Source of the DNA: Lewinellaceae bacterium
Lineage (GTDB): Bacteria; Bacteroidota; Bacteroidia; Chitinophagales; Saprospiraceae
Direction: 5' to 3'
NCBI GenBank assembly: GCA_029976695.1
Contig: JARQTN010000010.1
Coordinates: 1 to 37,881, forward strand
Length of the DNA: 37,881 nucleotides
Below, piece after piece: positions 1 through 37,881 of the stretch. The notes beneath the pieces are model-generated. The model worked only from the letters and a program-made list of their open reading frames with translations. It searched no databases and was not told the DNA's origin. The position numbers and the translations under genes are program-made. Position 1 is the first letter of the stretch, and each line of letters begins with the position of its first letter.

Positions 1-1716
1 GAATACCTGGCCGATGCAGCTGTACTGCAGACAGCTCCGGCAGGAAAATACGGTCGGTTGCTGCTGATGCAAAGGCAATCCGGATTGCAGATGGCGCTGA
101 CCAACCAGTTTTTTCAATCTCAACTTAAAAATCGAATTCAGATGATGACTAAAAAACGCTCCGGGCACTGGGCCCGGCTGAAATACCTGGCCTTGTTGCC
201 GATTTTACTCTTTACCATTGCGTTATTCTCATTCAGAAATGGAAACAACCCCCTGCATGGAAGTGAGCAGGCAATGATTGCTACAGGAGCAGATACGATT
301 CCAGTAACTGAGCAGAAACAGGGAAAGAAGGCAACCCTGGAAAAAATGGTTGTTGTCGGATACGGAAATAAACAGGCGGATGGAAAGAGCCTGGAGGATC
401 AGGATACTTCCAAGGAAGAAACAACCTTTGCCGAGGTGGATGAAATGCCCCGTTTTTCCGGATGCGAGGAGATCCCGGACCAGGAAAAGAAGGTGAGGTG
501 CGCCACTGAAAAGCTGCTTCAACACGTTTACACCAATATCCGGTACCCGAAAGAAGCAAGGGTTGCGGGCATCGAGGGCAAGGTGGTTGCTGCATTTACA
601 GTGGATGAAATGGGCAAAGTGGCCAACACACACATCCTGAAGGGGCTGGGTTCCGGGATCGACCAGGAGGTGCAGCGGGTCATTGAGTCCATGAATGAAA
701 AAGGGCAGCCATTTATCCCGGCTGTGAAGGACGGAAAGGCGGTGCCTGTTGAAATGACCCTGCCGGTCCAGTTCAGGCTCGAAGAAGACCGAGAAGAAAA
801 GAGGCCGGAAACCGGTTCCTGGATTACCCTTGATATGCCACCGGATGAAAATCCGGTATATGTACTGGACGGAAAGCAATTGGATCCTGAAGACCTGACG
901 CACCTGGATGCGGGAAATATCCAATCGATCAATGTGGTAAAAAATCCCGGGCAAGATGAAATCGAAAAATATGGGGGACATGCAAGGAACGGGATCATTT
1001 ATATCACCACCATAAATGCGGCTGCAAAAGAATCAGCCAGAGAGACATTCAAGGTGGTAGAAGAAATGCCTCGGTTTCCGGGTTGTGAGGATTCTGGCCT
1101 GGAAAGTAAGGAACTTTATTCGTGTGCGAACGGAAAACTCATAGAATACATTGTAAAAAGCCTGAATTACCCAAAAAGCGCAAAAGACCAGCTCATCGAG
1201 GGGATGGTGATCGCGCAGTTTGTGGTGAAACAAGATGGACATGTCGATCATATTGAGATCAAAAAGTCACCCGGGGGCGGCACCGGACAAGCTGTGGTAG
1301 ATGTGCTCGAATCCATGAACCGGATGCAGGAGAAATGGGTGCCGGGAAAACAAAGGGGCATCGCCGTGGATGTCGAGATAACGATTCCGGTGAAATTCAA
1401 ATTATCAGGTGAGGAGACAAAGCAGGCGAAGAAGCGCATTGATGAGATGCCTGCCTCGCTTTCAGTCGAGGATTTTCGGGTTTCGCCGAATCCTTCAAGC
1501 GGGATGTTTGAGCTGTCTTTTAAAACGCCTTCAGAAGGTCCGGTTGCCATTCATGTCTTTGACCTGGGAGGCGCCCAGGTTCACAGCCAGTTGTTTGAAA
1601 CGGGTTCCAGCCGGGTAAATACGCAGATAGACCTGCGCAAGGTTGTTTCCGGGAATTACATCCTCATGGTTATCCAGGGAGGGCAGCGGTTTGTCACACA
1701 AATCCAGAAACAATAG
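1..1716 (+). CDS. M56 (BlaR1-like) sensor peptidase, 3' part, fused to TonB domains and a T9SS tail
   Basis: The frame is open from base 1, so the 5' end lies outside the window; 571 residues are visible. The first visible residues (EYLADAAVLQ) match the segment that follows the zinc-binding helix in Bacteroidota M56 peptidases. Counting from the codon at base 58, a membrane helix lies near residues 41-59, the first TonB C-terminal-like domain at about 125-241, a plug-like segment at 263-318 (VLDGK...INVVK...YGG...GIIYITT), a second TonB-like domain at 331-449, and a T9SS type A sorting domain at 474-552 (VSPNPSSG...SGNYILMV). A peptide at 95-106 (LEKMVVVGYGNK) resembles the TonB-box region of SusC proteins. 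M56 proteins are usually membrane sensors that cleave a repressor (BlaI type); any such partner would be upstream. A T9SS tail on an inner-membrane protein is odd. The domain calls are firm; the signal sensed is unknown. Confidence 0.85.
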   Translation, partial: EYLADAAVLQTAPAGKYGRLLLMQRQSGLQMALTNQFFQSQLKNRIQMMTKKRSGHWARLKYLALLPILLFTIALFSFRNGNNPLHGSEQAMIATGADTIPVTEQKQGKKATLEKMVVVGYGNKQADGKSLEDQDTSKEETTFAEVDEMPRFSGCEEIPDQEKKVRCATEKLLQHVYTNIRYPKEARVAGIEGKVVAAFTVDEMGKVANTHILKGLGSGIDQEVQRVIESMNEKGQPFIPAVKDGKAVPVEMTLPVQFRLEEDREEKRPETGSWITLDMPPDENPVYVLDGKQLDPEDLTHLDAGNIQSINVVKNPGQDEIEKYGGHARNGIIYITTINAAAKESARETFKVVEEMPRFPGCEDSGLESKELYSCANGKLIEYIVKSLNYPKSAKDQLIEGMVIAQFVVKQDGHVDHIEIKKSPGGGTGQAVVDVLESMNRMQEKWVPGKQRGIAVDVEITIPVKFKLSGEETKQAKKRIDEMPASLSVEDFRVSPNPSSGMFELSFKTPSEGPVAIHVFDLGGAQVHSQLFETGSSRVNTQIDLRKVVSGNYILMVIQGGQRFVTQIQKQ

Positions 1717-1820
1717 GTCACACAGTATCATATCCCGGAGAGCGGGTTCGTTATTCATGCTGAAGTGCCGCAAGATGGGACAGGTGATCCTGATCTGTTA
1801 TTTTTCTGACAGGTTCTCAC

Positions 1821-1828
1821 TATTTTTG
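1821..1828 (+). promoter_or_regulatory. Candidate -7 box for the TonB-domain gene
   Basis: TATTTTTG fits the Bacteroidota -7 consensus TAnnTTTG. No good TTTG lies 19-21 bases upstream. The expected transcript start (about 1834) would leave only about 10 bases before the ATG at 1844, which favours the second ATG at 1862 if the box is used. Confidence 0.3.
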
Positions 1829-1843
1829 CTCGGCTTTTGATTC

Positions 1844-2728
1844 ATGAATAAAATTTTGAATATGAAATCTAGATTGGTGTTAATTTTTTTGAGTGCGGCA
1901 ATCCTGGCAGGCTTCGACATGGAGGCCCAGGAAACTCCCAGGACGACGGTTGAAGAAATGCCAACCTATCCGGGATGTGAAAGTGGTGATATGGTTTGTG
2001 CACGCCAGAAAATGGCAGAATTTGTCAAGGAGCATATCCAGATGCCAAAGGCTGCTGCAGAAGCGAAAGAAGGCGGTGTCGCCATGGTTGCTTTTGTGAT
2101 CGGGAAGAATGGGAAGATCTCTGACGTAAACCTGAAAAGTGACCCCGGTTTTGGAATGGGAGAGGAGGCGCTGCGCCTGGTCAACCTGATGATCGATGAA
2201 AAGATCAAGTGGGAGCCCGGACGCGAGGACGGAAAGAAGGTGGACGTCCAGATGGTTTTACCGGTCCCGTTCAATTCAGCCAAGCCTGAACAGAAGAAGG
2301 AAGAGGCTGCTGTCGTGGATGAAAACAAGGTGTATACTGCAGCTGAGGTCATGCCGAGGTTTGCGGGATGTGCTGACGTGGCAGAAGATGAGGCAAAGGA
2401 CTGTACGTTCAACAAACTGATCGCCTACGTCCGTGAGAACCTGAAATACCCTGATGAAGCAAAAGAAGCAAAAACAGAAGGGATGGTGATGACCAGCTTT
2501 GTCATCAACGAAAATGGAAAAACGGAGGATGTGAAGATCTTGAAAACTGTTTCCGAGGCTTGTGACGATGAAGCCGAACGTGTGATCCTGGCCATGCCCG
2601 CCTGGGTTCCGGGAAAGCAGGGAGGGAAGAATGTCAAGGTCGAGATGACACTTCCGATCCAGTTCAAACTCAGGACCTCGACGGATTCTTCTGAAGGAGG
2701 AGAAGGAAAGTCGGGGGAAAACAAATAA
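1844..2728 (+). CDS. Secreted protein with two TonB C-terminal-like domains
   Basis: 294 residues with an N-terminal signal peptide (hydrophobic 10-22, likely cleavage before or after the AQ at 28-29). Two TonB C-terminal-like domains follow, at about 32-144 and 163-277. Each opens with a conserved acidic-MP-x-(F/Y)-x-GC motif (EEMPTYPGC, EVMPRFAGC) and a second Cys 7-13 residues later, as in the two domains of the upstream M56 protein. Classical TonB has an N-terminal membrane anchor and a Pro-rich spacer; neither is present, so this looks like a soluble periplasmic solo TonB domain protein. The tail (279-294) is Ser/Gly/Glu-rich and disordered. It starts 127 bases after the M56 gene and is probably functionally tied to it. 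An alternative start is the ATG at 1862, which keeps the signal peptide. Function unknown. Confidence 0.85.
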   Translation: MNKILNMKSRLVLIFLSAAILAGFDMEAQETPRTTVEEMPTYPGCESGDMVCARQKMAEFVKEHIQMPKAAAEAKEGGVAMVAFVIGKNGKISDVNLKSDPGFGMGEEALRLVNLMIDEKIKWEPGREDGKKVDVQMVLPVPFNSAKPEQKKEEAAVVDENKVYTAAEVMPRFAGCADVAEDEAKDCTFNKLIAYVRENLKYPDEAKEAKTEGMVMTSFVINENGKTEDVKILKTVSEACDDEAERVILAMPAWVPGKQGGKNVKVEMTLPIQFKLRTSTDSSEGGEGKSGENK

Positions 2729-2748
2729 TGCAATTCACCTTAACATGC

Positions 2749-2791
2749 CAAAATGGCGCATTCTGTTGCAGAATGCGCCATTTTGTCTTTT
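2749..2791 (+). terminator. Rho-independent terminator after the TonB-domain gene
   Basis: Perfect 17-bp stem (left arm 2749-2765, CAAAATGGCGCATTCTG; right arm 2769-2785) with a 3-base loop, followed by TCTTTT. It lies 20 bases after the stop codon and closes the M56/TonB unit. Confidence 0.85.
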
Positions 2792-2812
2792 ATGGCATTT
2801 GAAAATCGGTCA

Positions 2813-2846
2813 TTTGTGTCGCGGATTCGGTCTGGAATATGTTTTG
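2813..2846 (+). promoter_or_regulatory. Candidate promoter for the Hsp20 pair
   Basis: TTTG (2813-2816), 21 bases, then TATGTTTTG (2838-2846). This fits the Bacteroidota TTTG / TAnnTTTG pattern except for one extra base inside the -7 box. The predicted start near 2852 gives a leader of about 33 bases to the ATG at 2885. Confidence 0.45.
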
Positions 2847-2884
2847 ATCATGGGAATACATATCAATCACTTAAAAAAATATCC

Positions 2885-3322
2885 ATGATGACAACATTTC
2901 AAGTAAGACCGCAGCACAAGAGAATACATACACCCGTGCAAAAGTTTGTATCCGATTTTCTGAACAGCAGCCTGAGTGATATCGCTGACCGCGAATTTGT
3001 GTATACCCGTCCGTCAGTGAATGTGTTGGAGAAGGAAGATTCATTCGAACTATTTGTTGCAGCTCCCGGGCTGGCAAAAGATCAGTTTTCGATCGAAGTG
3101 GAAAACGATGTTCTGCTGATCAGGGCCGAGGCACCTCAAACGGACCCTCAGGACGGGATCAATTACAAGAGGCGTGAATTCAATTACAGCGGGTTCAGGA
3201 GGTCCTTCAAACTCCACCCAAAACTGGACGCAGCACGGATTCAAGCTAAATATGAAGCTGGTATCCTGACGATCGTGATCCCAAAGGTGGAAAAACGGGT
3301 CAATCAGATCGAAATCAAGTAA
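2885..3322 (+). CDS. Small heat-shock protein, Hsp20/alpha-crystallin family (first copy)
   Basis: 145 residues. The alpha-crystallin domain spans roughly residues 40-145, with a typical core (VLEKEDSFELFVAAPGL, IEVENDVLLIRAEA) and a late G-I-L motif (AGILTIVIPK). sHsps are ATP-independent holdases that bind unfolding proteins in the cytoplasm and pass them to DnaK/ClpB. I chose the ATG at 2885 because the frame upstream of it runs into the terminator at 2749-2791 and does not look like Hsp20; the next codon (2888) is also ATG and equally possible. It is followed 25 bases later by a second Hsp20 gene, so the two are probably co-transcribed and heat- or stress-induced. Confidence 0.9.
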   Translation: MMTTFQVRPQHKRIHTPVQKFVSDFLNSSLSDIADREFVYTRPSVNVLEKEDSFELFVAAPGLAKDQFSIEVENDVLLIRAEAPQTDPQDGINYKRREFNYSGFRRSFKLHPKLDAARIQAKYEAGILTIVIPKVEKRVNQIEIK

Positions 3323-3347
3323 TTCCTGAATTTTAAATCCAATAAAA

Positions 3348-3791
3348 ATGAAATTGATCAAATATGATCCCGGGTTTGGACAGAACCGGAGAGGCAATTT
3401 TTTCGATGATTTTTTCAATAAAAGCATTTCCGATGTCGTCGGTAGTGATTTCACGATGAACTTACCGGCAATTAACGTTGTTGAAAAGCCTGATTCTTTT
3501 GTGCTTGAGCTTGCTGCACCAGGGCTTCAAAAAGAAGACCTTGATGTAGCACTTGAAGAAGATAAACTCATTTTGTCGGCTGAAGTGTCAGGCAACCAGG
3601 AGGAAACAGGAGATCATTTCACACGAAGGGAATTCAATTATCATTCATTCAAAAGAAGCTTTATCCTTCCGGAGGGTGTCCAGAAAGAAGCGATCTCTGC
3701 AACGTATGAAAACGGGGTATTAAAGGTGGTCCTGCCAAAAGCAGACGCACAGCCTCCTGAAAAAGAAAAGAAGAGAATAGAAGTTTCATAG
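3348..3791 (+). CDS. Small heat-shock protein, Hsp20/alpha-crystallin family (second copy)
   Basis: 147 residues. The N-terminal arm contains NFFDDFFNKSISDVVG; the alpha-crystallin domain covers about 37-137 (VVEKPDSFVLELAAPGL, REFNYHSFKRSFILPEGV, NGVLKVVLPK), followed by a charged tail with an IEV motif of the I-x-V type used for oligomer contacts. It is clearly a paralogue of the gene 25 bases upstream: both share the FNY-(S/H)-(G/S)-F-(R/K)-R-SF core. A terminator closes the pair 26 bases after the stop. Different N-terminal arms suggest that the two copies bind different clients or form mixed oligomers; this is inference. Confidence 0.92.
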   Translation: MKLIKYDPGFGQNRRGNFFDDFFNKSISDVVGSDFTMNLPAINVVEKPDSFVLELAAPGLQKEDLDVALEEDKLILSAEVSGNQEETGDHFTRREFNYHSFKRSFILPEGVQKEAISATYENGVLKVVLPKADAQPPEKEKKRIEVS

Positions 3792-3816
3792 TGGTTTTGG
3801 TTTTATCAGTTGGTTA

Positions 3817-3853
3817 TTGGGGTAAGTCAATCAGGCTTACCCCAATTTTTTTG
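3817..3853 (+). terminator. Rho-independent terminator after the Hsp20 pair
   Basis: Perfect 11-bp stem (3817-3827, ATTGGGGTAAG; 3837-3847) with a 9-base loop, followed by a run of T to 3853. Confidence 0.9.
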
Positions 3854-3888
3854 TCCAGAAAGACGATCAATTGGTCTATGGATTCTAT

Positions 3889-3922
3889 TTGTTTAACTAT
3901 TTAATAAAAAAAGTTAAACAAA
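3889..3922 (+). promoter_or_regulatory. Inverted repeat upstream of the fasciclin gene
   Basis: Perfect 11-bp inverted repeat, TTTGTTTAACT (3889-3899) and its complement (3912-3922), separated by 12 A/T-only bases. It ends 49 bases before the ATG of the fasciclin gene. It lacks a terminator T-tract, and the preceding gene already has its own terminator, so a dimeric regulator operator is more likely than a terminator. Confidence 0.45.
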
Positions 3923-3971
3923 ACGAGTTTCTCCCCGTTTTACTCTCATCATTCATCAAAAAAAACTGCTT

Positions 3972-4511
3972 ATGAAAAAGTTATTTGTGTTTGCAACACT
4001 CACCCTGTTTTTCTCTTTATCAAACCTAACCGTCCAGGCCCAGTGCGATGCATCTGCAAAAACCGCAAAAGTGATGCATGTCAATGATGTATCCCTGCCT
4101 GACATCGTGGATCTTGCCGTTTCAACAGATTTCCTTTCCACCCTTGTAGCCGCCGTAAAAGCCGGTGATCTCGTTGATGTGTTGAAAGGAGATGGCCCGT
4201 ACACGGTATTCGCGCCGACGGACGAAGCATTTGCAGCATTGCCTGCAGGCACGCTTTCTTCATTGCTGAAGCCCGAGAACAAGGATCAATTGGTGTCCAT
4301 CCTGACCTATCACGTGGTCCCGGGGAAAATCATGTCAACAGATCTTTCCAACGGCCAAAAAGCGACCACTGTTCAGGGAAGTGATATTTCAGTCATGATC
4401 AAGGATGGCAAGGTGATGATCAATGATGCACAAGTCACAGCTGCAGACATCAAAGCAGATAATGGCGTTGTCCATGTCATTAACAAAGTGATATTGCCTC
4501 CTGCGAAATAA
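3972..4511 (+). CDS. Secreted fasciclin (FAS1) domain protein
   Basis: 179 residues: a signal peptide (1-24, cleavage near VQAQ|C), then one FAS1 domain at about 43-178. The two hallmark motifs are visible: H1 as [13 protein letters not shown] (78-90) and H2 as [13 protein letters not shown] (165-177), with the central YH motif at 113-114 (LTYHVVPGK). FAS1 domains mediate adhesion and protein or polysaccharide contacts at cell surfaces. The single-domain secreted form is common in Bacteroidota and is often stress-associated, but its role there is poorly known. The gene stands alone, with an inverted repeat upstream and a terminator downstream. Cys25 is the only cysteine; its position at the predicted cleavage site could hint at a lipoprotein, though the preceding residues are a poor lipobox. 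Confidence 0.93.
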
Positions 4512-4540
4512 TTGTAGAAGCTGGTTTTAGATACGTTTGG

Positions 4541-4569
4541 ATCCTTTCCTGCGCATTGCGGGAAAGGAT
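4541..4569. terminator. Hairpin terminator between fasciclin and transglycosylase genes
   Basis: 12-bp stem with one G-T pair (4541-4552 with 4558-4569) and a 5-base loop, located between two convergent genes 60 bases apart. The T-tracts on both sides are weak, so it probably serves both directions modestly. Confidence 0.6.
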
Positions 4570-4571
4570 TC

Positions 4572-6047
4572 TTAGTTTACGGGGATCACCTTGCCAGCAG
4601 AAACTGCCTTTAAGTCGATCATATCCTGCAACCTGGTGTAATCTTCATTTCCTTCCATCCGATTCACAATGAGTTGCGTCCGCAACCCATGCCTTCTTCT
4701 GACAACAATGGTATTCACGTTTACCAGGTATTGGGGAGCCGGTACCAGGTGGCCAGGTAATTCAAGATCCATTGCGGCAGTGAAACCTGAACTGATCCGG
4801 AATTCCCTTTCAAGCGGTGAAACGACATATACAGGCCTGCGTTTGGGTTGGACAAGGACCATTTCCCTGTAATAGAACTTGAGTGGCTGGCCGATCTGGA
4901 TATTGTTGGAGGTCAGTCCGTTCCATTGCTTGATGTCGGCTATACTGCAACTGTTTTCCCGGGCCAGGTTGTACAGGTTATCTCCCTTTTCTACACGATA
5001 CACATACATGGACTCCCTTTCCTCATAGGTGGCCCCATCCACAAGGATTGGATTGAAATTTTTGTACGGGATAGCCACTGCATCAGGCCTGTCGAGGTAT
5101 TGCAAAAGATAGTCGGTGGCGTATGACGGCAAAAGGATGTCATAGCCATTGAGGCTGTTCGGGATGTAATTGCGCACAAATTTTGCATTCATGCTTTTGA
5201 GGTAACTGACAGGAACGCCCGTAACTTCAGAAACCAGTTGAAAGCTCATGCCCTGGTGGATGCGCACTTTTGAGGCATAGATAAAGTCATCTGTTGGCGG
5301 TACCATTTTCATTCCATGTTGCTCATGGTGGTAATAGACATACATGGCAGCAATGAATCCGGGCACATAGGCCCTGGTTTCCCTCGGCAGGAGGTGTGCG
5401 AGCTTCCAGTAATCCTGGGTGCCTGCACGCCGGATCGCGCTGTTCACCCTCCCCGGGCCTGCGTTATAAGCGGCCATGGCCAGTTCCCACGAACCGAAAC
5501 GGTCATAAAGGTCCTTCAGGTACCGGATGGCAGAACGGGTTGCCAGTTCGGGATCATACCTTTCGTCCACATAGCTGCTGATACTGAGGCCGTAATACCT
5601 CCCTGTCGGCGGCATGAACTGCCAGATGCCCGCAGCCCCGACCCTTGATTTGACCTCCTGGAGCAGTGCCGACTCGATGATCGCCAGGAATTTCAATTCT
5701 TCCGGCAGGCCGTATTCAGCCAGTACCTTTTCAAACAGGGGAAAATAGAGAACTGTACGGCCAAGCATTTCTTCCGTCTTTTCAGGGGACCTCTCGATAT
5801 ATGTATTCAGGTAGGAACGGACATACGGATTGTATACAGGTTCGACAATCGTGACAAGGTTTTCGATGCGTTTGCGAATGACAGGCTCCATTTCATCCAG
5901 CCTGTTGGTGACATTTTCTGCCGGCTCTTCGACAGCACCAATTTCTGAAGGAATGTACTCCGAGGCTTTTACGGATTGCAGGGATATCAGAAATGCAAAC
6001 AATGCAATGCAGAAGATGCAGCTTTCAATTTGCTTGAATAGATCCAT
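4572..6047 (-). CDS. mltD: Membrane-bound lytic murein transglycosylase D-like, with LysM
   Basis: 491 residues with an N-terminal signal peptide or anchor (hydrophobic 10-24). The lysozyme-like SLT domain lies at about 105-250, with the catalytic Glu125 in LAIIESALLQ and the family motifs GAAGIWQFMP (137-146) and AAYNAGPGRV (192-201). A clear LysM peptidoglycan-binding module is at 347-393 (YRVEKGDNLYNLA). A weaker LysM-like segment is at 262-307. The C-terminal 90 residues have no motif that I recognise. The enzyme cleaves the MurNAc-GlcNAc bond with formation of 1,6-anhydroMurNAc, for wall turnover in the periplasm. It is monocistronic and convergent with the fasciclin gene. The domain order matches MltD, though E. 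coli MltD has two LysM modules at its end. Confidence 0.92.
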   Translation of the reverse strand: MDLFKQIESCIFCIALFAFLISLQSVKASEYIPSEIGAVEEPAENVTNRLDEMEPVIRKRIENLVTIVEPVYNPYVRSYLNTYIERSPEKTEEMLGRTVLYFPLFEKVLAEYGLPEELKFLAIIESALLQEVKSRVGAAGIWQFMPPTGRYYGLSISSYVDERYDPELATRSAIRYLKDLYDRFGSWELAMAAYNAGPGRVNSAIRRAGTQDYWKLAHLLPRETRAYVPGFIAAMYVYYHHEQHGMKMVPPTDDFIYASKVRIHQGMSFQLVSEVTGVPVSYLKSMNAKFVRNYIPNSLNGYDILLPSYATDYLLQYLDRPDAVAIPYKNFNPILVDGATYEERESMYVYRVEKGDNLYNLARENSCSIADIKQWNGLTSNNIQIGQPLKFYYREMVLVQPKRRPVYVVSPLEREFRISSGFTAAMDLELPGHLVPAPQYLVNVNTIVVRRRHGLRTQLIVNRMEGNEDYTRLQDMIDLKAVSAGKVIPVN

Positions 6048-6143
6048 AGGATGAGATGATTTACATGAAGGTCCTAAATTAAACGCAGAACCAGAAATCA
6101 GGAATTCCCCTTGTCTCTCTGATCCGGCCCTTCAAATGGGGAG

Positions 6144-6151
6144 CAAAAATA
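6144..6151 (-). promoter_or_regulatory. Candidate -7 box for the transglycosylase gene
   Basis: On the minus strand TATTTTTG matches TAnnTTTG, about 97 bases before the start codon. No convincing -33 TTTG partner, so this is weak. Confidence 0.25.
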
Positions 6152-6188
6152 CACTATTTAACGAAAACAGTTTTTTGACATGTATATC

Positions 6189-7628
6189 CTATTGAATGTC
6201 AATCAATATTTTGCTCATGGCCAATAGTTTTTCCTCTGTATCACGTGCCGACATCAATTGTATACCAAAATCCAGACCATTTTTATCCTGTCCCAGCGGG
6301 ACGGATATGGCGGGAATACCACAGAGGTTTGCCAATACGGTGAATATGTCCGAGAGATATACGGAGACAGGATCTTCAACCTTTTCGCCGATCTTCCAGG
6401 CGGTTTCGGGAGTCGTTGGCAATGCGATGAAGTCATGGGTATCCAGGATGGTCTGGATCGTATCCATGATTTTCCGGCGAACCTTTTGTGCCGTTTGGAA
6501 ATAGGCATCATAATAACCTGAACTCAACACGAAAGTGCCTAACATGATCCTCCTTTTTACTTCTGTTCCAAAACCTTCGGACCGGCTCCTGCCGTACAGT
6601 TCCTCCAGGTCTCCGGCATGCTTTGTGCGGTGGCCATAGCGGACACCATCATAGCGGGAAAGATTGGACGATGCCTCTGCCATGGTCAGGATATAATACG
6701 TGGGTACGATGTATTCCAGCAGCGGAAATTCGATGTGGTCTACCTGGTATCCGGCCTGGTCCAGTGTATCCAGCCGATCATTGAATGCATCCCTGATCTC
6801 TGCCTGGACGCCTCCGGCATGAAAGGCATTTGAGAAGGACGCAATCCGGGTACCCTCAATGGGTATTGATTCCGGTATTCCAGCCCCAACCAGCAAATGA
6901 TGGGTTGTCGTACTGTCTTTTTCATCAGGACCCGAAATCACCTGCAGCACAGCATACAGATCAGGGATATTCTTCCCGATGATCCCGATCTGGTCAAAAC
7001 TGGAAGCATAGGCGATGAGGCCATGCCTGGAGATGCGGCCATAGGATGGTTTCAATCCGATCACCCCGCAGAACGCAGCAGGCTGACGAACCGATCCGCC
7101 CGTATCCGACCCAAGGGATACCAGGCAGGTGTCTAACTGGACCGATACCGCACTTGCCCCGGAAGACCCGCCGGGGACATAGCCGGTATGCAGGCCATTT
7201 TGCGTGGGCCCATACCAGGAGTTTTCATTGGCGGAACCCATTGCAAACTCATCACAATTCACCATCCCGATAATGATTGCCCCGGCACCTGTAAGCCGCT
7301 CGACAGCTGTAGCGGAGAACGGGGAAATGTAGTCCTGGAGCATTCCGGAAGCAGCACTGACCGGGTGGCCTGCATAGCAAATCACATCCTTGATCGAAGC
7401 GACAAGGCCAAAGAGGGGCCCCGGAGATTCCCCGTTTTGGAGCCTGGTATCAAGCTCACGCGCCTGCTGAAGGGCTTCATCGCGAAACACGCGTACATAG
7501 GCATTGACGTGGGCTGTTCCATTGATCCTTTCCAGGTATGCATGGACAACCTCCTTCATGGTACATTCCCCTTTGCGCAGGGCAGACTGGATCTGTTCCA
7601 GGCTTCTATATCGCTCAATGGGCATCAT
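6189..7628 (-). CDS. gatA: Asp/Glu-tRNA amidotransferase subunit A (GatA)
   Basis: 479 residues, normal for GatA. The amidase-signature region shows the Ser-cisSer-Lys triad: Lys80 (VASIKDV), Ser155 (GGSSG, 153-157) and Ser179 (DTGGS, 175-179). The subunit releases ammonia from glutamine, which GatB uses to convert Glu-tRNA(Gln) or Asp-tRNA(Asn) to the amide form. The start codon overlaps the hisS stop codon in an ATGA arrangement, so translation is probably coupled to hisS. gatB and gatC are not in the window and must be elsewhere if the complex is complete. General amidases share the triad, but the spacing and the TDxxGSxRxPA-like core, together with the tRNA-synthetase neighbours, favour GatA. 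Confidence 0.92.
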   Translation of the reverse strand: MMPIERYRSLEQIQSALRKGECTMKEVVHAYLERINGTAHVNAYVRVFRDEALQQARELDTRLQNGESPGPLFGLVASIKDVICYAGHPVSAASGMLQDYISPFSATAVERLTGAGAIIIGMVNCDEFAMGSANENSWYGPTQNGLHTGYVPGGSSGASAVSVQLDTCLVSLGSDTGGSVRQPAAFCGVIGLKPSYGRISRHGLIAYASSFDQIGIIGKNIPDLYAVLQVISGPDEKDSTTTHHLLVGAGIPESIPIEGTRIASFSNAFHAGGVQAEIRDAFNDRLDTLDQAGYQVDHIEFPLLEYIVPTYYILTMAEASSNLSRYDGVRYGHRTKHAGDLEELYGRSRSEGFGTEVKRRIMLGTFVLSSGYYDAYFQTAQKVRRKIMDTIQTILDTHDFIALPTTPETAWKIGEKVEDPVSVYLSDIFTVLANLCGIPAISVPLGQDKNGLDFGIQLMSARDTEEKLLAMSKILIDIQ

Positions 7629-8977
7629 GCTTCTCCTTGCTCCAATCGGGAAATGAATGCCTCCGGTGCCATTTCCTCCTGGTTGCCGCTTTCCATGTGT
7701 TTGAAGGTGAGCAGGCCTGTCTCCATTTCCTTTTCACCGATGATCACGACATATTCTGCCCCTGACTGGTTGGCATATTTCATCTGCTTTTTCAGCTTGA
7801 CCGGATCAGGATAGAGATCTGCATGGAGTCCTGCCCGGCGAAATTTGCTTACGACATCAAATCCATAAAGGTGTGCTTCCTGGTCCATCGCGATGCACAG
7901 CACTTTCGGTCCAGCCGTCAGGTTTTCTGGAAAGAGCCCGAGGCCCTCCAGGATATCATATATCCGTTCCGCTCCAAAGGAAATGCCGACGCCGGAGACA
8001 CCCTTCAAGCCAAATACGCCGGTCAGGTCGTCATATCTTCCCCCGCCGCTGATGCTCCCCATTTCAAAATCGAGGGCATTTACCTCGAAGATGCAGCCAG
8101 TGTAATAGCTCAGCCCACGGGCGAGGGTCGGATCAAAAACAAAAGCATTCCCCAGGTCCTGGTTGGCCAGGTATTTTTGCACTTGCTCAACTTCTTCAAT
8201 CCCCAGCAACCCGGTCCTTGAATCCAAAAATACATCCTTCAGCGAATCAAGTCCGGGGTCATTAAAGATTTCCCTTATCCGGTTTTGGGCGGTTGCCGGT
8301 ATGCCACGCTGTTCCAGTTCATTAAAGACACCGTCCCATCCGATCTTGTCCAGTTTGTCGATGGCCGTGGTCATATCCGAAAAGCGATCGGAAACCCCGG
8401 CAGCTTCGGCGATGCCTGCCAGGATCTTCCGGTTGTTGAGCCTGATCTGCACCCTGATCCCCAAAGCGGTAAATACCTCGTCCAGGATCTGGACGAATTC
8501 TGCTTCGTAGGACAGGGAATCTGAGCCCACCACATCCACATCACACTGGTAGAATTCACGATACCTCCCTTTTTGTGGTCTGTCCGCCCTCCAGACAGGC
8601 TGGATCTGGTATCTTTTGAATGGCAGCTGGATCTCGTGCTGGTGCATTACGACAAACCGGGCAAACGGCACCGTGAGATCATAACGAAGCCCTCTGTCAG
8701 CGATGCTCGGTGCCAGCTTGTGGCTGTCCATTTCGCTGATGGCGTTTTGATCAGCCTTCCTCAGGAAGTCCCCGTTGTTGAGGACTTTGAACAGGAGTTT
8801 GTCCCCTTCTTCACCGTATTTTCCGGTGAGGGTGGACAGATTTTCAATCGTCGGGGTTTCGATCGGGACGTATGCGTATTTCTGGAAAACCGTTTCGATC
8901 AGTGAAAAGAGATATTTCCGCTTGATCGCTTCAACCGGGGTAAAGTCCCTCGTTCCCTTGGGAATGCTCACGTTCAT
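7625..8977 (-). CDS. hisS: Histidyl-tRNA synthetase
   Basis: 450 residues, class II synthetase. The start IPKGTRDFTP is typical of HisRS. Motif 2 falls around 117-150 (FKRYQIQPVWRADRP, GRYREFYQCDVDVVG), the HisA loop is LARGLSYYTG (285-294), and motif 3 is GVGISFGAERI (329-339). An anticodon-binding domain occupies the last 90 residues. It charges tRNA(His) with histidine. It lies 36 bases after pheS and overlaps gatA by 4 bases, so pheS-hisS-gatA is a probable operon. Confidence 0.97.
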   Translation of the reverse strand: MNVSIPKGTRDFTPVEAIKRKYLFSLIETVFQKYAYVPIETPTIENLSTLTGKYGEEGDKLLFKVLNNGDFLRKADQNAISEMDSHKLAPSIADRGLRYDLTVPFARFVVMHQHEIQLPFKRYQIQPVWRADRPQKGRYREFYQCDVDVVGSDSLSYEAEFVQILDEVFTALGIRVQIRLNNRKILAGIAEAAGVSDRFSDMTTAIDKLDKIGWDGVFNELEQRGIPATAQNRIREIFNDPGLDSLKDVFLDSRTGLLGIEEVEQVQKYLANQDLGNAFVFDPTLARGLSYYTGCIFEVNALDFEMGSISGGGRYDDLTGVFGLKGVSGVGISFGAERIYDILEGLGLFPENLTAGPKVLCIAMDQEAHLYGFDVVSKFRRAGLHADLYPDPVKLKKQMKYANQSGAEYVVIIGEKEMETGLLTFKHMESGNQEEMAPEAFISRLEQGEA

Positions 8978-9013
8978 GTTTCGTCGATTTATGCCGGGAT
9001 CGCCTTGCGGATG

Positions 9014-10054
9014 CTATGAAACGACCTTGTTGAACTGGCGCAGAAAGCGCACGTCGTTTTCAAAAAACATCCGGATGTCGTGAACCCTGTATTTGATGAT
9101 GGCCTGGCGCTCAATCCCCATGCCAAAGGCAAATCCGGTGTATTTTTCGCTGTCGATCCCGCAATTTTGCAGGACCGCCGGATCCACCATTCCGCACCCC
9201 ATGATCTCAAGCCATCCCGTCCCCTTTGTCATGCGGTATGCATGTTCATCTGCAAGGCCGTAGTATACATCCACCTCTGCGCTTGGCTCGGTAAAAGGGA
9301 AATAGGAGGGGCGCAGCCTGATCCTGGCATCCTTGCCGTACATCTCCCGGGCAAAATAGAGCAGGGTTTGTTTCAGGTCGGCAAATGAGACACCTTCATC
9401 CACATAGAGGCCTTCAACCTGGTGGAACTGGCAGTGCGACCTGGCACTGATGGTTTCATTCCGGTATACCCGGCCCGGTGCAATGATGCGGATCGGGGGC
9501 TTCTGGGTTGTCATTACCCTTGATTGTACAGAGGAAGTGTGCGTCCTTAGGAGCATGTTTGGAAATCCCTTGATATAAAACGTGTCCTGCATATCCCTGG
9601 CCGGATGGTCCTCGGGTGTGTTCATGGCAGTGAAATTGTGCCAGTCGTCCTCGATTTCGCGCTCTTCTGCAACGGCGAAACCGATCCGGGAGAAAATGTC
9701 GATGACCTCATCCATGACAATCGATACAGGATGACGCGTACCCAGCCTGAATGGCTCGCCAGGTGCGGTAAGGTCGATCTCTGCGGCTGCATCCTCAAAG
9801 GCAGCGGCATCAAGTTGTGCCTTCAGGGCCTCATATTTTTCCTCTGCTACATTTTTTGCCTCGTTGAGTGCCTGGCCAAAATCCCTTTTCTGCTCATTGG
9901 GCACATTGCGCATTTGACCGAAGAGCGGTTTGATCTTGTTTTTCGATCCCAAATACATGATCCTGAACCGCTCCAGTTCTTCCTGGTTTGCGGGAGTCGC
10001 CGATTTGATCTCTTGAATCAAATCCTGAACCTGACCGAATATATCAGAAGCCAT
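9014..10054 (-). CDS. pheS: Phenylalanyl-tRNA synthetase alpha subunit
   Basis: 346 residues from the ATG at 10054 (MASDIFGQVQ). An in-frame TTG at 10060 is a less likely start. The N-terminal coiled-coil arm (about 1-85) precedes the class II core. Key segments: LLRTHTSSVQ (about 168-177), CQFHQVEGL (208-216), RPSYFPFTEPSAEVDV (248-263) and GMGIERQAIIKY near the C-terminus. PheS carries the active site of the alpha2beta2 enzyme; pheT is not nearby, which is common in Bacteroidota. First gene of the probable pheS-hisS-gatA operon, divergent from a membrane protein gene. Confidence 0.97.
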   Translation of the reverse strand: MASDIFGQVQDLIQEIKSATPANQEELERFRIMYLGSKNKIKPLFGQMRNVPNEQKRDFGQALNEAKNVAEEKYEALKAQLDAAAFEDAAAEIDLTAPGEPFRLGTRHPVSIVMDEVIDIFSRIGFAVAEEREIEDDWHNFTAMNTPEDHPARDMQDTFYIKGFPNMLLRTHTSSVQSRVMTTQKPPIRIIAPGRVYRNETISARSHCQFHQVEGLYVDEGVSFADLKQTLLYFAREMYGKDARIRLRPSYFPFTEPSAEVDVYYGLADEHAYRMTKGTGWLEIMGCGMVDPAVLQNCGIDSEKYTGFAFGMGIERQAIIKYRVHDIRMFFENDVRFLRQFNKVVS

Positions 10055-10078
10055 TTTCAAAGCGTTATTTTAGAAGGC

Positions 10079-10086
10079 CAAAATTA
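10079..10086 (-). promoter_or_regulatory. Candidate -7 box for pheS-hisS-gatA
   Basis: On the minus strand TAATTTTG matches TAnnTTTG, 25 bases before the pheS ATG at 10054. A -33 element is not obvious. Confidence 0.35.
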
Positions 10087-10130
10087 ATCAAAAAGGCCGG
10101 AAGCAGGAGAATTGGCTAAATTTGACCCAG

Positions 10131-11444
10131 ATGCGATTGGCCAGGTTTTTTGATGATACGCGAAACACGCTCGGGGAACTGTCCCGAAGTGACTGGATCT
10201 TTGCCATTTGCCTGATCTATTGTGGTGCGCTGCTTTCCGCAAAATATCTGCTTTCACTTTGCACGTTTGCGCTTCTGCTCATTACGCTATTTGATCTCAG
10301 GGTCAGGCCTTTTCGGGTTGGATTCAATCCTGATCTGAAAAACCTTGGCGGGCGCATTCGGGAGCGGCCTGACCTGTTTGCCATCTCAATCGTTTTTTTC
10401 CTCTATCTTCTTTTCAGCCTGCACGAGTTTGAGCTCAATGCTTTCCTGGACCAGCTGCGCCGGAAATTGTCTTTCCTGATCTGGCCGTTCGTTTTCCTGA
10501 TGGTCCGCCCTTTCTCCAGGAGGCGGTACCTGATGATCTATTATTTTTTAATGGTCAATGTGGTTGTAAGTGCGATCATGGTCCTCTGGATCTATTATAC
10601 GAATACCTATCTTTTTGACAGGGTACTGGGGTATGGGCTGGCCCTGCCCACGCCCATGTTCCATATCCGCTACAGCATGCTTGTTTCCCTGGCTATTCTG
10701 GGAGGGATTGTCATGTTCCGCGAGGGATTTTTCATCAGGTGGAAGTGGGAACGTTATGCGGTCGCGGCCTTGGCGGCCGGATTGTTTGTATATCAGCATA
10801 TTCTTGCTGTGCGCACCGGCCTGGTACTCACCTACCTGGGTATTTTCATCCTGGTTGCCGTACACGTGATCCGGTCCTGGTCCGTGCCAGCCGTACTGGC
10901 GATTCTTGCCGGAACGTTTTTACTCCCGGTTTTTGCCTATCATACTTTTCCTACGTTCAAGAGGAAAGTCGATTACACCGTGTTTGACCTGAAGAAATAC
11001 CAGTCCGGTGAAGGAGCGGGGTATTCGGTGGCAGACCGCTTACGGTCCTTGCAGACAGGGCTTGACATTGTTTCGGAAACGCCGGTTTTCGGCCTTGGCT
11101 TTCCGAATGTGAAGGGGAGGGTAATTGACTATTACAAGACCTCCTTCAATACCGAGGCCTATTTCACCCCGAATAATCAATACATTTCCGTGTATTCAGG
11201 CAGCGGTGTTGTCGGGCTTACCATCTTTGTCTTTGCCTTGCTGTTTCCGTTGTTCTATGGGCAGAATGCCCAGGATCCACTGTTTCTTGTCATCTACACG
11301 GTATTTCTCGCTTCCATGTTCGTAGAATCCACACTGGGCAATTATTTCGGCAGCACCATGTACCTCCTGTTTTCTGTATTCGGATTGAGCCAGCTGGGGC
11401 ACGGCCGACCGGCAGGGATCGATCAACCCCTGGATCAGGCGTAG
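10131..11444 (+). CDS. O-antigen ligase/polymerase-like polytopic membrane protein
   Basis: 437 residues with about ten to twelve hydrophobic helices spread along the length, and a large loop around 280-345 that contains PVFGLGFPNVKG. This layout (many helices, one long periplasmic loop in the second half) is that of the Wzy_C / WaaL family, which joins or polymerises lipid-linked surface polysaccharide. A YxxNEYFTPNNQY-like segment (EAYFTPNNQYISVYSGSGVVGL) resembles the family's H-N-x-Y-L motif, with Asn-Asn-Gln in place of His-Asn. I chose the ATG at 10131; a TTG three codons earlier is possible. No glycosyltransferases flank it, so the glycan is unknown. The stop overlaps the convergent rhomboid gene by 10 bases. 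Confidence 0.75.
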   Translation: MRLARFFDDTRNTLGELSRSDWIFAICLIYCGALLSAKYLLSLCTFALLLITLFDLRVRPFRVGFNPDLKNLGGRIRERPDLFAISIVFFLYLLFSLHEFELNAFLDQLRRKLSFLIWPFVFLMVRPFSRRRYLMIYYFLMVNVVVSAIMVLWIYYTNTYLFDRVLGYGLALPTPMFHIRYSMLVSLAILGGIVMFREGFFIRWKWERYAVAALAAGLFVYQHILAVRTGLVLTYLGIFILVAVHVIRSWSVPAVLAILAGTFLLPVFAYHTFPTFKRKVDYTVFDLKKYQSGEGAGYSVADRLRSLQTGLDIVSETPVFGLGFPNVKGRVIDYYKTSFNTEAYFTPNNQYISVYSGSGVVGLTIFVFALLFPLFYGQNAQDPLFLVIYTVFLASMFVESTLGNYFGSTMYLLFSVFGLSQLGHGRPAGIDQPLDQA

Positions 11445-12118
11445 TCCCGCTGTGTGACCGGCAGGTAGGTTTTTTTTGCAAAATAACCCATGATGATCCC
11501 GAAAAGGAATCCGCCGATATGCGCCCACCAGGCAACGCCGGTGGTATAGGCTGATTCATCCCTCGGGATGATGGTGATCAGCCCGTTTGCAAATTGCTGG
11601 ACGCCCCATAAGCCAAGGAAATAGAGTGCAGGCATGTGAAAGGACCTGAAAAAGTAAGCCACAAAGACCTTGACACGGGACCTTGGGAACATGATCAGGT
11701 AAGCGCCGAGGACGGCAGATATGGCTCCACTAGCCCCAACCGCCGGGATCCCGCTTCCCACATTGAACAGGATGTGCGCCACAGATGCAGCCAATCCCCC
11801 CAGGAGATAGAAAACGAGGAACTGCACATTGCCGATTACAGCCTCGATATTATCTGCAAAAACCCACAGGAAGAGCATATTTCCAATGAGGTGCATCCAT
11901 CCTCCGTGGAGAAACATGCTGGTCAGCAAGGTAAACAGGTCCACACCCCCCATGATCTCCCTGGGAATCGCACCATAGGTGAATATGAATGCTTCATGCT
12001 GGCTAACCGGCATCATCACCTGGAAAAGGAAGATACATACATTAAGGCCGATCAGGGCATAGCTGATATACGGCTTGTACCCGCCCCTGATCTGTTCATC
12101 TCCAACCGGAAAAATCAT
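11435..12118 (-). CDS. Rhomboid family intramembrane serine protease
   Basis: 227 residues from the ATG at 12118 (MIFPVGDEQIRGGYKPYISY). A longer in-frame start at 12211 adds 31 residues without rhomboid character, so I rejected it. About six membrane helices. The catalytic Ser130 lies in VGASGAISAVLG (127-138) and the partner His200 in WWAHIGGFLFG (198-208). The HGGWMHLIGNMLFLW segment (71-85) supplies the His and Asn of the oxyanion region. The family cleaves membrane-embedded segments of other proteins; the substrate here is unknown. It converges on and slightly overlaps the O-antigen-ligase-like gene and is divergent from recQ. Confidence 0.93.
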   Translation of the reverse strand: MIFPVGDEQIRGGYKPYISYALIGLNVCIFLFQVMMPVSQHEAFIFTYGAIPREIMGGVDLFTLLTSMFLHGGWMHLIGNMLFLWVFADNIEAVIGNVQFLVFYLLGGLAASVAHILFNVGSGIPAVGASGAISAVLGAYLIMFPRSRVKVFVAYFFRSFHMPALYFLGLWGVQQFANGLITIIPRDESAYTTGVAWWAHIGGFLFGIIMGYFAKKTYLPVTQRDYA

Positions 12119-12433
12119 TTGCTCTGTTTGTGGTGATTCATGATTCGATAAAAATAAGGATTGAAATGAGACTGTGATGTAATTTTTAACCGAACACGTG
12201 TTCCGATTCAAACACCCTGACTCAGCAGTATTTCTGAGTCAGTAACTACGGCCTGTCCGATGCAGAAACCTTGATAAAGTCGGGATCTTAGGGCACCCTG
12301 ATTTTTGACGACGGAACCATGAAAAAACCGGAAATGCTTGCAGTTGTTTGCTCATTTTTGGGTAACTTAGGAGATATCCCTGACATGGGAGATCCGGCAT
12401 CTCCCGATTTATTTTTGAAGTTTTGAGGAAGAC
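12119..12433. promoter_or_regulatory. Divergent rhomboid/recQ intergenic region with three dyads
   Basis: This 315-base gap holds no gene that I can support. It has: a perfect 12-base palindrome GAACACGTGTTC (12192-12203), which contains GAAC-N4-GTTC; a 9-bp inverted repeat CTGACTCAG / CTGAGTCAG with an 8-base spacer (12217-12242); a 7-bp hairpin GGGAGAT / ATCTCCC (12387-12405) followed by GATTTATTTTT; and a TATTTTTG box (12410-12417) matching TAnnTTTG, though only 16 bases from the recQ ATG. Which of these acts on which gene cannot be told from sequence alone. Confidence 0.4.
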
Positions 12434-14635
12434 ATGATTGCAGCAAATTCAAATCTCGCCAAAGCCCTTGAGCAGTATTTTGGTTTTACTTCTTTCAAGG
12501 GAAAGCAAAAAGAAATTATTGAAAGTGTAATCGGTGGCCATGACACCTTTGTGATCATGCCGACCGGAGGCGGAAAATCACTTTGCTATCAATTGCCGGC
12601 CCTCATGATGCCGGGTACTGCAATCATTGTGTCTCCACTGATTGCATTGATGAAGAATCAGGTGGATTCCATCCGGGGGTACAGTGAAGGTGACCATATT
12701 GCCCACTACCTCAATTCTTCCCTGAACAAGGGTGACATCAGGCGCGTAAAGGAAGATATCGTCGCCGGTCAGACCAAGCTGTTGTTTATCGCCCCTGAAA
12801 CCCTGACCAAGGAAGAAAACCTCGAATTCTTCCAGAATGCCGAGATCTCTTTCCTTGCTGTGGATGAGGCGCATTGCATTTCTGAGTGGGGACACGACTT
12901 CAGGCCCGAGTACAGGCGCATCCGGGATATGATCAATGTGATTGACAAGGAAATCCCCATTGTCGCGCTGACCGCTACGGCGACACCTAAAGTGCAGTCG
13001 GACATTGTCAAGAACCTGCAGATGGAGAATGTGAATCAGTTTATCGATTCATTCAACAGGACAAACCTGTATTACGAGGTCCGGCCGAAGGTGAGCAAGA
13101 CACAAGCCACCAAGGAGATCGTACAGATTGTCAAGTCCATGCCAGGGGAATCCGGTATCATCTATGTGCAGGCGAGAAAGACCACCGAGGTGATTGCCGA
13201 GACCTTGACCCTCAATGGAATCAAGGCTGCCCCGTATCACGCTGGCCTGGATGCGAAGACAAGGTCCCGTATCCAGGATGAATTCCTGATGGAGGATATC
13301 GATGTGATCTGCGCCACGATTGCATTTGGTATGGGTATCGACAAACCGGATGTACGTTTCGTGATCCATTTTGATATCCCCAAGAGCATTGAAAATTACT
13401 ACCAGGAAACCGGCCGGGGCGGCCGGGACGGGCTGGAAGGTAAATGCTATGCTTTTTATTCACCGAAAGATATCCTGAAACTGGAAAAATTCCTCAGGGA
13501 CAAGCCTGTCGCAGAAAGGGAGATGGGTGCCCAGTTGCTGGAGGAAATCGTGGCCTATGCCGAGACCAGTGGTTGCAGGAGGAAATTCCTGCTTCACTAT
13601 TTCGGGGAGTACTACGATGACACACAGTGCACGGACATGTGCGACAACTGCAGGTACCCCAAAGAAAAGGTGGAGGTGAAGGAGGATATGCAAAAGGCCC
13701 TTGAAGCGATCCTCCTGCTGAAGGAAAATTACGGGATAAAGGTCATCGCAGACTTCCTGACAGGCACGATGTCAAAAGAAATGCGACAATTCAACTATGA
13801 CCAGTTGCCCGGTTTTGGCGAGGGAAAGGAAAAAGGGGACATTTACTGGCACAGCATCCTCAGGCAGGCGATCCTGAAGGATTATATCCGCAAGGAAGTG
13901 GAGCAATACGGTGTGCTCAAGATGAATGATTCGGGCCGTGATTTTGTGCAGCACCCGGTTTCCACAGAGATCCCTATCAACAAGGACTTCAGCGAGGAAG
14001 CGATGGAGGCTGAAAATCATGAGCCGCGGAAAACCGTAGCGCTGGACCAGGTCCTCGTCAGGCTGTTGAAGGATCTCCGCAAGCAGGTCGCAAAGAAAAA
14101 GGAAGTCCCCCCGTGGGTGATCTTCCAGGACCCTTCACTCAACGATATGGCTACGCAGTATCCGGGCACGATGGATGCCCTGGCGAACATCTCGGGGGTG
14201 AGTATGGGCAAGGCCCGGAAATACGGCAGGCCGTTCCTCGACCTCATCAATGAGTATGTCGAAGAGAATGAGATTGAAAGGCCTTCTGACATGGTCGTCA
14301 AGCAGGTGGCCAATAAATCGAAAAGCAAGGTCGCCATCATCCAGGGGATCGACAGGAAACTTGCCCTGGAAGATATTGCGAGCTCCAACAACATGAGCAT
14401 GGATGATCTGCTGGATGAAATGGACATGATCGTTTCGTCCGGGACGAAGCTCAATATTCAATACTACCTGGAAGATAACCTGGATGAAAGCGTGGTGGAA
14501 GAGATTGAAGACTATCTGATGGAAGCAGAATCTGACTCGATTGATGCTGCTTACGAAGAGTTGAAGGAGGAGGACATCACCATGGAAGAGATCAAGCTGG
14601 TCAGGATCCAGTTTTTGTCAGACGTTGCAAACTGA
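12434..14635 (+). CDS. recQ: ATP-dependent DNA helicase RecQ
   Basis: 733 residues, longer than E. coli RecQ (about 610). Helicase core: Q-motif region about 14-27, Walker A MPTGGGKSL (42-50), DEAH box 144-147, the aromatic-rich loop after it (CISEWGHDFRPEY), TATAT (180-184) and motif VI QETGRGGRDG (324-333). The zinc cysteines are Cys381, Cys399, Cys403 and Cys406. An RQC winged helix follows (about 410-510), then an HRDC domain (about 533-612), then a C-terminal helical extension to 733 rich in acidic residues, common in Bacteroidota RecQ. It unwinds DNA 3'-5' in recombination and fork repair. aroQ overlaps its 3' end. Confidence 0.97.
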   Translation: MIAANSNLAKALEQYFGFTSFKGKQKEIIESVIGGHDTFVIMPTGGGKSLCYQLPALMMPGTAIIVSPLIALMKNQVDSIRGYSEGDHIAHYLNSSLNKGDIRRVKEDIVAGQTKLLFIAPETLTKEENLEFFQNAEISFLAVDEAHCISEWGHDFRPEYRRIRDMINVIDKEIPIVALTATATPKVQSDIVKNLQMENVNQFIDSFNRTNLYYEVRPKVSKTQATKEIVQIVKSMPGESGIIYVQARKTTEVIAETLTLNGIKAAPYHAGLDAKTRSRIQDEFLMEDIDVICATIAFGMGIDKPDVRFVIHFDIPKSIENYYQETGRGGRDGLEGKCYAFYSPKDILKLEKFLRDKPVAEREMGAQLLEEIVAYAETSGCRRKFLLHYFGEYYDDTQCTDMCDNCRYPKEKVEVKEDMQKALEAILLLKENYGIKVIADFLTGTMSKEMRQFNYDQLPGFGEGKEKGDIYWHSILRQAILKDYIRKEVEQYGVLKMNDSGRDFVQHPVSTEIPINKDFSEEAMEAENHEPRKTVALDQVLVRLLKDLRKQVAKKKEVPPWVIFQDPSLNDMATQYPGTMDALANISGVSMGKARKYGRPFLDLINEYVEENEIERPSDMVVKQVANKSKSKVAIIQGIDRKLALEDIASSNNMSMDDLLDEMDMIVSSGTKLNIQYYLEDNLDESVVEEIEDYLMEAESDSIDAAYEELKEEDITMEEIKLVRIQFLSDVAN

Positions 14636-15074
14636 TCTTTTGGGAAATCCCCGTTCACATATCCTCATTATCAATGGTCCCAACCTCAACCTTTTAGGCC
14701 GGCGGGAACCTTCCGTTTATGGATCCAAATCCTTCGAGGAGTATGCAGCCGAGCTCGACCTGATGTTTCCCGAAATCGAGATCGGGTATTTCCAGACAAA
14801 CCATGAAGGAGCGATCATTGACAAACTCCATGAAGTGGGATTTGAGGCGGTCGGGATTGTCCTCAATCCCGGTGCATACACACACACTTCGATTGCCATC
14901 AGGGACGCCGTTGCTGCCATTGAAGCCCCCGTTGTGGAAGTCCACATCTCCGATATTTATACCCGCGAACCATTCAGGTGGCACAGCTACCTTGACGGGG
15001 TATGTGCACACAGGATTACCGGCAAGGGGCTGGACGGGTACCGCATGGCAATCGAATTCCTGGTTGGCCGGTGA
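14625..15074 (+). CDS. aroQ: 3-dehydroquinate dehydratase, type II
   Basis: 149 residues. Family motifs are clear: ILIINGPNLNLLGRREPSVYG with the lid Tyr, FQTNHEGAIID, LNPGAYTHTSIAIRDA, and VEVHISDIYTREPFR with the catalytic His and Arg. It dehydrates 3-dehydroquinate to 3-dehydroshikimate in the shikimate pathway. There is no ATG near the conserved start: the candidates are TTG at 14625 (overlapping the recQ stop by 11 bases) and TTG at 14640 (4 bases after it). Either suggests translational coupling to recQ. Identity is certain; the exact start is not. Confidence 0.95.
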   Translation: MQTDLLGNPRSHILIINGPNLNLLGRREPSVYGSKSFEEYAAELDLMFPEIEIGYFQTNHEGAIIDKLHEVGFEAVGIVLNPGAYTHTSIAIRDAVAAIEAPVVEVHISDIYTREPFRWHSYLDGVCAHRITGKGLDGYRMAIEFLVGR

Positions 15075-15079
15075 TTGAT

Positions 15080-15625
15080 TCAGCTCTTCAGGGGTGGAGG
15101 AGGCCCCCCGAAATCAAGGTCCAGGAGGCGCAGCCGTTTTCTTTTTCCCACCTTGAATACCTTGTTCCGGAACAGTGCTTTGAGAATCGTACCGACACCG
15201 ACATTTGCTGCGCCGGCAATGACAGTAGTCTCATCAATGCCCCTTTCCTTGTCCCATGTCAAACCCCTTGATACATCAAACAGGATCATGTTTGCGCCCC
15301 CGGCCTGGAGGGCTGTGCCGATAAGTGTCGGCACAAGGGGGCGGTTTTCCGCCTTGATCATGGAAATCGAGTCCACGTGGACATGGACACCCTCGAGGTT
15401 GAGATACCCGGTGTCTGGGTCCAGGTCAAAGATCATCCGTTCATACCAGCCAGCATCATCATGTCGCAGTTTGAAAGTAATCGATTCCCCGATATGGATT
15501 TTCTGCGTTTTGAGGGAGCCGGCCCTTTCCAGTTGGAGGACTTTCTGGGCACTGGTGAATTGAATGCACACAGCGGTAAGCACAACGACGATGCATAAGA
15601 CGGTTTTAGGAACGATGAACTGCAT
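15080..15625 (-). CDS. Unknown secreted protein overlapping rnpA
   Basis: 181 residues with a clear signal peptide (hydrophobic 8-22, cleavage near TSAQ|K). The mature part has a short beta-rich pattern (ITFKLRHDD, MIFDLDPDTGYLNLEGVHVHVDSI), a Gly/Ala-rich middle (GTALQAGGANMILFDV, AGAANVGVGTILKALF) that could be amphipathic or membrane-associating, a basic stretch (KVGKRKRLRLLDLD) and a Pro-rich end. No family recognised. Its start lies 20 bases inside rnpA in another frame, so it is probably translated from the same message. It converges on aroQ with a 5-base gap. Confidence 0.75.
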   Translation of the reverse strand: MQFIVPKTVLCIVVVLTAVCIQFTSAQKVLQLERAGSLKTQKIHIGESITFKLRHDDAGWYERMIFDLDPDTGYLNLEGVHVHVDSISMIKAENRPLVPTLIGTALQAGGANMILFDVSRGLTWDKERGIDETTVIAGAANVGVGTILKALFRNKVFKVGKRKRLRLLDLDFGGPPPPLKS

Positions 15626-16001
15626 GTTTCATTTTTTTCAGGACTGCCTGCATGCCTTGCTCTATCAACGCATAGGGTTCGATTTGATTGCCTACATAAA
15701 TGAGCATGATGGCAAACCATCCGTCGGAAGTCTCCAGTTGTCCAAGGATCGCATGCCTGTGTATCCTGTAGGCTTCCCGGGTGCGGCGCTTGACAAGATT
15801 TCTTTTTACGGCTGATTTGATCCGCTTTTTCGAAACACTTACGCTCATTTTCACCGTTTCATGGTCTTCCTGATCCTGGATTTTCAGGTACACCAGTTTA
15901 AACGGATAATGGAAAACGTGCTTGCCTTCGCTAAACAGGCGCGAGATCACTTTCCTGCTCTTCAGCCGCGCCGACTTTGGTAATCCGAATGGGCGATTCA
16001 T
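15606..16001 (-). CDS. rnpA: Ribonuclease P protein component
   Basis: 131 residues, small and very basic. The family signature is KRNLVKRRTREAYR (73-86, the RNR motif), preceded by VSVSKKRIKSAV and the N-terminal LPKSARLKSRKVISRLFSEG. It binds the RNase P RNA and helps to process tRNA 5' leaders. It lies downstream of rpmH as in most bacteria, but a terminator-like hairpin stands between the two, and the next gene is a secreted unknown rather than yidD/yidC. Confidence 0.95.
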   Translation of the reverse strand: MNRPFGLPKSARLKSRKVISRLFSEGKHVFHYPFKLVYLKIQDQEDHETVKMSVSVSKKRIKSAVKRNLVKRRTREAYRIHRHAILGQLETSDGWFAIMLIYVGNQIEPYALIEQGMQAVLKKMKHAVHRS

Positions 16002-16073
16002 TTGGCAAACTTTGTACAGATGGCAGAATTCGGGAAAGTTAGTAAAAGGAGAAACAAGGAACGGTCATAAATG

Positions 16074-16107
16074 AAAAAAGCAAGGCATTTGCGTTGCCTT
16101 GCTTTTT
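16074..16107 (-). terminator. Terminator hairpin between rpmH and rnpA
   Basis: Perfect 13-bp stem (16075-16087 with 16095-16107, GCAAGGCA core) and a 7-base loop. On the minus strand it is followed by TTTTTT, counting the last stem bases. It lies 22 bases after the rpmH stop and 73 before rnpA. It may cut rnpA expression relative to rpmH. Confidence 0.75.
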
Positions 16108-16128
16108 GTAGATCTTCAAGAGAAAAGT

Positions 16129-16284
16129 CTATTTCAGCCTGCTTTCGTCAGAAACACTAAGCTTTGCCCGACCTTTCGCTCTCCTGCGGGCCAACACCTT
16201 GCGGCCGTTCTTGGAAGCCATTCTGCTCCTGAACCCGTGTTTGTTGGATCGCTTTCTTCTCGATGGTTGAAATGTCCTTTTCAT
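16129..16284 (-). CDS. rpmH: Large ribosomal subunit protein bL34
   Basis: 51 residues, beginning [18 protein letters not shown] and containing [19 protein letters not shown], the near-invariant bL34 sequence, with a short Bacteroidota-type tail ([11 protein letters not shown]). A structural protein of the 50S subunit. Its own promoter (TTG-N20-TACATTTG) lies upstream and a hairpin terminator follows, so it may be transcribed largely on its own despite the neighbouring rnpA. Confidence 0.97.
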
Positions 16285-16327
16285 AACTTATTTGCTTAAT
16301 ATTCTATTATTTCGTTCCAAAGGGACG

Positions 16328-16358
16328 CAAATGTACGTTTATTTGGACGAAAAGCCAA
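16328..16358 (-). promoter_or_regulatory. Probable rpmH promoter
   Basis: On the minus strand: TTG (16358-16356), 20 bases, then TACATTTG (16335-16328), a full match to the Bacteroidota TTG / TAnnTTTG pattern. The predicted transcript start near 16321 gives a leader of about 37 bases. The upstream box touches the hairpin that follows rho. Confidence 0.55.
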
Positions 16359-16378
16359 GGATTCGATCAGGAATCCTT
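16350..16378 (-). terminator. Hairpin downstream of rho
   Basis: 8-bp perfect stem AAGGATTC / GAATCCTT (16357-16364 and 16371-16378), 6-base loop, followed on the minus strand by GGCTTTT. It starts 4 bases after the rho stop codon. A modest intrinsic terminator. Confidence 0.5.
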
Positions 16379-16381
16379 TTG

Positions 16382-17998
16382 TTAACTGTTCATGGAAATC
16401 ATGAACTCTTCGTTGGTCTTTGTCCCGACCATATGCTTTTTTACAAAATCGATCGCTTCATCCGGTTTCATATCGGCCAGGTGGTTGCGCAGGATGAACA
16501 TACGCTTGAGCACCGCTTCATCAAGCAGCAGGTCTTCGCGCCTTGTGCTTGACTTGGTCAGATCGATCGATGGATAGATCCGCTTGTTTGAAAGTGACCG
16601 GTCCAGTTGCAGTTCCATATTACCCGTGCCCTTGAATTCCTCAAAGATCACCCCGTCCATTTTCGAACCGGTGTCGATCAGTGCGGTGGCAAGGATGGTC
16701 AGTGAACCTCCGTTTTCAATGTTCCTGGCTGCACCAAAGAACTTCTTCGGTTTGTGGAGTGCATTCGCCTCGACACCTCCTGAAAGCACCTTGCCGCTGG
16801 CAGGTGCCACCGTATTGTAAGCCCTGGCCAGGCGTGTGATGGAATCCAGCAGGATCGCCACATCGTGGCCGCACTCGACAAGCCTTTTGGCTTTTTCAAG
16901 CACGATATTGGCAACGCGCACATGGTTGTCTGCCGGTTCGTCGAAAGTGGAAGAAACCACTTCAGCCCGTACGCTGCGTTTCATGTCCGTCACCTCCTCC
17001 GGACGTTCGTCGATGAGGAGCACGAGGAGGTAGCATTCAGGATGGTTTTGTGCGATCGCATTGGCGACATCTTTCAACAGGAAAGTTTTTCCTGTTTTCG
17101 GTTGTGCCACGATCAGTCCCCTCTGGCCTTTCCCGATCGGTGTGAACAGGTCGATCATCCTGTTGCCATAGTCCTTCCCAAGCGGGTGGGTGCACAGGTT
17201 GAATTTTTCATTCGGGAACAAGGGCGTCAGGTAATCAAATGGCACCCTGTCGCGGACTTCAGGGGGTTCTAGACCATTGATCATTGAAACCCTGAGGAGT
17301 GCAAAATATTTTTCCCCTTCCTTGGGTGGTCGGATCGCACCTTTCACCGTGTCACCCGTTTTCAGGCCAAACAGCTTGATCTGGGAAGGTGATACATAGA
17401 TGTCATCCGGTGAAGTCAGGTAGTTATAATCCGAAGAACGCAGAAAACCATACCCGTCGGGCATCATTTCCAGGACCCCGACACCTTCAATGATCCCGTC
17501 AAGGTCGATATTGAATTTCTCTTTTTCCGGGACTTCTTCCTTCTGCTTGTCTTCATGCCTCGGGGAATGCTTCGGCGCATCCCGCTTTTCCCCCCTTCTG
17601 CGGTCACCGCCACGGGAGGAATCATCCTGATGCTGCTTCCTGCCCACTGGCTGATCTTCCTTTTTGTTTTGATCCTGATCCTGATCATTGCTTTGATCCT
17701 GATCATTGCTTTGATCCTGATCCTTTTCGTGCTCTTCCGGGGAATTCTTCGCTTCGGATTCTTCCGTGTTGGATTTTTTCCTCCGGCGCTGTCTTTTTTT
17801 CGGTTTGTCTTCTGCGCCGTTTTCCTTGGCCGGCTTATCACCTTCTCCGGCTTCCTTGCCAACAAGCGCCTGCTGATCCAGGATCTTGTAGATCAGTTCC
17901 TGCTTGTTCAATTTCTTAAACCCTTTAATGTCCAATGACTCTGCAAGTTCCTTCAACTCAGGTACCAGCATGTCATTCAACTGCAAAATATCATACAT
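16382..17998 (-). CDS. rho: Transcription termination factor Rho
   Basis: 538 residues, against about 419 in E. coli. The extra length is a disordered insert at about 46-160, between the N-terminal helical domain (4-45) and the RNA-binding cold-shock-like domain (about 164-240). The ATPase core has Walker A QPKTGKT (299-305), Walker [11 protein letters not shown] (380-389), the Q-loop region SGGVEANAL (406-414) and a conserved arginine region. It is a hexameric RNA translocase that ends transcription. The insert is rich in Lys, Arg, Glu, Asp and Gln, with a D-Q-S-N repeat at 93-111. Large inserts are typical of Bacteroidota Rho, and in Bacteroides thetaiotaomicron such a region has been linked to phase separation. 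Confidence 0.97.
17671..17723. repeat. 18-bp tandem repeat inside rho
   Basis: Unit GATCCTGATCATTGCTTT (17677-17694 and 17695-17712) with partial copies on both sides. It encodes the repeated D-Q-S-N-D-Q of the disordered region, in frame (18 bases = 6 residues), so copy number could change without breaking the gene. Confidence 0.8.
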
Positions 17999-18307
17999 AG
18001 TAGCATGTAAATTGAATCAATAAATAAATTTCCTTTCTGATTTTGAATTTCAATTCACTTCAAAAATGTGTTCCCAGAACACCCGACCATCTGACACTAA
18101 CTAAAAGCTTAGGTACGGAATTAAATCAGATTGAATTGCGAATTGAAATAATTCAGGTATGCATTTACGGCGTAAAATTACATATACTTTTGGATAATCA
18201 TACTGTATTTTGCAATTTTTCCCTGTTGTATCTGCAATTTCTCGACAAACTGATCTTTATTTGTTACAGGTATTCTATAACGCCAGGAACTCAAAAAATG
18301 ATATCCC
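17999..18307. promoter_or_regulatory. Divergent rho/serS intergenic region
   Basis: 309 AT-rich bases between divergent essential genes. An open frame of 93 codons crosses it but has no recognisable features and runs into serS, so I do not call a gene. It holds a perfect dyad GTGTTC-CCA-GAACAC (18068-18082), 70 bases before the rho start, and a TACTTTTG box (18185-18192) matching TAnnTTTG on the serS strand, which would give a leader of about 110 bases. It probably carries both promoters and long untranslated leaders. Confidence 0.4.
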
Positions 18308-19588
18308 ATGTTATTGATTCATGAACTTCGTGCCCACCGTGAACGGGCCATCACAGGACTCAGGAAAAGGGGGCTCAAAGAGGCCCAGCTTGCACTGGTA
18401 GACAAGGCGGTAGACCTTGATGATCAGAGGAAGGAAACACAGACCCGGCTGGACTCCCTGCTCGCTGAAAGGAACCAGTTATCCCGGGAGATCGGGAAGT
18501 TGTTCCAGGCTGGAAGGCAGGATGAGGCAAACACCGCCAAGGAAAGGGTAGCGCAACTCAAGGAGGAAGCCGAATCCCTGCAGAAAAGCATGAACGAGAT
18601 CCAGGACGAGATTGAATCCTGCCTGCTCAACCTCCCCAATATTCCACATGAAAGCGTTCCTGCAGGCCAGAGCGAGGAAGACAATGAAATCTATCGTGCC
18701 TGGCAGGGATCCATGCCGGTGTTGCCCCCGGATGCATTGCCGCACTGGGAGCTGGCAGAACAATACGGGATCATCGATTTCAAGCTGGGTGCCTTTATTA
18801 CCGGAAGCGGGTTTCCCCTTTATCGCGGGGACGGGGCGCGGTTGCAGCGCGCGTTGATCAATTTCTTCCTAGATGAGGCGCGGGAGGCAGGCTATGTCGA
18901 GGTTATCCCGCCTTATATGGTCAACGCAGCTTCTGCGCGGGCGACGGGACAGCTGCCGGACAAGGAAGGGCAGATGTATCACATGGAAAAGGATGATCTG
19001 TACATGATCCCGACGGCAGAGGTGCCCCTGACCAATATGTATCGCGACCAGATCCTTCAGGAATCCGATTTCCCTGTCAAACTGACGGGATATACGCCGT
19101 GTTTCAGGCGTGAGGCCGGGTCATACGGGTCTGACGTAAAAGGGTTGAACAGGGTGCACCAGTTTGACAAAGTTGAAATCGTCCACCTGGCACATCCCGA
19201 CAACAGTTACGAGGTGCTCGATGAGATGCTTGCCCATGTCTCGGGCCTGCTGGACAAGCTCCAACTTCCGTACAGGATCCTCCGGCTTTGTGGCGGGGAC
19301 CTGGGTTTTACTTCGGCACTGACGTTTGATTTTGAGGTCTACTCGGCAGCCCAGGGAAAGTGGCTCGAAGTGAGTTCAGTATCCAATTTTGAGACATATC
19401 AGGCAAACCGGATGAAACTGCGCTTCAAGGACGGAAATGGAAAAACCAGGCTTGCCCATACACTGAACGGGAGTGCCCTCGCCCTGGCCAGGATTGTTGC
19501 TGCCCTGCTTGAAAACAACCAGAAGGAAGACGGGATCAGCATACCGGAGGTGCTCCGCAGGTACACCGGTATCGACATGATCCGGTAA
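18308..19588 (+). CDS. serS: Seryl-tRNA synthetase
   Basis: 426 residues, normal length. The N-terminal long antiparallel coiled coil (about 28-100), which grips the tRNA(Ser) variable arm, precedes the class II core: TAEVPLTN (236-243), motif 2 FRREAGSYGSDVKGLNRVHQF (266-286) and motif 3 near 383-400 (HTLNGSALALARIVAALLE). It charges tRNA(Ser), and tRNA(Sec) where present. Divergent from rho. Confidence 0.97.
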   Translation: MLLIHELRAHRERAITGLRKRGLKEAQLALVDKAVDLDDQRKETQTRLDSLLAERNQLSREIGKLFQAGRQDEANTAKERVAQLKEEAESLQKSMNEIQDEIESCLLNLPNIPHESVPAGQSEEDNEIYRAWQGSMPVLPPDALPHWELAEQYGIIDFKLGAFITGSGFPLYRGDGARLQRALINFFLDEAREAGYVEVIPPYMVNAASARATGQLPDKEGQMYHMEKDDLYMIPTAEVPLTNMYRDQILQESDFPVKLTGYTPCFRREAGSYGSDVKGLNRVHQFDKVEIVHLAHPDNSYEVLDEMLAHVSGLLDKLQLPYRILRLCGGDLGFTSALTFDFEVYSAAQGKWLEVSSVSNFETYQANRMKLRFKDGNGKTRLAHTLNGSALALARIVAALLENNQKEDGISIPEVLRRYTGIDMIR

Positions 19589-19606
19589 CCACCGGTCGGA
19601 ATGCTT

Positions 19607-19645
19607 GGGAGAAGGAAGCCCTTGTTCCGAGTTTCTCCCGTTTTG
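19607..19645 (+). terminator. Possible terminator after serS
   Basis: 7-bp stem GGGAGAA / TTCTCCC (19607-19613 and 19633-19639) with an inner GGAA/TTCC pairing, followed by GTTTTGG. The stem is interrupted and the T-tract short. Confidence 0.45.
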
Positions 19646-19714
19646 GTTTCGTGCAGTAGGGCATCAGATTTGGAATAAATTCATTAATTTTTCAGCGGTT
19701 AAAAAAATGGAATT

Positions 19715-20278
19715 ATGAGCAAGGACATAGATCAGTACCTTAAGGAATCCAGATCCTTTTTTAAGGATGCGATAGAACATTTATCCAAGGAACTCATCAA
19801 GATACGCACCGGAAAGGCATCGGTGAGCATGCTGGGCGGGATCATGGTGGACTATTACGGGAATCCGACCCCGCTGAACCAGGTGTCAAATGTGGCCGTT
19901 GCCGATGCCCGTACGTTATCTATCCAGCCATGGGAGAAGAAAATGCTTCCGGTCATCGAGAAAGCGATCTTTGAGGCAAACCTGGGTTTGACACCGCAAA
20001 ATGATGGTGAATTCATTCGCATCAATATCCCGCCCCTCACCGAGGAACGGAGAAAGGAGCTCGTCAAGCAGGCAAAACAACTTGGGGAGGAAGCCAGGAT
20101 CAGCCTGCGCAATGGACGGCACAAGGTGCTGGACTTTATCAAAAATGAGGTGAAGGACGGTTATCCGGAAGATGTGGCAAAAAGGAAAGAAGCGGAAGTG
20201 GAAAAACTTGTGCACGATTATACTGATAAAATTGATCAGATCTTGGACGCAAAAGAAAAGGATATCATGACCGTGTAG
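19715..20278 (+). CDS. frr: Ribosome recycling factor
   Basis: 187 residues, the usual size. Characteristic segments: LIKIRTGKASVSMLGGIMVDYYGNPTPLNQVSNV, split over 27-60, the PPLTEERRKELVKQAKQ helix start, and the DKIDQILDAKEKDIMTV end. With EF-G it splits the post-termination ribosome. It is usually next to pyrH; here it is between serS and the convergent lpxH, with a 10-base gap to the latter. Confidence 0.97.
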   Translation: MSKDIDQYLKESRSFFKDAIEHLSKELIKIRTGKASVSMLGGIMVDYYGNPTPLNQVSNVAVADARTLSIQPWEKKMLPVIEKAIFEANLGLTPQNDGEFIRINIPPLTEERRKELVKQAKQLGEEARISLRNGRHKVLDFIKNEVKDGYPEDVAKRKEAEVEKLVHDYTDKIDQILDAKEKDIMTV

Positions 20279-20288
20279 CGGTTCCGGT

Positions 20289-21077
20289 TCAAGTTGAAGC
20301 CTTTTCCTGTACTGGATAGATCACAGTTTTTGCATTTTCAAAGAACAGCAGTTTCAGCTCCTGTCCGTCAAATTTTGCATACGAGTTGAACTCGAGCCAG
20401 TCTCCCAGGTTGATGTAGCGCGATTTTCCATTTGAAAGTGTATAGTCTATGGGCAGGTGCCTGTGGCCGAAAATGAAAAAGTCGATATCCTCATGCTGGA
20501 TGGTTTCTTCTGCATACTGCACAAGCCACTCTTTGTCTTTCCCGAGGAATGCCTTTTCTTCCCTGTTTGCTGACCGGCTCCGGTTTGACCAGTATTTCAT
20601 GATTGAAACGCCCAAATTCGGATGAACCCGGGCAAAAGCCCATTGGCAGAGCTTGTTCGCAAACACCCGTTTGATAAATTTGTAGCCATGGTCACCCGGT
20701 CCCAGCCCATCACCATGGCCAATGATGAATTTTTTGCCGTTGATTTCCTTTTTCACAGGTTCTCTCAATACCGGGATGCCAAATTCTTCGGTAAAGTAAC
20801 TGAACATCCACATATCATGGTTTCCTGTGAAGAATGTGATGGGTATCCCCTGGTCCCTCAGTTCGCTGATCTTGCCGATGAACCTGGAAAACCCTTTGGG
20901 TACGACCTGCTGGTATTCAAACCAGTAGTCGAACAGGTCCCCGACGAAATAGATCTCCTCCGCATCGGAAGAAATCTTTTCCAGCCAGCGGATGATCTGT
21001 TTTTCCCTTTCGAGGCTGGACAGCCTGGCATCGATCCCCAAATGGAAGTCGGAAGCGAAATAGTAGTTACCTGCCAT
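20289..21077 (-). CDS. lpxH: UDP-2,3-diacylglucosamine diphosphatase (LpxH)
   Basis: 262 residues. Calcineurin-like metallophosphoesterase motifs in order: DFHLG (10-14), GDLFDYW (46-52), GNHDMW (85-90), GHGD and GHRHLP (His ligands, around 204-209). The GNHDMW form and the pattern SRSANREEK are typical of the LpxH side of the family. It removes UMP from UDP-2,3-diacylglucosamine to give lipid X in lipid A synthesis, at the inner face of the inner membrane. It follows the dioxygenase gene by 9 bases and is the last gene of the probable trpB2-FRG-dioxygenase-lpxH run. Confidence 0.9.
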   Translation of the reverse strand: MAGNYYFASDFHLGIDARLSSLEREKQIIRWLEKISSDAEEIYFVGDLFDYWFEYQQVVPKGFSRFIGKISELRDQGIPITFFTGNHDMWMFSYFTEEFGIPVLREPVKKEINGKKFIIGHGDGLGPGDHGYKFIKRVFANKLCQWAFARVHPNLGVSIMKYWSNRSRSANREEKAFLGKDKEWLVQYAEETIQHEDIDFFIFGHRHLPIDYTLSNGKSRYINLGDWLEFNSYAKFDGQELKLLFFENAKTVIYPVQEKAST

Positions 21078-21086
21078 TATGCGCGA

Positions 21087-21617
21087 TCAATCCACAAAAC
21101 GCTCGTCTGCTACCATCACCGTTCCGCATGTGGGGCAGGTACGTAATTCTTCGCTGCCATAAAATTCCCTGAACCGCGGAAGAAAATCCTTTTCGATGTT
21201 TTCCAGCTTGAAGTATGTTTCATGCAGTTTGGTATTGCATTTGTCGCAAAACCACAGCAGGCCATCCTTTTCATTTCCTTCCCGTTTCAACTCGACGACC
21301 AACCCGATGCTGCCAGCTGATCGCACTGGGGAGTGGGGCACTTTGCCGGGGAGGAGAAACATCTCTCCTTCCCTGATCGGGATATCCACGGCTTTCCCGT
21401 CCTCCTGGATGCGTACATTGATTTCGCCTTCCAACTGGTAAAAAAGCTCTTCTGTCTCGTTGTAATGATAGTCTTTTCGCGCATTTGGCCCGGCAACGAT
21501 CATCACGATATAATCTCCGGCATCTTTATAGAGGTTCCTGTTCCCTACAGGCGGCTTCAGCTCGTCCCGGTGGGCATCGATCCATTGCTGGAGGTTGAAT
21601 GGTCTTTTCACTTTCAT
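21087..21617 (-). CDS. nbaC: 3-hydroxyanthranilate 3,4-dioxygenase
   Basis: 176 residues, cupin fold. The Fe(II) ligands known for the Cupriavidus metallidurans enzyme (His51, Glu57, His95) fall at exactly these positions (YHYNETEELF; KVPHSP), as do the substrate-binding Arg47 and Arg99. A second, rubredoxin-like metal site is intact: C124-x2-C127 and C161-x2-C164, as in the bacterial subclass. It opens the ring of 3-hydroxyanthranilate, giving the precursor of quinolinate (NAD synthesis or tryptophan breakdown). The other kynurenine genes are not in the window. It is 70 bases after the FRG gene and 9 before lpxH. haaO is an equally used name. Confidence 0.95.
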   Translation of the reverse strand: MKVKRPFNLQQWIDAHRDELKPPVGNRNLYKDAGDYIVMIVAGPNARKDYHYNETEELFYQLEGEINVRIQEDGKAVDIPIREGEMFLLPGKVPHSPVRSAGSIGLVVELKREGNEKDGLLWFCDKCNTKLHETYFKLENIEKDFLPRFREFYGSEELRTCPTCGTVMVADERFVD

Positions 21618-21689
21618 TTTCTGTTCAGGTTATACAGGTTCGGGTAAAATTACAAATTTCCGGCGCTGCCTTCATTTCAAGTCAACAGC

Positions 21690-22499
21690 TCAATCCTCCT
21701 CTGTGTTCGCCCGGATATCGATATAGTGCCGTTTGAGCCATTTGGCAAGGCCGTCAAAACCGGGAAACAGCACCCGTTCGTTGATATTGGACTGGTCGAG
21801 TTTGTCCCGGATCTCCCACTTGAGGTGGGCCGGGATCTGGATCCGGAATGCCCGCACAGTATTCCGTGCCAGCCATTCATCGATCATGACATTCGGATCC
21901 GACATCATGGAAAAAACGGCATACTGGTTTACGATCCGGTCGTCAAGCGATGGCGGCTCCAGGAATACGGGAAACGGATCATCCTGCAGGGATCCTAACT
22001 GCGAAAGTCCAGCTGCCGCCCTGCCCAGCATTTCAGTCGTGAAGATGTGTGAGCCCTCATCCTCTATGACCCGTTTCAATGAGTCCGGAAGATGTTCCTT
22101 TGTATCGACGTAATTGACCGCCCAGATCATGCCGTCCAGATCGTATTTCCTGAAGTTGCCGACTGCGAAATGGAGGGCGACGAGCGGTGAGTATGTCCAG
22201 TCCAGCAGCCTGGTCGGCAGCCCGTGATGCTGGGCCAGGGAAAGCCAGTTCCACGGATTGTCTTCCTTCACATCGCGATATGCGTATTTGCGAAAATTCC
22301 GGAGGAGGTGTTTCTCCAGATGGGATTCCCCAAGCCTGTTCAGGGTCGTTGAAAGTGCATAGGTGCTCTGGTTTAATCCCCGGTACACGTAGGAAGACCT
22401 GAACCGGCTGATGTCAGGCGCCCAGGAGTCATTGAACAGGATCTGGAGCAGGCCTGCCCAGTCATCAGCGACAAATGTTGGAATCTCCTTGTGAAGCAT
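21690..22499 (-). CDS. FRG domain protein
   Basis: 269 residues, no signal peptide or membrane helix. The FRG domain (Pfam: uncharacterised, conserved (F/Y)RG at its start) covers about 15-235: YRG at 39-41, the diagnostic LAQHHGLPTRLLDWT (88-102) followed by SPLVALHFAV, and a late DDRIVNQYAVFSM segment, which is also typical. The family's biochemical function is unknown; members occur widely in bacteria and some mobile or defence settings, but here there are no such neighbours. It follows trpB2 by 15 bases and is probably in the same transcript. Confidence 0.9.
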   Translation of the reverse strand: MLHKEIPTFVADDWAGLLQILFNDSWAPDISRFRSSYVYRGLNQSTYALSTTLNRLGESHLEKHLLRNFRKYAYRDVKEDNPWNWLSLAQHHGLPTRLLDWTYSPLVALHFAVGNFRKYDLDGMIWAVNYVDTKEHLPDSLKRVIEDEGSHIFTTEMLGRAAAGLSQLGSLQDDPFPVFLEPPSLDDRIVNQYAVFSMMSDPNVMIDEWLARNTVRAFRIQIPAHLKWEIRDKLDQSNINERVLFPGFDGLAKWLKRHYIDIRANTEED

Positions 22500-22514
22500 T
22501 CAGTACCGTTTGTT

Positions 22515-23879
22515 TTATTCGGGAACCGGTGTGTCCAGCTTTGCCAGCGAGGCCTTGATCTCATCGGAGGTTACCTCGTGTTCCACGAGTTTCCCTGCGA
22601 GGTAATCTTCATAAGCTTTCAGGTCGAAATATCCGTGCCCGCAAAGATGGATCAGGATGGTTTCAGCCTTCCCTTCCTCCTTGCATCGTTTTGCTTCCCT
22701 GATCGCTGTCGCAATGGCATGCGTTGTTTCCGGGGCCGGCACGATCCCTTCTGTTTTGGAAAACAGGACACCAGCCTCGAAGCATTCCAGTTGCTTGTGC
22801 GCGACTGCCTCGATCAGCTGATCCTTCAGGAGCTGGCTGACGATCACACCTGCGCCATGGTAGCGCAACCCGCCGGCATGGATCGGGGCTGGCACAAAAT
22901 CATGCCCGAGAGTATACATGGGGAGCAGGGGTGTCATGCCCACGGTATCCCCAAAGTCATACCTGAACACGCCACGTGTCAGTTTCGGGCATGATGCGGG
23001 CTCGCTTGCGATGCACCGGATCTTCTGGCCTTCTTCAATGTTGAGCCGGAGGAAGGGGAAGCTGATTCCTGCAAAGTTGGAACCGCCGCCAAACGGCGCA
23101 ACCACAATGTCAGGCAGATAGCCTGCCATCTCCATCTGTTTGACAGCTTCCTGGCCGACAACAGTCTGGTGCAGCAGCACATGGTTGAGCACGCTGCCGA
23201 GTGCATATTTGGTCTGCTCGTCAGCGGCAGCCATTTCCACCGCTTCAGAAATGGCAATTCCCAAAGAGCCGGGAGAATCCGGGTCCGCTTCCAGGATCTT
23301 GCGTCCGGCCTGGGTTTGGTCTGTCGGTGAGGCATGGACGGTAGCGCCCCAGGTATTCATCAGCGATTTTCTGTAGGGCTTTTGCTGGTAGGAGATCTTG
23401 ACCATATATACCTCGCAAGCCAGGTCAAACACATTGCAGGCGAAGCTCAGGGCGCTGCCCCACTGGCCTGCACCTGTCTCGGTGGTGATTTTTTTGACGC
23501 CTTCCTGTTTGTTGTAATAGGCCTGGGCAACGGCCGTATTGGGTTTGTGTGATCCCGCCGGGCTGCCCCCTTCATATTTGTAAAAGATCCTGGCCGGGCT
23601 GTCCAGGGCGGCTTCCAGCCCATGAGCCCGGTACATCGGGGTGCACCGCCACAATTTGTAGATGTCCCTGACCTGGTCGGGGATCTCGATATATTTCTCC
23701 CCACTGACTTCCTGCCTGATCAGTTCCATGGGAAACAATGGTGCGAGCGCTTCCGGGCCGATGGGCTCTTGCGTACCCGGGTGCAATGGTGGCAAAGGCT
23801 TGTTCGGCATATCTGCGATCACATTGTACCAATGGGTTGGGATTTCAGATTCATCGAGGAGGATCTTTCTCTTCATCAT
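22515..23879 (-). CDS. trpB2: TrpB2-type tryptophan synthase beta chain
   Basis: 454 residues from the ATG at 23879, which has AGGAAAG a few bases upstream. The longer frame adds 36 residues unlike the family. The length and the N-terminus ([12 protein letters not shown]) mark the TrpB2 subgroup rather than TrpB1 (about 400). The PLP lysine is Lys112 in GSHKPNTA, the substrate loop is TETGAGQWG (133-141), and a phosphate-binding GGGSNF occurs near 275. It can condense serine with indole (or act on phosphoserine in some archaea) to give tryptophan. trpA is absent here, in line with TrpB2 acting as a stand-alone indole-salvage enzyme. First gene of the minus-strand run. Confidence 0.92.
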
Positions 23880-23971
23880 GGTGCTTTCCTTTTTTTGTTG
23901 GTGACTGGAATTACAAGTGGCGGGTGTTCGTGTTGGCATGAATATAAGAAACTTGCCCCAATGCGCGGAAC

Positions 23972-24004
23972 AAAAAAGGGCTGCCACGCAACATGACAGC
24001 CCCT
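23972..24004 (-). terminator. Terminator after the five-module SusE/F-like gene
   Basis: Hairpin 23977-23986 with 23994-24003 (GGGCTG core, one mismatch), 7-base loop, followed on the minus strand by TTTTTT. It lies 23 bases after the stop codon and separates this gene from trpB2 downstream. Confidence 0.85.
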
Positions 24005-24026
24005 TATCTGTAAGATCGGAATCTTC

Positions 24027-25847
24027 TTATTCCACAATGGCAAACCGTTTGCCCACAATCAAATTTTCCCCAAGCACCTGTAATGTGTAATTACCGGTCG
24101 GCAGGGATGAAACATTCAATTGCATTTGTTTTGCAGCAGCCTGCTCCCGGGTCATCAGCAACTGTCCTTTCATGTCAAAAACCTGGAAGGTCATCGTCCC
24201 TTTGACCTGTACATCCGTAAAATCGATATTCAGCATGTTGGTAGCCGGGTTCGGAAACACTTCGATCTGAGAGGGTTTCAGCAGGTCCTCGGTCGAGGTC
24301 AGCGGATCGCCAAAGGCGTATTCACCCGTTGCAGAGTTTAAAGTAATTCCATATGTACCTGCAACTGTCCGGATGTTGGCACCATCCTGGGTGCCCATAC
24401 CAGTCGGCCAGTCAGCTGAGCCCCAGTTTACATCCCATGCTGAATTAACCCTGAATTTCACGCCGCCATCAGCAGTTTCATTGTGATCAAAATCGTAGAT
24501 TGTGGCAGATTGGAGGGTCCAGATATTTTCATCTGCAGCACTCTTTTCGAGGTATGTGTCGATGTCCCAGCTTTCCGTCGGGCTGGCATTTCCCACAATC
24601 CCGACCGTGTCATACACGATCAACTCCCTGAATTCATACTCCAGGGTGAAGGAATTGAACGTAATGAAGTACTCACCTGCTGTGATCGGGATATTCGTGA
24701 AGGATCCAAGGGATCCGGTTCCTGTCGGGAAATCCGTTCCGCCCCAGTTTACATCCCAGTTGTTATTCGCCCTGAACTTCAGTTCACCGTCATTGAGATC
24801 AGTCCGCAATGTCCACACGGAAGAATCAGTTGAGCTCCTTTCCATATCGACATCTTCATCCCAGTTGCTTAACGGGCTTGCTGTCCCGATGATGCCGATG
24901 GTCTCATAGATCGTCACCGCCTGGAAAGAATAAGCACCCGTGTTCGTATTCAGCTCGATCAGGTATTTGCCTGCCGGTATCTGGATGGTGTCACCGTCTA
25001 CAGCCGCTGTTCCTTCGGGAAAATCCGTGCCGCCCCAGATGACTGCTCCTTCATCTCCCGAGAATTGAAGTCCGCCGGCGCTCAAGTTGGCAGAAAGTGT
25101 CCACAGGTCACCATTATCCGGGTCTTTCGTCATTGCTGTAGGGGTGTCCCATCCGCCCGGGGTGGCATCACCAATGATCCCGACTGTCGTGTAGGTGACA
25201 TTTTCCTTGAAATTGTATTCCCCGGTCCTGCGATTGAAAGTGATTTCATAATTGCCGGCATTTGGAATGGGTATGTTGGAACCGTCCTGTGTTCCGATCC
25301 CGCTGGGAAAATCTGATGAGCCCCAATTGACAGCCCAGTCATCGTCCTGCCTGAATTTTGCGACAGCAGCAGATAGATCGAGGGTCACAAAGAACAGGTC
25401 CGTGTCCTGGACCGCAGACGTATCCGGGATCATGTTAATATCCGAATCCCATTCGTTTGTCCAGTAATTTGGTGTAGCCGAACCGATAATCCCGATGGGG
25501 GAATCATATTCCAGGTAGTAATCTCCTGTGTTTGAATTGAAGGTAATGAAGTAATCACCAGCAATCACAGGGATGTTATCACCATCCTGAACCCCGACAC
25601 CAACCGGGAATGCCTGGTCGCCCCAGTTCACTGCCCAGTCATCGTCAGCCCTGAATTTTGCCTCACCATCGGTCAATGTAATGCTCAACGTCCAGATATG
25701 CAATGAGTCCGGATCCTGGACCATATTGGTATCTACATCCCATCCTCCGGGCGTGGCTGATCCGATCAGGCCCACAGATGCAATCTGTGCCTGGGAGACT
25801 CCGGCTGCAAGTATGGAAATAAGAACAAAAAGTATTTGTCTTTTCAT
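24027..25847 (-). CDS. T9SS-secreted protein with five SusE/SusF-like modules
   Basis: 606 residues: a signal peptide (1-21, cleavage at SQAQ), five tandem modules of about 90-100 residues (about 25-113, 117-215, 221-309, 316-408, 414-514), and a T9SS type A sorting domain (526-606, VFPNPATNMLNIDF...GNYTLQVLG). Each module starts like VGIIGxATPxxWD and runs through WTL, KFR, W-x-VNWG, FPxGxG and an AGxYxITFN-x2-TGxY end. This is the pattern of SusE/SusF outer-membrane modules, which bind starch through aromatic residues. Module 3 has lost KFR and the first W of W-x-VNWG. Its likely role is surface capture of glycan for the adjacent SusCD. It is divergent from susC by 114 bases. The ligand is inferred, not shown. 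Confidence 0.9.
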   Translation of the reverse strand: MKRQILFVLISILAAGVSQAQIASVGLIGSATPGGWDVDTNMVQDPDSLHIWTLSITLTDGEAKFRADDDWAVNWGDQAFPVGVGVQDGDNIPVIAGDYFITFNSNTGDYYLEYDSPIGIIGSATPNYWTNEWDSDINMIPDTSAVQDTDLFFVTLDLSAAVAKFRQDDDWAVNWGSSDFPSGIGTQDGSNIPIPNAGNYEITFNRRTGEYNFKENVTYTTVGIIGDATPGGWDTPTAMTKDPDNGDLWTLSANLSAGGLQFSGDEGAVIWGGTDFPEGTAAVDGDTIQIPAGKYLIELNTNTGAYSFQAVTIYETIGIIGTASPLSNWDEDVDMERSSTDSSVWTLRTDLNDGELKFRANNNWDVNWGGTDFPTGTGSLGSFTNIPITAGEYFITFNSFTLEYEFRELIVYDTVGIVGNASPTESWDIDTYLEKSAADENIWTLQSATIYDFDHNETADGGVKFRVNSAWDVNWGSADWPTGMGTQDGANIRTVAGTYGITLNSATGEYAFGDPLTSTEDLLKPSQIEVFPNPATNMLNIDFTDVQVKGTMTFQVFDMKGQLLMTREQAAAKQMQLNVSSLPTGNYTLQVLGENLIVGKRFAIVE

Positions 25848-25889
25848 GTCATAAAAAGATTTAGTTAAGAATAATACAATCAGGGTTAA

Positions 25890-25923
25890 TTTGCTTGTTA
25901 AACGCTATCCTAAGGTACAATTT
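25890..25923 (+). promoter_or_regulatory. Weak candidate promoter for susC-susD
   Basis: TTTG (25890-25893), 22 bases, then TACAATTT (25916-25923), a partial match to TAnnTTTG. It lies 39 bases before the susC ATG, in the 114-base divergent gap. Spacing and box are both off consensus. Confidence 0.25.
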
Positions 25924-25961
25924 TAATCTTAAATTCGTGATCGAACGTTAATGAATTGCAT

Positions 25962-28937
25962 ATGAAAATTAAAATTTTACCTTTTAGAAGGTCCAGGCAA
26001 TACCCCAAAATCATATGTACTGTACCACTTCTTTTTATGCTCTTGTTCAGCATCTCCATGCAGGCACAAAGAACGGTGACCGGGACGGTCATTGATGGCA
26101 GCAATGAAGAGCCGCTGATCGGGGCAAATGTCGTGGTGAGAGATACCCTGATCGGAACCGTCACCGATATTGACGGAAACTTTGAACTTACGATACCGGA
26201 AGGCTTTGAGATCATTCGTATCAGTTATACCGGTTACCAGACACAGGATGTCGACATTTCCGGCAAGAGTGAGCTCATCATAGTCCTGACAGCGGGTGAA
26301 CTGCTGGAGGAAGTGGTCGTGATCGGCTACGGCACGGTCAAGCGGGAAGATGCGACTGGTGTTGTCCAGTCGGTCTCTGCTGAGGATTTCAACCGGGGTG
26401 CGATCACCGGCGCTTCCGAACTGCTGGCAGGTAAAGTGCCTGGCGTTACGATCACCACCGGAGGAGCGCCAGGCGAAGGGTCGGCCATCCGGATCAGGGG
26501 GGAATCGTCCCTCAGTGCGACAAACGATCCGCTGATCGTGATCGACGGCGTGCCGATTGACAACAGTGCTGTTTCCGGTTCACGGAACGTGCTCAATATC
26601 ATCAACCCGAATGATATCGAGAGCTTTACAGTCCTGAAGGATGCTTCCGCTGCCGCGATCTATGGAAACAGGGCCGCCGGCGGGGTGATCCTGATCACAA
26701 CGAAAAAAGGATCTGTCGGCAGCAAGCTTTCAATCGGGTATAACGGGAATGTTTCTGTCGGAGAGGCGACAAGATTTGTGGATGTGCTGGATGCGGATGA
26801 ATACCGGTCCATCATCAGCGATCGGTATGCGCCCGACCATCCGGTATTCACCAAATTGGGCAATACGTCGACCAACTGGCAGGAACAGATCTATCAGCCT
26901 GCCTTCGGGCAGGACCACAACGTGTATGCTTCCGGGGCCGTAGGTGAAGTGCCTTACAGAGTGTCTCTCGGGTATACCTACAAGGACGGCATCCTTAAAA
27001 CGGACAACTTTCAACGGTTCACCGGTGGGGTGAACCTGAACCCGAGACTGTTTGATAATACCTTGCAGTTGAATATTTCGCTGAAGGGGATGCTGACCAA
27101 TAACAACTTTGCCGACAGGGGAGCGATCGGGAATGCTGTCGGTTTTGACCCGACACACCCGATCCGCCAGGATACAAGCGACATCTATGGTGGATATTTT
27201 ACCTGGGTGGACAATAATGGAAACCCGGCACTGATCGCCCCGACTAATCCGATGGCCTTGCTGGATCTGCGCGAGGACAGGTCAGATGTGAGCAGGACGA
27301 TCCTGAATCTATCCGCAGATTACCGGTTTCCCTTCTTTACGGATCTGAGGGCAAACCTCAACCTGGCGATGGACCGGTCAAATGGAGATGGTTCCGTGGT
27401 CGTGCCAAATACGGCGGCATTTGCCTTTGACGAGATCAACGGCGGAGGCGTCAACAACTATTATGAGCAATCACGGAAAAATGATTTGCTCGAGTTCTAC
27501 CTGAATTACAAAAAGAACCTTGCCAAGGCAAGCATCGACCTGATGGCCGGCTATTCCTGGCAGCATTTCGAGATCGACAATTACTTCAGGAATTCGGATG
27601 CTGCGGGGACACCTGCAGAGACACTTGAAGGCAGTGACCCGGCTGAGTATTACCTGGTCTCCTTCTTCGGCAGGGCGAATTTGGGGTACGATGACCGCTA
27701 CTTGCTGACGCTGACACTGCGGAGGGATGGCACTTCACGGTTTTCACCCGATAACAGGTGGGGCCTGTTTCCCGCAGCTGCCTTCGCCGTAAAGGTCATT
27801 GACAATCAGCGTTCCAGTTTCAACAGCCTGAAATTCCGTGCTGGCTGGGGGGTAACGGGGCAGCAGGACATCGGTGACTTTTACGCCTACCTGGCCAGGT
27901 ACCAGATCGGTACGGAGAATGCAGCCTACCAGTTAGGTAATGATTTTGTGACAACCATACGGCCGAATGGATATGATTCCAATATTCGCTGGGAGGAAAC
28001 AAGTACGCTGAACCTGGGTGTGGATTTCTCCATCATCAAAGACCGCCTCAGCGGATCCCTTGATGTGTACCAGCGGAATACAACAGACCTGCTCAACCGG
28101 ATCCCTGTTCCTGCCGGGACGAACCTCACGAACTTTGTCACAACGAACGTAGGAGATATGGAAAACCAGGGCGTGGAGCTGGCGCTTTTTACCACACCCT
28201 ACACAAGCCAGAATGTCAATGTAGATCTGAGCGTGAATGTGGCGTACAACAGGAACGAGATCACACGCCTCACCGCAACTGACGATCCCGATTTTATTGG
28301 TGTGCCGACCGGAGGCATCGCAGGTGGTGTGGGCTCAAATATCCAGATCCACACGGTCGGTTTTGCACCCCGGTCTTTCTATGTGTTCAAACAGCTGTAC
28401 GATGAAAACGGAAACATCCTGGAAGACCAGTTCGAGGACCTGGACGGAGATGGCGATGTGGATGAGGAAGACAAATACAGGTTTGAGAACCCGGCTCCCG
28501 ATTTTACATTCGGGTTTACCGGCAGGGTCGATGTACACAATTTCAGCCTGAGTTTTGCCGGCAGGGCCAATGTAGGGAATTATGTATATAACAACGTGCA
28601 GACTGACCAGGGCTGGCTCAACCGGATCTACCACACCTCAGGAACTCTCTGGAATGTGCATCATTCTGCTGTTGAGAATAATGTGCTGGAGCAGTCGAGC
28701 CTGACATTCAGTGACCATTTTGTGCGGCCTGCGGATTTCCTGAGGGTGGACCACATCACGCTCGGATATACATTTGACAATGCGATCGGAAAGTTCTTCC
28801 GGGTATATGCCACTGTGCAGAACCCATTTGTCATCACGAGCTATGACGGGCTCGATCCTGAGATCTTTGGCGGGATCGACAACTCCTTTTATCCAAGGCC
28901 GCGGACCTGGTTATTCGGATTGAATGTTGAATTCTAA
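25962..28937 (+). CDS. susC: SusC/RagA-type TonB-linked outer-membrane transporter
   Basis: 991 residues from the ATG at 25962 (MKIKILPFRR). A signal peptide ends near SMQAQ (about 36). A carboxypeptidase-regulatory-like domain (about 38-112: TVTGTVIDG...GANVVVRD) is followed by the TonB-box region LEEVVVIGYGTVK (115-127), the plug (about 130-240, with VIDGVPID and IYGNRAAGGVILITTKKG) and a 22-strand barrel that ends in an aromatic-rich terminus (TWLFGLNVEF). It imports oligosaccharides across the outer membrane with TonB energy and a SusD lid. susD follows 19 bases later. The substrate is probably alpha-glucan and/or galactan, from the neighbouring enzymes. The symbol is by family, not proven orthology. 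Confidence 0.95.
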   Translation: MKIKILPFRRSRQYPKIICTVPLLFMLLFSISMQAQRTVTGTVIDGSNEEPLIGANVVVRDTLIGTVTDIDGNFELTIPEGFEIIRISYTGYQTQDVDISGKSELIIVLTAGELLEEVVVIGYGTVKREDATGVVQSVSAEDFNRGAITGASELLAGKVPGVTITTGGAPGEGSAIRIRGESSLSATNDPLIVIDGVPIDNSAVSGSRNVLNIINPNDIESFTVLKDASAAAIYGNRAAGGVILITTKKGSVGSKLSIGYNGNVSVGEATRFVDVLDADEYRSIISDRYAPDHPVFTKLGNTSTNWQEQIYQPAFGQDHNVYASGAVGEVPYRVSLGYTYKDGILKTDNFQRFTGGVNLNPRLFDNTLQLNISLKGMLTNNNFADRGAIGNAVGFDPTHPIRQDTSDIYGGYFTWVDNNGNPALIAPTNPMALLDLREDRSDVSRTILNLSADYRFPFFTDLRANLNLAMDRSNGDGSVVVPNTAAFAFDEINGGGVNNYYEQSRKNDLLEFYLNYKKNLAKASIDLMAGYSWQHFEIDNYFRNSDAAGTPAETLEGSDPAEYYLVSFFGRANLGYDDRYLLTLTLRRDGTSRFSPDNRWGLFPAAAFAVKVIDNQRSSFNSLKFRAGWGVTGQQDIGDFYAYLARYQIGTENAAYQLGNDFVTTIRPNGYDSNIRWEETSTLNLGVDFSIIKDRLSGSLDVYQRNTTDLLNRIPVPAGTNLTNFVTTNVGDMENQGVELALFTTPYTSQNVNVDLSVNVAYNRNEITRLTATDDPDFIGVPTGGIAGGVGSNIQIHTVGFAPRSFYVFKQLYDENGNILEDQFEDLDGDGDVDEEDKYRFENPAPDFTFGFTGRVDVHNFSLSFAGRANVGNYVYNNVQTDQGWLNRIYHTSGTLWNVHHSAVENNVLEQSSLTFSDHFVRPADFLRVDHITLGYTFDNAIGKFFRVYATVQNPFVITSYDGLDPEIFGGIDNSFYPRPRTWLFGLNVEF

Positions 28938-28956
28938 AAGCGACAAACAAGAGATC

Positions 28957-31170
28957 ATGAAAATCAAGACTTATATCATCAAACCATTTTTTATTCTTTT
29001 TTTCATTTTGGGGATCTCCCAGTCCTGCGTGAAAGACCTGGACACGGTGCCCATTGATGAGGATGTTGTCACGGCCAATGTCGTTTTTGACAGTCCCGAA
29101 TCCTACCGGCAGTTTCTTGCGAAAGTGTATGGCGGTCTTGCCCTGAGCGGGCAGCAAGGCCCTGCCGGCCAGCCTGATATCGAGGGGATCGATGAAGGGT
29201 TTGGACAATATCTCAGGGGATACTGGTATCACCAGGAACTTTCGACAGACGAGGCGGTGATCGGCTGGAATGACCAGACCATCCAGGATTTCCACAATAT
29301 GGCATGGACCGCTGCTGACGGATTCATCTTTGCCTTTTACAGCCGTGTTTTTTATCAGATCGTGATTTGCAACGAATTCCTTCGGGAAACAACGGATGCA
29401 AAACTGAGTGACCGGGGTGTAGATGCAAATTTGCGTGCCGAGATCCAGGGATATCGTGCGGAGGCGAGGTTTTTGCGCGCACTGAGCTACTGGCATGCAC
29501 TGGACCTCTTCCGCAATGTGCCGTTTGTCACGGAAGAAGATGCGGTGGGGTCTTTCTTCCCGGAACAGATCCAGGCACCTGACCTGTACAATTATATTGA
29601 ATCTGAGCTGCTGGAAATCGAGAACCAGATCGCCCAGGTGCGGACGAACGAATATGCACGTGCTGATCAGGGTGCCGTCTGGGCGCTGCTGGCAAAACTC
29701 TACCTGAACGCAGAAGTGTATACCGGCACACCGCGCTACCAGGATGCCCTGACATACTGCCAGAAGGTGATTGACGCAGGCTATGAACTGGAGCCAGAAT
29801 ATACACACCTGTTTCTTGCTGACAACCATACCTCGGATGAAGTGATCTTCCCGGTAGCCTTTGACGGGGTCAAGACCCGGACGTGGGGCGGCATGACTTT
29901 CCTGGTCAGGGCGGGCATTGGTGGCTCTATGAATGCTGCAGATTATGGTGTGGCAAGTGGCTGGGCAGGAACCCGCACGACCAGGCAGTTTGTGGAAAAC
30001 TTCCCGCTTGATGTAGGCGCAGGTGGTATTGTCGTAGAAAGAAACCTGGGGCAGTCAGCTTCCTACCCCAGGATCTACGCCCCGGGAGCTTACCAGGGCT
30101 GGAATCCGACGAATAATAATTCAGCAATTTCGTCCCCGCAGCGAAACAGTATCTTCGAAGGATACAAGTATTTTGACGAAGACAATGCTCCGCTGCTGTT
30201 CACATTGATCCCTTCATTTGCGCAGACGCTGGGTGATAACGGAGGAGACGGCACCCTTGAAATGAACGGCGACACAATCCGTGCAGGTGAAGCCGGGCTT
30301 TACAGGATCGAGGTTAACCTCACAAACGGCACCTATACGCTCGAACGTACTGAGTGGGGCATCATTGGCCCGGCTGCATCGGGAAACTGGGATGAGGATG
30401 TAGATATGACCTGGAATGCTGAAGAAGGTGCAATGGAGGCCAACCTGTCGATGACCGAAGGGGCTTTCAAATTCCGTGCAAACGATGACTGGGTCATTGA
30501 CCTGGGTGATGAAAACGGGGATGCGATCCTGACTCGCGGCGGTGCCGATATCCAGTTAGCCAAGGCAGGTGGATACCAGGTCCTTCTCTATCTGGACAGG
30601 CCTGATTATTCCTATGAACTCAGGCTTTCCGCATTTGATGGCCGGGGTATTTTCCATACGGACGGACAATCCCTCGATATCAATGACATCGCTCTGTTCA
30701 CGGAAGGCTATGCAGTTGGGAAATTCAAGAACGTGACATCAGAAGGGGTACGTGGATCAGATTCCGATTTCCCCGATACGGACTTCCCGATGTTCAGGCT
30801 GGCAGATATCTATTTGATGGCAAGCGAAGCGATCTTGCGGTCCAACGGCAACCGTGCACTCGCCCTTGAATACTTCAACAGGGTGCGGACACGTGCCTAT
30901 GGCGGGTCCACAACAGGCAATATTTCCGATGCGCAACTTGACCTGGACATGATCCTGGATGAACGGGCGCGGGAATTGTACTGGGAGTGCCACCGCCGTA
31001 CTGATCTGGTCCGCTTTGGCAAATTTACAACAGGGGACTATCTCTGGCAGTGGAAAGGAGGTGTCATGGATGGCAGGGCCGTGGAAGATTTCAGGAACGT
31101 ATACCCGATCCCTTCAGCTGATGTGGGTGCAAATATCAACCTGGTCCAGAATGAAGGATACGGCGGATAG
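28957..31170 (+). CDS. susD: SusD/RagB lipoprotein with two SusE/F-like modules inserted
   Basis: 737 residues from the ATG at 28957, well beyond the usual 500-600. A lipoprotein signal ends at the Cys in LGISQSCVKDLD (about 24). Residues 25-365 are the SusD helical fold (EIQGYRAEARFLRALSYWHALDLF is a hallmark, at about 162-186). About 368-557 are two tandem SusE/SusF-like modules: the first has YAPGAYQGWNP, EGYKYF and AGLYRIEVNLTNGTYTL; the second has WGIIGPAASGNWDEDVDM, FKFRANDDW and GGYQVLLYLD. The SusD fold then resumes (DFPMFRLADIYLMASEAILR, RARELYWECHRRTDLVRFGKF). Both halves belong to one open frame. The symbol is by family. Confidence 0.92.
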   Translation: MKIKTYIIKPFFILFFILGISQSCVKDLDTVPIDEDVVTANVVFDSPESYRQFLAKVYGGLALSGQQGPAGQPDIEGIDEGFGQYLRGYWYHQELSTDEAVIGWNDQTIQDFHNMAWTAADGFIFAFYSRVFYQIVICNEFLRETTDAKLSDRGVDANLRAEIQGYRAEARFLRALSYWHALDLFRNVPFVTEEDAVGSFFPEQIQAPDLYNYIESELLEIENQIAQVRTNEYARADQGAVWALLAKLYLNAEVYTGTPRYQDALTYCQKVIDAGYELEPEYTHLFLADNHTSDEVIFPVAFDGVKTRTWGGMTFLVRAGIGGSMNAADYGVASGWAGTRTTRQFVENFPLDVGAGGIVVERNLGQSASYPRIYAPGAYQGWNPTNNNSAISSPQRNSIFEGYKYFDEDNAPLLFTLIPSFAQTLGDNGGDGTLEMNGDTIRAGEAGLYRIEVNLTNGTYTLERTEWGIIGPAASGNWDEDVDMTWNAEEGAMEANLSMTEGAFKFRANDDWVIDLGDENGDAILTRGGADIQLAKAGGYQVLLYLDRPDYSYELRLSAFDGRGIFHTDGQSLDINDIALFTEGYAVGKFKNVTSEGVRGSDSDFPDTDFPMFRLADIYLMASEAILRSNGNRALALEYFNRVRTRAYGGSTTGNISDAQLDLDMILDERARELYWECHRRTDLVRFGKFTTGDYLWQWKGGVMDGRAVEDFRNVYPIPSADVGANINLVQNEGYGG

Positions 31171-31194
31171 ATTGGTTGCTTTGTAAACAAGCTG

Positions 31195-31237
31195 ACAGGT
31201 CACCACAACAATGGATTGCGGTGACCTGTTTTGTTCT
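31195..31237 (+). terminator. Terminator between susD and the GH53 gene
   Basis: Perfect 10-bp stem ACAGGTCACC / GGTGACCTGT (31195-31204 and 31220-31229), 15-base loop, followed by TTTGTT. It lies 24 bases after the susD stop and ends 14 bases before the GH53 start, so it would strongly reduce or set the level of GH53 read-through. Confidence 0.75.
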
Positions 31238-31250
31238 ATATTCGAATGAC

Positions 31251-32633
31251 ATGAGAAGATGCTTTTTATATCTCATTCTGCTCCTCCCTATGTTTGCAGG
31301 TACAAACATGGCACAGGAGTTCTATTTTGGTGCCGACCAGTCCTATGTCAACGAGATGGAAGATTGCGGGGCAACGTACAAAGAAAACGGAGTTCCAAAA
31401 GATGTCTACCATATCTTCGGTGACCATGGCTGCAATCTTGTCAGGTTCAGGCTGTGGCACACGCCTGCCTGGTATGACAACCTGAATTCCGGGAAACGGT
31501 ATTCTGACTATGCGGATGTCAAAAAAGGGATCCAGCGGGCGAAGAATGCAGGGATGTCCGTGTTGCTGGATTTCCACCTATCCGACAACTGGGCGGACCC
31601 GGGAAAACAGGTCATCCCTGCAGCCTGGCTGCCTGTAGCTGACAATCTCCCTGTGCTCCAGGATTCGCTGTACAACTATATTTACGGGACTCTTTCAGCC
31701 CTGGACGATGAAGGATTGATGCCCGAAATGGTGCAGATCGGCAATGAGACGAACAAGGGGATTTTGCTGACCCCGGAGCAAAACCAGGAATGGGTCCTCG
31801 ACTGGGAACGGAATGCGCCGTTATTCAATTCTGCCATCCAGGCTGTGCGGGACCTTTCTGAGGAGGTAAGGATCATGCTGCACATCGCAGACCCGTCAGC
31901 GGTCAGCTGGTGGATGGACCAGTTTCACCAACACGGCGTCACGGACTTTGATCTTATCGGCATTTCCTATTACTGGGCATGGCACCAGCCGACAGATCTG
32001 GACGAGACCGGGGCGATCATCGCACAATTGAAGGCCAAGTACCCGACCAAGGATGTCATGATCGTGGAGACCGGGTATATCTGGACGACTGCGGCACAGG
32101 ACCAGGCAAACAATATCATCAACAGTGTACACCCGGATTATGCCCCGGCCTCCCCTGAGATTCAGCGGGACTGGCTGATCGATCTGACTGAAGAGGTCAT
32201 CGAAAGCGGAGGGATCGGGGTTGTCTACTGGGAACCCTCGTGGGTGTCGACCGGCTGCCGTACCCAGTGGGGGCAGGGTTCACACCAGGAGCATGCCACA
32301 TTTTTCGATTTCAACCATAACCTGCTTTTGCCCGGCGGAATTGAATGGATGGAATATGCGTATGGCTTGGTATCAACAGAAGAACAGTCAGGTGACCCGG
32401 ATATTCAAATTATTGTACATCCGGATCAGCGCACATTTCGCCTGAAATTAAGCCCTGACTCCGACCTTTCCCGGCTTTCATATGCCGTGCTGGACACATC
32501 CGGCAAGGTCCATGCTGAAAGAAAAATCGAAGATCCCGCTGCTCACTACCGGCTTCCAACTACACCTGGCGTGTACATCATTTCAGTCCGGTCCAAGGAC
32601 GGTATCTATTCCCAAAAGGTGTCGGTCCACTGA
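31251..32633 (+). CDS. Arabinogalactan endo-beta-1,4-galactanase, GH53, with a T9SS-like tail
   Basis: 460 residues from the ATG at 31251. The longer open frame would start before the hairpin terminator and delays the signal peptide. Signal peptide 1-22 (cleavage near NMAQ). GH53 (beta/alpha)8 domain about 24-372: FRLWHTPAW, the acid/base Glu166 in QIGNETNKG and the nucleophile Glu273 in IVETGY, plus the late VVYWEPSW. A degenerate T9SS type A sorting domain is at about 385-460 (VLDTSGKV, PGVYIISV). It cuts beta-1,4-galactan, as in pectin side chains. It sits with two GH13 enzymes, which is not the expected pairing for one substrate. It converges on the next gene with a 4-base gap. Confidence 0.92.
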   Translation: MRRCFLYLILLLPMFAGTNMAQEFYFGADQSYVNEMEDCGATYKENGVPKDVYHIFGDHGCNLVRFRLWHTPAWYDNLNSGKRYSDYADVKKGIQRAKNAGMSVLLDFHLSDNWADPGKQVIPAAWLPVADNLPVLQDSLYNYIYGTLSALDDEGLMPEMVQIGNETNKGILLTPEQNQEWVLDWERNAPLFNSAIQAVRDLSEEVRIMLHIADPSAVSWWMDQFHQHGVTDFDLIGISYYWAWHQPTDLDETGAIIAQLKAKYPTKDVMIVETGYIWTTAAQDQANNIINSVHPDYAPASPEIQRDWLIDLTEEVIESGGIGVVYWEPSWVSTGCRTQWGQGSHQEHATFFDFNHNLLLPGGIEWMEYAYGLVSTEEQSGDPDIQIIVHPDQRTFRLKLSPDSDLSRLSYAVLDTSGKVHAERKIEDPAAHYRLPTTPGVYIISVRSKDGIYSQKVSVH

Positions 32634-32637
32634 TCAC

Positions 32638-35448
32638 CTATCTGGCTAAAAGGATCTTACCCTGGTATAACCGCTCATCGGTTTCCACCCGGAGGAGGTA
32701 AATCCCGCTACTCAGGTTTCCTGGTATTGTAATCAATCCGCTTGAACCCGCCAATTCGTTGAGCTGGACAAGTTGCCTGCCCGAGAAGTCCGTCAACCGG
32801 ATTTCCCTGATCTGTTCCCCCGGAAAGACCGTCAGCCTGACTTCACTTCCCGGATGTACAGGATTGGGAGAAAGCGTGATTTCCTCAATTTGCGCTGGCT
32901 TTGGTACACTTGTCGTGAATCCGTCAGGAGGAGTGATCCGTTTGGATGTGTATACCCGGTATTCGCCGGGCTGGAAGGTGATCCTGTCCTCCACATTCGC
33001 AACTTCGATACTGTCGCCGGTAAAATATTCATACCAGGTGCCCGGGTACTGGAATTTCGGGATCACATCGGAAGTGGTCACCCTGAAGTTCGCGATCACG
33101 GTCGCATCCATATCCGGGTGGTTGAGGTGGACATTCTTCACATACAAATTGCCGTCATTGAAAAAGAAGTCTGTTGTTGAAAATGTCGGATATTCCTTTT
33201 TCAGATGGAGCAGGGATGCTGTGACCCTGAACAGCCGTTCCCTGCGCCAATCTTCCAGGTAATCCCAGCGGATGGGTTTGGGATCCAGCCGGCAATTGTC
33301 ATTCACCGTTCCATTTACACAATGATTGATCGAATAATCATATCCCGTTTCACCAAATTGCCAGAGCATTTTTGGTCCCGGCACAGTGTAAAAGATCGTA
33401 CTCGCAGCTTCCACACGCTGTAATGCTGTAGTCAACTCGCGTGTATTGTAGTTGCCTTCGCTGTCTCCGAAATTCAGCAGTCTGTACATCATGCGTTCCT
33501 CGTCGTGGCTTTCCATATAGCCGACTGCATGCGGGGAGTCCCATCCGCGCACGGAATAGTCCAGCCAGTCCAGGTCTGAGCTGTAACCCATGGCAGCCTC
33601 ACTGAAGGCATGGTTCATATTCCCCCACAGCATCATCCCGTAATCAGCCAGTTCTTTTTCTTCCGTGTTATCTGCGAAATGCTCGAGGATCACATAATTG
33701 GTCGAATCGATACTCCAGATGAAATCGGCATAATCCTTCAGGATCGTGATCCGGCTTGCGTCATATTGTGACCAGGCGCCGACATTGTCCCCTGTATTTT
33801 TCTGTGTGAATCCCTTGGACAGGTCAAACCTGAATCCGTCGAACCTGAACTCCGTAATCCAGTATTCGAGTACTTTTTTCACCCATTGTTGAGTCGCAAT
33901 GCTTTCGTGATTCACATCATAGCCAACATTAAAAGGATGCCGGGCTGTCACATTGAGATAAGGGCTTTCCGGGGTCGGCCTGAAATTCTGGCTGTCCCAG
34001 TAAAGCTGAGCTAGCGGACTCAGTGAGAAGACATGGTTGAAGACGACATCCTGGATGACAGCGATGCCGCGCGCATGGGCTTCATCTATCACCCTTTTAA
34101 GGTCTTCGCGTGATCCGTAGTATTTATCCACAGCCATGTGGAATGACGGGTTGTATCCCCAGCTTAGGTTCCCTTCAAATTCCTGGATAGGCATGAATTG
34201 GATGGCATTTACACCGAGTCTTTCCAGGTAATCCAGGGTATCGAGCAGTGAAGCATAACTGTGGTCACCCAGGAAATCACGCATCAGCAATTCGTAGATG
34301 ATCAGGTCTTCATTATCAGGTTTGATATAATCATTTGCCTGCCAATCGTACACTGTTTGTTCTGTGTCAAATACAGTCAGGATCCCTTCGGCATTCTGCG
34401 GGTATGGAGGTAATCCTGACATGTGAGCTGGAGGAATGAACTGGTCATCTGTGGGATGTAAAATCACCTCTGAATATGGGTCTGCAATGAGCCGTTCAAG
34501 ATCAACCCAGTACTGGTAAAGGTTTGATCCTTCAGGGAATAGGGACCTCGGTAACTCAATCCAGAACCGGTTCCCGTCTTCCGTTTTCCGCATCTGGAAA
34601 TGATTGTCGGGTAGCCAGTCCGTTGCATCGCAAAGCAGGAAAATAATCTCCTTGCCCGGGGCATACAACTGGAAGAAATATGAACTGTCCGTATATGTCA
34701 AGCCGTCCACGATCACAGTGGGTGGATCTGCCGGGGCAAGGCTTCCAACAACGAAATAAGGGAAGGAAAGTGCGGCCGTATCCAGTTCATGGATGGCAAC
34801 AATCTCAATTTCCCCGATGCCTGTGATACCGGGTGTCACAAAAAAGTCGATAATTTCTGCGGAATCCTGGAAAATGAGTTCACCATTTTCATGGACGGTA
34901 ATCCTGGCGGGCATATTGGTTTGCGCCTGGATGCGAAAACTGTCCCCGGCTGTAATGGCAACTCCCTCCGCCGAAGCGGGTGAGATCAGTGAAATGAAAA
35001 GCTGGTCAGATACGGGGTACACATCTGTGAAGATGTCGGACCCGTCTGTATCCCTGCCCACGATCGTACCGTTTACATTCCGGAAAACAAATGCAAGCTG
35101 AAGGACTTCTTCACCAGGCGGGATGCCATAAAATTCTTCAATGTTGTAGCTGATCGAATACAGGTCAGCACCTTCCCTGGTCATGAGCACCCGGTCGTCT
35201 GCCGTGCCCCAGTCCCCTACAACGTGTTTCCAGTCAGTACCGCTATTGCTCTCGCTGGTGATCACACCTGCATGGGCATAGACATCACCCGTGAAACCGG
35301 CAAGGGCGCCATTCCCCTGTGTGGCATCGTAATACACGGTGACATCGTCAAGCTGGGTCGGGAAGGGCGGTTCCGTCCAGATGACCTGGGCAAAAAGAAA
35401 ATTGGGGAGAAACGCCAAAAGGCATGTTTTCAGGATCCTGAATTTCAT
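32638..35448 (-). CDS. Multidomain GH13 alpha-amylase family enzyme, T9SS-secreted
   Basis: 936 residues: signal peptide (1-21), an N-terminal Bacteroidota-type beta module (about 22-145), an Ig-like segment (150-235), a CBM48-like module (about 245-340), the GH13 catalytic domain (about 380-760), a C-terminal beta domain (to about 835) and a T9SS type A sorting domain (857-936, LSPNPVHPG...SGIYLLRV). GH13 regions: I DVVFNH (467-472), II FRFD with the nucleophile Asp542, III VILEH with Glu589, IV ESHDEE with Asp649. The region II-IV sequences are unlike classical endo-amylases; the subfamily (debranching, branching or amylase) cannot be fixed by eye. It probably acts at the cell surface. It is the second gene of an operon with the GH13 upstream (13-base gap). 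Confidence 0.92.
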   Translation of the reverse strand: MKFRILKTCLLAFLPNFLFAQVIWTEPPFPTQLDDVTVYYDATQGNGALAGFTGDVYAHAGVITSESNSGTDWKHVVGDWGTADDRVLMTREGADLYSISYNIEEFYGIPPGEEVLQLAFVFRNVNGTIVGRDTDGSDIFTDVYPVSDQLFISLISPASAEGVAITAGDSFRIQAQTNMPARITVHENGELIFQDSAEIIDFFVTPGITGIGEIEIVAIHELDTAALSFPYFVVGSLAPADPPTVIVDGLTYTDSSYFFQLYAPGKEIIFLLCDATDWLPDNHFQMRKTEDGNRFWIELPRSLFPEGSNLYQYWVDLERLIADPYSEVILHPTDDQFIPPAHMSGLPPYPQNAEGILTVFDTEQTVYDWQANDYIKPDNEDLIIYELLMRDFLGDHSYASLLDTLDYLERLGVNAIQFMPIQEFEGNLSWGYNPSFHMAVDKYYGSREDLKRVIDEAHARGIAVIQDVVFNHVFSLSPLAQLYWDSQNFRPTPESPYLNVTARHPFNVGYDVNHESIATQQWVKKVLEYWITEFRFDGFRFDLSKGFTQKNTGDNVGAWSQYDASRITILKDYADFIWSIDSTNYVILEHFADNTEEKELADYGMMLWGNMNHAFSEAAMGYSSDLDWLDYSVRGWDSPHAVGYMESHDEERMMYRLLNFGDSEGNYNTRELTTALQRVEAASTIFYTVPGPKMLWQFGETGYDYSINHCVNGTVNDNCRLDPKPIRWDYLEDWRRERLFRVTASLLHLKKEYPTFSTTDFFFNDGNLYVKNVHLNHPDMDATVIANFRVTTSDVIPKFQYPGTWYEYFTGDSIEVANVEDRITFQPGEYRVYTSKRITPPDGFTTSVPKPAQIEEITLSPNPVHPGSEVRLTVFPGEQIREIRLTDFSGRQLVQLNELAGSSGLITIPGNLSSGIYLLRVETDERLYQGKILLAR

Positions 35449-35461
35449 GTTGATATATCTT

Positions 35462-37336
35462 TTATTCGCTGTATTCGATTATGACTGCGGTTTGGCCGGA
35501 GACATGTAACCTGTTGCCCAGGTGGATGGTTTCCCCTGTCAGGACATTGATACCCTCCTCTGCGTCACCGAGGTTTAACCTGAATCTGTCCAGGTTGATG
35601 TTCCTGCCCAAATGGCTTTTATTCAGAACAACCATGACGTGCTTTTGATCCAGGGACCGGAAATAGACATACACGCCGTCTTCCGGGACGTAATGCATCA
35701 GGGATCCGTACTGGACAGCCTTGTTTCCTTTCCGCCAGCGGAGCAGTTTTCTTGTGTATTCCAGTGCTTCCTGCTGCTGTCTGTTCAGCCCGTCACGTGT
35801 AAACACATTGACCTTGTCGCCCTTCCATCCGCCAGGGAAATCCGAGCGGATCGTGCCGTGGTCTCCCGGTTTCTCGTGGTCCATCAGGATTTCCGTGCCG
35901 TAATAGATCTGTGGGACACCCCGCGTGGTCAGGATAAACGCCATCGCCATTTTCCAGTGGTCGAAATCTCTGTTCAACTGGTGCCAGATCCGGCTCATGT
36001 CATGGTTGTCCGGGAAGATCACCAGTTCTTCCGGTGCAGGATAATGATAGTCTGTGCCAAGTTGAAGATACAGCCGGGTGATCCCGTCTTCAAAACCTTC
36101 TTCCTGGTTCAGCGCCTCGACCAGTTTGACCTGCAGCGGAAAATCCATCAGGCTGCGCAAGCATGATGTGTACCCATCCGGGTTGTCTTTTCCCTGCTGC
36201 CAGTAAGCCAGTGTGCCAATGTCCCCAAACCATTCCTCGCCGACAATATTCATATCCGGGTATTCCTCCATGATCGCACATGTCCAGTCGGTCATAAAAT
36301 CCCGGAAAGGGTAGGAGTAAGTATCCTGACGGATGCCGCCGAGGTCCGCATATTCGATCCACCAGATGGTGTTCTGGATCAGGTACCTGGACATGAAGGG
36401 GTTGCGCTGATTCAGGTCTGGCATGCTTTCGACAAACCAGCCTTTTACCATCTTTTCCCTGTCTGACGGGGCACCGTAAGGATCAAGCAGTGTCGTCTTC
36501 CTGTGGTTAGTTGGAACAAAGCCCTGTTCCTGGTAGTTGATCCAGTCATCCATCGGCGGGTCCTCCATCCACCAGTGTTCGGAGCCGCAATGGTTCACGA
36601 TGATGTCCATGATGACCTTGATCCCCATTTCCCCGGCGATCCTGCTCAGGTTGGCATATTCCTCATTGCTTCCGAAACGGGAATCCACTTTGTAGTAATC
36701 CGTCGTGGCATAGCCGTGGTAGGACCACTTTTGCTGGTCATTCTCCAGCACGGGATTGAGCCAGATCGCCGTAAATCCCATATCCTTGATATAATCCAGG
36801 TGCTCGATGATCCCGGCGATGTCACCTCCGTGCCTGCCGTAACCCTCCTGCCTGTTCAATCCTTCTTTCATCCCTGCCACCTCATCGTTGGAAGGGTCGC
36901 CGTTGGCAAACCGGTCCGGCGTGATCAGGTACATGACATCTGACTGGTCAAAGCCCTTGCGCTGGGCAGAACCTGGTTTTCTTTTATAAAGCTCGTAGGG
37001 TTGGGTGAATGTCGTTTTTCCATCCTGCTGAAATTCGATATCGAAGGTCTGGCCCTCATTGCCTGGCGCAATGCGTATATCGATGAACAGGTAGTTGGGA
37101 TTCGCTACCTGGTGCACGGCAACGAGGTCAACTGCATCATTGTCGATATGGACACGGTATTTCCCGATGTCCTTGCCGTGGACCATGATCTGGAGTTCGG
37201 GGTTTTGCATGTCCCGCCACCAGAATGGGGGCTCGATGTGTTCGATCGACTGGGCAAAAAGCATCGATGTGCAGGCAATGAAAAGCAATCCTGTGCACAA
37301 CAAACGGAAGAATCCGGTTTCAATTTGGTGGAACAT
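35462..37336 (-). CDS. SusA/neopullulanase-like GH13 glycosidase, periplasmic
   Basis: 624 residues, with a signal peptide (about 1-29, cleavage near LFAQ|S) and no T9SS tail. An N-terminal cyclomaltodextrinase-type domain (30-118) precedes the GH13 barrel: region I DIIVNH (244-249), II GGIRQD with the nucleophile Asp338, III VGEEW with the acid/base Glu367, IV FPDNHD with Asp446. Region V is MPDLN (305-309), the mark of the neopullulanase/cyclomaltodextrinase/SusA group. A C-terminal beta domain follows. By analogy with SusA it degrades imported maltooligosaccharides in the periplasm. First gene of the two-GH13 operon. Confidence 0.93.
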   Translation of the reverse strand: MFHQIETGFFRLLCTGLLFIACTSMLFAQSIEHIEPPFWWRDMQNPELQIMVHGKDIGKYRVHIDNDAVDLVAVHQVANPNYLFIDIRIAPGNEGQTFDIEFQQDGKTTFTQPYELYKRKPGSAQRKGFDQSDVMYLITPDRFANGDPSNDEVAGMKEGLNRQEGYGRHGGDIAGIIEHLDYIKDMGFTAIWLNPVLENDQQKWSYHGYATTDYYKVDSRFGSNEEYANLSRIAGEMGIKVIMDIIVNHCGSEHWWMEDPPMDDWINYQEQGFVPTNHRKTTLLDPYGAPSDREKMVKGWFVESMPDLNQRNPFMSRYLIQNTIWWIEYADLGGIRQDTYSYPFRDFMTDWTCAIMEEYPDMNIVGEEWFGDIGTLAYWQQGKDNPDGYTSCLRSLMDFPLQVKLVEALNQEEGFEDGITRLYLQLGTDYHYPAPEELVIFPDNHDMSRIWHQLNRDFDHWKMAMAFILTTRGVPQIYYGTEILMDHEKPGDHGTIRSDFPGGWKGDKVNVFTRDGLNRQQQEALEYTRKLLRWRKGNKAVQYGSLMHYVPEDGVYVYFRSLDQKHVMVVLNKSHLGRNINLDRFRLNLGDAEEGINVLTGETIHLGNRLHVSGQTAVIIEYSE

Positions 37337-37494
37337 GACGTTGCATTAAAGGGACAAAGAATGATATCCGTGGTCAGGGACGTCGAATATACATCGAATG
37401 GAAGAAAAGTCGGATACCGGAGACTGAAAATCCGGCTATGGACATACAGAATTGACAGTGATGTACATTTTCGCTCCGGAAAAAAGAGGAGCTG

Positions 37495-37881
37495 TTACCG
37501 TTCCTTGTTTTCAGGGATATCCGGGTCCTGTGCCAGGTACTCAAGCAATTGCCGGCCTTTTTCGGTAAATGCCCCCAATTTCTTCTGGTAGAGCAGGTTT
37601 TTCAGTTGCTCAAATGCGCTTGCCTTGCTACCCCGTTCATAATCGATGATGATGCCGTAGTATCTGGCTGCATCACCGAAACGGGATCCGTATTTTCCCC
37701 CAAAGTTGATTGATGCCTTAGCCTCATTGTATTTCCCCTGGGCATATTTTGCCATGCCCAGGTAAAAGCGCATATCCGGCGTTTTCAGGTCCTCGGGCAA
37801 TGCTGCAAATCGTTCCTCTGCCAGGGCATAATTTCCTTTTTCGTAGGCCTTGAATGCATCGGCAACGGGGCGGTTGGTGTC
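37495..37881 (-). CDS. TPR-repeat protein, C-terminal part
   Basis: 128 residues are visible; the frame stays open to the window edge, so the N-terminus is missing. Helical repeats with TPR spacing: AFKAYEKGNYALAEERFAAL, then MRFYLGMAKYAQGKYNEAKA, and a looser third (ARYYGIIIDYERGSKASAFEQLKNLL). TPRs are protein-protein scaffolds; the final part often stands alone in anonymous Bacteroidota proteins. It lies upstream of, and in the same direction as, the GH13 operon, with a 158-base gap that holds only a weak 5-bp GCTCC/GGAGC hairpin. A link to the PUL is not shown. Confidence 0.75.
   Translation of the reverse strand, partial: DTNRPVADAFKAYEKGNYALAEERFAALPEDLKTPDMRFYLGMAKYAQGKYNEAKASINFGGKYGSRFGDAARYYGIIIDYERGSKASAFEQLKNLLYQKKLGAFTEKGRQLLEYLAQDPDIPENKER

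Follow-up and report, generated by a model that had tools for sequence, protein, structure and literature searches.

Tandem SusE-type modules carried within a SusD lipoprotein of Saprospiraceae

The locus and its SusD gene

The window, i.e. the whole stretch of DNA that was analysed (37,881 nt of contig JARQTN010000010.1 from a Lewinellaceae bacterium), carries a SusC/SusD gene pair, a divergent gene for a secreted multi-module protein and three glycoside hydrolase genes (Table 1). The SusD gene is located immediately 3′ of the SusC gene, as in the SusD/RagB family; its open frame runs uninterrupted for 748 codons (28924-31170, plus strand). A putative lipobox, ISQSC (residues 31-35; Cys35 at 29026-29028), was recognised by eye after a hydrophobic run, and its position suggests ATG 28957 as the likely start of a 737-aa protein. 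Residue numbers given here are those of the 748-codon frame; the original prediction counted from ATG 28957 and its numbers thus differ by 11.

Two Pfam families were found in the protein above their cut-offs, SusD-like_3 (PF14322) at residues 123-261 and SusD_RagB (PF07980) at 593-746. The NCBIfam model of starch SusD, NF033071, matches residues 16-360 and a second stretch (E 8.8e-130); the score of 433.5 bits misses the curated cut-off of 725, so that we assign the protein to the SusD family and do not name it a starch SusD. The divergent secreted protein is the sole site of PF16411 matches in the genome. Promoter and terminator scans gave signals about equal to those in shuffled sequence; the plasmid search gave one match. 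On contig C50 of the same genome (locus L195) we saw a SusD frame of 1099 codons, with a run of N separating SusD and a GH3-like gene.

Table 1. Features of the window around the SusD gene
Feature	Coordinates	Strand	Basis and remarks
Divergent secreted protein, about five tandem SusE-type modules and type A T9SS tail	24027..25847	-	
SusC TonB-dependent transporter, lid partner	25956..28937	+	TIGR04056, E 3.7e-217; overlaps SusD frame
SusD lipoprotein with inserted SusE modules	28957..31170	+	Pfam, NCBIfam, phmmer; start and lipobox by eye
N-terminal SusD part, residues 36-361	29029..30006	+	Putative glycan-site residues D90, R98, W115, F326, W347
Insert, residues 362-570 (209 aa), tandem SusE/SusF-type modules	30007..30633	+	phmmer, structure model
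Module 1, about residues 379-474	30058..30345	+	W393 retained; second Trp position is F432
Module 2, about residues 476-567	30349..30624	+	W489 and W523 retained; W497 as in most SusE-less inserts
C-terminal SusD part, residues 571-748	30634..31167	+	phmmer, structure model
GH53 (endo-galactanase family) gene immediately 3′ of SusD	31176..32633	+	E 2.1e-98
GH13 alpha-amylase-family protein with T9SS tail	32638..35448	-	Pfam weak, E 0.0011; NCBIfam E 1.5e-7
GH13 cyclomaltodextrinase-type enzyme	35462..37336	-	Pfam profile match

Limits of the insert and its sequence matches

SusE modules normally belong to a separate surface protein. In the window they are situated between the two parts of SusD, and the insert begins 15 residues after Trp347, a conserved residue of the SusD site. 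Aligned by phmmer to the Bacteroides vulgatus SusD 3jys, residues 55-361 and 571-746 are matched and residues 362-570 skipped; the alignment to B. thetaiotaomicron SusD 3ck7 breaks from residue 353 to 583. Neither of these SusDs has SusE modules; 12 residues of 3jys and 68 of 3ck7 lie between the aligned ends, the latter number indicating that B. thetaiotaomicron SusD is itself longer here.

A one-sequence phmmer search related the insert to the divergent multi-module protein (E 3.6e-31). Pfam gave no useful match to the window insert alone, PF16411 included; of 34 relatives in the alignment, made up of inserts and C-termini of SusE, 26 did match this family, SusF_SusE. Against solved sequences, phmmer with the insert matched nothing, and a profile of the 34 relatives matched BT3088 (SGBPdex, E about 1e-6) and two chains at chance level, neither SusE nor SusF being among the matches. 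As sequence searches of solved chains were unproductive, comparison of folds was needed.

Predicted fold

AlphaFold models were built for the mature protein from a 22-row alignment and for the insert alone from a 14-row alignment. The mature model has a mean pLDDT of 74.8 and a pTM of 0.72. The helical SusD parts on both sides of the insert (model positions 111-280 and 591-650) reach pLDDT 71-98 by blocks of ten; the N-terminal stretch holding D90, R98 and W115 is poorly predicted (41-65). VIA-align superposed the model on 3jys with Z 42.5 and rmsd 2.3 over 453 residues, and on B. thetaiotaomicron SusD 3ck8 with Z 41.1 over ∼450 residues. In this model the SusD body is intact around the insert; the whole SusD fold and the putative glycan-site residues are common to the window protein and the SusDs of B. 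thetaiotaomicron (3ck7-3ckc) and B. vulgatus (3jys).

In the mature model the insert (328-536) consists of strands, without a helix of four or more residues; pLDDT is 50-66 at its start and 72-89 in the modules, with a dip to 57 between them. Modelled alone, it forms two beta modules (pLDDT 88.7, pTM 0.85). Its top solved match is SusF 4fe9 (Z 11.7, 174 residues), followed by two SusE complexes, one with cyclodextrin (4fem, Z 11.4) and one with maltoheptaose (4fch, Z 11.2). These SusE/SusF matches span both modules (170-174 residues, rmsd 4.9-5.0), and the next eight structural matches are starch-binding or amylase/pullulanase chains. Foldseek put 4fch in first place (E 2.2e-6). The modelled insert thus has the tandem module fold of SusE and SusF (PF14292 with PF16411); unlike them, it is not a separate lipoprotein, has no PF14292 N-terminal domain and resides inside SusD.

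The original prediction had placed two tandem SusE/F modules, in a single frame, between the SusD halves. This arrangement is upheld by phmmer, the model and the fold comparison; in the structure predicted for SusD alone the insert appears as separate modules and not as part of an ordinary SusD fold. The limits proposed at that time, 30058-30627, were roughly right, though slightly too narrow in comparison with 30007-30633.

Distribution in Saprospiraceae

We call the family, one of environmental bacteria, Saprospiraceae from its named relatives and sampled 248 of its genomes. In a set of 60 genomes, the window's own included, 27 matched SusD with E no higher than 1e-60, nine of them aligning through the insert. 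The insert itself matched 115 of the 248 family genomes at E 1e-5. Inserted SusDs were found in at least 68 of the 248 (67 of 68 compared loci, all but L166, and the window), a lower bound, with E 1e-5 matches such as those in G143, G176 and G209 being outside the compared loci.

The length at the insertion point was compared across 107 SusD frames in which both flanks are present. There were 199-215 residues in 71 of them; 35 were uninserted, with 1-20 residues (5 residues in 18 of the 35; the 20 residues of L080 include some of the flank); the last, L077, had 137. Duplicates L127 and L063 (of L034 and L038) and the frame-shifted L159, whose frame shift is located outside the insert, were left out of trees and counts. 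We also saw inserts of unrelated sequence at the same SusD point: 137 residues in two f5 genomes (L077, 7651-9654; L189, 3510-5513), with no Pfam match for that of L077, and 83-84 residues in two f25 genomes (L183, 3453-5324; L184, 6317-8188).

Among 28 named loci (34-66% best-segment identity) four had the insert. Two of them are Saprospiraceae MAGs (L034, L038); L035 and L036 are named with less precision, and L036 is truncated by its contig end. The 23 named loci without the insert include Flavobacterium, Bacteroides, Tannerellaceae and Muribaculaceae; the 28th, L061, was outside the frame comparison. The chimera is not unique, therefore; the architecture is clade-wide and occurs both next to a separate SusE and, within the clade of the window, in genomes in which none was found.

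Relation to SusE

With duplicates removed, 25 of the 68 inserted loci have a SusE frame of 345-388 aa immediately behind SusD, and the C-terminal half of these neighbouring SusEs is homologous to the insert. The insert is paralogous to the final pair of SusE modules. The lipobox Cys is invariant in ten aligned SusEs, and the SusE of L125 has both PF14292 and PF16411. In sister loci GH13 or SusE is often seen in place of the window's GH53.

In a tree of the 68 inserts and 34 SusE-labelled C-termini, 27 standalone SusEs form one clade (support 93); the SusE-labelled rows of L115, L116, L165 and L167 are multi-module proteins cut at an edge and were left out of module trees and Trp counts. SusE copies and inserts of one genome do not pair, a pattern that suggests a single ancient duplication; on the same ground we set aside a recent gene conversion by SusE. 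With midpoint rooting the SusE clade emerges among inserts of SusE-bearing loci, so that the direction of copying is not given by the tree. We infer copying from SusE to SusD, since a SusE with the same modules is present also beside uninserted SusDs (e.g. in L070).

The tree of SusD flanks has one clade of 72 rows (support 90), of which 68 are inserted; the uninserted L037, L070, L071 and L166 are nested in it. A single origin of inserted SusDs within Saprospiraceae was not rejected (p 0.354). In L166 (5255-8391) the uninserted SusD is followed by SusE and by a 657-aa SusF-like frame with several SusE-type modules.

Gene neighbourhoods of the 68 inserted loci differed. An upstream multi-module gene on the opposite strand, with SusE absent, was observed in 35 and a downstream multi-module gene without SusE in two; 19 had SusE alone, six had both and in six neither was recognised. 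We ran a full SusE profile on the 43 genomes without a recognised neighbouring SusE and on four controls (8 of these 47 genomes being under 90% complete or over 5% contaminated). In the controls the match extended from position 2-5 to 354. Among the 43 genomes the N-terminal SusE domain was matched solely in G239 (5-229, beside SusD); in the other 42, the window's own included, no SusE was found, the insert and multi-module frames alone being among the matches listed, to about E 3e-18. In the window's genome (97% completeness) no PF14292 was found.

Putative tryptophan platforms and conservation

Four alignment columns are mostly Trp in SusE; they correspond to window positions 393, 432, 489 and 523. 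In this order, Trp is present in 26, 26, 24 and 22 of 26 SusEs, a set that appears more uniform owing to omission of the SusE rows of L037, L166, L050 and L051; in 25, 20, 25 and 26 of the 26 inserts that have a neighbouring SusE (L142 counted in this group); and in 7, 0, 16 and 17 of 42 inserts without SusE. All four are retained in 20 of the 26 inserts with SusE vs none of the 42 without, of which 23 retain none of the four. The window insert retains three, both Trp of module 2 among them, and is an intermediate in this erosion.

Given the paired position in each module and the SusE residues W192 and W336, which we take to be starch platform residues, the four Trp would form a putative starch platform. 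Position 393 is F or Y in 17 of the 42 SusE-less inserts. Furthermore, Trp497 (30412-30414) is present in 33 of these 42, in one of 26 inserts with SusE and in 7 of 26 SusEs; it is perhaps a new platform. With F/Y at 393, the gain of W497 may mean that binding was reshaped and not lost.

In the flank tree all SusE-less inserts, and no others, make up a clade of 42 rows (support 100); thus, loss of SusE and Trp erosion are one history, not many. Mean identity of the SusD flanks is similar in loci with SusE (0.658) and without (0.665); that of the insert is 0.519 and 0.423, respectively. The insert is 199-215 aa long in 71 of 71 frames, and several core aromatics are kept in nearly all members. 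D90, R98, W115, F326 and W347, presumably equivalent to D73, R81, W98, Y296 and W320 of B. thetaiotaomicron SusD (in its own numbering), are invariant in 68 of 68 inserted SusDs, most of them being common in 36 others as well.

Interpretation

The reading that we favour, and to which we would give close to an even chance, is that a SusD lid of the starch branch captured a pair of SusE modules and so hard-wires SusE in cis. The two C-terminal, starch-binding-type modules of SusE would then be carried in a loop of the lid and move with it. The insertion would be old, probably a single event in Saprospiraceae, with the neighbouring SusE gene as the most likely source of the copied pair. The window's lineage would have lost SusE afterwards, the SusD-borne pair being the only piece of SusE found fixed to the transporter, and the capture of glycan in bulk probably passed to the neighbouring secreted protein with its roughly five modules. 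In genomes that retain the platform Trp, the insert may hold an alpha-glucan chain beside the SusD site; in all genomes it would supply the binding-independent contribution of SusE, be it to complex geometry or to lid opening.

Judging by its title, Foley et al. 2018 deals with a binding-independent role of SusE in B. thetaiotaomicron. Preservation of the fold in the SusE-less clade, with decay of the old platforms, fits such a role, now exerted from the lid. The role is also discussed in PMC9599597. Erosion of Trp would be expected of a mere passenger too, which weakens our reading; W497 in 33 of 42 SusE-less inserts counts against it and in favour of binding.

It is possible, if rather doubtful, that the modules are glycan-binding arms that seize starch and deliver it into the SusC/SusD cavity during lid opening, much as was originally predicted. 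The fold matches ligand-bound SusE and SusF, the insert starts close behind Trp347 of the SusD site, most inserts with a neighbouring SusE have all four platform Trp, and the window has three, two of them in module 2; the gain of Trp497 agrees with this as well. The idea of arms handing over glycan fits the SusE-bearing genomes, therefore; it is weakened by erosion of the putative platform Trp in most SusE-less ones, the opposite of what one would expect if the insert had replaced binding by SusE. To us, a lid with a built-in SusE function that does not depend on binding is at least as likely as binding arms.

One could also argue that the insert is a passenger or spacer tolerated in a permissive surface loop, with function unaffected. 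Unrelated inserts of 137 aa (L077, L189) and 83-84 aa (L183, L184) do occur at this point, and the insert evolves faster than its flanks, fastest in SusE-less genomes; however, its constant length and near-universal core aromatics, together with the entry of SusE modules into the loop in three families (see below), make this explanation unlikely.

We regard as improbable a system for beta-1,4-galactan or a mixed glycan, with lid modules binding a galactan chain. The window's GH53 gene immediately behind SusD suggests it, and in L053, a Bacteroides relative, a GH53-like gene was seen by eye beside a GH2-like one (the GH53-like gene being unmatched at 1e-30). On the other hand, the window locus has two GH13 genes; the recognised gene next after the inserted SusD is GH53 in 4 of 68 loci, the first type of GH13 in six and the cyclomaltodextrinase type in two; and in structure the insert comes closest to starch-binding or amylase domains. 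With two GH13 genes in the locus and the fold of a starch domain, an alpha-glucan is the most likely ligand; the adjacent GH53 gene, which would suit beta-galactan, is a loose end for this reading.

Finally, long variable regions do occur in SusD (68 residues here in that of B. thetaiotaomicron; extra coil-and-strand regions, not necessarily here, in a xylan-type SusD described in PMC9599597), but the same in-frame insert in 68 family genomes rules out an assembly artefact and, along with the two-module fold (Z 11-12 to SusE/SusF), leaves next to no probability for an ordinary variable region mistaken for modules.

Comparison with known systems

No description of a SusD with SusE modules was found in the full-text library searched, which leaves out most subscription journals and the whole of bioRxiv; none is mentioned in passages of PMC10316084, PMC7618045, PMC11267923, PMC9599597, PMC10076258 and PMC7782687. 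As described in PMC7618045, the levan and dextran utilisomes of B. thetaiotaomicron likewise have a glycan-binding module permanently at SusCD; there, however, glycan is bound by a chain of its own at the SusC lip, and the SusD lids move independently of this chain. SusG, according to PMC11267923, has a starch-binding domain within another Sus protein, CBM58 inserted in domain B, but SusG is an enzyme and not a lid, and the binding domain is a different one. The F5_SusD-like protein 7nek is likewise a SusD enlarged by extra regions; according to PMC9599597 these are random coils and some strands, with no SusE module pair described.

For the starch system, stable vs transient gathering of starch-binding proteins at SusCD is named as an open question in PMC7618045. 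A SusD with SusE modules in cis is a natural experiment that fixes the geometry. The SusE-less clade, with the fold kept and Trp lost, would provide a direct test case for the proposed binding-independent role of SusE, and the loop itself could be a ready-made acceptor site for work on the SusD lid.

Single modules in the same loop of other families

A search of 395 genomes across the phylum gave 101 with a SusD match at E 1e-40. From phylum and order searches, 20 SusD loci of unusual length were examined. Eight SusDs of family f44 (L172-L179) have one module of the first type at the same point (113-117 aa, in one case 146), and three of family f25 (L180-L182) have one module of the second type (97-107 aa); Pfam SusF_SusE was found inside L172 and L181 and was just under cut-off in L182. 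Four more f44 SusD matches, outside the examined loci, were of ordinary length (525-549 aa). Among the matches listed, the full module pair was confined to family f1.

Module trees and one flank tree were built on a thinned set of inserts. In the module tree the f44 inserts adjoin five of seven f44 SusEs (81/85) and the f25 inserts fall among f25's own SusE modules (99/82). A single origin of SusE-type inserts across the three families was only marginally rejected (AU p 0.0497 and 0.0466), so that independent origins are likely but short of proof; the test did not reject a single clade for the three f25 inserts (p 0.302) or, by module 1, for the Saprospiraceae inserts (p 0.154). These sequence comparisons suggest that the single-module insertions of f44 and f25 are probably independent of that in Saprospiraceae.

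We put forward, tentatively, that this loop of the SusD lid has served repeatedly as a socket for surface glycan-binding modules, with at least three captures of SusE modules in Bacteroidota, and that the copy in the window's clade replaced SusE, kept its assisting role and shed or reshaped binding. If so, the window's SusD would represent a natural covalent utilisome for starch.

Of the remaining loci, L185, L186 and L191 have 5, 2 and 16 residues at the point and are uninserted. In the f14 SusDs L187, L188 and L190 the additional residues are located elsewhere, nearer the C-terminus.
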